From Candidatus Mediterraneibacter pullistercoris (GTDB lineage: Bacteria > Bacillota > Clostridia > Lachnospirales > Lachnospiraceae): a DNA stretch of 64,000 nucleotides. The stretch spans positions 141,193 through 205,192 of the forward strand of contig DXAU01000030.1 of NCBI GenBank assembly GCA_019116885.1, written 5' to 3'. The notes beneath the pieces were generated by a model. The model was not told the origin of the DNA. It saw only the letters and a list, made by a program, of their open reading frames with translations, and did no database searches. Position 1 is the first letter of the stretch, and each line of letters begins with the position of its first letter. This document shows, piece by piece, positions 1 through 64,000 of this stretch. Made by a program: the position numbers and the translations under genes.

Positions 1-364
1 TCCTGTCAAAGGCTCCGTCCCGGAATACATAGGAAGTGACGATCACATGACTTGCTCCTTCTTCCAGATATGCGGCCGCATTTTCCGCTGTAATGCCGCC
101 GCCGATCTGCATGCCGCCGGGATACGCCCTGAGCGCGTCAAGAGCCTGGCGTCTTGTCTCCCCGTAAAATTTAGAATCCCTGTGATTCAGCATGATAATG
201 TGGCCGCCTTTGAGTCCGTCTTCCCTGTAGAGACCGGCATAGAAGTCCGCCTCTTTCTTTGAGGCAAAATTCGTCTGCGCACTGTCTCCTTCATCCCTCA
301 GGCTTGCCCCAACGATCTGTTTTACCTGTCCGTTATGTATGTCTATGCATGGTCTGAATCTCAT
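1..364 (-). CDS. hisA: HisA, eukaryotic (His6) type phosphoribosylformimino-5-aminoimidazole carboxamide ribotide isomerase, C-terminus cut by window edge
   Basis: Hand translation of reverse complement from ATG at 364: [111 protein letters not shown]; matches the His6-type N-terminus (CIDxHNGxVKQIVGG, QxGGGI, VIVTS). Confidence 0.85.
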
Positions 365-446
365 ACTCTTATCTCCCGTCTCATCACTACAACTGCCGCA
401 GCACGGGGGAATCCCACGCTGCGGCAGCCGCTGTATTTTGTTGGAG

Positions 447-824
447 TTATTTCTGTGTGTTCCTGTTTGTCCCGTTATCTTCTGTCATCTCATCTGCAGC
501 CTGATCTATTCCGTCCGTCACATCGTCCGTAACTTTATCCACACCGTCTGTCACATCATTCACAGCGTCGTCCAGGATACCGTCCCCTTCTGTCGCGTCA
601 TTCATAGTCCGGTCATCTGTGCCTGATGTACTGGTGTTATTCCCGTTATTGTTATTCCCATTATTGTCATTCCCATTGTTGTCCGACGACGAGTTGTTGT
701 CCGCATTGTCTGTTGTTGACTGGTCTGCGCCATTGTCGGCGTTATTTTTGCTCCCGCATGCCGTTGTTCCGAAAAGGACGGACACGCACATCAGAAGCAG
801 AAGAAGTTTTTTCATTCTTTTCAT
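447..824 (-). CDS. Small lipoprotein with Asn/Asp-rich low-complexity region
   Basis: ORF 125 aa; signal peptide with lipobox LFGTTAC; N/D/G-rich tract then repeated [17 protein letters not shown] segment. Confidence 0.75.
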
Positions 825-911
825 AAGATAATCTCCCTTTCCATAAATATTATCGTACTTCTACTATCTGCACATTTTCATTATTTATGCATCAGGAGAA
901 TATTTTTTTAT

Positions 912-1757
912 TTATTTTGCGCTTCTTCGGAGTTTTTCCAGAGCCCGGGCCTCTATCTGTCTGACCCGCTCCCTTGTCACTCCGAGTTTCCCGCCGATCT
1001 CTTCAAGTGTGAGAGGTCTTTCCACTCCAAGCCCGTATCTCTGGCAGATCACTTCTCTCTCCCTGTCAGTGAGCTTCTGCAGGAGTTCCTGTACTTCTTC
1101 TTTCTCACCAAGAAGTTCCACAGCCTCTTCCGGAGTCGGCTCTGACCTGTCCTCCATCATATCTCCCAGGCTGTTTTCTCCGTCGTCTCCGACCGGAGTT
1201 TCCAGAGAGACCGGACTTTGCAGATAATTGATGATGTTTTTTACGTCTTCTTCTGATTTGTCCCCCAGTTTCTCCGCGATCTCTTTTGGAGTCGCATCCC
1301 GTCCCAGCATCTGCTGGAGCTCTAAGGCCGTTTTCTGTACACGCTTCATATTCTCCGCCACATGTACCGGGATGCGGATCTCCCTCGACTGCTGGTCGAT
1401 TGCCCGCTGCATGGCTTCTTTGATCCACCATGACGCATAAGTGGAGAAACGGTTTTCTTTCGTATAGTCATACTTCTCCACTGCGCGCATCAGCCCCATA
1501 TTTCCTTCCTGGATCAGATCCATAAGAGGCATGCCTCTCCCGGTATAATGTTTTGCAAGAGAGACGACCAGTCTCAGATTCCCCTCGGACAGCTTCTTTT
1601 TCGCAGCAGCGTCTCCTGATGCGCTCTGTCTTCCCAACTCTCTTTCTTCCTCTTCACTCAGGAGCGGGATCTGGCTGATCTCATTCAGATAGATCTGCAG
1701 CGGTCCTGACATCTGCTCCTCTGACTTTTGCTGTTCTTTTTCCATGTCCAAATACAC
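912..1757 (-). CDS. Sigma-70 family RNA polymerase sigma factor (RpoD-like, short, lacks region 1.1)
   Basis: 281 aa; region 2 ([37 protein letters not shown]...[17 protein letters not shown]) and region 4 ([29 protein letters not shown]). Confidence 0.93.
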
Positions 1758-1762
1758 CTTTT

Positions 1763-3715
1763 CTATAGTTTTTCAGTAATCTCTCCATTTCTGTATGCTG
1801 CGAGGAGCCGTTCCAGATCTTTGATCTGCTCCTTGAGTTCCCGGCCTGTGTCCGTATCACCCACAAGAATCCGGTCATGCGCTCTCTGGACAACAGTAAG
1901 TTCAGAGTGGATATCATTTTCTTTCACGATCGCCGCTTCCGTGGATTCAAACGGTTCATGGGCGACGAGGAGAAGTCCGTACGAGTTGTAGATGAGCGTG
2001 TATCCCGCGATCCCAGTCTCTTTCTGATATGCCCGGGAGAATCCTCCATCGATGACCATAACCTTGCCGCCGCATTTGACCGGGCTCTCTCCGTCTTTTC
2101 TCTTAACCGGCACATGGCCGTTCACGATATGGCCGTAAGATGGATCAAGTCCGAATTCCCTCATGATATCATCGATCACTCTCTCGTTTTCTATGTAAGA
2201 ATAATACGGGTTCTTCTTCTCTATATGCGTCTCTTTCTCCGCAATAAAATAACGCTCAAAGGTGGCCATTCTGTTCTTCCCGAACAGCGGAGAATCCGGA
2301 TGGAGCCAGATATACCACATGATATCCCTGCCGTCCTCCCTCTCTTTGTCATCAAGTGCGAAAAAGCCTTTTCTCACATAGGTGTCCAGTGTATCATAAA
2401 GCTCTCTTCCGCGATATGTCCTGCCGTAGATCTCCGTCTCTTTGAGTCTTCCATCCTCGTCCAGCGGCACGCATCCGTGATAGAGAAGATTGTCGTTGTG
2501 CACCTTATAGAGACTGCCTTTTGCGAGCAGGAAACGCATGTGGCGCTGGAGTTTCTCACAGTTGATAAACGCTTTCTCCAGACGTTCCATGATCTCCTCT
2601 TCCTCATCTGTCAGAGCATATGGATCTTTGGGGTCTATCGTTGGGAAGTTCGTATCCAGGAGCCTGTATTCCCTGCCATCCAGCAGGATCGTTCCCTTTT
2701 CATAGTCGATTCTGTGCAGGAGCGCTCTGTTCTCAAGGTGGAAGCTCTTCTGTCTCTCTATGATCTGTCCCTCTGCTTTGAACTGTATGATTGAGATCGC
2801 CTTGTGGATGCGGAGGTTCATCTGCATCTCTTCCGATTCCGGATAGCCTGCTGCCTTGAGTTTAAAGCAGGTACACGGATCATCTCTGTACACCTTAAGC
2901 GCAAATGTGGCCAGGGGGAGCAGGTTGATGCCGTATCCCTCTTCCAGAATGTCAAGGTTGCCATAACGGGCACAGATACGGATCGCATTGGCGATGCATC
3001 CCCTCTGCCCGGCAGCCGCTCCCATCCAGAGGACATCATGGTTTCCCCACTGGATATCCAGTGAATGGCAGGTCATCAGCTTGTCCATGATGATATGCGG
3101 TCCCGGTCCCCTGTCATAGATATCTCCCACAATATGAAGATGATCCACGACAAGTCTCTGGATCAACTCTGAAATCGCAACGATGAAGTCTTCTGCCCTG
3201 CCGATTCTTATGATTGTTGAAATGATCTCATTATAATAGGACTCTTTGTCGCTGACTTCCGCCTTTTCTGTGATAAGTTCTTCTATCACATAGGCAAAAT
3301 CTTTCGGGAGCGCCTTTCTCACTTTCGACCGGGTGTACTTGCTCGCCGCCCTCTTGCTTACTTCTATCAGCAGATACAGATGGACACGGTACCAGTCTTC
3401 CATATTTGTTTCCGTCTTTTTGATCATATCGGTCCGCTGCTTCGGATAGTAGATCAGTGTGGCCAGCGATTTCTTGTCACGAATACTCATCGTATTGCCG
3501 AACACATCATCGATCTTTCGGCGCACAGAGCCGGAGCCGTTTTTTAGCACATGTGAAAATGCCTCGTACTCTCCGTGCACATCTGTCAGAAAATGCTCCG
3601 TCCCTTTCGGCAGGTTCAGAATTGACTGAAGGTTGATGATCTCCGTGGATGCTGCCGCAATTGTCGGATACAGATCCGACAGACGCTCCAGATACCTGGT
3701 CTCAAGATTTTTCAT
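1763..3715 (-). CDS. fbp: Fructose-1,6-bisphosphatase, class III (Firmicutes type)
   Basis: 650 aa; [65 protein letters not shown]. Confidence 0.95.
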
Positions 3716-3757
3716 TTCTTCCTCCCAAAATCAGACCTGAATCATGGTTCTTCCGTC

Positions 3758-4516
3758 TCACACCCCGACAACATCCCCCATATCGTACATGCCTGCTGCC
3801 TTTCCTGCGAGGAATTTGCCTGCCTCGACAGCGCCTTTTGCAAATACGCTCCTCGAGTATGCTGTGTGGGTGAATTCAATGACTTCATCGGTTCCGGCGA
3901 ATATCACCTCGTGATTTCCCACGATCGTTCCGCCGCGGACAGCCGAGAGTCCGATCTCTTTTTTATCCCTCTTCTGGCGCACCTGGCTTCTGTCATATAC
4001 ATAGTGATACTCTCCGCCCAGCGCGTCATTGACGGAATCCGCGAGTGCAAGCGCCGTGCCGCTGGGCGCATCCAGCTTCTGATTGTGATGGCGCTCCACA
4101 ATCTCAATGTCGTATCCAGCAGGTGCGAGCACCTTTGCCGCATTTTGCAGGAGTTTCAGGAGCAGATTGATGCCAAGCGACATATTCGCAGATTTCAGGA
4201 CTGCGATCTTTTTTGAAGCCTGTTCTACTTTCTGAAGCTGACCTTCATCGAGCCCTGTCGTACACAGGACGAGCGGGAGCTTTTTCTCCACGCAGTAGTC
4301 CAGAAGTCTGTCGACTGCTTTTGCCGTGGAAAAGTCTATCACAACATCCACATCCACGTCGCATTTTCCGATGGAATCAAACACCGGATATTCATTCGGT
4401 ACATCTGTGTAAGCGTCCACGCCGGCAGCGATCGCGGCGTTCTCATCACCTTTTACGATCTCGGTAATCATTCTTCCCATTTTGCCGTTGCATCCATGCA
4501 TCAAAAATTTTATCAT
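3758..4516 (-). CDS. dapB: 4-hydroxy-tetrahydrodipicolinate reductase
   Basis: 252 aa; MHGCNGKMGRMI, E(I)VERHHNQKLDAPSGTAL, RGGTIVGNHEVIFAG. Confidence 0.96.
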   Translation of the reverse strand: MIKFLMHGCNGKMGRMITEIVKGDENAAIAAGVDAYTDVPNEYPVFDSIGKCDVDVDVVIDFSTAKAVDRLLDYCVEKKLPLVLCTTGLDEGQLQKVEQASKKIAVLKSANMSLGINLLLKLLQNAAKVLAPAGYDIEIVERHHNQKLDAPSGTALALADSVNDALGGEYHYVYDRSQVRQKRDKKEIGLSAVRGGTIVGNHEVIFAGTDEVIEFTHTAYSRSVFAKGAVEAGKFLAGKAAGMYDMGDVVGV

Positions 4517-4601
4517 TGTCTTGTCCTCCTGTAGTCCTCATTCTATACTGACACTAAAATCCCGCGTCACACGGCGATCCTGTCTGCTGTCAAATATAAA
4601 T

Positions 4602-4645
4602 AAGGATATCATATCTGAGAGTCAACCTCAATATATGATATCCTT
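4602..4645 (-). terminator. Hairpin downstream of SSB-like gene
   Basis: 13-bp perfect inverted repeat aaggatatcatat / atatgatatcctt between the SSB-like gene and dapB. Confidence 0.6.
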
Positions 4646-4659
4646 TTAACAATCACACA

Positions 4660-5289
4660 TTACTCTTCTATACATTCCAGCTTGCTGACGGAAACTTCAT
4701 ATGCTGTCCGTGTCTGCGTCTCTGTCTCTGAGAGTTTCTTCACGTATTCACGGCTCTGGATACGCCCCAGTATTCTCACATGTTCGCCCACTTCAAATCC
4801 GGATGCATATCTGGCGTTTCTGCCCCAGCAGATACACGGTATATAATCTGATTTTCCATACGGACGGTTGACTGCAAGCAGAAGATCTGCTATCTCACGC
4901 CCCAGGGGGGTCTTCCGGTACACCGGACGTTTGCACATATAGCCCTCAAGCAGAATGTGATTGGTCCTTGCCCCGTCCGGCTCTTCTTCCACAAACTCGA
5001 TCTCCCGCGCGAACACGGACAGGACGAGCCGGTTCCTCTGTTCCTCATGGCGGTTGTACGAGCGGAACTGTCCCGTTACCATGATGCACCGGTTCCTGTA
5101 ATCCTCCGTAACATCGATCAGCCGCTCCGACACCATGACCGGAATCCTGTCATTTGAACTGCTCAGTCTCCTGACAAGAATATCTACCATATAGAATCCT
5201 TCTCCAAACACCTCGTGGCTGTATGTAAACTCCGACACCACGGTTCCTATGACTGTTACCTGATTGTTCTCAATGATCTTATCTGACAT
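4660..5289 (-). CDS. Single-stranded DNA-binding protein-like, two tandem OB-fold segments
   Basis: 209 aa; N-half (QVTVIGTVVSEFTYSHEVFGEGFYMVDILVRRLS...) and C-half (HILLEGYMCKRPVYRKTPLGREIADLLLAVNR...YIPCICWGRNARYAS) both SSB/PriB-like. Confidence 0.75.
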   Translation of the reverse strand: MSDKIIENNQVTVIGTVVSEFTYSHEVFGEGFYMVDILVRRLSSSNDRIPVMVSERLIDVTEDYRNRCIMVTGQFRSYNRHEEQRNRLVLSVFAREIEFVEEEPDGARTNHILLEGYMCKRPVYRKTPLGREIADLLLAVNRPYGKSDYIPCICWGRNARYASGFEVGEHVRILGRIQSREYVKKLSETETQTRTAYEVSVSKLECIEE

Positions 5290-5508
5290 AATCTGTAGTT
5301 CTCCCTTCCTCTTCCTGGTATTTTAGAGTCACTACTAAATGTATGATTCTTTTCACCGCTTTAGAACCAGTCTGTCCAGAAATCGTTCGACATATTTCCA
5401 CTGTTTTTGAACACATATTTATATATTGTAAAATGCAGATTATATGATAGAATAAGGAAGTTACAGTTGTGTAATGATATATCAATATAAGGAAAGAGTG
5501 CAGTTATT

Positions 5509-7335
5509 ATGAATACAAAACGTGAAGATGTAAGAAATATCGCCATCATAGCCCACGTCGATCACGGCAAGACGACACTGGTCGACGAGCTGTTAAAACA
5601 AAGCGGCGTTTTCCGGGAGAATCAGGAAGTAGCGGAACGCGTCATGGATTCCAACGACATTGAGCGGGAACGGGGCATCACGATCCTCTCAAAAAACACT
5701 GCCGTACACTACAACGGCGTGAAGATCAATATCATCGATACCCCGGGCCATGCTGATTTCGGCGGCGAAGTGGAGCGTGTGCTCAAGATGGTGAACGGCG
5801 TCATCCTTGTCGTGGACGCCTTTGAAGGAGCTATGCCCCAGACAAAATTCGTACTCAGGAAAGCGCTGGAATTAGATCTTCCGGTAATCGTATGCATCAA
5901 CAAGATCGACCGGCCGGAAGCGCGTCCGGACGATGTAATCGATGAAGTACTGGAACTCTTCATCGATCTTGGCGCATCCGACGACCAGCTTGAATGTCCG
6001 TTCGTCTACGCGTCAGCAAAAGCCGGTGTGGCAGTACTGGACCTCTCCGACGAAGAGCGGGATATGAAACCTCTCTTCGAGACGATTCTCAGCTATATTC
6101 CTGCTCCCGAGGGCGATCCCGACGCGCCTACACAGGTCCTTATCAGCACCATCGACTACAACGAATACGTAGGCCGGATCGGCATTGGCAAAGTCGACAA
6201 CGGCACAATCGCAGTCAATCAGGAGATGGTCCTTGTGAACCACCATGACCCGGACAAGCAGGAAAAAGTAAAGATCAGCCGTCTCTATGAATTCGACGGT
6301 CTGGACAAAGTGGAGGTCAAAGAGGCTTCCATCGGCTCTATCGTGGCGATATCCGGCATATCCGGCATATCTATCGGAGATACACTCTGCTCTCCGGAAA
6401 ACCCGGAGCCTCTCCCGTTCCAGAAGATCTCAGAGCCGACGATCGCCATGCAGTTTATTGTAAACGACAGTCCGTTCGCCGGTCAGGAAGGAAAATACGT
6501 AACTTCCCGCCACTTAAGGGACCGTCTTTTACGCGAGCTCAATACTGACGTCAGTCTGCGCGTCGAAGAAATGGATAATACTGACAGCTTCAAAGTATCC
6601 GGCCGCGGGGAACTCCATCTCTCCGTCCTGATCGAAAACATGCGCAGAGAGGGATACGAGTTTGCTGTGAGCAAAGCGGAAGTCCTGTATAAAACAGATG
6701 AAAACGGCCAGAAACTCGAACCCGTAGAAGCCGCCTTCATCGATGTCCCGGATGAGTTCACCGGAGTCGTAATCGAAAAACTCGGTCAGAGGAAAGGAGA
6801 ACTCCGTAATATGAGCGCTTCAAACGGCGGCTATACCCGTCTGGAATTCTCAATCCCCGCCAGAGGTCTGATCGGGTACCGGGGTGAATTTCTGACGGAC
6901 ACAAAAGGAAACGGGATACTGAATACCAGTTTTGACGGATATGTGCCATACAAGGGAGACATCCAGTACCGCAAGCAGGGCTCTCTGATTGCTTTTGAGA
7001 CCGGGGAGTCTGTCACTTACGGATTGTACAGCGCCCAGGAGCGTGGTACACTGTTCATAGGACCCGGAGAAAAAGTATATGCCGGCATGGTCATCGGTCA
7101 GAATGGAAAATCAGAAGACATCGAGCTCAACGTCTGCAAGACGAAACATCTGACCAACACGCGTTCCTCCGGCGCCGACGAAGCGCTCCGCCTTACGCCT
7201 CCCCGCATCTTAACTCTGGAACAGGCGCTTGACTTTATCGATACGGACGAACTGCTCGAAGTAACCCCGAAGTCTCTGCGCATCCGCAAGAAGATCCTCG
7301 ATTCAAGGATGCGCAGGCGCAGCAATATGAAATGA
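5509..7335 (+). CDS. typA: Translational GTPase TypA/BipA
   Basis: 608 aa; AHVDHGKTTLVDELL, RGITILSKNTAV, DTPGHADFGGEVERVL, conserved BipA C-terminus. Confidence 0.97.
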   Translation: MNTKREDVRNIAIIAHVDHGKTTLVDELLKQSGVFRENQEVAERVMDSNDIERERGITILSKNTAVHYNGVKINIIDTPGHADFGGEVERVLKMVNGVILVVDAFEGAMPQTKFVLRKALELDLPVIVCINKIDRPEARPDDVIDEVLELFIDLGASDDQLECPFVYASAKAGVAVLDLSDEERDMKPLFETILSYIPAPEGDPDAPTQVLISTIDYNEYVGRIGIGKVDNGTIAVNQEMVLVNHHDPDKQEKVKISRLYEFDGLDKVEVKEASIGSIVAISGISGISIGDTLCSPENPEPLPFQKISEPTIAMQFIVNDSPFAGQEGKYVTSRHLRDRLLRELNTDVSLRVEEMDNTDSFKVSGRGELHLSVLIENMRREGYEFAVSKAEVLYKTDENGQKLEPVEAAFIDVPDEFTGVVIEKLGQRKGELRNMSASNGGYTRLEFSIPARGLIGYRGEFLTDTKGNGILNTSFDGYVPYKGDIQYRKQGSLIAFETGESVTYGLYSAQERGTLFIGPGEKVYAGMVIGQNGKSEDIELNVCKTKHLTNTRSSGADEALRLTPPRILTLEQALDFIDTDELLEVTPKSLRIRKKILDSRMRRRSNMK

Positions 7336-7393
7336 TGCAGGACACAGCGCTCCCCAGGCATTGTTTCACACAAGCATACACAAGGAGAAATTT

Positions 7394-8008
7394 ATGGAGA
7401 AATATGCACGCTTTATCTTGAAACACCTGACGAAGATCATGGAGTTTGTCATCGCCGCACTTCTGGCCTGCGGTATCGTGATCATGATCGTCCAGCTCAT
7501 TTTTTCGATCGGAGAGCTGCCGGATCTGAATACTTACCCGAACTATGATGATCTGCTCACCTCGTGCTTTAATCTGATCATCGGGGTGGAGCTGATCCGT
7601 ATGCTGTATCTGCATACGCCGATCACAGTATTCGAGATCCTGCTGTTCGCCATCGCCCGCCAGGTCATCATCGGCCATTCTTCTCCTCTGAACAGTCTCA
7701 TCGGCGTTGTCGCCATTGCGATCTTGTTTGCTACGAGGAAATTTCTGTTCACTACTTTCGATGAGATTGAGAAGACCATCTTCCGCTCCTCTCAGAAGGT
7801 ATATCAGATCAACAAACTGTTCCATCTGGAGATCCCTTTTAATGACAGGAGCGATACCCTGCTGGACGTCCTCCTGCGCAAGATGAAGGAAGACGATACC
7901 GAACCCGGGATCGGGGCATGCGCGTATTTTACAGATCTTGCCCTCCGCATCGCCAAGATAAACAACGGAAAAATCACACGGATCGAGGTGATTCGTTCTA
8001 TACATTGA
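7394..8008 (+). CDS. PsiE-family-like membrane protein
   Basis: ORF starts at 7361, likely start MEKYARF at 7394; four hydrophobic segments, PsiE-like layout with cytoplasmic C-terminal extension. Confidence 0.6.
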   Translation: MEKYARFILKHLTKIMEFVIAALLACGIVIMIVQLIFSIGELPDLNTYPNYDDLLTSCFNLIIGVELIRMLYLHTPITVFEILLFAIARQVIIGHSSPLNSLIGVVAIAILFATRKFLFTTFDEIEKTIFRSSQKVYQINKLFHLEIPFNDRSDTLLDVLLRKMKEDDTEPGIGACAYFTDLALRIAKINNGKITRIEVIRSIH

Positions 8009-8096
8009 CAGCGTTCCATGTTATAATATTTACATAATACATACACATATTTATCACATGTTTATGTAGAATATGAACAAAAAGGAGTTGAACCGT

Positions 8097-8654
8097 ATGA
8101 ATTTTATCATCAGTGGAAAAAACATCGAAGTAACACAAGGGCTCAGAGACGCAATTGAGCAGAAATTGGGGAAACTTGAGAGGTACTTCACTCCTGAAAC
8201 AGAAATCACCGTAACCCTGAGTGTAGAGAAGGAACGCCAGAAGATCGAAGTGACGATCCCCGTCAAAGGAAACATCATCCGTTCAGAGCAGACAAGCAGC
8301 GACATGTATGTATCCATCGATCTCGTGGAAGAGATCATTGAGCGCCAGCTCCGCAAATATAAAAACAAGCTGGTTGCAAAAAATCAGGGGCATCCCACCT
8401 CAGCGGTACCGACTGGCAGCATCCGGAAAGAGTTCATTGATTCTGAAGATGACTCTCCGGAAAACGACGAGATACGCATCGTACGCACAAAAAAATTCGG
8501 TATCAAACCTATGTATCCGGAAGACGCCTGCATCCAGATGGAACTTTTAGGCCATAGCTTCTTCGTCTTCTCCAATGCAGAGACAGAAGAAGTCAACGTA
8601 GTCTACAAAAGAAAAGACGGTTCTTTCGGACTGATCGAGCCTGAATTCTCATAA
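8097..8654 (+). CDS. hpf: Ribosome hibernation promoting factor, long form
   Basis: MNFIISGKNIEVTQGLRDAIEQKLGKLERYF... plus C-terminal domain VRTKKFGIKPMYPEDACIQMELLGHSFFVFSNAETEEVNVVYKRKDGSFGLIEP. Confidence 0.95.
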   Translation: MNFIISGKNIEVTQGLRDAIEQKLGKLERYFTPETEITVTLSVEKERQKIEVTIPVKGNIIRSEQTSSDMYVSIDLVEEIIERQLRKYKNKLVAKNQGHPTSAVPTGSIRKEFIDSEDDSPENDEIRIVRTKKFGIKPMYPEDACIQMELLGHSFFVFSNAETEEVNVVYKRKDGSFGLIEPEFS

Positions 8655-8666
8655 ACGGCACACAGC

Positions 8667-8706
8667 CAGGACGGACAGTGCATCGCCACTGCCCGTCCTG
8701 TTTTTT
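8667..8706 (+). terminator. Rho-independent terminator of hpf
   Basis: caggacggacagtg-catcgc-cactgcccgtcctg (14-bp stem, 1 mismatch) followed by TTTTTT. Confidence 0.85.
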
Positions 8707-8734
8707 GCAATATGCCTTTCGGCACTTATGGTTA

Positions 8735-9391
8735 TTATATTCTGACCGCTTCTGCCGGCTCCGTAAACCAGCACTCTTCTTTTTCTTCTATAAATGCCTG
8801 AGCGTTCGTTCCTTCCGTGATCTCTTTTTTTAAAAGCTCCAGATCTTTCTCTGGTACGATCACATGAATTTCCACCTTGTCGCTGTAAATGATATCTTCT
8901 GTGCGTACCCCCATCTGTGCTGTCAGATACTGGATTCTGCCCAGACCTGTGTAATCTGTGATGATATCCAGCCTGATTCCTCGTATTCTCGTAACAATTT
9001 CTGTATTTGAAAGTCCTTCAGCCACTGCGGCAGTATATGCCCGGACAAGGCCGCCGGTCCCAAGGAGGGTGCCGCCGAAATATCTTGTGACCACCGCCAG
9101 TACATTTGTAAGGTTTCTGCCCCTGAGCGCCTCCAGCATCGGTTTGCCTGCAGTCCCTGCGGGCTCGCCGTCATCACTCATTCTCTCAGACGGCGGTCCG
9201 CCGTCTGTACCGCCGATTATATACGCCCAGCAGTGATGCCTGGCGTCCCAGTATCTTTTTTTCACCTTTTCCAGAATGCCGGACACATCACCCTCTGTTG
9301 AAACAGGAAAAATATCAGCAATAAAACGGGATTTCTTCTCCACGATCTCCCCGCTTCCCTCACCGTTTACCGTATGATAACTCTCCACCAT
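8735..9391 (-). CDS. YigZ/IMPACT family protein
   Basis: 218 aa; KKSRFIADIFPV, DARHHCWAYIIG, SDDGEPAGTAGKPMLEAL, VTRYFGGTLLGTGGLVRAYTAAV. Confidence 0.93.
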   Translation of the reverse strand: MVESYHTVNGEGSGEIVEKKSRFIADIFPVSTEGDVSGILEKVKKRYWDARHHCWAYIIGGTDGGPPSERMSDDGEPAGTAGKPMLEALRGRNLTNVLAVVTRYFGGTLLGTGGLVRAYTAAVAEGLSNTEIVTRIRGIRLDIITDYTGLGRIQYLTAQMGVRTEDIIYSDKVEIHVIVPEKDLELLKKEITEGTNAQAFIEEKEECWFTEPAEAVRI

Positions 9392-9608
9392 CCACTATGC
9401 TCTCCTCTCCTGTCAGCATGATCTCAGGGTTTCCTGCCTGTACCTTCCCAGATGACTCTACTATATCAGATAGAACTGATGTGCACAAGAAAAACGGGAA
9501 TACTGTTTCAAAAGAATTTATGTAGAAAATATGAAGATTTCATTTTTATCTTTATTTAGAACACCATATTTGATATAATCATATAAGTTGAAAAGGAGGA
9601 TGTGATTC

Positions 9609-12308
9609 GTGAATTATGGAAAAAGAAACATTTCCCGAAGAAAGAAAAATATATCTTCTAAAAAGAAAATGAAGCAGAAACGTGTGGGAGTACGCTTTTT
9701 TAAAGCTCTTATTCTTTGCATACTTCTGCTCGGCGTGATCTGTGTTGTCGGCGCAGGACTCTTCGCCAAAAAGATCATAGACAATACCCCTGTCGTATCC
9801 GCGGACGATATCCTGCCCAAAGGATATACGACGAACATCGTGGATCAGAAAGGAACTGTGATCGAGACACTGAAAGATTCGGATTCCAACCGTGTGTACA
9901 GAACATACGACGAGATTACTGCAGCTTCTGAATATCTTCCCCACGCATTCGTTGCGATAGAGGACGAACGTTTTTACGATCATAACGGCGTGGATCTCCA
10001 GGGAATTATAAGGGCTGCTTTTGTCGGTATATCCAATGGATTCAATTTTTCCGAGGGTGCCAGTACACTGACCCAGCAGCTCATCAAGAATAACGTATTT
10101 CCAGATTTCGTCAACGAGGAAACCTTCTTTGACCGTCTGGAGCGAAAACTTCAGGAACAGTATCTCGCTCTTGAGATCGAAAAAGAGATGAACAAAGAGC
10201 AGATACTCGAAGCCTATATGAATACAATCAATCTGGGACAGGGCTGCCTGGGCGTACAGACAGCTTCCACCCGTTATTTTAATAAAGATGTGGCAGATCT
10301 GACATTATCAGAATGTGCCGTCATCGCTGCCATCACTCAGAATCCTACTGAATATGATCCGGTAACCTATCCGGAAAACAATGCAAAAAGGCGTGAAATC
10401 GTCCTTGGGAACATGCTGGAACAGGGATATATCAACCAGGCGGAGTATGACGAGGCTGTGGCAGATACCGTATATGACCGGATACTGAAGACTGCAGCGG
10501 TTACAGAGGATACTACGCCATACTCCTATTTCACAGACGCTCTGATTGAAGATGTGATCCAGGATCTCATGGAACAGAAAGGGTACTCAGAGACACAGGC
10601 TTATAATCTGCTCTACAGCGGCGGCCTGACGATCACTTCTACCCAGGATCTGGATATCCAGAAGATCTGTGATGAAGAAGTGGCTGACGAGGATTATTAT
10701 CCTGTGCTGGAGTATGGTCTGGAATACGCGCTGACTGTCCACAGAGCCGATGGAACAGTGGAGAACTACAGTAAGGAGAATCTTGCACAGTATATCAGTG
10801 AGACGCAGGACGATGACAATCCGCTCGTATTTTCTTCAAGAGATGATGTGGAAGCTGCCATAGCGTCATACAAATCCACACTGAATATCAATACCGATGC
10901 AGGCGATATCGTGGATGAGAATTATGAAATCACTTTACAGCCGCAGGTATCTTTCGTCATTATGGACCAGCGCACCGGACAGGTCAAAGCGATCGTAGGC
11001 GGAAGGGGCGAGAAGAGCGGAAACCTCACGCTGAACCGTGCAACCGATTCAAAGCAGCAGCCCGGTTCCTGTTTTAAGATTCTCTCGACTTATGCACCGG
11101 GACTCAACGAAGGGGATATCACTCTCGCTTCCACAGTTGTCGACGAGCCTTATGAATATGAAAACGGACAGGAAGTGCGCAATTCCAACTACAGATATAT
11201 TGGAGCTACAACCATCCGCAACGCAATTGTTCAGTCCATCAACACATGTGCGGCTCGTACCCTCACTGAGACAGTCGGAGTCGGTACAGGCTACGAGTAT
11301 ACTAAAAACTTTGGGTTCACAACACTGACAGAAGAGGATGAAACACAGGCACTGGCTCTTGGCGGTATTACAGACGGTGTATATAACATCGAACTTACAG
11401 CCGCATTTGCGTCGATCGCAAACGGCGGTGTATACACAGAGCCGGTTCTCTACACTCAGATCATCGACCATGATGGCAATGTACTCATCGACAACACTGC
11501 TCCCGACACTCATGAAGTGATCAAAGACTCCACCGCTTACCTTCTCACGAGCGCGATGGAAGACGTTGTCTCAAGAGGTACAGGCGGCGGTACAAAAATA
11601 AGCAGTATGGGAACCGCCGGGAAGACCGGTTCCACAGATAACTATGCCGACCGCTGGTTCTGCGGCTTCACACCATATTATACGGCAGGTATCTGGGGTG
11701 GGTATGATGCAAACAAACCTATGGAAAATCTGGGTTCTTGGCATCTTTCTATCTGGCACGGCATCATGGAACGCGTCCATGAGGATCTTGACGGACAGGA
11801 TTTCGAGGCTCCGTCCAGCGTTGTCCAGAGATCAATCTGTACAAAAACCGGACTGCTTGCGACAAGCACCTGCCCGGCAAGAAGGGACTATTTTGACAAA
11901 GATTTCCTGCCTGAGACGAGCTGCTCGGGACACAGGACCCGCACTACAGACAAGGATAAGGAGAAAGAGGAAGAGAACAAAGAAGAGAACACGAACGAGA
12001 ACGAAGAAAATACAAACAACGAACAGGAAAATTCAAATAATACTACCGAAAATACTCCTTCCACCGGAAATGACGGAACAGGCGGTGAATCAACAACTAC
12101 CCCGCCTTCCGGCGGCAGTGATGGCGGCGGAACCACTCCCCCGTCTACCGGCGGTAGTGAAGGTAGTAATGGCGGTGAGACCACTCCCCCATCTACCGGA
12201 GGCAGTGATGGTGGTGGCGGAACCACTCCTCCATCTACCGGCGGCGACGCTGACAGCGGCGGTGGATCTACTACCCCGCCTTCCGGCGGCCAGCAGCCTT
12301 CGGGATAA
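9609..12308 (+). CDS. Class A penicillin-binding protein (transglycosylase/transpeptidase) with Gly/Thr/Pro repeat C-terminal tail
   Basis: 899 aa; ALVAIEDERFYDHNGVD-like GT51 motif, EGASTLTQQLIKN, QQPGSCFKI, GKTGSTDNYADRWFCG; tail GGSDGGGTTPPSTGG repeated. Confidence 0.95.
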   Translation: MNYGKRNISRRKKNISSKKKMKQKRVGVRFFKALILCILLLGVICVVGAGLFAKKIIDNTPVVSADDILPKGYTTNIVDQKGTVIETLKDSDSNRVYRTYDEITAASEYLPHAFVAIEDERFYDHNGVDLQGIIRAAFVGISNGFNFSEGASTLTQQLIKNNVFPDFVNEETFFDRLERKLQEQYLALEIEKEMNKEQILEAYMNTINLGQGCLGVQTASTRYFNKDVADLTLSECAVIAAITQNPTEYDPVTYPENNAKRREIVLGNMLEQGYINQAEYDEAVADTVYDRILKTAAVTEDTTPYSYFTDALIEDVIQDLMEQKGYSETQAYNLLYSGGLTITSTQDLDIQKICDEEVADEDYYPVLEYGLEYALTVHRADGTVENYSKENLAQYISETQDDDNPLVFSSRDDVEAAIASYKSTLNINTDAGDIVDENYEITLQPQVSFVIMDQRTGQVKAIVGGRGEKSGNLTLNRATDSKQQPGSCFKILSTYAPGLNEGDITLASTVVDEPYEYENGQEVRNSNYRYIGATTIRNAIVQSINTCAARTLTETVGVGTGYEYTKNFGFTTLTEEDETQALALGGITDGVYNIELTAAFASIANGGVYTEPVLYTQIIDHDGNVLIDNTAPDTHEVIKDSTAYLLTSAMEDVVSRGTGGGTKISSMGTAGKTGSTDNYADRWFCGFTPYYTAGIWGGYDANKPMENLGSWHLSIWHGIMERVHEDLDGQDFEAPSSVVQRSICTKTGLLATSTCPARRDYFDKDFLPETSCSGHRTRTTDKDKEKEEENKEENTNENEENTNNEQENSNNTTENTPSTGNDGTGGESTTTPPSGGSDGGGTTPPSTGGSEGSNGGETTPPSTGGSDGGGGTTPPSTGGDADSGGGSTTPPSGGQQPSG
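12090..12305 (+). repeat. Tandem degenerate repeat encoding GGSDGGG/TTPPSTGG tail of the class A PBP
   Basis: Repeated ggcggcagtgatggcggcggaaccactcccccgtctacc units visible in DNA and protein. Confidence 0.8.
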
Positions 12309-12334
12309 ACAATCGGAACATTATAAGTCTGTGT

Positions 12335-12390
12335 AAAGAGAAGCTGCCGCATCAATGATTTCCCGATCATTGATGCGGCAGCTTCTCTTT
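12335..12390. terminator. Bidirectional terminator between convergent genes
   Basis: Perfect 25-bp inverted repeat aaagagaagctgccgcatcaatgat / atcattgatgcggcagcttctcttt, loop ttcccg. Confidence 0.92.
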
Positions 12391-12425
12391 TCCGTTTTTC
12401 CTGAAATCATAAAACGCCGGAAATG

Positions 12426-13784
12426 TTACATTTTGTTATACATCTCTTTATTCAGCACGCCTTCTTTGAAGTTTACGATAACATTTGTGGCTGCATCCCC
12501 AATGACATTCAGCGTAATGACAGCCATGCCCGGAAGGTAATTCATCGCAAGCACAAGTGAATATCCGATCATACACAGTTCCGATGTCATTCCAAGCCCT
12601 GACATAACCACATATATCATCGTTGTTCCGGCCACAGGAATCGCCGGACACCCCATTGCAGTACAGATTGACAGGAAAGCCGCGATCACCAGAGTGGACG
12701 GCGTGATGTCAATGCCTGCCGCTGTCGCGATAAAAGTGACTGCTATCATATGCATTGCAGTTGTTCCGTTCATATTCACTGTCATTCCGGTCGGGAGCAC
12801 AAAACTGCTGATCTCCTCTGTACATCCGAGCTCATTGATACACGTTTTTGTGTTCAGAGGAAGCGTTGCCGCAGATGAGTTCGTTGCTGCCGCGAACAAT
12901 CCGATTTTAAATGATTTCTTAAGGAACGGAACCGGATTCAGACGTGTAGTCAGGAAGATGCCGATCGGATAGATTGTTGCGACAAGCACGAGACTTACAA
13001 CGATCGTCGTCACCATCCACACGAGTGCCGGTCCTATATATTCCACTCCGTAAACAGCAAGTGTTCTGCAGATCATGCAGAAAATCGCTGTCGGCCCCAC
13101 TTTATTGATAAGGAAATTCAGAAACATCTGGATAATCTCATTCAGATTTTCCAGCACTTTCTTAAGCGGATCTGCCTTTTCTCCCATAAATGTCATGCAG
13201 AGCCCCATGATGATCGCCACCACTACTACCGCCAGTATCTCGTTGTTTGAAGTAAACGCAGAAAAGATATTGGACGGCACCGCAGTAATAACGGCCGTCA
13301 GCGGATTATACCCTTCCATCGTCACCGCTTCTGCCGCCATCTCATTTGGAAGACTGACATTGAACCAGCCCATGCTTTTCACAAAATAAGCGGCAGCACC
13401 TGCAAGCGCCGCTGCAACTACATAGAAACAGATATATGTAATAAACGTCTTGCCCGCAATCTTCCCAAGTCTCTCCGGATTGGCAAGGCTGCACATCGCA
13501 AGGCTCAAAGATGTCAGCACAAGAGGTACGATAGCCATCTGGAGTCCTCTCATGAAAAGCTGGCCGATAATATAGAGCAGGCCGATCCCTTCAAAACCGT
13601 CCGTCGTTGTGATATCCTGGAAGAAGATCGCGTCTGCAACATTCCAGATCTTTTCATTTCCGCTTCCATTGAGAAACTCTCTCAGGACAAGACAGAGAAA
13701 TCCTGCTATAAAACCGGCAGCCACCGCAATAATCATCCGTTTTACGATTGATGCCTGCTTTTTTTCTTTCTTCTTTTTTTCCAT
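12426..13784 (-). CDS. Dicarboxylate/amino acid:cation symporter (DAACS)
   Basis: SSAATLPLNTKTCINELGCTEEISSFVLPTGMTVNMNGTTAMH motif; likely start MEKKKKEKK at 13784 with aggaaggtgg RBS (ORF opens at 13838). Confidence 0.93.
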   Translation of the reverse strand: MEKKKKEKKQASIVKRMIIAVAAGFIAGFLCLVLREFLNGSGNEKIWNVADAIFFQDITTTDGFEGIGLLYIIGQLFMRGLQMAIVPLVLTSLSLAMCSLANPERLGKIAGKTFITYICFYVVAAALAGAAAYFVKSMGWFNVSLPNEMAAEAVTMEGYNPLTAVITAVPSNIFSAFTSNNEILAVVVVAIIMGLCMTFMGEKADPLKKVLENLNEIIQMFLNFLINKVGPTAIFCMICRTLAVYGVEYIGPALVWMVTTIVVSLVLVATIYPIGIFLTTRLNPVPFLKKSFKIGLFAAATNSSAATLPLNTKTCINELGCTEEISSFVLPTGMTVNMNGTTAMHMIAVTFIATAAGIDITPSTLVIAAFLSICTAMGCPAIPVAGTTMIYVVMSGLGMTSELCMIGYSLVLAMNYLPGMAVITLNVIGDAATNVIVNFKEGVLNKEMYNKM

Positions 13785-13867
13785 TATTCCACCTTCCTCA
13801 CCGCTGTGATATTGTTCTGTGCTCCAATGATTTTTCATTGTAGATACTGCACGAATACTTTATAAGT

Positions 13868-13896
13868 ATTTTACATATGGCAGTCTGTGGTGTCAA
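13868..13896 (-). promoter_or_regulatory. Sigma-A type promoter of DAACS gene
   Basis: On minus strand TTGACA (13896-13891), 17-nt spacer, TAAAAT (13873-13868). Confidence 0.75.
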
Positions 13897-13902
13897 TAAA
13901 TT

Positions 13903-13923
13903 TTCTTTATTTCAAAGATTTTT
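13903..13923. promoter_or_regulatory. Candidate operator, dyad TCTTTATTTCAAAGA, abutting the -35
   Basis: ttctttatttcaaagattttt; 20/21 identical to 22402-22422, same relation to promoter. Confidence 0.55.
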
Positions 13924-14013
13924 ATATGTTTTAACCAAATTTTTTACCTAATTTTTGTTATGGTTTTTTGTTTTAAATAAAATTTTTGTGTTTAAATTTA
14001 TTTTCAAAAAAAT

Positions 14014-14068
14014 CAGGAGTGCCGGCTTCAGATCTTCTTCACTCATGATCCGATTTCCGACACTCCTG
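14014..14068 (-). terminator. Terminator at end of the sugar operon
   Basis: caggagtg[c/t]cgg imperfect stem, minus-strand readout ends ...ccggcactcctgATTTTTTTG. Confidence 0.75.
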
Positions 14069-14121
14069 TCCTGTCGCTTTTCCGCTATTTTCTTTTAATC
14101 CCATGCAGGGCGCGCACCTCT

Positions 14122-14880
14122 TTAGCAGATCAGCTCTATCCCGTGTGCGCTGCAGTAATCTATCCACTCCTCTGACGGCGTGCTGTCTGTAATCAGATAA
14201 TTCACACGGTCCAGATCGATCAGCTTGACAAAAGCCGACTGGCCGAACTTGGAATGGTCTGCCAGAAGAGCGACTTTCTCTGCCTGGGCAAGCATGGCTT
14301 TCTTGATCTCTGCTTCACTCTCGTTTGAATCAAGGACGCCTTTCTCAATGCTGAGACCTTTGCAGCTAATCAGCGCAAGGTCAACATTATATTTCGTAAT
14401 ATTGGACTTTGCAAGCTGTCCCTGAAGAGACAAAGCCTTTTTGTTGAATTCTCCTCCTGTGGAGACAATGTTAAAAGACGACTGCTGAAGTTCCTGGAAC
14501 ACCTCTGTGGAATTTGTCACAATCGTGATATCCTGGTATTCTGGAATGATCTTGAGCGCTTCGGCAACTGTTGTGCTGGAATCCGCTATGATCGTACTTT
14601 TCCCCTCCAGGAGTCTCGCTGTTTTCCTGGCAATCTCCTGTTTTTCTCTCAGGTGTCTGCTCAATCGTCTGTGAAAGTGGATTCCTTCTTTCTGGGCGCC
14701 TTCGTTCCAGATCGCACCTCCGTGTATCCTTGTCAGAATTCCCTCTGTCTCGAGCTTATCCAGATCTCTTCGTATCGTTTCTTCTGTCACCCGGCATATC
14801 CTGCTCAGATCACTGACAGTTACTTTTTTTTCGGTCTGAACAGTCTGGCGAATGACCATTAATCTTTCTTTGCCAGCCAT
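14122..14880 (-). CDS. DeoR/GlpR family transcriptional regulator
   Basis: N-terminal HTH (VTVSDLSRICRVTEETIRRDLDKLETEGILTRIHGGAI) and DeoR C-terminal sensor; start MAGKERLM at 14880. Confidence 0.93.
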   Translation of the reverse strand: MAGKERLMVIRQTVQTEKKVTVSDLSRICRVTEETIRRDLDKLETEGILTRIHGGAIWNEGAQKEGIHFHRRLSRHLREKQEIARKTARLLEGKSTIIADSSTTVAEALKIIPEYQDITIVTNSTEVFQELQQSSFNIVSTGGEFNKKALSLQGQLAKSNITKYNVDLALISCKGLSIEKGVLDSNESEAEIKKAMLAQAEKVALLADHSKFGQSAFVKLIDLDRVNYLITDSTPSEEWIDYCSAHGIELIC

Positions 14881-15063
14881 GCTTTCTTCCCTTTCCCCGC
14901 TCACGGTATTTATCTTCTGCTTCTCTAATAATATACCTTTCGGGTTGGTTTTTGCAAGACTTTTGTCCTGTGAAAACATGTGATCCTCCTTTAAAACCTG
15001 AAAACTCGAGGTTAAATCCACTGAAACAATCTTCAAAAAGCAGGAAGGCTGATTATTTACTGA

Positions 15064-16077
15064 CTATTTATCGATCTCTTCTGCCAGTTCTCTCATGTAA
15101 GCCACATCCTGAGGATCAAGATTGAGTTCTGCAGATTTTACATTCTCCTCAATCTGTTCCGCTGTCGTAGATCCACTTAAAAGATTCATGAAGTCACCCT
15201 GTGCAAGAATCCATCCAAGAGCCAGGTTGGCGATTGTGCAGTTGTACTTCTCGCACAGCGGTTTCCATTTGTCCATCATATCCATGGCTGCCTGCATATT
15301 GTCCGGCTGGAACCATTTTTTCGGAATCTGCGCTCCCACAGGTTTGTAGTCTCTTGGCATCGTTCCTGACAGCAGTCCCATCTCAAGCGGTGAGTACGCC
15401 TGGATAGTCACGCCGTTCTCACGGCAGCACGGAATGATCTCGTCCTCGATCGCGCGGTCAAGTATGGAGTATTTTGCCTGTACGATGTCAAGATCTCCCC
15501 ATTTCAGGTACTCCTGGATATGATTGATATCAACATTGGCTGCTCCGATCGCCCGGATCTTACCCTGGGCTTTCAGGTCGTTGAGCACATCCATTGTCTT
15601 CTCGATCGGCACGTAGTACGGAGATCCCTCGATCGACTGCCAGTGCGTCATATAGACGTCAACATAATCTGTACCCATACGCTCCAGAGATGCCTTTATC
15701 TCTTTCTTTACGGACTCACTGTTCAGATTCTTGTAAAGCTGGATACCGTTGACTACATTGAACATATCGCCCTTCATCTCCTGGTCCCAGGTAACGCCGC
15801 ATTTTGTAATAATCACGAGGTCTTCGCGATTCATACCCTCGAGCGCTTTTCCAAGAATCTTCTCGCTGTTTCCAAAATTATACCCCGGAGCTGTATCTAT
15901 CAGGTTGACGCCCGCTTTCGGAGCCTCTCTGATTGTGTCTATCACGACCTGCAGGTCATGGTCGCCGCCCCATGCGGAACCGCCGCCGATAGACCATGTT
16001 CCAAGACCTATCCTTGAGATATCAATTCCTGTTTTTCCTAACTTCATCGTTTTCATGATTGTTTTTCCTTTCATCAC
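15064..16077 (-). CDS. Aldo/keto reductase
   Basis: 337 aa; LGKTGIDISRIGLGTWSIGG, DTAPGYNFGNSEKILGKAL, YVDVYMTHW. Confidence 0.92.
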   Translation of the reverse strand: MMKGKTIMKTMKLGKTGIDISRIGLGTWSIGGGSAWGGDHDLQVVIDTIREAPKAGVNLIDTAPGYNFGNSEKILGKALEGMNREDLVIITKCGVTWDQEMKGDMFNVVNGIQLYKNLNSESVKKEIKASLERMGTDYVDVYMTHWQSIEGSPYYVPIEKTMDVLNDLKAQGKIRAIGAANVDINHIQEYLKWGDLDIVQAKYSILDRAIEDEIIPCCRENGVTIQAYSPLEMGLLSGTMPRDYKPVGAQIPKKWFQPDNMQAAMDMMDKWKPLCEKYNCTIANLALGWILAQGDFMNLLSGSTTAEQIEENVKSAELNLDPQDVAYMRELAEEIDK

Positions 16078-17037
16078 TTACTGCTGAGCATAATACTCTT
16101 TGAGACGTTCCTCCACCTGCTGTCTGTTCCTGACTCCGGTCGTTGCCCCGATGCTCTGAACGCTGATAGATGCAGTCACATTTGCAAACTCGGCACATTC
16201 TTTTAATGATTTGCCTTCCAGGACTGCTGTGATAAATCCAGAAGCAAAATTATCACCGGCCCCGATCGTATCGATCGCTGTGATCCCTTTCACAGCCGGA
16301 ACTTCTAACACGCTGCCGTCCTGGCTCTTGATATAACAGCCTCTCTTGCCTGTCTTGATCACAACATGGCTGATCCCGCAGTCCATAAACACGTCAGCCA
16401 CATCTTCAAGCTCTGTCTTTCCGGTCATCATGCATGCTTCATCATAATTTGGAAAGAAGTAATCCACATAGGAAAGCGCTTCTCTGATATCATCGAGCGT
16501 CTCTCCCAGTCTTGCTTTTATCATGTCCGCACAGATGATCATGCCGTTTTCTTTCGCCGCTTTGAATATCTTCACAAGCGCGGCGCAGTCAAGGAGCGGG
16601 TTGTTGAAGATGCTTGCCAGAGATAATATTTTTGCTTCCGGGATACGGTCAAGATCCACATCGTCGATGGTCATCTTCCAGAGGCTGCCATTCCTGTTCG
16701 TCACAAACGTCCGCTCGCCGTCATGTGTGACAAGCCCGACATTGATGGAAGTGTCGATGCCCTCTTTCATCTTTACTCCAGAATAGTCGATCCCGTTTTT
16801 CTCACAATGTTCAATGATAAAATTGCCGACTGCGTCTTTTCCCACCATGCTCATCAGACCGATTTTATGGCCGAGCCGGGACATTACTGTCGCCTCGTTG
16901 ATGGCATCGCCGCCAATCGTCATCGAGATCTGCTCAAGCGGGCAGGATTCGATGTCAAATATATCTCTGCTGACGGGCTGCAGTGGGATATCCACAATCG
17001 CAGCTCCGACGCAGATCACGTCTAATTTCTTTTCCAA
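16078..17037 (-). CDS. PfkB-family carbohydrate kinase
   Basis: LDVICVGAAIVDIPLQPVS..., GGDAINEA, DTIGAGDNFASGFI; start codon uncertain (probably TTG near 17037; ORF opens at 17085). Confidence 0.9.
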   Translation of the reverse strand: MEKKLDVICVGAAIVDIPLQPVSRDIFDIESCPLEQISMTIGGDAINEATVMSRLGHKIGLMSMVGKDAVGNFIIEHCEKNGIDYSGVKMKEGIDTSINVGLVTHDGERTFVTNRNGSLWKMTIDDVDLDRIPEAKILSLASIFNNPLLDCAALVKIFKAAKENGMIICADMIKARLGETLDDIREALSYVDYFFPNYDEACMMTGKTELEDVADVFMDCGISHVVIKTGKRGCYIKSQDGSVLEVPAVKGITAIDTIGAGDNFASGFITAVLEGKSLKECAEFANVTASISVQSIGATTGVRNRQQVEERLKEYYAQQ

Positions 17038-17041
17038 CTCC

Positions 17042-17950
<909 letters not shown>

Positions 17951-17961
17951 TTATGACCTGT

Positions 17962-19017
17962 CTAGCCGCTTACTTTGACGACGCCTTTTATCATCTCCGT
18001 CTTCCTGACCGGATCGATCGCATCCTCAAATGCTTTCTGCACGTCTTTGTAATCATAAATATCCGTTACCATGTCCTTTACATTGAACTTTCCTGTCGCG
18101 ATTGCCTCGATCGTCTGGGGGAAGTTGTTGCAGTAGCGGAAAGAGGTCTGGATCGTTACTTCACGGTTGATCTTGAGGAAATCGATCGGCACGGGTTTGG
18201 ACTGTGTTCCTACCATCATGATCTTTCCGCCGCGGGCAACAAGCTGTACTGCCTGCTGTGCCAGAAATACGGAACCGCCTGCTTCAAATACAAGCTCCAC
18301 GCCATGATCGCCGTACAGTTCCTCCGAACGGAGCACTTCTACTGTGTCCTGCTCTTTGCCGTTGATGACTCTTTTGGCTCCGAGTTTCTTTGCAAGCTCC
18401 AGACGCTTTTCAATGACATCCACAACCGTGATGTCCGTAGCGCCAAGGCTTAAGCATGCCTGAAGGACCATAAGCCCGATTGTGCCTGCTCCCAGGATCA
18501 CAATGCTCTTTCCGAGGCTTGCTTCTCCCAGGATCGCCGCGTGCATACCTACTGCCGCCGGCTCTACCAGAGCACCCTCCATCGTAGTCATTCCCTCGGG
18601 AATGTGATATGTCCACTCCTCAGGATGTGTCATGTACTGTGTCAGAGCGCCTTTATAGTTTGGCTGTGTAGCCATGAAATCCACATTCGGACAGATATTA
18701 TAACGGCCTGTACGGCAGTAGCCGCATGTGTCGTCCGGCACTCCGGGCTCTATAAGAACCTTGTCTCCGACTTTAAACTTTGTGACCTTTGATCCCACTG
18801 CTGCGACTTCGCCTGCAACTTCATGCCCGAGACCGATTTTCTGATTCGGGTCTTTCGGAGGGATGAACGGGCCGAACTCAAAACCATGGATATCAGAACC
18901 GCACATTCCTACATACTCGACTTTCAGGAGTATCTCATTGTCTTTCGGTTCCGGAACCGGACACTCCTGGATCTCAAAATGTTTTGGAGTTACCAAAATT
19001 GCTTCCGAGTTTTTCAT
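17962..19017 (-). CDS. Zinc-dependent polyol dehydrogenase (sorbitol/xylitol dehydrogenase-like MDR)
   Basis: 351 aa; GMCGSDIHGFEFG, GLGHEVAGEVAAVG, PAAVGMHAA, GAGTIGLMVLQACLSLGA. Confidence 0.9.
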   Translation of the reverse strand: MKNSEAILVTPKHFEIQECPVPEPKDNEILLKVEYVGMCGSDIHGFEFGPFIPPKDPNQKIGLGHEVAGEVAAVGSKVTKFKVGDKVLIEPGVPDDTCGYCRTGRYNICPNVDFMATQPNYKGALTQYMTHPEEWTYHIPEGMTTMEGALVEPAAVGMHAAILGEASLGKSIVILGAGTIGLMVLQACLSLGATDITVVDVIEKRLELAKKLGAKRVINGKEQDTVEVLRSEELYGDHGVELVFEAGGSVFLAQQAVQLVARGGKIMMVGTQSKPVPIDFLKINREVTIQTSFRYCNNFPQTIEAIATGKFNVKDMVTDIYDYKDVQKAFEDAIDPVRKTEMIKGVVKVSG

Positions 19018-19069
19018 TATGTTTTCCTTTCTCTTATAAAATACTCTGTATCCTGTCTATGCCAGGTCT

Positions 19070-20449
19070 TTAATCAATGTTTCCGATATCTTCTACAGAC
19101 TCTCCTCTCGTCTCAACACCGAACAGAAGAACGCATACTGCTATAACTGCGGCTACTGCGGAGATAAGGATGAATACGCCTGTGCTTCCCATAGAGCTTG
19201 CCGCAACTGCCGTGACAAGGAACGGGAAGAATATGTTGCTGACACGTCCGACCGCATTGCAGAATCCCGAACCAGAGAGCTTCGCTGACGTCGGCCACAT
19301 CTCCGGAACATAGACTGCAGATGCATAACATACGTACATGTAAATAATTGTGTTCAGGAAGAATGTGGATACGATCAGCGCTGTCATTGTCGTCTGCTGT
19401 CCTGTAATAATTCCAAGTACAGCCATCAGTACAAGAAGCAGGACGCCCATCACTCTTCTCGGGATCTTATCCATGATAAGAGACGCTATAAAGATTCCGA
19501 ACGGTGCGCCGAACAGGCCGAACATCGTCATAAACTGTGACTGTGATGTATCATATCCAAGGGACGCCAGCAGAGAAGGCATCCAGGTCATCAGTGTATA
19601 CTGGATCGTATTCATGCCGATCAGTACAAGAGAACCAACGATTGTTCTTCTCAACAGTTTGCCTCTAAACAGCGCTGAGTACGGAAGCTGTTTTACCGGC
19701 TTCGGAGCCTCTGTTACTGGCGGGAGTGGTTTGCCCGTTGACGCCTCGATCTCTTTCTCGATCCTTGTCATGATCGCATCCGCTTCTTCCACTCTTCCCT
19801 GAGCCTCAAGCCATCTCGGAGACTCCGGAAGTTTCTTCGCGATGATAAGAGATGCGATAATGGACAGGATGGATGGAATCATGTACTGAATCCTCCAGTT
19901 CATGTTATAACTGATACCGGTGGATACGATTACAAATGCTATACCGTTGCAGATCGGGTGAGCCCAGTTTCCGATAAAGGAGTTGCGGCTTGACCATACA
20001 CCGCGGTTTCTGCCCGGCACATACTCCGTAAATCCTGCAAACAGGACGACCAGAAGCGCTCCAAGTCCGAATCCCTGTAACAGTCTGAATACATAGAGTA
20101 CATATACGTTCGGAGAAACCGCTCCGCCGATCATAGCGATGATATGTATCACTTCATATAACAGAATACTTTTCTTACGTCCGATCCTGTCGCCGATCGG
20201 TCCGCCGACAAGCGCTCCAAAGAGCTGTCCCGCCGTGTATGTCGTTCCCCACATAGCCAGGAGTGTAGTTCCGTCTTTCAGCCAGTGCAGTTCATTTAAA
20301 AGAATATTCTGCACAGAGCCCGAGATACCGTTTGACCAGCATACCAGGAGGGCAAATGCTGTTACGAGCCACATTTTTATGTGCCAGCCTGAATTCGGCA
20401 GGCGGTCGAGTCTCGCGCCTATATTTGCGCTTTTTGCATCAGATGCCAT
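19070..20449 (-). CDS. MFS transporter (sugar-porter-like)
   Basis: 459 aa; GPIGDRIGRKKSILLYEV, multiple TM segments, MDKIPRRVMGVLLL. Confidence 0.9.
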   Translation of the reverse strand: MASDAKSANIGARLDRLPNSGWHIKMWLVTAFALLVCWSNGISGSVQNILLNELHWLKDGTTLLAMWGTTYTAGQLFGALVGGPIGDRIGRKKSILLYEVIHIIAMIGGAVSPNVYVLYVFRLLQGFGLGALLVVLFAGFTEYVPGRNRGVWSSRNSFIGNWAHPICNGIAFVIVSTGISYNMNWRIQYMIPSILSIIASLIIAKKLPESPRWLEAQGRVEEADAIMTRIEKEIEASTGKPLPPVTEAPKPVKQLPYSALFRGKLLRRTIVGSLVLIGMNTIQYTLMTWMPSLLASLGYDTSQSQFMTMFGLFGAPFGIFIASLIMDKIPRRVMGVLLLVLMAVLGIITGQQTTMTALIVSTFFLNTIIYMYVCYASAVYVPEMWPTSAKLSGSGFCNAVGRVSNIFFPFLVTAVAASSMGSTGVFILISAVAAVIAVCVLLFGVETRGESVEDIGNID

Positions 20450-20477
20450 GATGATTCCTCTCTTCCTTTTATTCTCT

Positions 20478-21185
20478 TTATTTTCTTCTATTGATTCCTT
20501 CTAACTCTCTGTCGACTTCTTCCTGCATGATCTCCCATGCTTTTCTGATATCCGGATCCTTGTTCCACAGCGCAGGCGGCCCTAACACTACCATGTCTGC
20601 TCCCGCCTCGTAAAGAGGCGCATACACTCCGGCGTTCATGGATCCGTCAGCTTCGATCAGGAAGTCAAGCCCCATCTCTTCTCTCCATTTTACAAGTGTC
20701 CGGATCTTGTCGTACATCTGTGTGATGACTTTTTGTCCCGCATACCCGGCGTCCACGATCATAATCGTGACTTTTGAAAGGAGCGGCAGGTAATATCGGA
20801 TCGCCTCCAGCGGCGCGGCGGGATTCAGAGCGATCCCCGCCTTGCAGCCAAGAGAGAGGATTTTGTTGATCGTGACAAAAGCATCACTCTCGATACAGTC
20901 TGTGTGCGGAGTGATATAATCTGCTCCTGCCTCCGCACACGCCTCGATATATTCCTGCGGATGCCGGATCATAAGGTGGGCGTCCATCGGCTTTTTGACC
21001 ACTTTCTTAAGTACCGTCATAAAATCAGGGCCTACACCGAACGTCTTGACGTAATTCCCATCTTTGATATCGATATGCAGAAAATCCGCATGTTCGTCGA
21101 TATATCTGACCTGGTTCTCAAAATCATACAGGTCACAGCACCCCATCGAGGGAGCCAGTAAAAGTTTCTTTTCCATCCGGATCAC
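20478..21185 (-). CDS. Ribulose-phosphate/allulose-6-phosphate 3-epimerase family (AlsE-like)
   Basis: LLAPSMGCCDLYDFENQVRYIDEHADFLHIDIKDGNYV, PMDAHLMIRHPQEYIEACAEAGADYITPHTD, VDAGYAGQK, IEADGSMN. Confidence 0.88.
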   Translation of the reverse strand: MIRMEKKLLLAPSMGCCDLYDFENQVRYIDEHADFLHIDIKDGNYVKTFGVGPDFMTVLKKVVKKPMDAHLMIRHPQEYIEACAEAGADYITPHTDCIESDAFVTINKILSLGCKAGIALNPAAPLEAIRYYLPLLSKVTIMIVDAGYAGQKVITQMYDKIRTLVKWREEMGLDFLIEADGSMNAGVYAPLYEAGADMVVLGPPALWNKDPDIRKAWEIMQEEVDRELEGINRRK

Positions 21186-22264
21186 TCCTCATCGTCAAAA
21201 TCATAGTGGAAGATTACCTTGATCGCTTCTTTGCTTGCCATTGCGTCAAAACCTTCCTCGTACTGTGACAGGCCCAGTCTGTGTGTGATCATCGGCTGAA
21301 CCTTGATCTGTCCGGATGCAAGCAGGCGGATTGCGTTTCTCCAGGATGTGGAGTCGTATGCCATATGTCCGATGATGCTCTTATTCCAGGATGTGATATC
21401 GTTGATAGAGAACTCAAGCGGTTTGAATCCCATTCCGACACGCACGACTTCCCCGTTCGGACGAAGCATCTCGATTGCCTGTTTCAGGGCGATGTTTGCG
21501 CCGGAGCACTCGATTACAAGACCGAGATTGTCTCTTCCGCAGATCTCTGTACATCTCTTGACAACATCTTCTTTTGAGCCGTTTACCACGTGTGTAGCTC
21601 CGACTTCGAGAGCAACCGGGAAACGGGTCGCAACATCCTCGTCAAGTCCTACCATCACGATATTGACAGCTCCCATGATGCGGGCGATCTGAACAGAAAA
21701 GAGTCCCAGCGGGCCTGTTCCGAATACAACCACATCCTGCCCTGGGAGGAGATGGCTCTGCTGAGCGACAGCTTTGTATGCATTACAGATCGGATCAAGT
21801 ACTGCTGCCTCTTCGTATTTCACATTCTCCGGGATCTCCCAGATCGCATGTTTGTGGATAGCCAGAATCTCTCCCGGAACCTTGCAGTATTTGGAAAATC
21901 CGCCTCCCCACGTATTATTGTCAAGCCCCAGGTTTACTTTCTCTTCACAGCAGAGAAAGTCTCCCTGTTCACAGGCCGGGCACACTCCGCATACGTGAGC
22001 GCTGTTGTCGGATACGACTCTCTGTCCGACTTTCCAGTCTTTTACGTTCTCACCGACTTCCACAATATCGCCTGCAAACTCATGGCCGCGGACAGAATTG
22101 AATTCATCAGAACCATTGTCCACTCTCCAGTGCTTCATATCGGCTCCGCAGATCGCAGCCGCTTTGATCTCCACGATAATATCGTCCGGACCACAGACCG
22201 GCTTCGGAACATCAATCATTCTGTATCCGCCAAATTCTTTTCCAAACCTTGCTATTGCTTTCAT
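21182..22264 (-). CDS. Zinc-dependent alcohol dehydrogenase (MDR family)
   Basis: MKAIARFGKEFGGYRMIDVPKPVCGPDDIIVEIKAAAICGADMKHW, RGHEFAGDIVEVGENV, CGVCPACEQGDFLCC; start chosen at 22264. Confidence 0.9.
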   Translation of the reverse strand: MKAIARFGKEFGGYRMIDVPKPVCGPDDIIVEIKAAAICGADMKHWRVDNGSDEFNSVRGHEFAGDIVEVGENVKDWKVGQRVVSDNSAHVCGVCPACEQGDFLCCEEKVNLGLDNNTWGGGFSKYCKVPGEILAIHKHAIWEIPENVKYEEAAVLDPICNAYKAVAQQSHLLPGQDVVVFGTGPLGLFSVQIARIMGAVNIVMVGLDEDVATRFPVALEVGATHVVNGSKEDVVKRCTEICGRDNLGLVIECSGANIALKQAIEMLRPNGEVVRVGMGFKPLEFSINDITSWNKSIIGHMAYDSTSWRNAIRLLASGQIKVQPMITHRLGLSQYEEGFDAMASKEAIKVIFHYDFDDEE

Positions 22265-22367
22265 CTTATAAATCTCCTCTTTCATTATAAAACTTCCCGG
22301 GGAAATCAGAGTTCCCCGCTGCTTATTATTTGTCTCTGGCCAGAAACAAGATTTTTTATCTGACTGT

Positions 22368-22396
22368 ATTTTAGTACTTTTCTGTGTTTCAGTCAA
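22368..22396 (-). promoter_or_regulatory. Sigma-A type promoter of the sugar/polyol operon
   Basis: On minus strand TTGACT (22396-22391), 17-nt spacer, TAAAAT (22373-22368). Confidence 0.75.
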
Positions 22397-22401
22397 TAAT
22401 A

Positions 22402-22422
22402 TTCTTTATTTTAAAGATTTTT
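22402..22422. promoter_or_regulatory. Candidate operator, dyad TCTTTATTTTAAAGA, abutting the -35
   Basis: ttctttattttaaagattttt; 20/21 identical to 13903-13923. Confidence 0.55.
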
Positions 22423-22540
22423 CAGCATTTTTTATATTTGTTTGCTTCTGAATCACACTTTTTTCGTTTTTGGAAGTATTTTCTTTTAGTCAATTTGCAC
22501 ATAATAATCTGTGTTTCGCAAATCCCAAACAAAAATATCC

Positions 22541-22552
22541 GGGGGGGGGGGG
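22541..22552. repeat. Poly(G)12 homopolymer (poly-C on the coding strand of flanking genes)
   Basis: Seen directly: aaaaatatcc GGGGGGGGGGGG caggaccg. Confidence 0.95.
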
Positions 22553-22582
22553 CAGGACCGGACTTTGGCCCGCCGCCCGCGC

Positions 22583-22615
22583 AAAAAGCGCCGGAACCTG
22601 CATGGTTCCGGCGCT
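22583..22615 (-). terminator. Rho-independent terminator of ROK glucokinase gene
   Basis: agcgccggaacc-tgcat-ggttccggcgct, 12-bp perfect stem, T5 tail on minus strand. Confidence 0.9.
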
Positions 22616-22640
22616 CAGCGCTCTTTCTTCCAATTTCACA

Positions 22641-23579
22641 TCACTCGTTATCCAGGATGAGCTTCGCAGCTCCGCATATCCCTGCGTCATTCCCGAGTTT
22701 CGCAAGGACAAATCTGACATTCTTATTTGCAAAGAAAGCCCGTTCCATATACGGCTCTCTTATGTAAGGTATCAGCACTTCTCCTGCTTTTGAAACGCCG
22801 CCTCCAATAACAAACACAGCCGGATCAGCTATAACAGCCAGATTCGCCAAACCATATCCCAGATATCTCCCAAACACTGCCGCGATGTCTTTCGCAGCTT
22901 CATCGCCCGCTTTCACAGCATCGAATACATCTTTTGCCGTGACGTCTTCTTTGTTCAGGATCGTAGGTCTCATGTCCTGGCCGAGCTTCTGTTTTGCCAG
23001 CCGGACAATGCCGGTCGCTGATGCGTATTGTTCAACGCATCCTCTGTTTCCGCAGCCGCAGCAGTCCGTCTCTTCGTAGTTCACACAGAGATGGCCAATC
23101 TCGCCGCCGGCACCGTTCTCTCCTACGAGCATTTTTCCATCGATGATAACGCCTCCGCCGACTCCCGTCCCAAGCGTTATCATAATCATGTTCTTCTCGC
23201 CTTCTCCGCCGCCTTTCCACATCTCTCCAAGAGCTGCAACATTGGCATCATTTCCTACAACGGTCTTCAGCCCTGTCATTTCCTCAAGTTCTCTTTTTAC
23301 TTCTTTGTAAGACCATCCGAGATTGGCAGTTCCATTGACTACGCCTTCTGACGTTACAGGAGCCGGAACTCCCACGCCAATGCCTGCGATGTCGTTTTTG
23401 TCAAGCCCATGCTCCTCGATCTTCTTCTCAATGGACGCTGCAGTATTTGGAAGAATGGACTTTCCCTCTTCTGAGGTATCCGTCGTAATCTCCCATTTGT
23501 CTGCGATTTTCCCGTCTTCCTCAAACAGTCCCATCTTGATCGTTGTACCGCCGATATCCACACCAAAACAATACTTCAT
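22641..23579 (-). CDS. ROK family glucokinase
   Basis: 312 aa; GVDIGGTTIKMGLF, LGTGVGGGVIIDGK, GEIGHLCVN, CGCGNRGCVEQYAS zinc motif. Confidence 0.95.
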   Translation of the reverse strand: MKYCFGVDIGGTTIKMGLFEEDGKIADKWEITTDTSEEGKSILPNTAASIEKKIEEHGLDKNDIAGIGVGVPAPVTSEGVVNGTANLGWSYKEVKRELEEMTGLKTVVGNDANVAALGEMWKGGGEGEKNMIMITLGTGVGGGVIIDGKMLVGENGAGGEIGHLCVNYEETDCCGCGNRGCVEQYASATGIVRLAKQKLGQDMRPTILNKEDVTAKDVFDAVKAGDEAAKDIAAVFGRYLGYGLANLAVIADPAVFVIGGGVSKAGEVLIPYIREPYMERAFFANKNVRFVLAKLGNDAGICGAAKLILDNE

Positions 23580-23623
23580 AACTGTTCTCTCCTTTATCCT
23601 TTATTTATGTTCCATCCCAGAGA

Positions 23624-24556
23624 TTATTTTTTCTTCTTGGCGATGTTTTCCTGGACTCTCTTGTAGAGTTCCTGAGCCGCATTATATCCCATCTGTTTTT
23701 GTCTGTGGTTGACGGCCGCAGACTCCACGATAATCGCCAGGTTTCTTCCCGGGCGGATCGGAATACGGTGGCACACCACTTTATTTCCGAGAAATTCCGT
23801 GTACTCTTCTTCCAGTCCAAGACGGTCGTATTCTTTGTCCCTGCTCCAGTCTTCCAGAGTGATGACAAGATCGATATTCTGCGTTTCCCTGACACTTTGC
23901 ACACCGAACATGGACCTCACATCCACGATGCCTATTCCGCGCAGCTCAATGAAATGCTTTGTGATATCAGGCGCAGTGCCGACAAGTGTTTCATCACTCA
24001 CTTTCCGGATCTCTACTACATCATCCGTCACAAGACGGTGTCCTCTCTTGATAAGTTCCAGTGCAGCCTCGCTCTTTCCGATGCCGCTCTCACCCATAAT
24101 GAGCACGCCCACGCCGTACACATCCACAAGAACGCCGTGGATGGAGATACACGGAGCCAGCCGCACATTCATCCAGCGGATAATCTCTGCCATGAAATCT
24201 GACGTCTGCTTAACAGTGCTAAAGATAGGAACTCCGTATTTCACCGCTTTTCTGAGGAAGCTGTCTTCCGGCACCAGATCCCGGCAGAAAACGATGCAAG
24301 GAAGCGGATGCTGCAGCAGTGTGTCAAATGTCTTCTCCTGCTGCTCCCTGTCCAGCGTCTGCACATATCTGTATTCCACATTTCCAATGATCTGTACCCT
24401 GTTTGAGTCAAACCGGTCATAGAATCCGGTAAGCTGAAGAGCCGGACGGTTGACGTCCGGTACATTTACCTCTTTCTCGACCATATCAACTTCGGGCGTG
24501 AGATTCTTCAGATTCATCTTCTCTACGATCTCACCTAATCTTATCCCTTGTCCCAT
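23624..24556 (-). CDS. hprK: HPr kinase/phosphorylase
   Basis: 310 aa; GVGVLIMGESGIGKSEAALELIKRGHRLVTDDVVEIRK (Walker A), ELRGIGIVDVRSMFGVQSV. Confidence 0.96.
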   Translation of the reverse strand: MGQGIRLGEIVEKMNLKNLTPEVDMVEKEVNVPDVNRPALQLTGFYDRFDSNRVQIIGNVEYRYVQTLDREQQEKTFDTLLQHPLPCIVFCRDLVPEDSFLRKAVKYGVPIFSTVKQTSDFMAEIIRWMNVRLAPCISIHGVLVDVYGVGVLIMGESGIGKSEAALELIKRGHRLVTDDVVEIRKVSDETLVGTAPDITKHFIELRGIGIVDVRSMFGVQSVRETQNIDLVITLEDWSRDKEYDRLGLEEEYTEFLGNKVVCHRIPIRPGRNLAIIVESAAVNHRQKQMGYNAAQELYKRVQENIAKKKK

Positions 24557-24597
24557 AGATTATCTCCTCACTTTCTCCTGTTCCTTTTATCATAACA

Positions 24598-26436
24598 CTA
24601 GTGAAAGAACTTGTACACAGATTCTGCCGCTTTTTCGTTCATAGACGGTACATTCGCAAGCTCTTCCACGGATGCCTTTTTTATATCTTCCAGACTCAGG
24701 TACTGCCGCATCAGCGCCTTCCTGCGCGCAGGCCCGATCCCTTCTATATCATCGAGAATAGAGTGTACCTGCCCTTTTCCCCTGAGCTGCCTGTGATACT
24801 CAATGGCGAAACGGTGAGCTTCATCCTGTATCCGTGTGATCAGCCGGAATGCTTCTGAATCCCTGTTGACCGCGATCTCTTTATTCTGGTAGTATAACCC
24901 GCGTGTACGATGATGGTCATCTTTTACCATACCGCACACCGGAATATTAAGATGCAGTTCCTCAAGCACCTGGAGCGCCACGTTGACCTGTCCCTTGCCG
25001 CCGTCCATCAGAATGAGATCCGGAAATGCGGTAAATTTCCCAAGCTGTTTATTCTCTTCTCTCTCCCTGAGTCCGTGTGAAAACCGGCGGGTCAGCACCT
25101 CCCGCATGCTGCCGTAATCATCGGCTCCGCTGATTCCCTTGATCTTAAATTTGCGGTAATCATTGCGTTTCGGACGTCCGCGTTCATACACAACCATGGA
25201 TCCCACCGATTCAAACCCGTTCGTGTTCGAGATGTCATAAGCTTCCATGCGCGTGATACTCTCTATACCAAGCAGCGCGGCAATCTCTTTTACCGCCCCG
25301 ATCGTACGCCCCTCTTCCCTCTTCAGCCGTTCCTTGTCTTTGCTCAGAACCATCCTGGCATTTTCCCTCGCCAGCTCTACCAGTTTCTCTTTGGTTCCTT
25401 TCTTCGGGACTCTGATCGTTACCTTCTGTCCCCGCTTCGAGGAAAGCCATGTCTCCAGCACTTCCCTGTCCTCCACCTCCGTCTGGAGCATGAGTTCTCC
25501 CGGGATGTAAGGTGTCCCGGCATAGTACTGCGGAATAAAGCTGTTCAGTATCTCAGAATCAGGCTCTCCTCTGGAAATGCCAAGATAGAAGTGGTCACGC
25601 CCTATGAGACGTCCGCCGCGGATAAAAAATACCTGGACCACAGCATCTTCCTCTTCTGATGCCACTGCCAGAACATCCCTGTCCTCCCCGCTGGAATCTG
25701 TGATCTTCTGTTTCTGAGCCACTTTCTTTACGCTGTTCAAAAGCTCGCGGTACTCGATCGCTTTCTCAAACTCAAGCGCCTCAGAAGCTGCGCTCATTTT
25801 CTCCTCAAGATCTTTCAGGAGGATATCATAGTTTCCGTTCAGGAAATGGAGCACTTCACTTACAGCTTTCCCATACTCTTCCTGGGAAATATATCCCTGG
25901 CAGGGCGCATCGCACTGTTTGATATGGTAGTTCAGGCAGGGCCGTTCTTTTCCGATATCTCTGGGCAGGTTCCGGCTGCAGCTTCTTAAGTGGAACAGTT
26001 TGTGAATCAGATCAATCGTATCCCTGACTGCCTGGGAACTCGTATATGGACCGAAATATCTCGCCTTGTCCTTTATCATCCTGCGGGACAGCATAATTCG
26101 CGGAAACGCCTCTCCTGTCGTCACCTTGATGAACGGATACGTCTTGTCATCCATAAGCATCGTGTTATATTTCGGACGGTGTTCTTTTATCAGATTGCAC
26201 TCCAGTACAAGAGCTTCCATCTCTGAATCTGTGACAATATACTCAAAACGGCGGATGTGCGTCACCATCTGCTCGATCTTGACTCCCTTGTTTCTGCTGC
26301 TCTGAAAATACTGCCGCACACGGTTTTTCAGGCTGACTGCTTTGCCTACATAGATGATATGGTCATTTTCGTCGTGCATAATATAGACACCGGGTCTGCC
26401 GGGCAGTTTTTTCAGCTCTTCCTGTATATCAAACAT
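24598..26436 (-). CDS. uvrC: Excinuclease ABC subunit C
   Basis: 612 aa; GIY-YIG N-terminus [37 protein letters not shown]; HhH C-terminus. Confidence 0.97.
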
Positions 26437-26586
26437 GATCGTACGCCTCTCTTTTCTGTCCTGGGCTGTGATAATATTTTACTATATCCTGTCCCTGATT
26501 TCTACAACAAAGATCAGCCGGGGATAACTGCGCTGGCAGGATCCCCGGCTGCTGCCTTTTCTCTGTCTGTACCTATCTGTCTGTGC

Positions 26587-28656
26587 TCACTGCACTGTAT
26601 CTTCCTGTTCTTTTTGATCTTCCGGATCTGCCTGGCCGTCTGTTCCGGTCTTCTCCACAGGTTTCATAACGATACGGCCTTCACGCTCCTCTGTCTTTCC
26701 TTCCTCTGATTCTTCCGGTTCAGGTATTCCTTTTACTTCGCGGAAAATCTTCATGAATTCTTTGCCCGTGATCGTCTCTTTCTCAATAAGGAAAGCAGCG
26801 ATCTTGTCAAGAGCCTCGCGGTTCTCTGCCAGAAGACGCTTTGCCTCCGCATACGCGCCTTTTAACATCTTCATGACTTCCTCGTCAATCTCTCCCGCCG
26901 TCGCGTCACCGCAGTTGAGCACTGCCCTTCCGTCCAGATAACGGTTCTGTATCGACTCAAGCCCCATCAGCCCGAAACGTTCTGACATACCATACTGTGT
27001 GATCATAGCCCTGGCAGTCTTTGTCGCCTGCTCGATGTCATTGGCCGCGCCTGTCGTAACCGTGTCAAAGACAAGTTCTTCTGCAGCCCGTCCGCCCAGA
27101 GCGACAACAATCATCGCTTCCAGCTCTTTCTTTGTATTTAAGAATTTCTCTTCTTCCGGAGTCTGCATCACGTATCCAAGTGCTCCCATAGTCCTTGGAA
27201 CAATCGTAATCTTCTGTACCGGCTCCGTATTCTTCTGCAGAGCGGTCACAAGGGCGTGTCCCACCTCGTGATATGAGACAATTCGCCTCTCTTCTTTGCT
27301 CATGATGCGGTCTTTCTTCTCTTTTCCGACAAGCACGACTTCCACTGCCTCGAAGAGATCTTTCTGGCTCACTACCTGTCTTCCGTGCTTTACTGCGTTG
27401 ATAGCGGCTTCGTTTATCATGTTTGCAAGATCTGAGCCCACAGCCCCTGACGTCGCAAGAGCGATCGCCTCAAGATCCACGCTCTCATCCATACGCACGT
27501 CTTTGGCATGTACTTTCAGGATCTCGACTCTTCCTTTGAGATCCGGTTTATCCACGATGATACGCCGGTCAAAACGTCCGGGACGCAGAAGCGCGGGATC
27601 GAGAATCTCAGGACGGTTCGTCGCCGCAAGGATGAGAAGCCCTTTATTCGTATCAAATCCATCCATCTCCGCGAGAAGCTGATTGAGCGTCTGCTCTCTC
27701 TCGTCGTTGCCGCCAAGCGCTGTATCACGCGTCTTTCCGATGGCGTCGATCTCATCGATGAACACGATACACGGAGCCTGCTGCTGCGCCTGCTTGAACA
27801 GATCGCGGACACGGGAAGCTCCCACACCCACATACATCTCTACAAAAGCAGATCCCGACAGGGAGAAGAACGGAACTTTCGCCTCCCCTGCCACTGCTTT
27901 TGCGAGGAGCGTCTTACCTGTTCCCGGAGGTCCTACCAGAAGAGCCCCCTTGGGAAGTTTCGCTCCGATGCCGCTGTATTTTCCCGGATTATGCAGGAAA
28001 TCCACCACTTCCTGCAGGGATTCTTTCGCTTCGTCTTCTCCGGCCACATCCTGGAAAGTGACGCCCGTCTCTTTCTCCATGTACATCTTGGCATTGCTCT
28101 TTCCTATGCCCATCATGCCGCCGCCCTTTGACATCCTGCGCATCAGATAGAAAAGCATCGCCGCCATAAGGCCGATCGGCAGTATCACAGTGATAAACAG
28201 TTCGAGCAGAGTCTGCCCTACCGTATCGGCAGGCTGGCTTGCAAACTCTACTCCCGCCTCTTCGAGTTTCTCGACAAGAGCATAGTCGTTTACATATCCC
28301 GTATAATAGTCCGGTTCGCGCTCAGTCTCTGTCCCTCCGTCCGTCTGCATCTGCTGCCGGAACTGTCCCCATATAGTGCCCGGATTCCCGGACTGCATGC
28401 TTTCTTTCAGTTCCTCACTGCGCGCCTCATCTGTCAGCGTGATATAGATCCTGTCACTGGTCAGGCTGACCTCCTGCACTTTCCCGTCTTCTATCAGAGA
28501 AAGAAATCTATCATAACTTATCTCTTCCGGGCCGGAGCCGCGCATGAGAGAAAACAATCCCATCACCATAAAAGTGACCAGCAGGGTTGTGATGAGGATA
28601 ATTCCCCAGCCCTGCCGGTTATGGTTAGGATCGTTCTTTTTATTATTATTGTCCAT
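26587..28656 (-). CDS. ftsH: ATP-dependent zinc metalloprotease FtsH
   Basis: 689 aa; [36 protein letters not shown]. Confidence 0.97.
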
Positions 28657-28894
28657 ATGTTCCTCCTAGATACCAGTCAGCGCCGCCCGCATTTTAGGAT
28701 ATACCGGCGCTATTATCATTATAAGGACAGGTTTTGCATAAATCAATAAAAAGATTATGAAAATATTGTAAAACGACAAGTTTTTATAGTATACTGAGAG
28801 CGAAATGTGTCTTTTTTGCTGACAGTCTCCATATGAGCAGCACAAAGACTCTACAGCAGGATCAACATAAGAAAACGTACAAGGGGAATGAGAG

Positions 28895-30370
28895 ATGAAC
28901 ATCGGTTTTGACAACGAAAAATATCTGAAGATGCAGTCTGAACACATCAGGGAACGCATCGGAAAATTCGACAACAAACTTTATCTGGAATTCGGCGGAA
29001 AGCTGTTCGACGACTACCACGCATCGCGTGTACTGCCAGGTTTCGCCCCGGACAGCAAATTAAGACTTTTAAAAGAACTGAGCGATCAGGCCGAGATCGT
29101 CATTGTCATCAGCGCCAAAGATATCGAGAAAAATAAAATACGCGGGGACCTGGGGATCACCTATGACACGGACGTCCTGCGCCTGGTCGAAACTTACCGG
29201 AATCAGGGGCTCTATGTGGGGAGCGTCACCATCACACAGTTCTCCGGCCAGGAGAGCGCGCTCCTTTTCAAGAACCGGCTTGAGAACATGAACATCCCTG
29301 TATATCTCCACTATATCATACCGGGGTATCCGTCCAATGTCCCGCTTATCATAAGCGATGAAGGCTACGGCAAAAATGATTATATCGAGACTACGCGTCC
29401 CCTTGTGATCGTAACTGCTCCGGGGCCGGGAAGCGGCAAGATGGCTACCTGCCTCTCCCAGCTCTATCATGAGCACAAACGCGGGATCAACGCGGGATAC
29501 GCCAAGTTCGAGACATTCCCTGTCTGGAACCTGCCTCTCAAGCATCCGGTCAATCTGGCTTACGAAGCGGCGACAGCCGACTTAAACGATGTGAATATGA
29601 TCGACCCCTTCCATCTGGAGGCATACGGGGAGACGACCGTCAACTATAACCGTGACGTGGAGATCTTTCCCGTCCTCAACACAATATTCGAGAAGATATA
29701 TGGCGAGAGTCCCTATAAGTCTCCGACAGACATGGGCGTAAACATGGCGGGCAACTGCATCTGTGACGACGAAGTCTGCCGCGAGGCATCCCGCCAGGAG
29801 ATTATCCGCCGTTACTACGCTGCGTTAAACGCCCTTGTAAAAGGCGATGCTTCTGATAAAGAAGCCCAGAAGATCGAACTGCTCATGAGCCTGGCCGGCA
29901 TCACTGTCTCCGACCGCAAAGCAGCAGTTTACGCACTGGAGCGGGCAAAAGAGACCGGCGGACCTGCCGCTGCCCTGGAACTTGAGGACGGCACGGTCGT
30001 GACCGGAAAGACGACCAAGCTCCTCGGAGCTTCCGCCGCCCTGCTCCTGAACGTGCTCAAAGTACTGGCAGGCATCGACCATGAGGAGCACATCATCTCC
30101 CCAGAATCCATCGAGCCTATCCAGAAGCTGAAAGTTGAGTATCTGAAGAGCAGAAATCCGCGTCTCCATACAGACGAGGTGCTGATCGCACTCTCTGCCA
30201 GCGCGGCTGCAAATCCTCAGGCGCGCCTCGCACTCTCCCAGCTCCCGAAGCTGGACGGATGCCAGGCACATACGTCTGTCATGCTTTCTGACGTGGATAT
30301 TAAGATTTTCAAGAAGCTCGGCGTGCAGCTTACATGCGAGGCCGTGTACGAACATATTTTTCTCTCATAA
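28895..30370 (+). CDS. DUF1846 domain-containing protein
   Basis: 491 aa; MNIGFDNEKYLKMQSEHIRERIGKFDNKLYLEFGGKLFDDYHASRVLPGFAPDSKLRLL characteristic of DUF1846. Confidence 0.88.
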   Translation: MNIGFDNEKYLKMQSEHIRERIGKFDNKLYLEFGGKLFDDYHASRVLPGFAPDSKLRLLKELSDQAEIVIVISAKDIEKNKIRGDLGITYDTDVLRLVETYRNQGLYVGSVTITQFSGQESALLFKNRLENMNIPVYLHYIIPGYPSNVPLIISDEGYGKNDYIETTRPLVIVTAPGPGSGKMATCLSQLYHEHKRGINAGYAKFETFPVWNLPLKHPVNLAYEAATADLNDVNMIDPFHLEAYGETTVNYNRDVEIFPVLNTIFEKIYGESPYKSPTDMGVNMAGNCICDDEVCREASRQEIIRRYYAALNALVKGDASDKEAQKIELLMSLAGITVSDRKAAVYALERAKETGGPAAALELEDGTVVTGKTTKLLGASAALLLNVLKVLAGIDHEEHIISPESIEPIQKLKVEYLKSRNPRLHTDEVLIALSASAAANPQARLALSQLPKLDGCQAHTSVMLSDVDIKIFKKLGVQLTCEAVYEHIFLS

Positions 30371-30381
30371 ATAAAAAAGTG

Positions 30382-30411
30382 TTGTTTTTTTCTCCCTTTC
30401 AGGTATATACT
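30382..30411 (+). promoter_or_regulatory. Putative pyrG promoter
   Basis: TTGTTT (30382-30387), 18-nt spacer, TATACT (30406-30411); only candidate between DUF1846 stop and the pyrG leader hairpin. Confidence 0.4.
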
Positions 30412-30426
30412 ATATAAGTATTTTTT

Positions 30427-30500
30427 ACAGTCTGACCACATACATAGGAACACAGCCGCAACGGAGCGGCGCCGTGCCTGTGGTCAGACTGTACTCTTTT
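30427..30500 (+). promoter_or_regulatory. pyrG leader hairpin, possible attenuator/terminator
   Basis: 14-bp perfect arms acagtctgaccaca (30427-30440)/tgtggtcagactgt (30479-30492), inner gccgc-aacgga-gcggc stem, then actcttttt. Confidence 0.6.
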
Positions 30501-30541
30501 TCAGGAACTTTTGACCAGCAATCATCCAGGAGGGCAGCATT

Positions 30542-32179
30542 ATGTCAGTAAAATATGTATTTGTTACCGGCGGCGTCGTATCCGGTCTTGGCAAGGGGAT
30601 CACCGCCGCATCTCTCGGCCGTCTCTTGAAGGCGCGCGGATATACTGTGACCATGCAGAAATTCGATCCTTACATCAACATTGATCCGGGGACTATGAAT
30701 CCGATCCAGCACGGAGAAGTCTTTGTCACAGACGACGGGGCAGAGACAGATCTGGATCTCGGCCACTATGAACGCTTCATCGACGAGAGCCTGACCAAAA
30801 ATTCCAACGTCACCACAGGAAAGATCTACTGGTCGGTGCTTCAGAAGGAACGCCGCGGTGACTTCGGCGGAGGCACCGTGCAGGTGATCCCCCATATCAC
30901 CAACGAGATCAAGAGCAGGTTCTACCGCAATCCCGCTGCAAAGGACACGGAAATCGCCATCATCGAGGTGGGCGGCACAGTCGGAGACATAGAAAGCCAG
31001 CCTTTCCTCGAGTCGATCCGTCAGTTCCAGCACGAGAAAGGCCCCCGTAACGTCATCCTCATCCATGTAACGCTCATCCCGTACCTGCGCGCTTCACAGG
31101 AGATGAAGACAAAGCCTACTCAGGCGAGTGTAAAGGAACTGCAGGGAATGGGCATCCAGCCGGATATCATCGTATGCCGCTCCGAGTATCCGCTCGACGC
31201 CGGCATGAAGGACAAGATCTCCCTGTTCTGCAACCTGCCCGCAAGCCACGTACTGCAGAACCTGGATGTGGAGTACCTCTATGAGGCTCCTCTTGCCATG
31301 GAAAAAGAACACCTCGCCCAGGTCGTGTGCGAGTGCCTTCAGCTCGAGTGTCCGGAACCAGATCTCAAGGACTGGATCGAGATGGTCGGGAATCTCCGCC
31401 ATCCAACGCAGGAAGTGACTGTGGCCCTCGTCGGGAAATATATCCAGCTCCACGACGCCTATATCAGTGTTGTGGAGGCTCTAAAACACGGTGGCATATA
31501 TTCAAATACTACTGTGAATATCAAATGGATTGATTCGGAGACAGTCTCGGAAGAAAATGCAGAAGAACTTTTCTCTGATGTGAGCGGCATCCTTGTGCCC
31601 GGCGGTTTCGGAAACAGAGGGGTCGAGGGAAAGATTACAGCGATCCGCTACGCCCGCACCCACGGACTTCCGTTCCTCGGCCTGTGCCTGGGCATGCAGC
31701 TCGCCATTATAGAATTTGCAAGAAATGTAGTCGGATACAACGATGCGCACAGCATGGAATTAAAACCCGACACCACGCACCCTGTCATCCATATTATGCC
31801 GGACCAGATCGGCGTTGAAGATATCGGCGGCACTCTCCGTCTCGGAGCATATCCGTGTATCCTCAAAGAAGGGTCTCTGGCGGAGAAGCTGTATGGCACA
31901 AATGAGATCAGCGAACGCCACCGGCACCGCTATGAAGTGAACAACGACTACCGCGAAGACCTGAAAGAACATGGGATGTCGCTGTGCGGCCTCTCTCCGG
32001 ACAGCCGCATCGTCGAGATGATCGAGATCCCCTCTCACCCCTGGTTCATCGCGACCCAGGCCCACCCGGAGCTCAAATCCAGGCCAAACCGGCCGCACCC
32101 TCTGTTCAGGGGATTCGTGGAAGCCGCCCTGAGGCGGCAGAAAGAGATGGGACAGGGTTCTCCCTCTAGCGGGAACTGA
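30542..32179 (+). CDS. pyrG: CTP synthase
   Basis: 545 aa; [43 protein letters not shown]; GATase motif [16 protein letters not shown]. Confidence 0.98.
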
Positions 32180-33110
32180 TAACCTCTTCCTGTTCAAAAA
32201 ATTCATCCACGATCCTTTCATAAGCTGCGCACTTTTCGCACTTTTTGATCTTTTTTGCGTACTTTTTGTGTTCTGTGAGCACAGGCGCCAGATACGTCCA
32301 CAGTTCTTTCATCTTATAGAGGATTGTCCGGTCCCCGGACATCTCCTCGCAGTATCCGGCGTACACGATGTCATGGAAACGGCGCAGCTCCTCTTTTTTT
32401 GCCGGGCCGCCGCCCCGTATCTCTCTGGCCAGCGCCGGATCAGAGAGCACGCCCCGCCCCGTCATGACCCGTTCCATGCCGGGATGCATCTCTGTAAATC
32501 TGGCGTGATCCTCCACAGTGAAGATATCTCCGTTGTAACATACCGGGTTTCGGCTCATCCTGGCGGCCTTGTCAAAGACCTCCATATTCGGCACATTTTT
32601 ATAGAAGTCTTTCTGTACACGCGGGTGGATGATAACCTCCTCAAAAGGGTATTTATTGTAGATATCCATAAGCCGGTAAAACTCTTCCGGATCTTCCACT
32701 CCCAGACGCGTCTTGACAGAGATCCTGACATCTGCTTTCTCTGTGATCTCATACAGAAACGCATCCAGCTTCTCCGGACAGGCAAGAAAGCCTGCTCCCC
32801 TGCCCTTGGCAGCGACTGTTCTGGACGGACAGCCAAGATTCAGGTTGATCTCTTCATACCCGTATTCTTTTAGCTTCTTTGCAGTCCTGACAAAATCGTC
32901 GCTCCTGTTCGTCAATATCTGTGGAACTGTGTACATCCCCCGGTTGTGCTCCGGCAGGATGTCTTTTTTCTCCCGCGCGCTCAGATGCCCCATCTGATTT
33001 GGGCGGATAAATGGGACAAAATATTTGTCGAATCCCCCAAAGCACTCGTGCACGGCGCTGCGGAAAATCCACCCCGTGATTCCCTCCAGAGGCGCCAGAT
33101 ACAGCTTCAT
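32166..33110 (-). CDS. tRNA-dihydrouridine synthase family protein
   Basis: 314 aa; [60 protein letters not shown]. Confidence 0.93.
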
Positions 33111-33245
33111 AGTCCTCTCTCCTTTCCCTTGCGTTCTCTCTACGTTATTACAGAAGAGAACGCCTTGTCAAGCGGAAAATGATATGCTAAGATGGTTTTT
33201 AGTGCAGACCGGCATGAACAGGATTACGGTAAAAGGAGTGGTATC

Positions 33246-34967
33246 ATGCACACAATCAGAAAATTTATTGACTATTACGCGCCATACAGAGCAGTCTTTT
33301 TTATTGATCTTATCTGTGCGGCTTTTATCAGCATCGTAGATCTCGCATATCCACAGATCCTGCGGACTATGACCAATACGCTTTTTACAAAAGACAGCCA
33401 GGTGATCCTGAAAACACTTCCATGGATCGCCGCCGGGCTTCTTGCCATGTACATTGTCCAAAGTCTCTGTAAATACTATGTAAGTTACCAGGGCCACATG
33501 ATGGGAGCAAACATGGAGCGGGACATGCGCCAGCAGCTTTTTGACCACTATGAGAAGCTGTCCTTCTCCTATTACAGCCGGAATAACTCCGGACAGATGA
33601 TGAGCAAACTCGTATCCGATCTGTTTGATATCGCAGAATTCGCTCATCACGGACCGGAAAACCTTTTTATCTCCGTGGTAAAGATCGTCGGCTCATTCAT
33701 CTTCCTCTTCCTCATCAACTGGAGACTCGCACTTCCTCTCGTCGTGCTTGTCCTGTGTATGTTCATCTTCTCATTCCGCCAGAACCGGAGGATGCAGGAG
33801 ACATTTATGGAGAACCGGAGGAAGATCGGAGACGTCAACTCGAGCCTCCAGGACACGCTGGCTGGTATACGTGTCGTACAGTCTTTTGCCAACGAAGATA
33901 TAGAGCGGGAAAAATTCCGCAGGAGCAACCATGCTTTCCTCATTTCCAAACGCAACAACTATAACTGTATGGGGAATTTCATGGGATGGAACCTCTTCTT
34001 CCAGGGCATGATGTATCTCGTGACACTGGTGTACGGCGGATATCTTATCGCCAACGGAATGATGGCAGTCACAGACCTCGCCATGTACGCACTGTATATC
34101 GGCATCTTTATCAGTCCGATCCAGATCCTCGTGGAACTCATTGAAATGATGCAGAAAGGTCTCGCCGGATTCCGCCGGTTCCTCGATGTGATGGAGACAG
34201 AACCCGAGATCGTCGACTCCCCGGATGCCCAGCCTCTTTCTGACGTAAAGGGCCGTGTCTGCTATGAAGACGTATCTTTCCACTACAGCGACGATGATAC
34301 CTGTGTCCTCTCCCACGTCTCTTTTGAGATACCTGCGGGACGCTCCGTCGCCCTTGTAGGCCCGTCAGGGAGCGGAAAGACGACGATCTGTTCTCTTCTT
34401 CCCCGTTTCTACGACGTGACGGGCGGAAGGATCACCATCGATGGAAAAGACGTCCGGACGCTCACTCTAAAGAGCCTGCGCAGCCAGATCGGCATGGTAC
34501 AGCAGGACGTCTACCTCTTCTCCGGTACGATACGAGAGAACATCGCATACGGAAAACCTGGCGCTTCCATGGATGAAATTACAGAGGCAGCCAGACGCGC
34601 CAATATCCATGACTTTATCGAGGAACTTCCCGACGGTTACGATACATTTGTCGGGGAACGCGGAGCACGTCTCTCCGGAGGCCAGAAACAGCGCATTTCG
34701 ATTGCCCGCGTATTCCTTAAAAATCCGCCGATCCTCATCCTTGACGAGGCAACCAGCGCTCTTGACAACGAGAGCGAACGCTGGATACAGCAGAGTCTTG
34801 AGGAACTTTCAAAAGACCGGACGACGATCACCATCGCGCACCGGCTCTCCACGATACGGAACGCTGACGAGATCATCGTTATCACTGAAAATGGCATTGC
34901 CGAGAGAGGCACCCACGAATCACTGCTGGAAAAAGGCGGGATCTACGCACATTACTATAACCTGTAG
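33246..34967 (+). CDS. ABC transporter ATP-binding protein/permease (exporter half-transporter)
   Basis: TM domain then GPSGSGKTTICSLLPRFYD, LSGGQKQRISIARVFLKNPPILILDEATSALD; start MHTIRKF at 33246. Confidence 0.95.
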   Translation: MHTIRKFIDYYAPYRAVFFIDLICAAFISIVDLAYPQILRTMTNTLFTKDSQVILKTLPWIAAGLLAMYIVQSLCKYYVSYQGHMMGANMERDMRQQLFDHYEKLSFSYYSRNNSGQMMSKLVSDLFDIAEFAHHGPENLFISVVKIVGSFIFLFLINWRLALPLVVLVLCMFIFSFRQNRRMQETFMENRRKIGDVNSSLQDTLAGIRVVQSFANEDIEREKFRRSNHAFLISKRNNYNCMGNFMGWNLFFQGMMYLVTLVYGGYLIANGMMAVTDLAMYALYIGIFISPIQILVELIEMMQKGLAGFRRFLDVMETEPEIVDSPDAQPLSDVKGRVCYEDVSFHYSDDDTCVLSHVSFEIPAGRSVALVGPSGSGKTTICSLLPRFYDVTGGRITIDGKDVRTLTLKSLRSQIGMVQQDVYLFSGTIRENIAYGKPGASMDEITEAARRANIHDFIEELPDGYDTFVGERGARLSGGQKQRISIARVFLKNPPILILDEATSALDNESERWIQQSLEELSKDRTTITIAHRLSTIRNADEIIVITENGIAERGTHESLLEKGGIYAHYYNL

Positions 34968-34972
34968 AAAGA

Positions 34973-35028
34973 TTTGGGATCAGAGTAAAAACTTTACGTC
35001 ATACATAAGTTTCTCCTCTGATCCCAAA
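34973..35028. terminator. Bidirectional terminator between convergent ABC transporter and sigE
   Basis: tttgggatcagag / ctctgatcccaaa 13-bp perfect arms. Confidence 0.75.
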
Positions 35029-35033
35029 ATTTC

Positions 35034-35774
35034 TTACTCGTAACGAACCATTTCCCTCCTGAGCCTCTGCATGATCTTTTTCTCAAGCCGGGAGATATAG
35101 GACTGTGAAATTCCCAGAAGGTCTGCGACTTCTTTCTGCGTCTTTTCATGTCCGTCAGGGTCGTCCAGTCCAAAACGCATCTTTACAATCAGCTTCTCTC
35201 TGCTGCTCAGTTTATCCAGGGCGCGCACGAGAAGTTTCCGCTCAACTTCATTTTCCAGGTCCCTGTATATCGTATCTTCCTCTGTGCCAAGTATATCGGA
35301 CAGGAGAAGTTCGTTTCCATCCCAGTCCACATTGAGCGGTTCATCGATGGATACTTCCAGTTTCGTCTTGCTGTTGCGCCGGAGATACATCAGTATTTCA
35401 TTTTCAATACAGCGGGAAGCATATGTGGCGAGCTTGATCTTCTTCCCAGGGTCATACGTATTGATCGCTTTTATCAGGCCGATCGTCCCTATGGAGATCA
35501 GATCCTCCACTCCTACCCCGGTATTGTCAAATTTTTTGGCGATATAAACGACAAGCCGCAGGTTATGTTCAATCAGCGCTTTCTTTGCTTCCTCGTCGTT
35601 TTCTGTGCCAAGCCGCTGTATCATCTCACTTTCCCTGGTTCCCTCGAGCGGCGGCGGAAGCACCTCCGTCCCCCCTATGTAATGAACCTCTCTTCCATTA
35701 CCGAATATCAGGCTCTTAATATCCGGTAAGATCCGCATCCTGAACTGTTGCGGAACTGCTGCTTTTACTAACAT
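35034..35774 (-). CDS. sigE: Sporulation sigma factor SigE (pro-sigma-E)
   Basis: 246 aa; [51 protein letters not shown]-term [32 protein letters not shown]; adjacent to spoIIGA. Confidence 0.96.
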
Positions 35775-35862
35775 CTGGTCTCCTCCTCTATCAGATTTAA
35801 AACAGCGATCCTCAAAAAAGGAACCGCTGTATTTTGGACAGCTTCTGACAGTTTCTGTTCTG

Positions 35863-36648
35863 CTATCCGGACAAAACTGCCGGATTCAGGATCATCTCAT
35901 ACTCCCCATCACCGGAAAGGCTCTCCTCGCCTATCCCCAGCAGCGGCTCCTCGATCCATCTGTCCTCCTCCATGTGGACACACATCTTTCTGGCCCGGAA
36001 CACTCTCATCATCGACTCTCCGCCCACACATTTGTACGGGATGAGCCGAAACCCCCGTTCTTCTTCAGGCCGGCCGGACAAAGATGATATGCATCCGGGA
36101 TCTATGATGCTCACCGGATCTCCTGTGATGTGATCCCTCAGACTGTTGCCTGTATCGATCAGAGCGCACACCTGCTGTTCCCCGCTATCCGTATATATCG
36201 TCACTTTCAGAACCGTATCCCGTCTTCTCTGCAGATAAGAAATAAACCTCCACATTTTCAGAAACAAATATCCACTGACCGCCGCTGCCGCATAAAAAAG
36301 ACTCACATACCGCATATACGGGCGGAATATCTGCATCACTCCGCCTGCTGCAACGGCTGACAGATACAGCAGGATAAACGCTTTTGCGAACTGTGCCCTT
36401 CCTTTGATCTTAAGTCCCGCCATCAGCATGATGCTGTTTACAACTGCGTGGCTTAAGAATAGCCTGACTGCAGACGGAAGAGGCGCCGCAATGATAAGAC
36501 ATGTCATAAGACTCCCAAGAGCGCCTCCAAGAAGCATACGCCCATATGCGCGCTCGCTCTTCAGGACACGATGGACGAGAAAGAGCAGGAGACTGTCCAG
36601 CATAAAATTCTCCAGAAAAAACACATCTATGTACAGTTCATAGTACAT
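35863..36648 (-). CDS. spoIIGA: Sigma-E processing peptidase SpoIIGA
   Basis: 261 aa; N-terminal TM segments, aspartyl protease-like [11 protein letters not shown], location directly upstream of sigE. Confidence 0.92.
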
Positions 36649-36755
36649 GTCTCACCCTCTCTCCCCGGTAACGATCCGAGATCTATTATATAGCCTGACC
36701 AGCCTGGAAATTTGTCAGATAATGACAGATAAGAAAAATATATTTCGACAAAATG

Positions 36756-36792
36756 AAAGCTCTGTATGAGCACAAATCTCATACAGAGCTTT
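36756..36792. terminator. Terminator hairpin downstream of ftsZ
   Basis: aaagctctgtatgag-cacaaat-ctcatacagagcttt, 15-bp perfect stem. Confidence 0.8.
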
Positions 36793-36830
36793 TTTACCGT
36801 TATATTCAGGACTGCCTGTCCTGTAAAAAA

Positions 36831-38012
36831 TTACTTTCTGAAGAAATCCGGAATCTTGATGGACTGCTCCTTCACATTGCTGGATGGTGTCCTCGGCTGG
36901 AGCGTAGGCATCGTGCCGCCCTGAGGTCTGGCAGCCGCGCTGCCGGCGTTCCTCTTCTCCCCGTCGAGACGGTTTCTCACCGGAGACTCGCCGTTTGGAA
37001 GGATCGAGCCGACTTTCTGCTGTCCTTCAAGTCTTGCCTTTAACTTAGATGCACTTCCGCCAACATTATGTAACCCTGTGGCGATGACAGTGATCGTACA
37101 CTCGTCAGACTTGGAGTCATCATACATAGCGCCAAAGATAATGCTTGCATTCTCTCCTGCGAGCTCCTGCACATAGTCTGCTGCATCGGAAGCATCCATA
37201 AGTGTGATGTCTCCGGATACATTGACGATAACATTGGTAGCTCCCTGGATCGTTGTCTCAAGCAGCGGACTTGCAACTGCTTCTTTCGTCGCTTCAAGAG
37301 CCTTGTCGTCACCGCGCCCGGAGCCGATACCGATGTGGGCAATTCCCTTGTCTTTCATAACTGTCTGTACATCTGCAAAGTCAAGGTTGATAAGTGACGG
37401 CACATTGATCAGGTCCGTAATTCCCTGGATACCCTGCTGAAGCACCTCGTCCGCTTTTTTCAGCGCTTCCGGCATCGTGGTACGTCTGTCGACGACTTCA
37501 AGGAGTTTATCATTCGGTATCACGATGATCGTATCAACATTTTCTTTTAATTTATCGATACCGCCAAGAGCATTCTGCATCCTTGTCTTAGACTCAAAAC
37601 GGAAAGGCTTTGTGACTACGCCTACTGTCAGTGCGCCCTGCTCTTTGGCAATACGCGCAATGACCGGAGCCGCTCCTGTACCTGTTCCGCCGCCCATACC
37701 GCATGTGACGAACACCATGTCCGCCCCTTTGAGGGCCGCCTGTATCTCTTCTGCACTCTCCTCTGCAGCTTTCTCGCCCATCTCAGGCTGAGCGCCTGCG
37801 CCGAGACCTTTCGTAAGTTTCTCGCCAATCTGCATAAGTGTCGGCGCTTTACAGAGCTGCAGTGCCTGTTTATCTGTATTCACTGCGATAAATTCCACGC
37901 CCGCGATCTGCTCATCTATCATGCGGTTTACGGCGTTATTTCCGCCGCCGCCGACTCCGACAACGATTATTCTTGCGGCCGCTTCCGATTCGTTGGTCTT
38001 AATTTCTAACAA
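36831..38012 (-). CDS. ftsZ: Cell division protein FtsZ
   Basis: 393 aa; [27 protein letters not shown] tubulin signature, C-terminal IPDFFRK. Confidence 0.98.
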
Positions 38013-38166
38013 GAGTATTTCCTCCTTTGTCGTCTTATTAATTTCTTATACATCCCTTTGATTGAACATTACAATCCAATAAGTATATAATAAAGTCTTT
38101 TTCGCAAATAATCAATAGATTTTTTCCTATTTTTCTGATTTTTTATACTATTTCCAATACTATCTA

Positions 38167-38288
38167 GCCATGCACTGATATAAACATGTGTCCTGCGCAA
38201 TCTTGATTGCAGCAGGACACATGGCTATATCCGTATACGGCGTTTCGCCGGAGCGAGATGCAGCGAAGCGGGATCGGGCTTGCATGGC
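38167..38288. repeat. Structured intergenic element with 8-bp terminal inverted repeats (possible MITE-like or structured RNA)
   Basis: gccatgca (38167-38174) and tgcatggc (38281-38288); inner 12+6 bp hairpin catgtgtcctgc-gcaatc-tt-gattgc-a-gcaggacacatg; palindrome ccgtatacgg; hairpin cggcg-ttt-cgccg. Confidence 0.45.
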
Positions 38289-38289
38289 G

Positions 38290-39033
38290 TCACTTGGCCG
38301 GCACAAACCGGACGGAATCAGACTCCGAAGTGTAATTCTCCAGATGCAGTGCCCCGGACGTATTCGGATAAAGTTCATTGAGTTTTGCAAGAATCGGCTC
38401 TATCTGGCGGATCTTTACATCATAGCCGCTGTCCCCGAGTATCACCTCGACAACTCCGAAATAGAGACTGACACTTCCTTCAGCACAGGACAGGCGGTCC
38501 GGTGTGAGACTGTATTCTTTGAGACTCTGCGAGACATCCGCAATATCCTTGAAAATGCTGTCATCCTCGACCGGGAGCTTTTTCCCCAGCTCTGCTTTCG
38601 ATGCGTCGAAGGAGAGTCCTTCGACACGGGGCACGCCATCTACCAGTCTCTTTGACCGGAAGATGGCAGTCCCGTTCTCGTCGAAATACAGATATGTCCC
38701 ATCAATGTCCACATATCCCGTCATCTCCTTCTCTTTCACTTCCACTCTGATCGTCCATGGATTCTTCAGAGACACCTGGAAACTCTCCACTCCGGACGGA
38801 ACTTCTCCATCCAGCAGTTCATATTTGGCCATCACATAGAGCGTATTCACCGCCAGCTTATCATTCTGCACCCATGCAGTGATCGTATTCTCGCTGTAAT
38901 AAGTGCTTCCTTCAACTTCTATCTCTCTCGTCCGGAACAGAAGCACGATAACAGCCGCTGCGATCATCAGAAAGACGAGAACCAGCAGTATGACCGGCAG
39001 TATCTTTCTCTTTCTTGTATTTTTCTTTTTCAT
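38290..39033 (-). CDS. FtsQ/DivIB-type cell division protein
   Basis: 247 aa; single TM then POTRA-like REIEVEGSTYYSENTITAWV; position in dcw cluster. Confidence 0.85.
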   Translation of the reverse strand: MKKKNTRKRKILPVILLVLVFLMIAAAVIVLLFRTREIEVEGSTYYSENTITAWVQNDKLAVNTLYVMAKYELLDGEVPSGVESFQVSLKNPWTIRVEVKEKEMTGYVDIDGTYLYFDENGTAIFRSKRLVDGVPRVEGLSFDASKAELGKKLPVEDDSIFKDIADVSQSLKEYSLTPDRLSCAEGSVSLYFGVVEVILGDSGYDVKIRQIEPILAKLNELYPNTSGALHLENYTSESDSVRFVPAK

Positions 39034-39080
39034 CTATATGCCTCCTTTGACCTCATCCTGCAGTAATCAGAAGACAACTC

Positions 39081-40166
39081 TCATTCTATCAGACGGGAGA
39101 CGCTCAGCACAAGCCCTATTTCCAGCAGGAGAAAGACAACCGAAGTTCCCCCGTAACTGATAAACGGCAGTGTGATCCCGGTATTCGGGATTGAGTTGGT
39201 GACTACTGCGATATTGAGGATCACCTGTATCATCATGTGCGCCATTGCGCCCGCAGCAATCAGGGCGCCCAGCAGGTCCGGAGCTTTTGTCGCAATGACA
39301 AAGAACCGCCATATCAGAACAAGGAACAGGAGAATAATGATTCCCGCCCCAACAAGCCCCAGTTCTTCACAGATGATAGAAAAGATCATGTCATTTTGTG
39401 CTTCGGGAAGAAATCCCAGCTTCTGCACACTGTTCCCCAGCCCTCTTCCGAAGAGTCCGCCGCTTCCGATCGCGTACAGACCCTGGAGCGTCTGGTATCC
39501 CTTCTCGTAATTCTCGGGATTGCGCCAGATCGCAAGGCGCTCCAGACGGTAGCTCTCCATAGCCAGAAATACAGTCATAAACGCAATACCTGCGCTTCCC
39601 ATCCAGATAAACTGCGAGTATCGCGGACTGGCCACAAAAACAAGCACGACCGCAATGCCCAGAATAATGAGCGCAGTGCTCAGATTACTTGCTCCCACCA
39701 GAGCCGCCACTGGAAGAACCGGGAGCATCATCAGCACAAGGGTTCTGAATTTCCCCATCTTTCTCACATTTTTGCTCACAAGACAAGCCAGGAACAAGAT
39801 GACTGCCACTTTGGCAAATTCTGACGGCTGAAAAGAAACAGGGCCCAAAGACAGCCATCTTTTGGACCCGTTGTATTCATCACCAAAGAGCATGACCGCC
39901 ACAGAAAGGGCGATCGCTGCCACATAGCCCGGCACGGCAAGGACAGCCCACTTATGGTAATCGATTCTCGATACGATCACCATTCCAAGCAGCCCGATAA
40001 ATGTCGCAAATCCCTGCTTTTTCAGATAATAGAAAGAGTCGTGGAACTTCACGCGGCCGTTGTAAGAGCTGGTACTCATCAGCACCACAAGGCCGATCAC
40101 TACAAGGATCAGCACCACCGCGATCAGCGTCTCATCGTACCGTCTCTTCTTTTCGGAACGCTCCAA
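39081..40166 (-). CDS. ftsW: SEDS peptidoglycan polymerase FtsW family
   Basis: 361 aa; GLFGRGLGNSVQKLGFLPEAQNDMIFSIICEELGLVGA, TGITLPFISYGGTS. Confidence 0.93.
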   Translation of the reverse strand: MERSEKKRRYDETLIAVVLILVVIGLVVLMSTSSYNGRVKFHDSFYYLKKQGFATFIGLLGMVIVSRIDYHKWAVLAVPGYVAAIALSVAVMLFGDEYNGSKRWLSLGPVSFQPSEFAKVAVILFLACLVSKNVRKMGKFRTLVLMMLPVLPVAALVGASNLSTALIILGIAVVLVFVASPRYSQFIWMGSAGIAFMTVFLAMESYRLERLAIWRNPENYEKGYQTLQGLYAIGSGGLFGRGLGNSVQKLGFLPEAQNDMIFSIICEELGLVGAGIIILLFLVLIWRFFVIATKAPDLLGALIAAGAMAHMMIQVILNIAVVTNSIPNTGITLPFISYGGTSVVFLLLEIGLVLSVSRLIE

Positions 40167-40180
40167 TAAATCTCCACTCC

Positions 40181-41527
40181 TTACAGGTGTTCTACAAGTT
40201 CTTTAAATTTATCTCCGCGTTCTTCATAATTTCTGAACATCCCCCAGCTCGCGCATGCAGGCGAAAGCAGCACCGCGTCGCCGGGCTGTGCGTACTCCAC
40301 GCTTTTTTCAAAGGCTTCTTCAAAAGTATCCGCCATGACGACGTCCTCAAACCCCGCTTTTTCTGCCGCCTGTGCGATCTTCTCCCGGGTAGCTCCAAGG
40401 AGCACAAGTTTCCTGACTTTCCCGTCAAACGCCTGTATCCATTCGTCATAGGAGGAATCTTTGTCATATCCGCCGCCGATCAGCACGGTCGGGCGGTTCA
40501 TCGCACGGATTCCGCGAATTGCCGCGTCCGGGTTTGTTCCCTTGGAGTCATTGTAATATGCGACTCCATTCTTCTCCGCCACAAATTCTATCCTGTGCTC
40601 TACGCCTTTGAACTCTTTCAGCGTCTCTCTTATCGCTTCCACAGGAACTCCGTACACATATGCCATAGCGGCCGCCGCCATCACATTCTCGTAATTATGA
40701 GTTCCCAGCACCTGCAGTTCTCCGGTCCTGCAAACCGGAATACGCTTATCAATATCACAAACTATCATATCCCCGTCAAGGTATACGCCTCTGTTAAGTT
40801 TACGCCGGCTGCTGAAATATAGAACCCGGGTATTCACTCTTTCTCCAAATTCTCTGAGCACATCGTCTTCATAATTAAGAATACAGCAGTCTGACGGCGT
40901 CTGGTTTCCGGCGATCCGCTCTTTGGCTGCAATGTAGGCTTCCATCGTGTGATGCCTGTTGAGATGATCCGGCGTAATATTCAGGATCGCGCTCACAGCC
41001 GGCCGGAAACTATGTATCGTCTCAAGCTGGAAACTGCTGATCTCGGCCACGATAACAGAGTCTTCTCCTGTTTCTTCCGCAATGCTCGTATAGGGTCTTC
41101 CGATATTTCCCACCACAAACACGCTCTCTCTATATTTCTTCATGATCTCTCCCAGGAGCGTGGTCGTTGTCGTCTTTCCGTTTGTCCCGGTGATTGCCAG
41201 GACATCGCCTTTTGTATACCGGTATGCAAGTTCCACTTCTCCCCATATGGGAATCCCGAATTTCCTCATCCGGTCAACAACCGGAAGATCAGTGGGGACA
41301 CCCGGACTTATGACTGTCAGGTCCAGCTCCTCTGTAAGACTGTCCGGAAACGTTCCAAGCACGATCCTCACATCTGCCGGCACTTTTTTCCTGATATCTT
41401 CTTCCCTGAGCTTCCCGTTTCCGTCATAGAGAATGACTTCCGCGCCCTGTCTCACGAGCAGGCACGCTGCCGCCTCCCCGCTTATGCCGGAACCGAATAC
41501 AAGTACTTTTTTCCCTAGAATATCCAT
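40181..41527 (-). CDS. murD: UDP-N-acetylmuramoylalanine--D-glutamate ligase
   Basis: 448 aa; AITGTNGKTTTTTLLGEI, NITPDHLNRHHTMEAY, GVEHRIEFVAEKNGVAYYNDSKGTNPDAA. Confidence 0.97.
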   Translation of the reverse strand: MDILGKKVLVFGSGISGEAAACLLVRQGAEVILYDGNGKLREEDIRKKVPADVRIVLGTFPDSLTEELDLTVISPGVPTDLPVVDRMRKFGIPIWGEVELAYRYTKGDVLAITGTNGKTTTTTLLGEIMKKYRESVFVVGNIGRPYTSIAEETGEDSVIVAEISSFQLETIHSFRPAVSAILNITPDHLNRHHTMEAYIAAKERIAGNQTPSDCCILNYEDDVLREFGERVNTRVLYFSSRRKLNRGVYLDGDMIVCDIDKRIPVCRTGELQVLGTHNYENVMAAAAMAYVYGVPVEAIRETLKEFKGVEHRIEFVAEKNGVAYYNDSKGTNPDAAIRGIRAMNRPTVLIGGGYDKDSSYDEWIQAFDGKVRKLVLLGATREKIAQAAEKAGFEDVVMADTFEEAFEKSVEYAQPGDAVLLSPACASWGMFRNYEERGDKFKELVEHL

Positions 41528-41555
41528 TCGTCAATACCCCCGTTCATCCATTGTG

Positions 41556-42512
41556 TCATACGCCCATCAGCGCGATCAGACACAGCAGCGCCGTAATGAT
41601 GGAAAAGACCGCCACTACTCTTGTCTCGGACCATCCGCACAGTTCAAAATGATGGTGGATCGGCGCCATCTTAAAGATCCGTCTGCCGCCCGTCTTCTTA
41701 AAATAAGTAACCTGGATGATGACGGACGCCACCTCTGCTAGATAAATGAATCCCACGATGATAATAAACAGCGGCATCTGCAGCATATACGCCGTGCCTG
41801 CCACGAATCCGCCAAGCGCAAGCGATCCGGTATCTCCCATGAACACACTGGCAGGGTATACATTAAAGAGGAGAAATCCGAGCAGCGCTCCGACCACGGC
41901 ACATGTAACCGGTTCAATGCCGCTAGCTGTCCCGACAGCAACCACTGTAAAGAATGTGGCTACCAGAACCGTCACGCTGGAAGCCAGGCCGTCAAGTCCG
42001 TCTGTAAAATTTGTCCCGTTGACCGTCCCGATCACAGCAAAGAAAAGAATCGGTATTGCAAGCCATCCGATATCCCAGTAATAGCCGTCCGAGAAAGGCA
42101 CAAGCATCGTGAGCGGTATATTCGCCACGCGCACGAGATAAAAGGCAAATATTGCAGTGACTACAATCTGAAGAGCCATCTTCTGCATGGGCATCAGTCC
42201 GTCCGAGCGTTTCAGCACGACTTTCAGATAATCATCGAGGAATCCGATCAGGCCAAACGCTACTGTAAGGAAAAGAACAGGAATAATCTTCGGATAATCC
42301 CTGACATAAAGCAGCGACGTTACAATCACTGAGATAAGAATGATGATCCCGCCCATAGTAGGGGTCCCTGCTTTTTTCAGATGCGACTGAACGCCATCTG
42401 TGCGCTCCGTCTGCTTCATTTTCAGTTTTCTTAAAAAAGGAATGACGACCGGTCCCAGCACAAGGCTTATCGCAAATGATATAAGAACCGGGATCACTAC
42501 ATGACTGCTCAT
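41556..42512 (-). CDS. mraY: Phospho-N-acetylmuramoyl-pentapeptide-transferase
   Basis: 318 aa; GTPTMGGI, FLDDYLKV, FTDGLDGLA, MAPIHHHFELCGWSE. Confidence 0.97.
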   Translation of the reverse strand: MSSHVVIPVLISFAISLVLGPVVIPFLRKLKMKQTERTDGVQSHLKKAGTPTMGGIIILISVIVTSLLYVRDYPKIIPVLFLTVAFGLIGFLDDYLKVVLKRSDGLMPMQKMALQIVVTAIFAFYLVRVANIPLTMLVPFSDGYYWDIGWLAIPILFFAVIGTVNGTNFTDGLDGLASSVTVLVATFFTVVAVGTASGIEPVTCAVVGALLGFLLFNVYPASVFMGDTGSLALGGFVAGTAYMLQMPLFIIIVGFIYLAEVASVIIQVTYFKKTGGRRIFKMAPIHHHFELCGWSETRVVAVFSIITALLCLIALMGV

Positions 42513-42589
42513 AAATCCACCTCTTTATTTCTTTCGTTTCTCACAGGGGAAGCCCCCTTTTGAACATCTTATTTAGTATAAACCATCAC

Positions 42590-44314
42590 TTAGTTTTTTT
42601 CAATCCCGAGATAGGGAAGAACGTTATCGTAAATATTCCGGAGTACCGGAGCCGCGATTGTTCCGCCATAATATATGCCTTTCGGATCATGTATGATGAC
42701 AATTCCCAGGATCTGCGGATCATCTGCCGGAGCGAAACCGATAAAAGAAGAGATATATTTGTTGGCGCTTCTTGGCAGCGTCTGCGAGGTGGCTGTCTTT
42801 CCGCCGATGGAATACCCCTCAATATACCCGTTCTTCCCTGATCCTTCGGAGACAACGCTCTCGAGAAGCATCTGCATCGTCTCTGAGGTTTCTTCTGATA
42901 CTATCCCATCCTGAGTTTCATACTCGAACTCTTCTATAAGTTCTCCGTCATCCCCGACGGTTCCTACCGCAATGTGAGGAGTCACTCTCGTACCACCGTT
43001 TATAATAGAACTTACTGTAACTGCCATCTGGATAGGGGTGACCTGGAACGACTGGCCGAATGTCATAGTGGCGAGCTCTACCGTTCCGATGTCTTCTTTT
43101 CTGTGCATGATCGTCCCCGCCTCCCCCGGAAGATCTACTCCTGTAAGCTCAAGCAGTCCGAAATCCCTGAAATAGTCATAGAAACGGTCTGCGCCGAGCC
43201 TGAGTCCGATGTCCATAAAGACCGGGTTGCAGGAGTTCTGTATCCCCTGGACAAATGTCTCCTGCCCATGTCCGCCCACTTTGTGGCACCGTATCTTCCG
43301 ATCCTCAACAATCCGGTATCCGGGACAGACAAAGGTATCGTCAAGATCCACTACCCCTTCTTCTAGGCAGGCTGAAGCCGTTATAATCTTAAATGTAGAG
43401 CCCGGTTCATAAGTATCGTTGATACAGCGATTACGCCACATCTGGTTAAGCTGTTCCTGCAGTTCCTCATCCGAAAGCGACTCTTCATCCACACCTGTAT
43501 TCAGTTCATATGGTTCGTTCAAGTTGAATTCCGGAACATTGACCATGGCGTAGATTTCTCCGTTCTGAGGATTCATGAGGAGAATGGACACCGCTTCTGC
43601 CTGTTTTTCTTCCAAAACATTAAGCGCTTCCTGCTGACAATAAGCCTGTATGTTATAATCCAGGCTTACTTTCAGTGTCTCGCCAGCCACTGGTTCGATT
43701 CTGTCCTCGGCCACCCCTTCCAGTTCAACTCCTCTCGCATCTGTCACCGTTAGTATCGTTCCGTTTGTGCCTTTCAGATAATCCTCGTATTTCACCTCGA
43801 GCCCTATGATTCCCTGATTGTCTCCTCCGGTAAATCCCAGCACTCTGGACGCCAGCTCATCATACGGATAATATCTTCTGTAGTCTTCGTCCACTTTGAC
43901 TCCTGCTAGATCGTACTCCCGGATTCTGTCTCCAGTCTCCTTGTCCACATTCGTTTTGATCTTCTCCATGGAAGACACTTTCTCTACTTTCTCCCGCACC
44001 TCGCTCTCGTCGAGCCCAAGTTCACTGGCTAGCACTTCTGTCACCAGGTCAGGATTCTCTATCTGGCTGTGTATCACAGAGATAGTACATACTGTCCGGT
44101 TCGTGGCCAGGACAACCCCGTTGCGGTCCACAATCTCCCCCCTTGCAGCTTTTATCTCCCTCTCCCTCTCGTGGAGATCCTGGGCCAGCTCCTGATAATA
44201 CTCAGCGTCAAATATCATGAGATATACCAGTCTCCCGATCAATGCAAAGAGAACGGCCGCCGCGCACAGGAAGACGACAAGGATCTTTTTTCTGTTATAT
44301 GTCTTGTTCTTCAT
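42590..44314 (-). CDS. Class B penicillin-binding protein (FtsI/SpoVD family), copy 2
   Basis: GSTFKI (SxxK) and GKTATSQTLPRSANKYISSFIGFAP; likely start MKNKTYNRKK at 44314 (ORF opens upstream at 44458). Confidence 0.93.
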   Translation of the reverse strand: MKNKTYNRKKILVVFLCAAAVLFALIGRLVYLMIFDAEYYQELAQDLHEREREIKAARGEIVDRNGVVLATNRTVCTISVIHSQIENPDLVTEVLASELGLDESEVREKVEKVSSMEKIKTNVDKETGDRIREYDLAGVKVDEDYRRYYPYDELASRVLGFTGGDNQGIIGLEVKYEDYLKGTNGTILTVTDARGVELEGVAEDRIEPVAGETLKVSLDYNIQAYCQQEALNVLEEKQAEAVSILLMNPQNGEIYAMVNVPEFNLNEPYELNTGVDEESLSDEELQEQLNQMWRNRCINDTYEPGSTFKIITASACLEEGVVDLDDTFVCPGYRIVEDRKIRCHKVGGHGQETFVQGIQNSCNPVFMDIGLRLGADRFYDYFRDFGLLELTGVDLPGEAGTIMHRKEDIGTVELATMTFGQSFQVTPIQMAVTVSSIINGGTRVTPHIAVGTVGDDGELIEEFEYETQDGIVSEETSETMQMLLESVVSEGSGKNGYIEGYSIGGKTATSQTLPRSANKYISSFIGFAPADDPQILGIVIIHDPKGIYYGGTIAAPVLRNIYDNVLPYLGIEKN

Positions 44315-44321
44315 AAAAAAT

Positions 44322-44367
44322 ACCCTGCAAAAGATGTTGTTACAGCTTATTACATCTTCTGCAGGGT
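44322..44367 (-). promoter_or_regulatory. Terminator-like hairpin at the RBS of the second PBP gene
   Basis: Minus strand: acatcttttgcagggt arm pairs with accctgcagaagatgt (16 bp, 1 mismatch), followed by ATTTTTT then ATG at 44314; the AGGG SD candidate lies in the 3' arm. Confidence 0.65.
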
Positions 44368-44402
44368 TATTCATTTTTTCCGCTGTCTCTGCCGTCTGCA
44401 TT

Positions 44403-46409
44403 TTACTCCGGACTGTTTCCCGAAGCCCAGTCGTCAAGATCCGGGTCATAACTCTCATCTATGTAAGAACCGTCGGGATTATCATATGTTTCCTCATAAT
44501 TCTCATCATAATCTGTATAATCCGTATTCTCCACGCCATTCCCTTCTGTCTGATTCTCATCGCCGCTTTCCGCAATCGTCGTGACGCCCAGATACGGAAA
44601 CGCTTCTTCCATAATCGACTTGCTCAGTTCCAGTACGAGCGAACTGTCATCCTGGGCATATGTGTTCGGTTCATCTACTACGACATAGATGGCCACTTCC
44701 GGATTATCCATGGGGGCGAATCCAATATAGGATAGCAGATATTTACCATTTCCGCGGGGAAGTTTCTCGGCTGTTCCCGTCTTGCCCGCAATCTCATACC
44801 CGTCTACCTGCGCTCTCTGTCCGGTTCCATAGTCCATCACGGCTTTCATGTACTGCTTCACCATGCTGGAAGTCTCAGCGGAAACGGTCTTTCTAAGAAG
44901 CACCGGGTCTTTTGTCTCTATTACATTGCCCTCTTCATCCTGTATCTGTTTCACGATATGCGGCTCATAATAGTAGCCGCCGTTGATCAGAGAACAAAAC
45001 GCTGAGATCATCTGGGTCATGGTCACATTGAAGTTCTGGCCGAATGAATTCGTCGCAAGGTCTACATCTGACATATTTTTTGCTGTATAGAGAAGTCCCT
45101 CTGTCTCCGCCTCACCCGGAAGATCTATCCCGGTATACTCTCCAAACCCGAAGATATGCTGATATCTGGAAAAGTCTTCAGCACCTATGGCAAGCCCCAT
45201 ATCCATCAGCGCCACATTGCACGAATTGGCAAGTGAATCTTGTATCGATTCTGTTCCATGTCCCTCTTTATGAGCGCAGCTTATATCTGTGTCCAGGACA
45301 GTCTTTGAGCCATCACAGTAATAATTCTCATTTCCCAAAATCGCTCCCGACTCCAGCCCTGCCGCTATCGTGAACGGCTTTGCCGTCGATCCCGGCTCAT
45401 AGGCGTCGCTGACACAGAAGTTCCGCCAGAGATTATTCATAGCCTCGACCTGCTCATCCTCTGTCATTTCTGCCCATTGCTCATCAGAATACAGACCGGA
45501 TAAGTCACGGGGACTGTTCAGATCAAAGTTGGGGTATGATGCTTCGGCGAGAATCTCTCCCGTATTCGGGTTCATAATGATCACCGCCGTATTTTTGCTG
45601 CCCGGATTCCCCTCTGATGCATGTTCCTGGTTAAACTCCAGAATACATTTTTCCACGATATTCTGTAGAGTCACATCGATAGTTGAAACGACCGTATCTC
45701 CGTTCTGGGCAGGCTTTACCGTCCGCTCCACAGCAGACTCGGTATCAAAATATCCGTACTCTCTTCCGTCAGTCCCGTTCAGGATATCATTGTAGGCGCT
45801 TTCTATCCCGATCGCTCCCTGGTTTCCATCATAAATAAACCCGATAACGTCGCTCGCCATACTTCCGTACGGATAGGTTCTCGTGTAGTCATCCTCAAGC
45901 CATATGCCCCGCACATTCGGATAGTTCTCATCGTCACTGTCTATGTCATTGAATTTCTGAGCCGTTGCATAGTCAATCCCTTCAGCCAGGATCTCATACT
46001 GGCTGTCCGGCTTCGTCTCTATCAGTTCATCTACTACACTCTCCTTGATTCCGAAACATTCTGAGAGTACTGCTTTCGTAGGCTCGATATATTCCTCTTT
46101 ATCGGTCATTACCGCCACGTCGAGTATCACATTGTAGACACGCTCGCTGGTCGCCATCTTCGTGCCGTTTCTGTCAACAATATCGCCTCTTTTGTATGCG
46201 ATCACACGGCTGTCATAGTTCTGCTGATCCAGTACGACTTTCGTGTAGCTGCTGCCTCTTGTGACATTGATCCAGGTGATTCTTCCTATAAGAACAACAA
46301 AAGCCAGTATCACTGCCATGAATAGCATTACCAGCTTCCGTTGCATCCTCGTCGGAAATTTTTTAGTTAAAAATTCAAATCTGTTCTTTTTTCTGCTTCT
46401 TCCAGCCAT
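44403..46409 (-). CDS. Class B penicillin-binding protein (FtsI/SpoVD family), copy 1
   Basis: 668 aa; GSTAKPFTIAAGLE, SLANSCNVALMDMG, GKTGTAEKLPRGNGKYLLSYIGFAP; acidic Tyr-rich C-terminal tail. Confidence 0.95.
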   Translation of the reverse strand: MAGRSRKKNRFEFLTKKFPTRMQRKLVMLFMAVILAFVVLIGRITWINVTRGSSYTKVVLDQQNYDSRVIAYKRGDIVDRNGTKMATSERVYNVILDVAVMTDKEEYIEPTKAVLSECFGIKESVVDELIETKPDSQYEILAEGIDYATAQKFNDIDSDDENYPNVRGIWLEDDYTRTYPYGSMASDVIGFIYDGNQGAIGIESAYNDILNGTDGREYGYFDTESAVERTVKPAQNGDTVVSTIDVTLQNIVEKCILEFNQEHASEGNPGSKNTAVIIMNPNTGEILAEASYPNFDLNSPRDLSGLYSDEQWAEMTEDEQVEAMNNLWRNFCVSDAYEPGSTAKPFTIAAGLESGAILGNENYYCDGSKTVLDTDISCAHKEGHGTESIQDSLANSCNVALMDMGLAIGAEDFSRYQHIFGFGEYTGIDLPGEAETEGLLYTAKNMSDVDLATNSFGQNFNVTMTQMISAFCSLINGGYYYEPHIVKQIQDEEGNVIETKDPVLLRKTVSAETSSMVKQYMKAVMDYGTGQRAQVDGYEIAGKTGTAEKLPRGNGKYLLSYIGFAPMDNPEVAIYVVVDEPNTYAQDDSSLVLELSKSIMEEAFPYLGVTTIAESGDENQTEGNGVENTDYTDYDENYEETYDNPDGSYIDESYDPDLDDWASGNSPE

Positions 46410-46421
46410 ATTTCTATATCC

Positions 46422-46967
46422 CTATTCAGACACGCCGCTTGATTTCGCAAGCACTCCATTTTCCGGTATGTCACTGTACTGCTTTACGTAGTCGCCGGCA
46501 GGGCTGTCATACTCCACTACCGTCCCTTCTTCTACAGGTACCATTCCCATTTCATTTATGGCTTTCTCACGTATTGTTACGAGATTGACCGAATCAACTG
46601 CCGCATTATACCTCGTATCGTTCGCCTCTGTCAGAGCGGCCAGTTCTTCCTGAAGTGCAGTCACATTCTCTGACCTGCTCACCACATCAGACTGAAGATT
46701 CAGATACATCACACAGATCAGCACAGCGCAGATTGCCGCTGCGGTAAGAAACACAGCATACGCCGGACTTATTTTCATCGCGCGCTTCCGGTTTCTCTGC
46801 ACCTGACGGCTGGCTTTCTTCGGCTGTCTCTGGCGCGTCCTTGGTTCTCTTAAAGGAGCCGGTTCTGCCTGACGCACTGTATTCCCATATACATAGAACT
46901 GTCCCTGGCCGTTTCCCCTTTGACCGGATCTCATGTTGTCATATGTACGATAATACCTTGCTGCCAT
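46422..46967 (-). CDS. FtsL/septum formation initiator-like protein
   Basis: 181 aa; basic N-term, one TM, coiled coil SRSENVTALQEELAAL; position between rsmH and PBP. Confidence 0.75.
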   Translation of the reverse strand: MAARYYRTYDNMRSGQRGNGQGQFYVYGNTVRQAEPAPLREPRTRQRQPKKASRQVQRNRKRAMKISPAYAVFLTAAAICAVLICVMYLNLQSDVVSRSENVTALQEELAALTEANDTRYNAAVDSVNLVTIREKAINEMGMVPVEEGTVVEYDSPAGDYVKQYSDIPENGVLAKSSGVSE

Positions 46968-47047
46968 CCAGATGCCCCTTTCTTTTTTCGCTCCGGCAGG
47001 TTCTCCCCTCCTGTCCGGAACCTATATCTCCACTACTCCCTTTTGCT

Positions 47048-47983
47048 TCATATCCGTTCAAATATTCTGAGTTTCGCACTTTTTGAACGGCTGTTGGACT
47101 CCATCTCCTCCTCTGACGGAAGGATTGGTTTCCTTGTGATCACTTTCCCTTTTGACGTCCTCCCACAAACGCATACGGGAAAATTAGCGGGACAGATGCA
47201 CGGATCTTCATTTTTTCGGAATGTACTCTTTACGATCCGATCCTCAAGTGAATGAAAGGTGATGATACAGATCCGTCCCCCCGGACGGAGCATATCGATC
47301 ATATCATCCAGCGAACACTTCAACACTTCCAGTTCGCTGTTCAATTCAATCCTTATGGCCTGGAACGTCCGTTTCGACGGATGTCCTGACGTTTTCTGGA
47401 TCTTCATCGGTATTGAGCGTCTTATGATCTCATTTAGTTGTCCCGTTGTCTCGACCGGCGCCTTCTGCCGCGCTTCCACGATATGTTTCGCGATATTTTT
47501 CGCAAAACGTTCTTCCCCATAATCGCGTATCACACGGTACAGATCTGCCTCGCTGTAGTCATTGACAATGTCTCTTGCCGTCATCTCCTGTCTCTGGTCC
47601 ATCCTCATATCAAGAGGCGCGTCCACCCGATAGGAAAATCCCCGGTCCGCTGTGTCGAGCTGATAAGACGACACGCCCAGATCGACTACGATACCGTCCA
47701 CACTGTCAATTCCTCTCTTTTGGAGCTGCGGCTTCATATCACGATAGTTGCTCCGTATTATCGTGACCTTCTCCCCGAAGCCTTCCAGACGCTTTTTTGC
47801 CGCTTCTATCGCGTCAGCGTCCTGGTCTATTCCTATAAATCTCCCCTTGCCGCCCAGCCGGCTGCAAACTTCAAATGCATGTCCGCCACCTCCTAAAGTA
47901 GCGTCCACATAAATGCCGTCTGGTCTGACATTGAGCCCGTCCACTGTCTCATACAGCAGAACAGATGTGTGTTTGAATGCCAT
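47048..47983 (-). CDS. rsmH: 16S rRNA (cytosine(1402)-N(4))-methyltransferase
   Basis: 311 aa; [50 protein letters not shown]. Confidence 0.97.
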
Positions 47984-47995
47984 GGTATCCTCCCG

Positions 47996-48433
47996 TCAGA
48001 TCCTTATCCCTATGGATTCCATACGCTCTGCGATCGCATCCAGATCTTCTTCACTCACCTGGCTGCGTTCTTCCCAAAGAGCCTTGTCCCAGATCTCAAC
48101 GCGGTCCTGAACTCCCACAAGAACAACATCTTTCTCCAGATTTGCCGCTTTTCTGAGTGACGGTGGGATAAGAGCTCTACCCTGTTTGTCAAAATTCCCC
48201 TCAGAAGCGCTTCCGAAGAAATAGCGTTTAAAGATCCTGGCATCCTTGTTCATACGTGGTAAGGTTTCAAGCTCGGCGACGAATTTGTTCCATTCCTCCT
48301 GGGAATATACGAAGAGGCAGCCTTCCAGACCGTTACAAATGACAAAACTGTCACCCAGGTCATCCCTTAGCTTTGCCGGGATGATGAGTCTTCCCTTTTC
48401 ATCAATGCTATGGTTAAACTCTCCTAATAACAT
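47996..48433 (-). CDS. mraZ: Transcriptional regulator MraZ
   Basis: 145 aa; LGEFNHSIDEKGRLIIPAKLRDDLG and second SpoVT/AbrB-like repeat FDKQGRALIPPSLRKAANLEKDVVLVG. Confidence 0.97.
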   Translation of the reverse strand: MLLGEFNHSIDEKGRLIIPAKLRDDLGDSFVICNGLEGCLFVYSQEEWNKFVAELETLPRMNKDARIFKRYFFGSASEGNFDKQGRALIPPSLRKAANLEKDVVLVGVQDRVEIWDKALWEERSQVSEEDLDAIAERMESIGIRI

Positions 48434-48473
48434 CCGGAACCCTTTCTCTTTTCGTGAGCCTCCACATCGCTCC

Positions 48474-48528
48474 CCACTTTATACCACTATCCACCACTCT
48501 TTACCACTTGACTCCATTCTAAACCACT
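48474..48528 (-). promoter_or_regulatory. MraZ-box array: AGTGG repeats at exact 10-bp period
   Basis: CCACT on + strand at 48474, 48484, 48494, 48504, 48524, and CCATT at 48514 (AGTGG x5 and AATGG x1 on the mraZ coding strand). Confidence 0.88.
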
Positions 48529-48544
48529 GATCCCCCTTTTTCAA
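48516..48544 (-). promoter_or_regulatory. mraZ/dcw promoter
   Basis: Minus strand TTGAAA (48544-48539), 17-nt spacer, TAGAAT (48521-48516), interleaved with AGTGG repeats. Confidence 0.8.
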
Positions 48545-48611
48545 CCCCTTTTTTTGTTTTTTTGTAATTGCCATATAATGGAAAAAGTCCTGAAAACACA
48601 GCTTTTCAGGG

Positions 48612-48661
48612 CAAAAAAAGAACATGTAGGGGATCGGCATCAAGCCTTTCACCTACATGTT
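48612..48661 (-). terminator. Terminator of the small membrane protein gene
   Basis: aacatgtagg (48621-48630)/cctacatgtt (48652-48661), followed on minus by TTTTTTT. Confidence 0.75.
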
Positions 48662-48710
48662 GTGTTCTTCAAATATATCTGTTCCGTTCAAAAATTACTG
48701 TTTATTTGGA

Positions 48711-48962
48711 TCATTCTACTGAGGTCTCCTCAGTCAGGCTGTTCACATAATTCGTGACCGCATCATAATTTACTTCTGCAACTGCTCTCTCCCTGCCTGA
48801 TTCATACATATCATAAGCAGAATATCCGAGCCATCCCACGAGCGCGAGTCCTGCCAGCGTGAGAACACACTTGCGCACAACACTCATGATCCTCTGCTTC
48901 CGCATGATCTTCTTTCTGTTGGTTTTCTCCTGTTTGTATCTGTCTACCTTTTCCTGGCTCAT
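48711..48962 (-). CDS. Small single-TM protein of unknown function
   Basis: 83 aa; basic N-term, one TM (VLTLAGLALVGWLGYSAYDMY); own terminator. Confidence 0.65.
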   Translation of the reverse strand: MSQEKVDRYKQEKTNRKKIMRKQRIMSVVRKCVLTLAGLALVGWLGYSAYDMYESGRERAVAEVNYDAVTNYVNSLTEETSVE

Positions 48963-49013
48963 CTTGCCAATGCTCCTTTCAAACCCGATATTGACAGTTT
49001 AACACAACAATTG

Positions 49014-49856
49014 TCAGATCACAACAATTATTCCGCCGTCATTTGCATACATCGTACTGATTCCTGCAGTATCTACGACAAAACTGCTCTTAACATTCAT
49101 GCGGTCGAGAAGCATCCGCTCTACTTCTCTGGCGCGCTCCGGGCAGTTGCAGTGAGAAATGGCCAGCACCTTATCTTTTGTCTCTTTTGTTTCTCTGGCA
49201 ATCTGCTCCACCATCTTTGTGAGCGCCCGCTTCATTCCCCGCGCCTGTCCAAACTGGCAGATCGTTCCTTTCGGAGTCGATCCGAGGATGGGCTTGATAT
49301 TCAGAGCGCTCGCAACAAATGATTTGATTCCGGTCAGGCGTCCGTTCTTTCGGAGTGTATCCAGATTTTCCAGCACAAAATAGGTGTGCTGATCCTCGAT
49401 ATATTTCTCAGTTGCCTTCACCGTTTCCTCAAACCCCAGGCCTTTCTCCTCACACTCCTGTATCTTCATCGCGATCAGCGTTTCACCGACGGATGCAGAT
49501 CTGGAATTAAACACATGGATGTCCTTTTCTGCGTCCTGTTCTTCAAAGAACAGTTTCCTTCCAAGCTGGGCGCTGTTGTATGAACCGCTCAGTTCCGAAG
49601 AAAGAGTGACCGCGTACACCCGTTTCTGACTTCCTCTGTACAGTTCCATATATTCTTCCGGAGACGGACACGACGATTTCGGACATTCCGGACTTGCCGC
49701 GATTCTTTTCAGGAAGTCTTTCTGGTCAAACCGGGAGTCATCCACTATGATGTCGCCGTCCACCTGCATGCTGAGTGAAGCTGTCTCATAGATTCCGCTA
49801 TCTCTCATCTTATGGGTCAGTTCTCCACAGCTGTCAACAATAATCTTATAATCCAC
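49014..49856 (-). CDS. DegV family fatty-acid-binding protein
   Basis: 280 aa; DYKIIVDSCGELT, TSSPSPEEYMELYR-like segment, LSSELSGSYNSA, GKNGRLTG-like RKNGRLTGIKSF. Confidence 0.93.
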   Translation of the reverse strand: MDYKIIVDSCGELTHKMRDSGIYETASLSMQVDGDIIVDDSRFDQKDFLKRIAASPECPKSSCPSPEEYMELYRGSQKRVYAVTLSSELSGSYNSAQLGRKLFFEEQDAEKDIHVFNSRSASVGETLIAMKIQECEEKGLGFEETVKATEKYIEDQHTYFVLENLDTLRKNGRLTGIKSFVASALNIKPILGSTPKGTICQFGQARGMKRALTKMVEQIARETKETKDKVLAISHCNCPERAREVERMLLDRMNVKSSFVVDTAGISTMYANDGGIIVVI

Positions 49857-49981
49857 ACCGCATCCTCCTATACCGCACAGTATATTTTAAATTTCTATTA
49901 TATGTAGTTTTTAATACCAGATTAAAATATACCATATATTTACACAGAAAAAAAGAGGTTTTGTGTGAAAATTTCATGTTA

Positions 49982-51376
49982 TTACCCGCCCTCAAGCCTG
50001 ATACGCCGCGAGATACCCAAAGCTACTCCCATCTCTGCCATCAGGAACAGAATCGCCGTACCGCCATAGCTGATAAAGGGAAGTGTGATACCAGTCGTCG
50101 GAAGCAGGCCTGTCACGACTGCAATATTGAGGATCACTTGGAGTGCGATATGAGCAAATATTCCTGTCGCAATCAGAGAGCCGTAAAGATCCGGCGCGTT
50201 TCTTGCGATAAACATCAGTCTGTACAAAAGCAGACCGAACAGCATCAATATAATGATTGCTCCAAATACTCCCAGTTCCTCACAGATCACGACAAGAATC
50301 ATATCGTTCTGCGCTTCTGGTATCACCCCCAGCTTCTGGGTACTGTTTCCCAGCCCTTTCCCGAAGAATCCGCCGCTTCCGATCGCATACAGCCCCTGCA
50401 TGACCTGGTAGCTGCCTGTATCTGCTGTCGCCTCCGGATTGAGCCAGGAGATAATCCTCTGGAGCCTGAAGTTTCTGCTGTTCGCAACTGTCACTGACAG
50501 TATGGCGATACCTGCCGCTGACACTGCGGCCCCTGCGCCGAGTATGATAAGAAATGGCTTAAGTTTCGGATGAATAACGAAGATCAAAATACAGGTGATG
50601 GCCATGACAATTATGGCAGTACTCAGGTTATCCGTCAGGAACATAACACCTCCCGAGGCCACGGCGCCGAAGACAAACACCCGGATGATTCCTTCCATTG
50701 TATAGGCTTTTTTGCCAAGTCTGCAGAGTTCATACGAGATGAACAAAATCACCGCGATCTTTGTGATCTCAGACGGCTGCAGTGTAAGATTGCCCGGCAG
50801 ACGAATCCAGCGCCTGGCCCCGTTCAGTGTACGGCCGAGCGGAGTACGCACAAGCGCCATCATAATCATCGCAAATATGTAAATCTCAACGGCGAACGCC
50901 CCATAGAGATGGTAATCGATCTTCGACACAATGAACATCACCACAAAACCAAGCGCACCGATGGCCGCCTGCCTGGAAAAATAGTACAGGTCATTGCCAA
51001 AATCCACGCCCGCTTCATATGAACTCGTGCTGTAAAGCATTACAAGTCCAAAGCACATAAGAAAAATTATGACCAGCAGAAGATCATAGTCAAAATATTT
51101 GTCTGCAGCGGTATTTTTGGCCGCACTCCCAGACAGAAGCCGCCCCGCTGCACTCTGTTTTGGTTTCGTCTGCCCGACGGAGTTTCTCTTCGGAGCCTGC
51201 CGGGGCGTCTCGATAACCTGCCGCCTCTGCTCAATCGAACGTTTATATCCGGCGTACCCGCTGCGGAAGCTTATCGGACGCATAGGCTGGGTTTCACCGT
51301 TATATGTTCTTTTTTCTCCGGGATTCTTTTTATTCTGCTTCCTCTGCCTGACCGGCCTTACGATCCTGCTCTTCAT
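49982..51376 (-). CDS. SEDS family protein (FtsW/RodA/SpoVE), second copy in window
   Basis: 464 aa; GFFGKGLGNSTQKLGVIPEAQNDMILVVICEELGVFGA, TGITLPFISYGGTA. Confidence 0.92.
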   Translation of the reverse strand: MKSRIVRPVRQRKQNKKNPGEKRTYNGETQPMRPISFRSGYAGYKRSIEQRRQVIETPRQAPKRNSVGQTKPKQSAAGRLLSGSAAKNTAADKYFDYDLLLVIIFLMCFGLVMLYSTSSYEAGVDFGNDLYYFSRQAAIGALGFVVMFIVSKIDYHLYGAFAVEIYIFAMIMMALVRTPLGRTLNGARRWIRLPGNLTLQPSEITKIAVILFISYELCRLGKKAYTMEGIIRVFVFGAVASGGVMFLTDNLSTAIIVMAITCILIFVIHPKLKPFLIILGAGAAVSAAGIAILSVTVANSRNFRLQRIISWLNPEATADTGSYQVMQGLYAIGSGGFFGKGLGNSTQKLGVIPEAQNDMILVVICEELGVFGAIIILMLFGLLLYRLMFIARNAPDLYGSLIATGIFAHIALQVILNIAVVTGLLPTTGITLPFISYGGTAILFLMAEMGVALGISRRIRLEGG

Positions 51377-51491
51377 ATCATCAACACTTTCCGCCTATAA
51401 CAGATAAGGAACCAGTTTCGGTAAGTCTGTCTACCTGATCTGATCCCTCATTATAAAGCTTTGAACATCATAAAAGTTTTCTCTGCTGCAT

Positions 51492-51565
51492 CGGGGTGAC
51501 AGGATTCGAACCTGCGACCTCACGGCCCCCAGCCGTGCGCTCTAACCAAACTGAGCCACACCCCG
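51492..51565 (-). tRNA. tRNA-Pro (anticodon GGG)
   Basis: Reverse complement cggggtgtggctcagtttggttagagcgcacggctgggggccgtgaggtcgcaggttcgaatcctgtcaccccg: cloverleaf with anticodon loop CTGGGGG and GGTTCGAATCC T-arm; CCA not encoded. Confidence 0.95.
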
Positions 51566-51685
51566 CTGACTCATACATTATATATAATTTGGATTGAAAT
51601 GTAAAGGAATTTTTTTCTTCTGCACATCTGCACCAGCCCGCCATAATATAATAATGAACCATAACTAATTAAGGAGACTCCGTAA

Positions 51686-51943
51686 ATGGCAAACTGTCAG
51701 AATAATATGCGCTGCATGCGGCGCCCTGTACCGTTCGTTCCGGCTGCCCAGGAGCCGCGTCGCAGAATGGGCGGCTGTCCGGATACACATGATCAATTCC
51801 CTCCTGACATGCCTATCGCCATGGCATATGTTCCATGGCAGAAATGGCAGAAACTTTATGAGCCTTGTCAGGGACTCGAACGGGGCACCATTTTTGAGGA
51901 ACTTGACAAACCATTCCTCGGGAAAGGGGGAAGGCGCAGATGA
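51686..51943 (+). CDS. cotJA: Spore coat associated protein CotJA
   Basis: 85 aa; PMAYVPWQKWQKLYEPCQGLERGTIFEELDKPFLGKGGRR-like CotJA motif. Confidence 0.9.
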   Translation: MANCQNNMRCMRRPVPFVPAAQEPRRRMGGCPDTHDQFPPDMPIAMAYVPWQKWQKLYEPCQGLERGTIFEELDKPFLGKGGRRR

Positions 51944-52197
51944 ACCGTCGTCAGCTCTTGAATCACATCAACCAGGTGAGTTTTGCTGTAGATGATGTGA
52001 AACTGTACCTTGATACCCATCCCTGCGATACAGAAGCTCTCAGCTATTTTCATGAGATGAGCCGCCAGAGAGAGCACGCACTCAAAGAATACGCAGCGGC
52101 TTACGGACCACTTACCATCGACACTGCAGACGACTCCTGCACTGAGCGCTGGAACTGGATCAATGAGCCGTGGCCATGGCAGGAAGGAGGTTGCTGA
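51940..52197 (+). CDS. cotJB: Spore coat protein CotJB
   Basis: 85 aa; LNHINQVSFAVDDVKLYLDTHPCDTEALSYFHEMSRQREHALKEYAAAYGPLT; overlaps cotJA stop. Confidence 0.92.
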   Translation: MNRRQLLNHINQVSFAVDDVKLYLDTHPCDTEALSYFHEMSRQREHALKEYAAAYGPLTIDTADDSCTERWNWINEPWPWQEGGC

Positions 52198-52200
52198 TTT

Positions 52201-52794
52201 ATGTGGAATTATGAAAAAAGACTCCAGTATCCGGTAAAGATCACCCAGACAAACCCGAAAATCGCCCAGATCATCATTACACAGTTTGGCGGACCGGACG
52301 GAGAACTGGGAGCTTCCATGAGATATCTTGCGCAGAGATACACCATGCCCTACAAAGAAGTGACCGGTGTTCTCACTGATATCGGGACAGAAGAGCTCGC
52401 ACATCTTGAAATGATATGCGCGATTGTCTATCAGCTTACGAAAGATCTCTCACCAGAAGAAATCGAACGCTCAGGCTTCGCGCCTTACTATGTGGACCAT
52501 ACACTCGCTCTCTGGCCCCAGGCGGCAAGCGGAACCCCATGGAGCGCTACGACATTCCAGTCCAAAGGCGATCCTATTACAGATCTTACCGAAGATCTGG
52601 CTGCAGAACAGAAAGCCCGGACCACATACGATAATATCCTGCGTCTCGTCAAAGATCCGGAAGTTTGTGATCCCATCCGCTTCCTGAGACAGCGTGAAAT
52701 CGTGCACTACCAGCGTTTCGGTGAAAGTCTGAGAATTGTACAGGACGATCTTGACAGCCGCAATTTCTATGCATTTAATCCTGAATTTGACTAA
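52201..52794 (+). CDS. cotJC: Manganese catalase family / spore coat protein CotJC
   Basis: 197 aa; MWNYEKRLQYPVKITQTNPKIAQIIITQFGGPDGELGASMRYLAQRYTMP, GTEELAHLEMI. Confidence 0.95.
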   Translation: MWNYEKRLQYPVKITQTNPKIAQIIITQFGGPDGELGASMRYLAQRYTMPYKEVTGVLTDIGTEELAHLEMICAIVYQLTKDLSPEEIERSGFAPYYVDHTLALWPQAASGTPWSATTFQSKGDPITDLTEDLAAEQKARTTYDNILRLVKDPEVCDPIRFLRQREIVHYQRFGESLRIVQDDLDSRNFYAFNPEFD

Positions 52795-52809
52795 CTGCAG
52801 ACACAGCAA

Positions 52810-52838
52810 AGACCATCCGGACATCATCCGGATGGTCT
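52810..52838. terminator. Bidirectional terminator between cotJC and htrA
   Basis: agaccatccgg-acatcat-ccggatggtct, 11-bp perfect stem. Confidence 0.8.
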
Positions 52839-52876
52839 GTTCCCATCTTACAGTTTTTATACCGCTTCTTCTCTTT

Positions 52877-54178
52877 TTATCCCAGCGTTACATCCAGAGT
52901 CTGTTCTTCAAATTCTCCGCTCGGCTGAGGAATCTGGATCGTCAACGTCACTGTCTCCCCTTTTGCATAGTACTGAAGCTGCGCCTGAAGAGCGTCCATA
53001 CTGTCCACCGAGCTCCCATTGATGCCTGTGATAATGCTGCCTTTTGTCATTCCGGCCGCATCAGCACCGCCGCCGGATGTGACTTCTGTGACATAAACCC
53101 CCGCCGGCATATCGATTTCCTGGGAAAAGGCGTCTGACACGCTGATTCCTTTGATCCCTATCATGCCGCGGTCATTCTCAGCTACTTTCGTCTTCGTCTC
53201 CTGGCTCATAAGGCTCTGAATCAAATCGGATACATCACTGATCGGAATGGCATATCCGATTCCCTCTACGCTGTCTCCAATAAGCTTTGCCGAATTGATG
53301 CCTATCACTTCGCCATTTACATTTACAAGAGCACCTCCGCTGTTGCCCTCGTTGATCGCAGCATCCGTCTGAATCAGAGCCACGCCGTTTTCCCGTGTCT
53401 CTCCTGTCCTGCTGTCAGTCGCAGCTACAGAACGGTCAAGGGCGCTGATCACTCCTGTTGTGACTGACTGTCCATATCCGAGAGCATTTCCGATCGCAAT
53501 CGCCGGTTCACCGACTTTCAGGTTCGTCGAATCGCCGAGAGTAGCCACTGCTATGGATTCCCTCGTGTCTGAAGATACCGATCCCAGAGGTACTGCGATT
53601 ACAGCTACATCATAATTGGAATCTGTTCCTTTGATATTTGCTTCCACACTTGTCTCATCATTAAAAGTGACTGTAAGGGTATCACTGCCTTCAACAACAT
53701 GATTATTCGTCACAATCAGAAGTTCCGAATCACTCTCCCCGATAATGATGCCTGTTCCCATACCTTCGCTCTGCTGCTCATATATCCCGCCAAAGAAACT
53801 CTGAACTTCATCGACTGACATACTGGTGATTGACACGATAGACGGCATCACCTGATCCACTACATCTGATACATCCGACGTCACAACGCTGGACGATCTA
53901 GAAAGAGAGGTTCCGCTGCTGATCCGCTCTGAAGATGCAGACGCAGAGGAAGAGCTGTTGTTCCCGATAATACGGCTTCCAATCAGATTAGAACCTAAAA
54001 ACACTGCGCTTGCGACTATACCAAACAGAATTGCCAGCCCTGTAACCGCCACTACCTTTGGCACACCCCGGTGATGATTCCCACCTTTGGACGGCCCTTG
54101 CTCCGGCCCCCTGTCATATTGATCTCTGCCATGCTGGTAATTCCCGCCCGGATTATAGTAATTGTATTGATTATCCAT
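52877..54178 (-). CDS. HtrA/DegP-like trypsin-like serine protease with PDZ domain
   Basis: 433 aa; TM anchor; IVTNNHVVEGSDTLTV, YDVAVIAV, NEGNSGGALVNVNGEVIGIN, PDZ GSIITGINGSSVDSMDAL. Confidence 0.96.
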   Translation of the reverse strand: MDNQYNYYNPGGNYQHGRDQYDRGPEQGPSKGGNHHRGVPKVVAVTGLAILFGIVASAVFLGSNLIGSRIIGNNSSSSASASSERISSGTSLSRSSSVVTSDVSDVVDQVMPSIVSITSMSVDEVQSFFGGIYEQQSEGMGTGIIIGESDSELLIVTNNHVVEGSDTLTVTFNDETSVEANIKGTDSNYDVAVIAVPLGSVSSDTRESIAVATLGDSTNLKVGEPAIAIGNALGYGQSVTTGVISALDRSVAATDSRTGETRENGVALIQTDAAINEGNSGGALVNVNGEVIGINSAKLIGDSVEGIGYAIPISDVSDLIQSLMSQETKTKVAENDRGMIGIKGISVSDAFSQEIDMPAGVYVTEVTSGGGADAAGMTKGSIITGINGSSVDSMDALQAQLQYYAKGETVTLTIQIPQPSGEFEEQTLDVTLG

Positions 54179-54273
54179 AACATTACCTGCTTTCTGCTAT
54201 TTTCTCTTTATGCCCACAATCATATCCTGCTATTGTGATAAAAATGTGTCTAATCATTTAACAATTATTGAAA

Positions 54274-54330
54274 AGGGCCGCAGATGATCCGCAAGTATTC
54301 TGACGTACTCCGGACACATTCTGCCGCCCT
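54274..54330 (-). terminator. Terminator-like hairpin downstream of cohesin-domain gene
   Basis: agggccgcaga / tctgccgccct with one mismatch; minus readout ends ccctTTTC. Confidence 0.5.
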
Positions 54331-54336
54331 CTGGAC

Positions 54337-55803
54337 TTATAAATCTATAAAGTCGATCTCATAGTCATCCCTGCCGGGTTCATCTTTCTGCTTCCTGCCC
54401 TTGCCTTTTACTCTCGTAGTTGCCTGTCTGTCCTCGTAGTCATCATAATCGTCGTACTCTTCATCATACTCGTCGTCATATTCTTCATCATACTCGTCGT
54501 CATACTCGTCATCGTACTCTTCATCATACTCGTCGTCGTACTCGTCGTCATATTTTTCTTCCACCGGGGGAGATGTCTTTTTCTGCTTTTTAGATTTTTT
54601 ATCTTTCTGTTTTCCTCGATTTTCCTCTTCATCATCGAGCGGGATATCATATTCATCATAAAGATCATCCAGCTCCTGATTCCGGTGTACCAGTTTCACC
54701 GCAAGAACAATCATCAGAATAACAAGGATAAGGCCGATCATGCCTATTATAATCATAACAGCCATCAGATGACTGTTGATCAGTTCTCCAATCCTGCCCG
54801 GGATTGGAAGCCCTGAAGAGTCTTCTTCCTCCTCAGCCGGGGCTATGAAGTACTGGTAAGTGCCGTCATCCGTATCATACTGATACAGTGCGCTCTCACC
54901 CGTACGCGTATTCAACGCATAGATTACGTAATATCTTGGAGTCATAGGATCTGACCATGCCGGATATATCTGGCCCTGCACAGTCAGCTCCACCTGTTGA
55001 TAAGTGTCAGAAAGACTCACTGAATCCGCCTGAGTCAGTGGAACGATACTTGTCGTATCTGAAATCCCAAGCTGAATAAACGGTGAAAATGTAGCGTCTT
55101 CTGTGTTAAACATAAAGAAACTGCCGGCGCCGGCGGCATCCACGAGATATCCAAGTGTGACTCCTGCTTCATTTGTCACAAATTTTCTCTCTCCGCCGTT
55201 AAAGGTCATCGTAGTTTCCGTAAACCCATCCGGTATATCAGTGCTCGTATATGCTTCTGAAAAATTATAATCTGTGCCATTTACTGTAACGACAATATCC
55301 GTTGTCTCCCCTGCCGGCGCTTCTGTTTCTGTCGTACCGGAAGGCTCTACGGAAGTCGTGCCGTCATCCGCAGCCTCGATCGTAACAGTCGAAGATCCCT
55401 GCTGCAGTTCCAGTGTTTCTCCTGATGCCAGGGTGGCAGTCGTACTGTCCACAGTAAGCCTTGCCTCCCCTGTCTGCAGAGCCCGGAAAGTTACAGTCCG
55501 ACGGAGTTCCGCCCCGTCTCCGGTTCCCTGATATGTCAGGGCTCCCGATCCGTCAGCGGTGAATCCGTCCCCGCTGACAAATTCCAGAACTGCAGGATCG
55601 TAAGTCATATTCACCTGAACATCTCCAACAGTCTCTCCGCTGCTGCTCTGCACTACAAGATCAATATCTACATTTTCTCCTACTTTTGTAGAAGGATCAG
55701 TATACATCAAAATACCTTCCGCTGCAAATGCAACAGTTCCGATCATCGGTACCATCAGACTCACAGCAAGGATTATCCCGGCTAATTTCTTAAAAATCTT
55801 CAT
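54337..55803 (-). CDS. Cohesin-domain-like secreted/membrane protein with acidic repeat tail
   Basis: 488 aa; signal peptide; ILMYTDPSTKVGENVDIDLVVQSSSGETVGDVQVNMTYDPAVLEFVSGDGF...GEARLTVDS cohesin-type fold; TM (LMAVMIIIGMIGLILVILMIVLAVKL); (DDEY/DEEY)n tail. Confidence 0.8.
   Translation of the reverse strand: MKIFKKLAGIILAVSLMVPMIGTVAFAAEGILMYTDPSTKVGENVDIDLVVQSSSGETVGDVQVNMTYDPAVLEFVSGDGFTADGSGALTYQGTGDGAELRRTVTFRALQTGEARLTVDSTTATLASGETLELQQGSSTVTIEAADDGTTSVEPSGTTETEAPAGETTDIVVTVNGTDYNFSEAYTSTDIPDGFTETTMTFNGGERKFVTNEAGVTLGYLVDAAGAGSFFMFNTEDATFSPFIQLGISDTTSIVPLTQADSVSLSDTYQQVELTVQGQIYPAWSDPMTPRYYVIYALNTRTGESALYQYDTDDGTYQYFIAPAEEEEDSSGLPIPGRIGELINSHLMAVMIIIGMIGLILVILMIVLAVKLVHRNQELDDLYDEYDIPLDDEEENRGKQKDKKSKKQKKTSPPVEEKYDDEYDDEYDEEYDDEYDDEYDEEYDDEYDEEYDDYDDYEDRQATTRVKGKGRKQKDEPGRDDYEIDFIDL
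54427..54552 (-). repeat. 12-nt-period tandem repeat encoding (YDDE/YDEE)n acidic tract
   Basis: Protein YDDEYDDEYDEEYDDEYDDEYDEEYDDEYDEEYDDYDDYEDR; + strand tcatcatactcgtcg units. Confidence 0.9.
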
Positions 55804-55899
55804 AAAACTACCTCTTCTGCATATTATACTTTACAGGGCAGACCACGCGGTACTGCCGCTTACCATTTGTTATCGCTCTCAGTTCCTGATGTATCCTGG

Positions 55900-57447
55900 T
55901 CACGTTCCGCCCGATCCGCTCTCAGCACTTCCTGTCTCGGAGCCGCTGGTTCCGGTATTTCCACTGACGGCGTTTCCACTCTCAGATCCGGTACTTCCAC
56001 TTCCTGAACTTCCACTGGTTCCGGAATCTCCCATTTCACTGTCTCCGGCAGCCGGGCTGTTGTTTTCTGTTTCCGTATTCCCGCTGTTGCTCCCGGTAAC
56101 TCCGTTTGTATCCTCTGTATTTCCCTGTCCTTCGTTGTTCCAGCCTGAACTGTCATCTCCTGCGCCGTAATCACCGCTGCCGGAACCACTCCAGGAATTG
56201 TCTCCGCCGCTCTCGCTTTCACTGTAACCGGCATTACCGCCTGAGCTGTAGTCATTTCCGGAAGAATCACTGTAATCATTGCCAGAATCATAGGAATTGT
56301 CTCCGCTGTTACCTGAACTGTAATCATTTCCTGTGTCAGATGATGAGGAAGCTCTGGCAGATCCCACTCTGCTTATAATATTCTGACTCACATTGTGTAC
56401 TGTCGATGAGGGAACATAATCTGAGGTTCCAAACAGAAACTCATGGAGCTGCGTCACATTCGTCACCAGATCCTCCGGAATGACAATGCTGCCAAGCCCT
56501 GACAGTGTATCCGTAGACTGGTCAATCGGAAAGCCCATGTTGTCCCCCAGCTTATATTCACTGTACGCCGTTGCATATGATAAAATCTCCTGCAGTGTAA
56601 AGCTCGTTGAAACCTGAGGGAACACGGCATTAATGATATCATTAATCGTTCCCAGGTCTGCCTGCAGCGCCTTTTCAAACATTTTTTCAATGACAAGGCG
56701 CTGTCGTTCTGTACGGGTAAAATCCCCGCCTGCCGTTGACCGGATACGAGCATACGTTGTGGCCTGTGTCCCGTCAAGCAGCTGCGTCCCCGCGCTTTCC
56801 AGAAGATGGGCCGTCTTTCCTGCCGAGTTCGCTGTCTCAGGGATATATTTATTGATATAAGGAAGTTCTTCTTCTGTGACCTCTATCTCTACACCGCCGA
56901 GGAGGTCAATCGCGTCGGCTATCGCTCCAAAGTCAACCGTCACATAATCCTGAATATCCAGATCAAGATTCATATTCAGCATGTTGATTGCCATAATCGG
57001 CCCGCCGTAACTGTATGCTGCATTGCACTTCTGATAGGTCCCCTCCGAGAGATCCAGAAGGGTATCCCGGTATACGGAAACCATCTTGATCTCTTTCGTC
57101 TCATTGTTCAGGCTGGCAACAATAATACAGTCCGTGCGGTTCCCTTTTCCAAGGTTGCCGTCTCTTGAATCCACTCCGAACAAAGCGACATTCGTGTAGC
57201 CGTCTCCAAGATCAACTTCTCTGTTCATCTTAACTTCATCATTTATAATCAGATCATCCGCCTTTATATCCTGCGTGTCAATCTTGCTCCACATCGCATA
57301 GACATACGTTGCCGCTGTACAGACCAGACAGAAGACGAACATCCCTGTACAAAGAAGGACTCGCTGCCACATCTTCATTCTTGTGAACCAGTTTCCCTTT
57401 TTTATGCGGGCACGTCTGTGTCCGCGTCTTCTTACGTCTTTTGACAT
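55900..57447 (-). CDS. LytR-CpsA-Psr (LCP) family cell-wall glycopolymer transferase with Ser/Gly/Asn-rich C-terminal tail
   Basis: 515 aa; TNVALFGVDSRDGNLGKGNRTDCIIVASLN, YSYGGPIMAINMLNMNLDLDIQDYVTVDF, ATTYARIRSTAGGDFTRTERQRLVI. Confidence 0.95.
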   Translation of the reverse strand: MSKDVRRRGHRRARIKKGNWFTRMKMWQRVLLCTGMFVFCLVCTAATYVYAMWSKIDTQDIKADDLIINDEVKMNREVDLGDGYTNVALFGVDSRDGNLGKGNRTDCIIVASLNNETKEIKMVSVYRDTLLDLSEGTYQKCNAAYSYGGPIMAINMLNMNLDLDIQDYVTVDFGAIADAIDLLGGVEIEVTEEELPYINKYIPETANSAGKTAHLLESAGTQLLDGTQATTYARIRSTAGGDFTRTERQRLVIEKMFEKALQADLGTINDIINAVFPQVSTSFTLQEILSYATAYSEYKLGDNMGFPIDQSTDTLSGLGSIVIPEDLVTNVTQLHEFLFGTSDYVPSSTVHNVSQNIISRVGSARASSSSDTGNDYSSGNSGDNSYDSGNDYSDSSGNDYSSGGNAGYSESESGGDNSWSGSGSGDYGAGDDSSGWNNEGQGNTEDTNGVTGSNSGNTETENNSPAAGDSEMGDSGTSGSSGSGSTGSESGNAVSGNTGTSGSETGSAESGSGGT

Positions 57448-57549
57448 GATGCTCTCCTGTACGACAGATTATTCTTACGGTTTACATATTACAATATAGT
57501 TATACAAGATTCAAGAGTCGATATATGGCAATCTGCCCAATCTTCCATA

Positions 57550-58947
57550 TCAGTCTGCAGCCCTTTCTTTCGGCTCATCCTCTGCCGGTATGAACTTGTA
57601 CTCTGTCTTCTTGTCTTTTCCAAATGCCTCTGTACTGTCCGATCTGAAAAGCACAACAGCAGTCTGTAAGATTAACTGGATATCCCTAAGGATACTGAAC
57701 TGCTCAATGTACATCATATCCATGATCAGTTTGTCCCTTGGAGTGGTATTATATTTTCCGGATATCTGCGCATACCCTGTCAGCCCGGCTTTCACCCTCA
57801 GGCGGTATCTGAATTCCGGAAGCTCTTTTGTGTAATTTTTTACATTTTTGATCATCTCAGGACGGGGGCCTACAAACGTCATATCCCCTTTTAGAACATT
57901 AAAAAGCTGAGGAAGCTCATCTATCCGCGTCCGTCTCAGAAAACGACCCGGTCCCGTGATCCGGTCATCGTCCTTCTTTGCCGAATAATTTTCCACATTT
58001 TCTTTCATTGTCCGTAACTTGTACACATAAAACCGGCGTCCGTGGATCGTCGCCCTCTCCTGCTTGAACAGGATCGGACCGCCGTCATACAGTTTCACTG
58101 CCAGCGCTCCTGTCAGCCACAGAGGGGAACTCAGGACTCCGAGAAACAAGGACAGAGCGATATCCAGGACTCTTTTTACAATACGCTGTTCCATTGTCAG
58201 GGACTTGATATTTTTGTTGAACAGATAGACGTCGTCGAGCACATAATGAGTGGCATTCACTTCCATGATGTCTTCAAGATATGGATTAAAATACACATTG
58301 ACCTTATACCTATAGCACAGCCTCATAATCCGTATCCTGTGTTCTGCCGGCACGTCATACATAAAGACGGTTTCTGCCTGCTGGATCTTCGGCTCGATGT
58401 TTTCACTCCTGTAATCCAACACAGAAGAGATCTGATACTGTTTCTTGAAACGCCCTATAGCGTATGCAATCACATCAAGACTATCCTGGCAGGAGGTTAC
58501 CACACAGCATTTTTCCGGTTCATGGATCAGAAAGAACAGGGCATTTCCCGCATACGTAAAAACAATGATTATGATGATCTGTATCACGATCGTGATAAAG
58601 AGCAGCTCAATGCCCCGCAGTCTGAACTCACTGATATTCGTATTCGCCCTCATGATCATAACCTGAAAATAAGTGATCACATCCGTACAGAGCACCGCAA
58701 GGGACATGGAATATATAATCGGCTTGCTCTTACGCCGGCCGACATCATATGTTCCGTATACGCTCATGAGCAGCAGGCCCACAATCACAAATGTGAAGAC
58801 CGTAATACCCATTGTACGCGAAAGCCTGCTAAGACCAATGTTCTCCCGCCGCTGGACAATTATAAATGTTATAAGAAGAGAAAAATATAACAGAGCTTTT
58901 ATCGCAAGCCATAAAGTCGATTCAAATTTGTGTAAATGCTTTTTCAT
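57550..58947 (-). CDS. Polyprenyl-phosphate glycosylphosphotransferase (initiating sugar transferase, WcaJ/RfbP type)
   Basis: 465 aa; N-terminal TMs; KRVLDIALSLFLGVLSSPLWL, YKLRTMKENVEN, LRRTRIDELPQLFNVLKGDMTFVGPRPE, AGLTGYAQISGKYNT. Confidence 0.95.
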   Translation of the reverse strand: MKKHLHKFESTLWLAIKALLYFSLLITFIIVQRRENIGLSRLSRTMGITVFTFVIVGLLLMSVYGTYDVGRRKSKPIIYSMSLAVLCTDVITYFQVMIMRANTNISEFRLRGIELLFITIVIQIIIIIVFTYAGNALFFLIHEPEKCCVVTSCQDSLDVIAYAIGRFKKQYQISSVLDYRSENIEPKIQQAETVFMYDVPAEHRIRIMRLCYRYKVNVYFNPYLEDIMEVNATHYVLDDVYLFNKNIKSLTMEQRIVKRVLDIALSLFLGVLSSPLWLTGALAVKLYDGGPILFKQERATIHGRRFYVYKLRTMKENVENYSAKKDDDRITGPGRFLRRTRIDELPQLFNVLKGDMTFVGPRPEMIKNVKNYTKELPEFRYRLRVKAGLTGYAQISGKYNTTPRDKLIMDMMYIEQFSILRDIQLILQTAVVLFRSDSTEAFGKDKKTEYKFIPAEDEPKERAAD

Positions 58948-59099
58948 TTACCCACCACCGATATAAAAGATAACACTTTTTTAATATACTTGTAACATTA
59001 TATACGAATCGACATATTATTGCAAGGAGAATCCGCAGGCATCCGTGATTATTCCCAATAACCTGCGCAGAAAGGAACAGCATTTCTATATCCGGGAAT

Positions 59100-59495
59100 C
59101 TAGTCCCGGGAGAAATGGTTTACGATCAGGTGATAGATGCCGCGGATAACCGCAAATACAGCAAATGCGGCCAGGAAGCCCAGAACGCCCGCCGTGATGT
59201 CCGCAAGCTCCATATTGCCGGTTCCGGTGACTCCCTGTCCGATCTCAATCGCAAAAGTCAGTACAATTATGACCGTGAACACATAGATCCACGTAATGAC
59301 CATTGTATGGCCTGTGTTGGCCAGCCACTTAAAGACAGGATAAATACCAAAAACAAGAAAAATACCCAAAAGCCCTATAACAATAAAATGAAGTTCTTTG
59401 TCTGTAAAGCTGGTTTCTATACTGTCATTTAAACTCATTATATAATTATGTATCTTGGCGATCAGCGACACGATAAAATAAAGGATTGTTTCCAT
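59100..59495 (-). CDS. Small membrane protein, VanZ-like
   Basis: 131 aa; FTDKELHFIVIGLLGIFLVFGIYP plus conserved E-x-G-Q motif in TM (FAIEIGQGVTGTGNMELADITAG). Confidence 0.5.
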   Translation of the reverse strand: METILYFIVSLIAKIHNYIMSLNDSIETSFTDKELHFIVIGLLGIFLVFGIYPVFKWLANTGHTMVITWIYVFTVIIVLTFAIEIGQGVTGTGNMELADITAGVLGFLAAFAVFAVIRGIYHLIVNHFSRD

Positions 59496-59622
59496 AGTAT
59501 TTCCACACTTTCATCTTTCTGGTCATTTACAATTATACACAGTTTATCATACACCAGATAGATCTGACTTTTCAAGTTTTTTTGCATATGGCTTACAGAC
59601 TACTGTAGGATTTATGTCCGGG

Positions 59623-60750
59623 CTATTGTATGCATCTGCAAAGCACCGCTGCCACTTTCTCTACATCACTGTCCTCCAGATACGGATGCATCGGGAGCGA
59701 CAGCACAGTATCACACAGTTTGATCGTATTTCCATACTCCGCATCACTGCAGTTCAGATCTGCAAAAGCCTGCTGCCTGTGCATCGGCTTCGGATAGTAG
59801 ATCATGCTCGGGATCCCCTGCTCTTTCAGCGCCGCCTGCAGGCTGTCTCTTTGCTCACGGCTGTCTAACTGAATAGTATACTGAGCCCAGCTTGAGTAGT
59901 ATCCGGCCGGGATGACCGGCGTCTTCACGGTATCTTTCAAAAGTTCTGTATATTTTGCAGCCGCTCTGTTCACTTTGTCCAGCTCATACTCCCGAAATGC
60001 CCGGAGCTTCACTTGAAGAATTGCCGCCTGAATCGTATCCAGACGGGAATTTACTCCAATGCGTACGTTGTCATACTTCATCGTTCCTTTTCCATGGATG
60101 CGGAACGACTCTAAAAGAGCCGCAAGCTGATCATCGTCTGTAAATACAGCCCCGCCGTCACCATAACAGCCAAGCGGCTTTGCCGGGAAAAATGAAGTCG
60201 TGCTGATATCTCCAAAACTGCAGGCCCGATTTCCCCCGAGACTGCCGCCAAAGCCCTGAGCGCCGTCTTCTATAACGAAAAGTTCATACTGATCTGCTAT
60301 CTTTTTTATGCGCTCATAGTCTGCCGTAAGTCCGAAGAGATCCACCGGTATAACCGCTTTCGGAGTCAAACGTCCCTCTTCCAGCGTCTTCTGTATCATC
60401 TTCTCCAGATGCTCCGGCATAATGTTAAAAGTATCCATGTCCACATCCACAAATACCGGAACCGCTCCTGCAAAAGATACGATCTCACCTGTTGAGAAAA
60501 ATGTAAAATCAGGAACAAAAACTGCATCTCCAGGCCCGATTTCAAGGGCCATAGCTGCCAGAGTCAGGGCATCTGTACCGTTCGCACAGGATATACAGTG
60601 CTTTACTCCCACATATTCGGCCAGTTCTTCCTCCAGTTCTTTCACCTGACGGCCGCTGATAAAGTTACAATCTGAGGCAACTTCCATGACTGCCTTGTCT
60701 ATATCTTCCTTTAAAACCTGATATTGGCGCTTTAGATCTCTGAACTGCAT
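59623..60750 (-). CDS. DegT/DnrJ/EryC1/StrS family sugar aminotransferase
   Basis: MQFRDLKRQYQVLKEDIDKAV, CANGTDALTLAAMAL, IEDGAQGFGG, SFFPAKPLGCYGDGGAVFT, GVNSRLDTIQAAIL. Confidence 0.95.
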   Translation of the reverse strand: MQFRDLKRQYQVLKEDIDKAVMEVASDCNFISGRQVKELEEELAEYVGVKHCISCANGTDALTLAAMALEIGPGDAVFVPDFTFFSTGEIVSFAGAVPVFVDVDMDTFNIMPEHLEKMIQKTLEEGRLTPKAVIPVDLFGLTADYERIKKIADQYELFVIEDGAQGFGGSLGGNRACSFGDISTTSFFPAKPLGCYGDGGAVFTDDDQLAALLESFRIHGKGTMKYDNVRIGVNSRLDTIQAAILQVKLRAFREYELDKVNRAAAKYTELLKDTVKTPVIPAGYYSSWAQYTIQLDSREQRDSLQAALKEQGIPSMIYYPKPMHRQQAFADLNCSDAEYGNTIKLCDTVLSLPMHPYLEDSDVEKVAAVLCRCIQ

Positions 60751-60764
60751 GAATCCATCTCCTT

Positions 60765-61178
60765 TCACTCAATCCCTATCTTCATTTTTCCTTTTAGGAC
60801 TTTCTCTGTACCATTTCTGGTTGCTGTCACTTTTAATTCTATTCTTTGAAAAACATCATGTTTTTCTTCTACTACACCTTTTATTTCCAATACATCTCCT
60901 ATATATACTGGTTTTAGAAATTTTACCTCTACACTTTGGATCAGACTCTTTTCTCCAGGCAGATACATACCCGCTAATGTGGACAGAAAAGAGGCAGTAA
61001 GCATTCCGTATGCAACTCTTCCTTTTTTTCCTTTTTCTTTTGCGTACTCTTCATCACAATGCAATGGATTTTCATCTCCTGTCAAAGTGCAGAATACATC
61101 TAACATTTGCTCTGTTATTTCAATCTGGAATTTTTCTTCCATTCCAATTTTAATTTCATCATACTGATAATGTTTCAT
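60765..61178 (-). CDS. MaoC-like (R)-specific hot-dog dehydratase
   Basis: 137 aa; FCTLTGDENPLHCDEEYAKEKGKKGRVAYGMLTASFLSTLAG. Confidence 0.9.
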   Translation of the reverse strand: MKHYQYDEIKIGMEEKFQIEITEQMLDVFCTLTGDENPLHCDEEYAKEKGKKGRVAYGMLTASFLSTLAGMYLPGEKSLIQSVEVKFLKPVYIGDVLEIKGVVEEKHDVFQRIELKVTATRNGTEKVLKGKMKIGIE

Positions 61179-61180
61179 AA

Positions 61181-62098
61181 CTACAGAAACTCCCTTTTTA
61201 ATATCTGGTAAATACTCTCGCTATCGAGGCCATTGGCTGCACGAACCTCTCTCTGAGTTCCATAGCCTTGTGCAAAACAATCATTCAGTCCTATACGCAT
61301 CAATTCTGTCTTTAACTTCTCTTCGGCAATAATCTCCGCCAATATCCCGCCAAGTCCCCCGAAAATATTATGTTCTTCTACAGTTATAACTTTCTTCACA
61401 CCTTTGAGTTTTAAACTCAGGTCTTTTTGATCTAAGGGCTTCAATGTATGCACATTAATAAGCTTTATCTTTTTCCCTTCTCCCCGAAGTCTTTCTGCTG
61501 CTTCTGCTGCTTCTTCCATAATACTTCCGGTTACGCATACCGCGTAATCTGTTCCGTCAAATATTTCAACACTCTTGCCTGGAACAAAATCATAGTCTTC
61601 TGTGTAGATTTCTTTTTCCTTGCTCATTCCCAATCGGATATAAACAGGTCCTTCGATTTCATAGGCTGCTTTCACTGTTTTTTCTACTTCTCTCGGGGAA
61701 GCAGGAGAAAAAATTGTCAGATTCGGAAGTGCGCGCAAGGCGCTGATATCTTCTGTTGTATGATGAGACGAACCCAACGTACTCCATGCAAGCCCGCTTC
61801 CCATGCCTACAATTTTTACGTTTAGATTCTGAAAGCAGACATCATCCCGTATAAACTCAAAAGCACGATATGCCAGAAATGCCCCGGATGTGTACACAAA
61901 AGGAATCAGACCGCCGATTGCCATCCCTGAGGCAGCCCCCACAAGATTTTCTTCAGCTATCCCCAGATTGATGCACTGCCGTGGAAATTCTCTCTTTAAA
62001 AGTTCATCGTATTCTGTTCCACTGTCTGACAACAGAGATATGACATTCTCATTCTTCTTCACAAGTTCATACAGTGCCATTATATACGCTTTTTGCAT
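61181..62098 (-). CDS. Transketolase-like subunit, pyrimidine-binding/C-terminal half
   Basis: QCINLGIAEENLVGAASGMAIGGLIPFVYTSGAFLAYRAFEFIRDDV; TSHHTTEDISALRALPNLTIFSPAS-like; start MQKAYIM at 62098. Confidence 0.93.
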   Translation of the reverse strand: MQKAYIMALYELVKKNENVISLLSDSGTEYDELLKREFPRQCINLGIAEENLVGAASGMAIGGLIPFVYTSGAFLAYRAFEFIRDDVCFQNLNVKIVGMGSGLAWSTLGSSHHTTEDISALRALPNLTIFSPASPREVEKTVKAAYEIEGPVYIRLGMSKEKEIYTEDYDFVPGKSVEIFDGTDYAVCVTGSIMEEAAEAAERLRGEGKKIKLINVHTLKPLDQKDLSLKLKGVKKVITVEEHNIFGGLGGILAEIIAEEKLKTELMRIGLNDCFAQGYGTQREVRAANGLDSESIYQILKREFL

Positions 62099-62912
62099 AT
62101 TCAAGCTCCTCCTCTGTGATCCCAAGTTCCGACATAAATATTTTACGTTCTTTTTTACTCGGCATCCGCCAATGCCATGCAGGATTATTCTCCATCAGGC
62201 TGACTCCCTTCCCCTTTACTGTTTCAGCCACTATGACTCTTGGCACGCCATCAGATTTTCTTCTGAAGCAACTTTCAAGTCCGTCTACATCATGCCCATT
62301 TACTTCATCCACCTGCCATCCGAAAGCCTGCCATCTTTCTTTCCAGTTCTCTTTTCCCATGACTTCTGAAACTTTTCCCATTTTTTGTATATGATTACAG
62401 TCCAGGATAACAGTCAGGTTGTCGAGATGCAGACCGGCGCAAGACAAAGCGCTTTCCCAAATACTTCCTTCCTGACATTCTCCGTCTCCGATCAGGATGT
62501 ATGTCTTATTATCTCGATTCTTGATTTTATCAGAAAGTGCTATTCCCTCTCCTATCGACATTCCATGACCGAGCGAGCCCGTAGAGGCTTCAATTCCTGG
62601 TATTTTTCCACGTTCAGGCTCCCCGCCGAGAACTGAACCCGGTTGTGAAAAGCTGTATAACATATCTTTTCCGAAAAATCCAGACTGACACAATACACTA
62701 TACAGAGCCAGACTGGCATGACCTTTACTGAGTACAAAATGATCGTGAGGCTCTTCTTTAAGACTGTATTGTATAATTTTTTTCTGATATAAAGTATATA
62801 TAATCTCAAGACTGGAATATGCAGATGCGAGATGTCCCATCCCTCCAGCATATGCTGCCAGAAAAATATCTTTCCGTAATTGCTTCAGATTATCTAAGTC
62901 CCTTTTCTCCAT
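62067..62912 (-). CDS. Transketolase-like subunit, TPP-binding N-terminal half
   Basis: HFVLSKGHASLALYSVL, EASTGSLGHGMSIGEGIALSDKI, LIGDGECQEGSIWESA (TPP motif); overlaps the C-half gene by 32 nt; likely start MEKRDLDNL at 62912. Confidence 0.93.
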   Translation of the reverse strand: MEKRDLDNLKQLRKDIFLAAYAGGMGHLASAYSSLEIIYTLYQKKIIQYSLKEEPHDHFVLSKGHASLALYSVLCQSGFFGKDMLYSFSQPGSVLGGEPERGKIPGIEASTGSLGHGMSIGEGIALSDKIKNRDNKTYILIGDGECQEGSIWESALSCAGLHLDNLTVILDCNHIQKMGKVSEVMGKENWKERWQAFGWQVDEVNGHDVDGLESCFRRKSDGVPRVIVAETVKGKGVSLMENNPAWHWRMPSKKERKIFMSELGITEEELEYAKSVYNGTV

Positions 62913-62930
62913 AAAGGCATCCTCCATTGA

Positions 62931-63752
62931 CTATCCAAACAAGGTCACTGTATCAGCATCTAAACCTGACCCGCCCATATAGGGCATCATATCTATAGTT
63001 GTCATATCGGTATTCTCTATCTCAAAATCAAAAATATCGATATTTTCTCTTATTCTGTCCGGATTTACTGATTTGGGAATCGGCATGATTCCTTTTTGTA
63101 TACAGTATCTCAGGCATAACTGAGCCACCGATTTATCATAGTGTTCTGCTATTTCCTGGAGCGGTTTTCTTTTTATCATTTTTCCGCTTCCCAAAGGTCC
63201 CCATCCCTCTATATCAATTTTTTCTTTTCGGCAGTATTCAATGATCTCTGACTGATCATATCCGGGATGAAATTCTATCTGATCAATCATAGGTTTAATA
63301 TCTGCATGTTTTGAAAACGATTCTATGTGATGTGGTTTACAATTACAAAGACCTATTCTGCGGACATATCCGTCATTATGCAATTTTTCAAATGCTTTCC
63401 ATGTCTCGGCATTGATCTTTTCCCAGTCATCATGCATATGGGCGGCTGCAGGCCAGTGGACCAGATAAGAATCAAGATAGTCTGTTTTCAAATTATTTAT
63501 TGTTTTTTGAAATGCAGCTAACACTTTTTCATAGGCTCGTTCCGTAGTCCATAATTTTCCTGAAATCCAAATATTGTCTCTGTCCACTCCGCTGCTTTTC
63601 AGAGCCTCTCCTATGCTTTTTTCATTTCCGTAGGCCGACGCAGTATCAAAATGTCGATATCCACATTCCAGGGCAGTATGAATGGCAAGATCCATCTCTG
63701 CATCTTTAATCTTCCATGTCCCAAAGCCGATTACATATTGTCTTTCTTTCAT
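62931..63752 (-). CDS. Aldo/keto reductase
   Basis: VIGFGTWKIKDAEMDLAIHTALECGYRHFDTASAYGNEKSIGEAL, YLDSYLVHWP; start codon within 63752-63773 uncertain. Confidence 0.9.
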   Translation of the reverse strand: MKERQYVIGFGTWKIKDAEMDLAIHTALECGYRHFDTASAYGNEKSIGEALKSSGVDRDNIWISGKLWTTERAYEKVLAAFQKTINNLKTDYLDSYLVHWPAAAHMHDDWEKINAETWKAFEKLHNDGYVRRIGLCNCKPHHIESFSKHADIKPMIDQIEFHPGYDQSEIIEYCRKEKIDIEGWGPLGSGKMIKRKPLQEIAEHYDKSVAQLCLRYCIQKGIMPIPKSVNPDRIRENIDIFDFEIENTDMTTIDMMPYMGGSGLDADTVTLFG

Positions 63753-63769
63753 CGTCATACTGCCTTTCA

Positions 63770-64000
63770 TCAAAATGTAAAATCAAAGTACTTATAAAGA
63801 CTTTCTGCTTTCATATGCCTGTAGTCCTGAAAATCCTCATTGTTGCAGCCCACTTCATATGGATCATAGGAACCTGTTACAGGGATCTCCTTTTCTGCCG
63901 CATATTCTCTGATAAATGAATCCAGTTCTCCTATCATGGGATACTCCTCACTCTCTGTTATATGATCCCATACAAGTGGCGAAAATGGATGAAGAAAAAA
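63770..64000 (-). CDS. C-terminal fragment of an unidentified protein, N-terminus beyond window edge
   Basis: Open minus frame to window edge: ...FFLHPFSPLVWDHITESEEYPMIGELDSFIREYAAEKEIPVTGSYDPYEVGCNNEDFQDYRHMKAESLYKYFDFTF*; adjoins the aldo/keto reductase start. Confidence 0.6.
   Translation of the reverse strand, partial: FFLHPFSPLVWDHITESEEYPMIGELDSFIREYAAEKEIPVTGSYDPYEVGCNNEDFQDYRHMKAESLYKYFDFTF

Follow-up and report, generated by a model that had tools for sequence, protein, structure and literature searches.

A six-box array extending into the core promoter of the dcw operon as a predicted, enlarged MraZ operator in Mediterraneibacter and its close relatives

Introduction

MraZ represses the dcw operon in Escherichia coli and binds direct repeats of the kind considered here in Mollicutes and Burkholderia (PMC8475190, PMC5282649, PMC7761207). 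The E. coli K-12 site, which we read directly from the genome sequence, has three boxes (AGTGGG, TGTGGG, and AAGTGGG), starting at +13 from the -10 element. In Mollicutes, the MraZ site is given as (AAAGTGKN3)3 in the accounts of Fisunov et al. 2016 found in PMC5282649 and PMC8475190. In Burkholderia cenocepacia, MraZ binds the PmraBc fragment, which has four repeats overlapping the transcription start site (TSS) (PMC7761207). The known MraZ operators have three or four boxes, all of them downstream of the -10 element. Here, we describe a predicted MraZ operator in a 64-kb stretch of DNA from Candidatus Mediterraneibacter pullistercoris (the whole stretch is called the window below), which departs from this arrangement in having six boxes, including one in the promoter spacer and one on the -10 element.

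Results

The dcw operon of the window

The first three genes of the operon are as follows.

47996..48433, minus strand: mraZ, 145 aa, dcw transcriptional repressor (TIGR00242, E = 1.2e-46)
47048..47983, minus strand: rsmH (mraW), second gene of the operon (TIGR00006, E = 1.9e-117)
46422..46967, minus strand: ftsL-like gene for a small division protein, third gene, assigned from its position and a weak FtsL_Actino match (5e-5) below cut-off

The MraZ reading frame matches TIGR00242 over its full length with a score of 158.3 bits (cut-off, 98.35), contains two PF02381 domains that are both above cut-off, and has a D-x-x-x-R motif in each half of its translation (DEKGR and DKQGR). It is 97 to 98% identical to MraZ of named relatives, which places the window in a Mediterraneibacter-like member of the Lachnospiraceae, and, as judged from its sequence, homologous to the MraZ proteins of solved structures 1n0e, 9qlr, 9qlg, and 9sx6. 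The gene order, with mraZ, rsmH, the weakly matching ftsL, and two transpeptidase genes, is that of a dcw operon. Tandem transpeptidase (PBP2/SpoVD-like) open reading frames occupy positions 42590-46409 of this cluster and overlap by 56 bp in the mechanical list of open reading frames. Between degV and the dcw promoter, positions 48711-48962 encode an 83-aa protein with a likely membrane segment, for which we found no NCBIfam match; it is followed by two terminator-like features, a long-looped inverted repeat (about 48661-48613) and a further stem (48610-48589).

Six boxes at 10-bp steps in and downstream of the promoter

The region upstream of mraZ has the following features.

48539..48544, minus strand: -35 element TTGAAA, found by consensus scan and nearly invariant in 75 clade promoters
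48524..48528, minus strand: box 1, AGTGG, inside the -35/-10 spacer (sequence and clade alignment)
48516..48521, minus strand: -10 element TAGAAT (TANAAT in relatives), found by consensus scan
48514..48518, minus strand: box 2, AATGG, which shares its AAT with the 3' half of the -10 hexamer (sequence and clade alignment)
48504..48508, minus strand: box 3, AGTGG, at the predicted TSS, the first of four canonical downstream boxes, with its GTGG core at +14 from the start of the -10 element
48494..48498, minus strand: box 4, AGTGG (sequence and clade alignment)
48484..48488, minus strand: box 5, AGTGG (sequence and clade alignment)
48474..48478, minus strand: box 6, AGTGG (AAAGTGGGG) (sequence and clade alignment)
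48462..48465, minus strand: GTGG located 12 bp beyond box 6 (11 to 12 bp in many relatives), possibly accessory
48441..48445, minus strand: AAAGG resembling a Shine-Dalgarno sequence, 7 nt 5' of the mraZ ATG (sequence)

A first-pass annotation of this DNA had reported AGTGG at 48528, 48508, 48498, 48488, and 48478 and AATGG at 48518, and our reading of the minus strand confirmed these starts and the identical 10-bp steps between them. The promoter that it had placed at 48544-48516 (TTGAAA-N17-TAGAAT) was recovered independently by a consensus scan. The predicted TSS, at 48510-48508, coincides with the start of box 3, and mraZ starts 40 nt past the array. Since it lies 12 bp past box 6, the possible accessory GTGG is out of phase. 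Two G-runs (AAGGGGTTGAAAAAGGGGG), which most clade members conserve, flank the -35 element at 48548-48545 and 48536-48532. Some relatives have ATGG at -17 in place of the second G-run, and this may be an additional box, located 11 bp ahead of box 1.

When we searched the 64-kb window for four AGTGG units at 10-bp spacing with up to 2 mismatches, the array was the sole match, and the pattern had 0 matches in 100 dinucleotide-preserving shuffles. In the organism's own genome (2.45 Mb, 92% complete), three RTGG units at 10-bp spacing occur only in the mraZ array, as four overlapping matches, and a reversed control pattern has 2 matches; this uniqueness is that of a pattern search for perfect boxes. 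The MraZ site of M. genitalium, according to the accounts of the Mollicutes work cited above, likewise lies at a single genomic locus.

Box number and placement were not taken as defining an MraZ operator. What we found here are GTGG-type direct repeats at 10 bp, a promoter directly upstream of mraZ-rsmH, and conservation of the repeats in orthologous mraZ promoters. The E. coli K-12 operator similarly has GTGG(G) boxes, exactly 10 bp apart and in equal orientation, upstream of mraZ-rsmH, but there are three of them, with none in the spacer or on the -10 element. The Mollicutes site shares the core and the 10-bp unit with the window and, in the accounts cited above, differs from it in having fewer units and an A+T-rich context. 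Like the window array, PmraBc of B. cenocepacia has 7-nt repeats with 3-nt spacers that overlap the TSS; unlike it, PmraBc has four repeats, which lie downstream of the -10 element. The AGTGG core named in the first-pass annotation is not a special version of the box, as those of E. coli also have the form (A/T)GTGGG and the consensus of the Lachnospiraceae boxes, AAAGTGGT, agrees with the AAAGTGK of Mollicutes.

Conservation of the array and variation in box number

We compared mraZ upstream regions of 30 genomes within the genus, of a family set with a single genome for each of about 150 genera, of 80 named relatives, and of samples of the class and phylum. Seventy-five distinct promoters of close relatives, a set that includes the more distant Lachnospiraceae L136 and L139 with five boxes and without box 1, align gap-free across the core. 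In this set, the TTG of the -35 element is 99 to 100% conserved, and in the -10 element (TANAAT) the T, A, A, A, and T are invariant and the third base is free. The GTGG of box 1 is present in 97% of the promoters, with variable neighboring bases that include the preceding base (-7), the AATGG of box 2 is present in 100%, and boxes 3 to 6 are conserved at 77 to 100% per base. Together with the sequence itself, these 75 promoters bear out the earlier description of one repeat in the spacer, AATGG on the -10 element, and four repeats downstream. Across 107 Lachnospiraceae genera, the high-information columns besides those of the promoter are boxes at 10-bp intervals with the consensus AAAGTGGT.

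Perfect six-box chains were present in 15 of 397 Lachnospiraceae genomes (12 of 334 genera), all of them just upstream of mraZ. These 15 chains share one layout, with GTGG in the spacer, AATGG on the TANAAT -10 element, and four boxes downstream, and the 14 besides the window's own end 21 to 58 nt upstream of the codon for a conserved Gly in the N-terminal part of MraZ. The first-pass annotation had made its reading depend on conservation in orthologous promoters; the six-box layout is indeed kept in the genus and in related genera, and six is the normal box number in the window's (Mediterraneibacter-like) genus and its close kin. In a tree built from MraZ and RsmH, the six-box rows fall inside one well-supported part (100/98), alongside five-box and +1-bp relatives. 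This suggests that a single origin of the six-box array is likely, though unproved, because few family rows serve as an outside comparison in the tree.

Outside this group, arrays are shorter. The longest exact 10-bp RTGG chain was three in 26 of 30 phylum genomes and in 16 of 28 class genomes, where each draw is represented by its highest-scoring MraZ hits and not by a random sample, and among 142 Lachnospiraceae genera it was four in 69, five in 10, and six in 5. The earlier statement that the window has two more units than is typical is therefore correct for the family, where the mode is four, and understates the case for the phylum, where it is three. Besides the window's own, we found no six-box MraZ array in 388 Clostridia genomes, only about 15 of which were Lachnospiraceae. 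One perfect six-unit ATGG match in this Clostridia set (G284:C206:10146-10199) is made of alternating 20-bp units (ATGGGGCTGCATGGAACTGC) and was rejected as another kind of repeat. Relatives such as L189 and L196 have up to eight boxes, at -17, -6, 4, 14, 24, 34, 44, and 55 from the -10 element. In four-box arrays of the family, such as those of L048, L054, and L197, a fifth GTGG or ATGG very often follows after 11 bp, not 10 (+57 from the start of the -10 element).

The promoter-embedded boxes and the phase of the array

In most Lachnospiraceae, the box that first follows the -10 element lies at +16; it lies at +14 in the window's clade and at +13 in E. coli. Because the downstream array thus has an offset near those of E. 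coli and other Lachnospiraceae, boxes 3 to 6 can be read as the ordinary operator, and by comparative inference the window site is a standard MraZ operator (boxes 3 to 6) plus two in-phase boxes embedded in the promoter. Most four-box arrays of the family resemble the window in having boxes at +14/16, +24/26, +34/36, and +44/46 from the start of the -10 element; they differ in usually starting at +16, without in-phase boxes in the core promoter, and often have a fifth box after an 11-bp step.

In the family sample, an in-phase box 2 occurs in 13 of the 19 genera with the array at +14, compared with 2 of the 73 with the array at +16, and an in-phase box 1 occurs in 9 of 19 and 0 of 73, respectively (Fisher P of ~1e-9 for box 2 and ~1e-7 for box 1, with kinship ignored and descent shared among the +14 genera). 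The extra boxes therefore track the phase of the array and not the promoter. When the array starts at +14, the AAT that closes the -10 element falls in phase and is turned into a box by the addition of GG; box 2 has the form AATGG because the -10 element and the box jointly require that sequence.

It could be argued that only boxes 3 to 6 are the MraZ operator and that the spacer GTGG and the TGG after the -10 element are box-like features of the promoter itself, belonging to its spacer or discriminator. Box 1 has no conserved A before its GTGG, and box 2 deviates from the consensus. A GTGG at -6 is also found, out of phase, in 18 of the 73 genera with the array at +16, so part of the role of box 1 may be in promoter function. 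However, this reading does not sit well with the tie between the in-phase boxes and the array offset or with a box 1 GTGG that is conserved between variable neighbors, and we consider it rather unlikely. The main evidence that boxes 1 and 2 would belong to the operator is their coupling to array phase across the sequences compared, an argument weakened by shared descent and by the out-of-phase GTGG in 18 of 73 genera.

Some sister genera have intermediate states (AGTAG or AATAGG), which are in keeping with a stepwise extension of the array. The 10-bp phasing noted in the first-pass annotation is exact in the window; it is not universal, as 11-bp steps between boxes occur in relatives, and these natural steps show that not every joint needs an exact 10-bp phase. 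Linker insertions of +1 bp are found between boxes 3 and 4 in L003, L111, L117, and L131, where they need four separate changes on the tree, and between boxes 5 and 6 in L047 and L129. A "3+3" subdivision of the array, suggested by the insertions between boxes 3 and 4, was rejected, since the +1 between boxes 5 and 6 in L047 and L129 leaves no clean split.

Explanations other than MraZ binding

The conserved feature might instead be a DNA G-quadruplex (G4) at the mraZ promoter. Such a structure was proposed for S. aureus in a study that describes, for several bacteria, a conserved G4 motif downstream of this promoter (PMC11796246). In E. coli, the MraZ boxes do make up a G3+ N1-7 motif (GGG-AAATTGT-GGGG-CAAAGT-GGG-AATAA-GGGG; L343:290-326), and in the window the G-runs flank the -35 element, with a G4Hunter score of 1.64 in one 25-mer. 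However, the window array does not contain four G-tracts of at least 3 with loops of 1 to 7, as in the S. aureus mraZ-type quadruplex, and no G3 N1-7 motif was found in it or in 84 Lachnospiraceae four-box arrays, in which GTGG and the 10-bp phase persist. A quadruplex would also have no need of helical phase, of the invariant T, or of the A that precedes this T. We regard this explanation as very unlikely, and the pattern of conservation indicates that the box, not a quadruplex, is the conserved feature in Lachnospiraceae. Because the E. coli boxes satisfy the G4 pattern and the Lachnospiraceae boxes do not, yet the boxes persist, claims of quadruplexes at mraZ promoters may reflect MraZ boxes.

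We find it very improbable that the repeats act in the mRNA leader, either as sites for a TRAP-like RNA-binding ring protein or through leader structure. Boxes 3 to 6 are transcribed, and inverted repeats that pair the last box with the leader occur more often in the clade than in shuffles (62% versus 18%), but this leader inverted repeat is not seen family-wide and no Rfam family scored above threshold. Boxes 1 and 2 are upstream of the start site and in phase with the rest, and since they are untranscribed they argue against action at the RNA level, as does a period equal to the DNA helical turn. In many close relatives (for example, in the leaders of L107, L120, L123, and L129), a GTGG located 11 to 12 bp beyond box 6 makes an inverted repeat with an inverted box of the leader (CCACTTTG, CCCACTT, or CACAT). 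A leader hairpin between the last box and such an inverted box was considered and rejected, as, across 104 genera of the family, inverted-box words and control words are similarly rare, despite the enrichment of the inverted repeat in close relatives.

A functionless, neutral expansion of a tandem repeat has in its favor the head-to-tail 10-bp units of the array (TRF period 10, 3.6 copies), but the linkers all differ (73% matches) and one layout recurs over many genera, only at mraZ, a conservation that refutes it and leaves its probability negligible.

Discussion

The site is very probably the operator through which MraZ autorepresses the dcw operon, with the core promoter occluded as well. 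The comparative evidence presents the six-box array as a real, conserved, lineage-specific enlargement of a known operator and as a predicted MraZ target. In the mechanism that we propose, MraZ made from the first gene of the operon would bind along a single face of the helix as a ring-shaped oligomer, with each box taken by one subunit. The bound protein would cover the -10 element, the start site, and roughly the initial 30 bases of the transcribed region, and RNA polymerase would be shut out, resulting in negative feedback on mraZ-rsmH-ftsL-pbp. The two extra boxes would be expected to raise cooperativity and tighten repression at low MraZ levels. The expectation of one box per subunit, together with the eight-box relatives L189 and L196, also raises the idea that one MraZ ring could engage all six boxes (up to eight in these relatives), so that the core promoter would be wrapped in a nucleosome-like way round most of the ring and would not touch just three or four subunits; we think this unlikely.

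Within the lineages compared, the size of the MraZ operator varies (three, four, or six boxes) and its position relative to the promoter is kept, and a 2-bp shift of the array lets extra boxes fit into the -10 element and the spacer. The relatives with +1-bp linkers are natural phase variants that would be useful experimentally. The natural series of box numbers makes it possible to test how many subunit-DNA contacts each ring makes and whether dcw autoregulation becomes tighter with more boxes.
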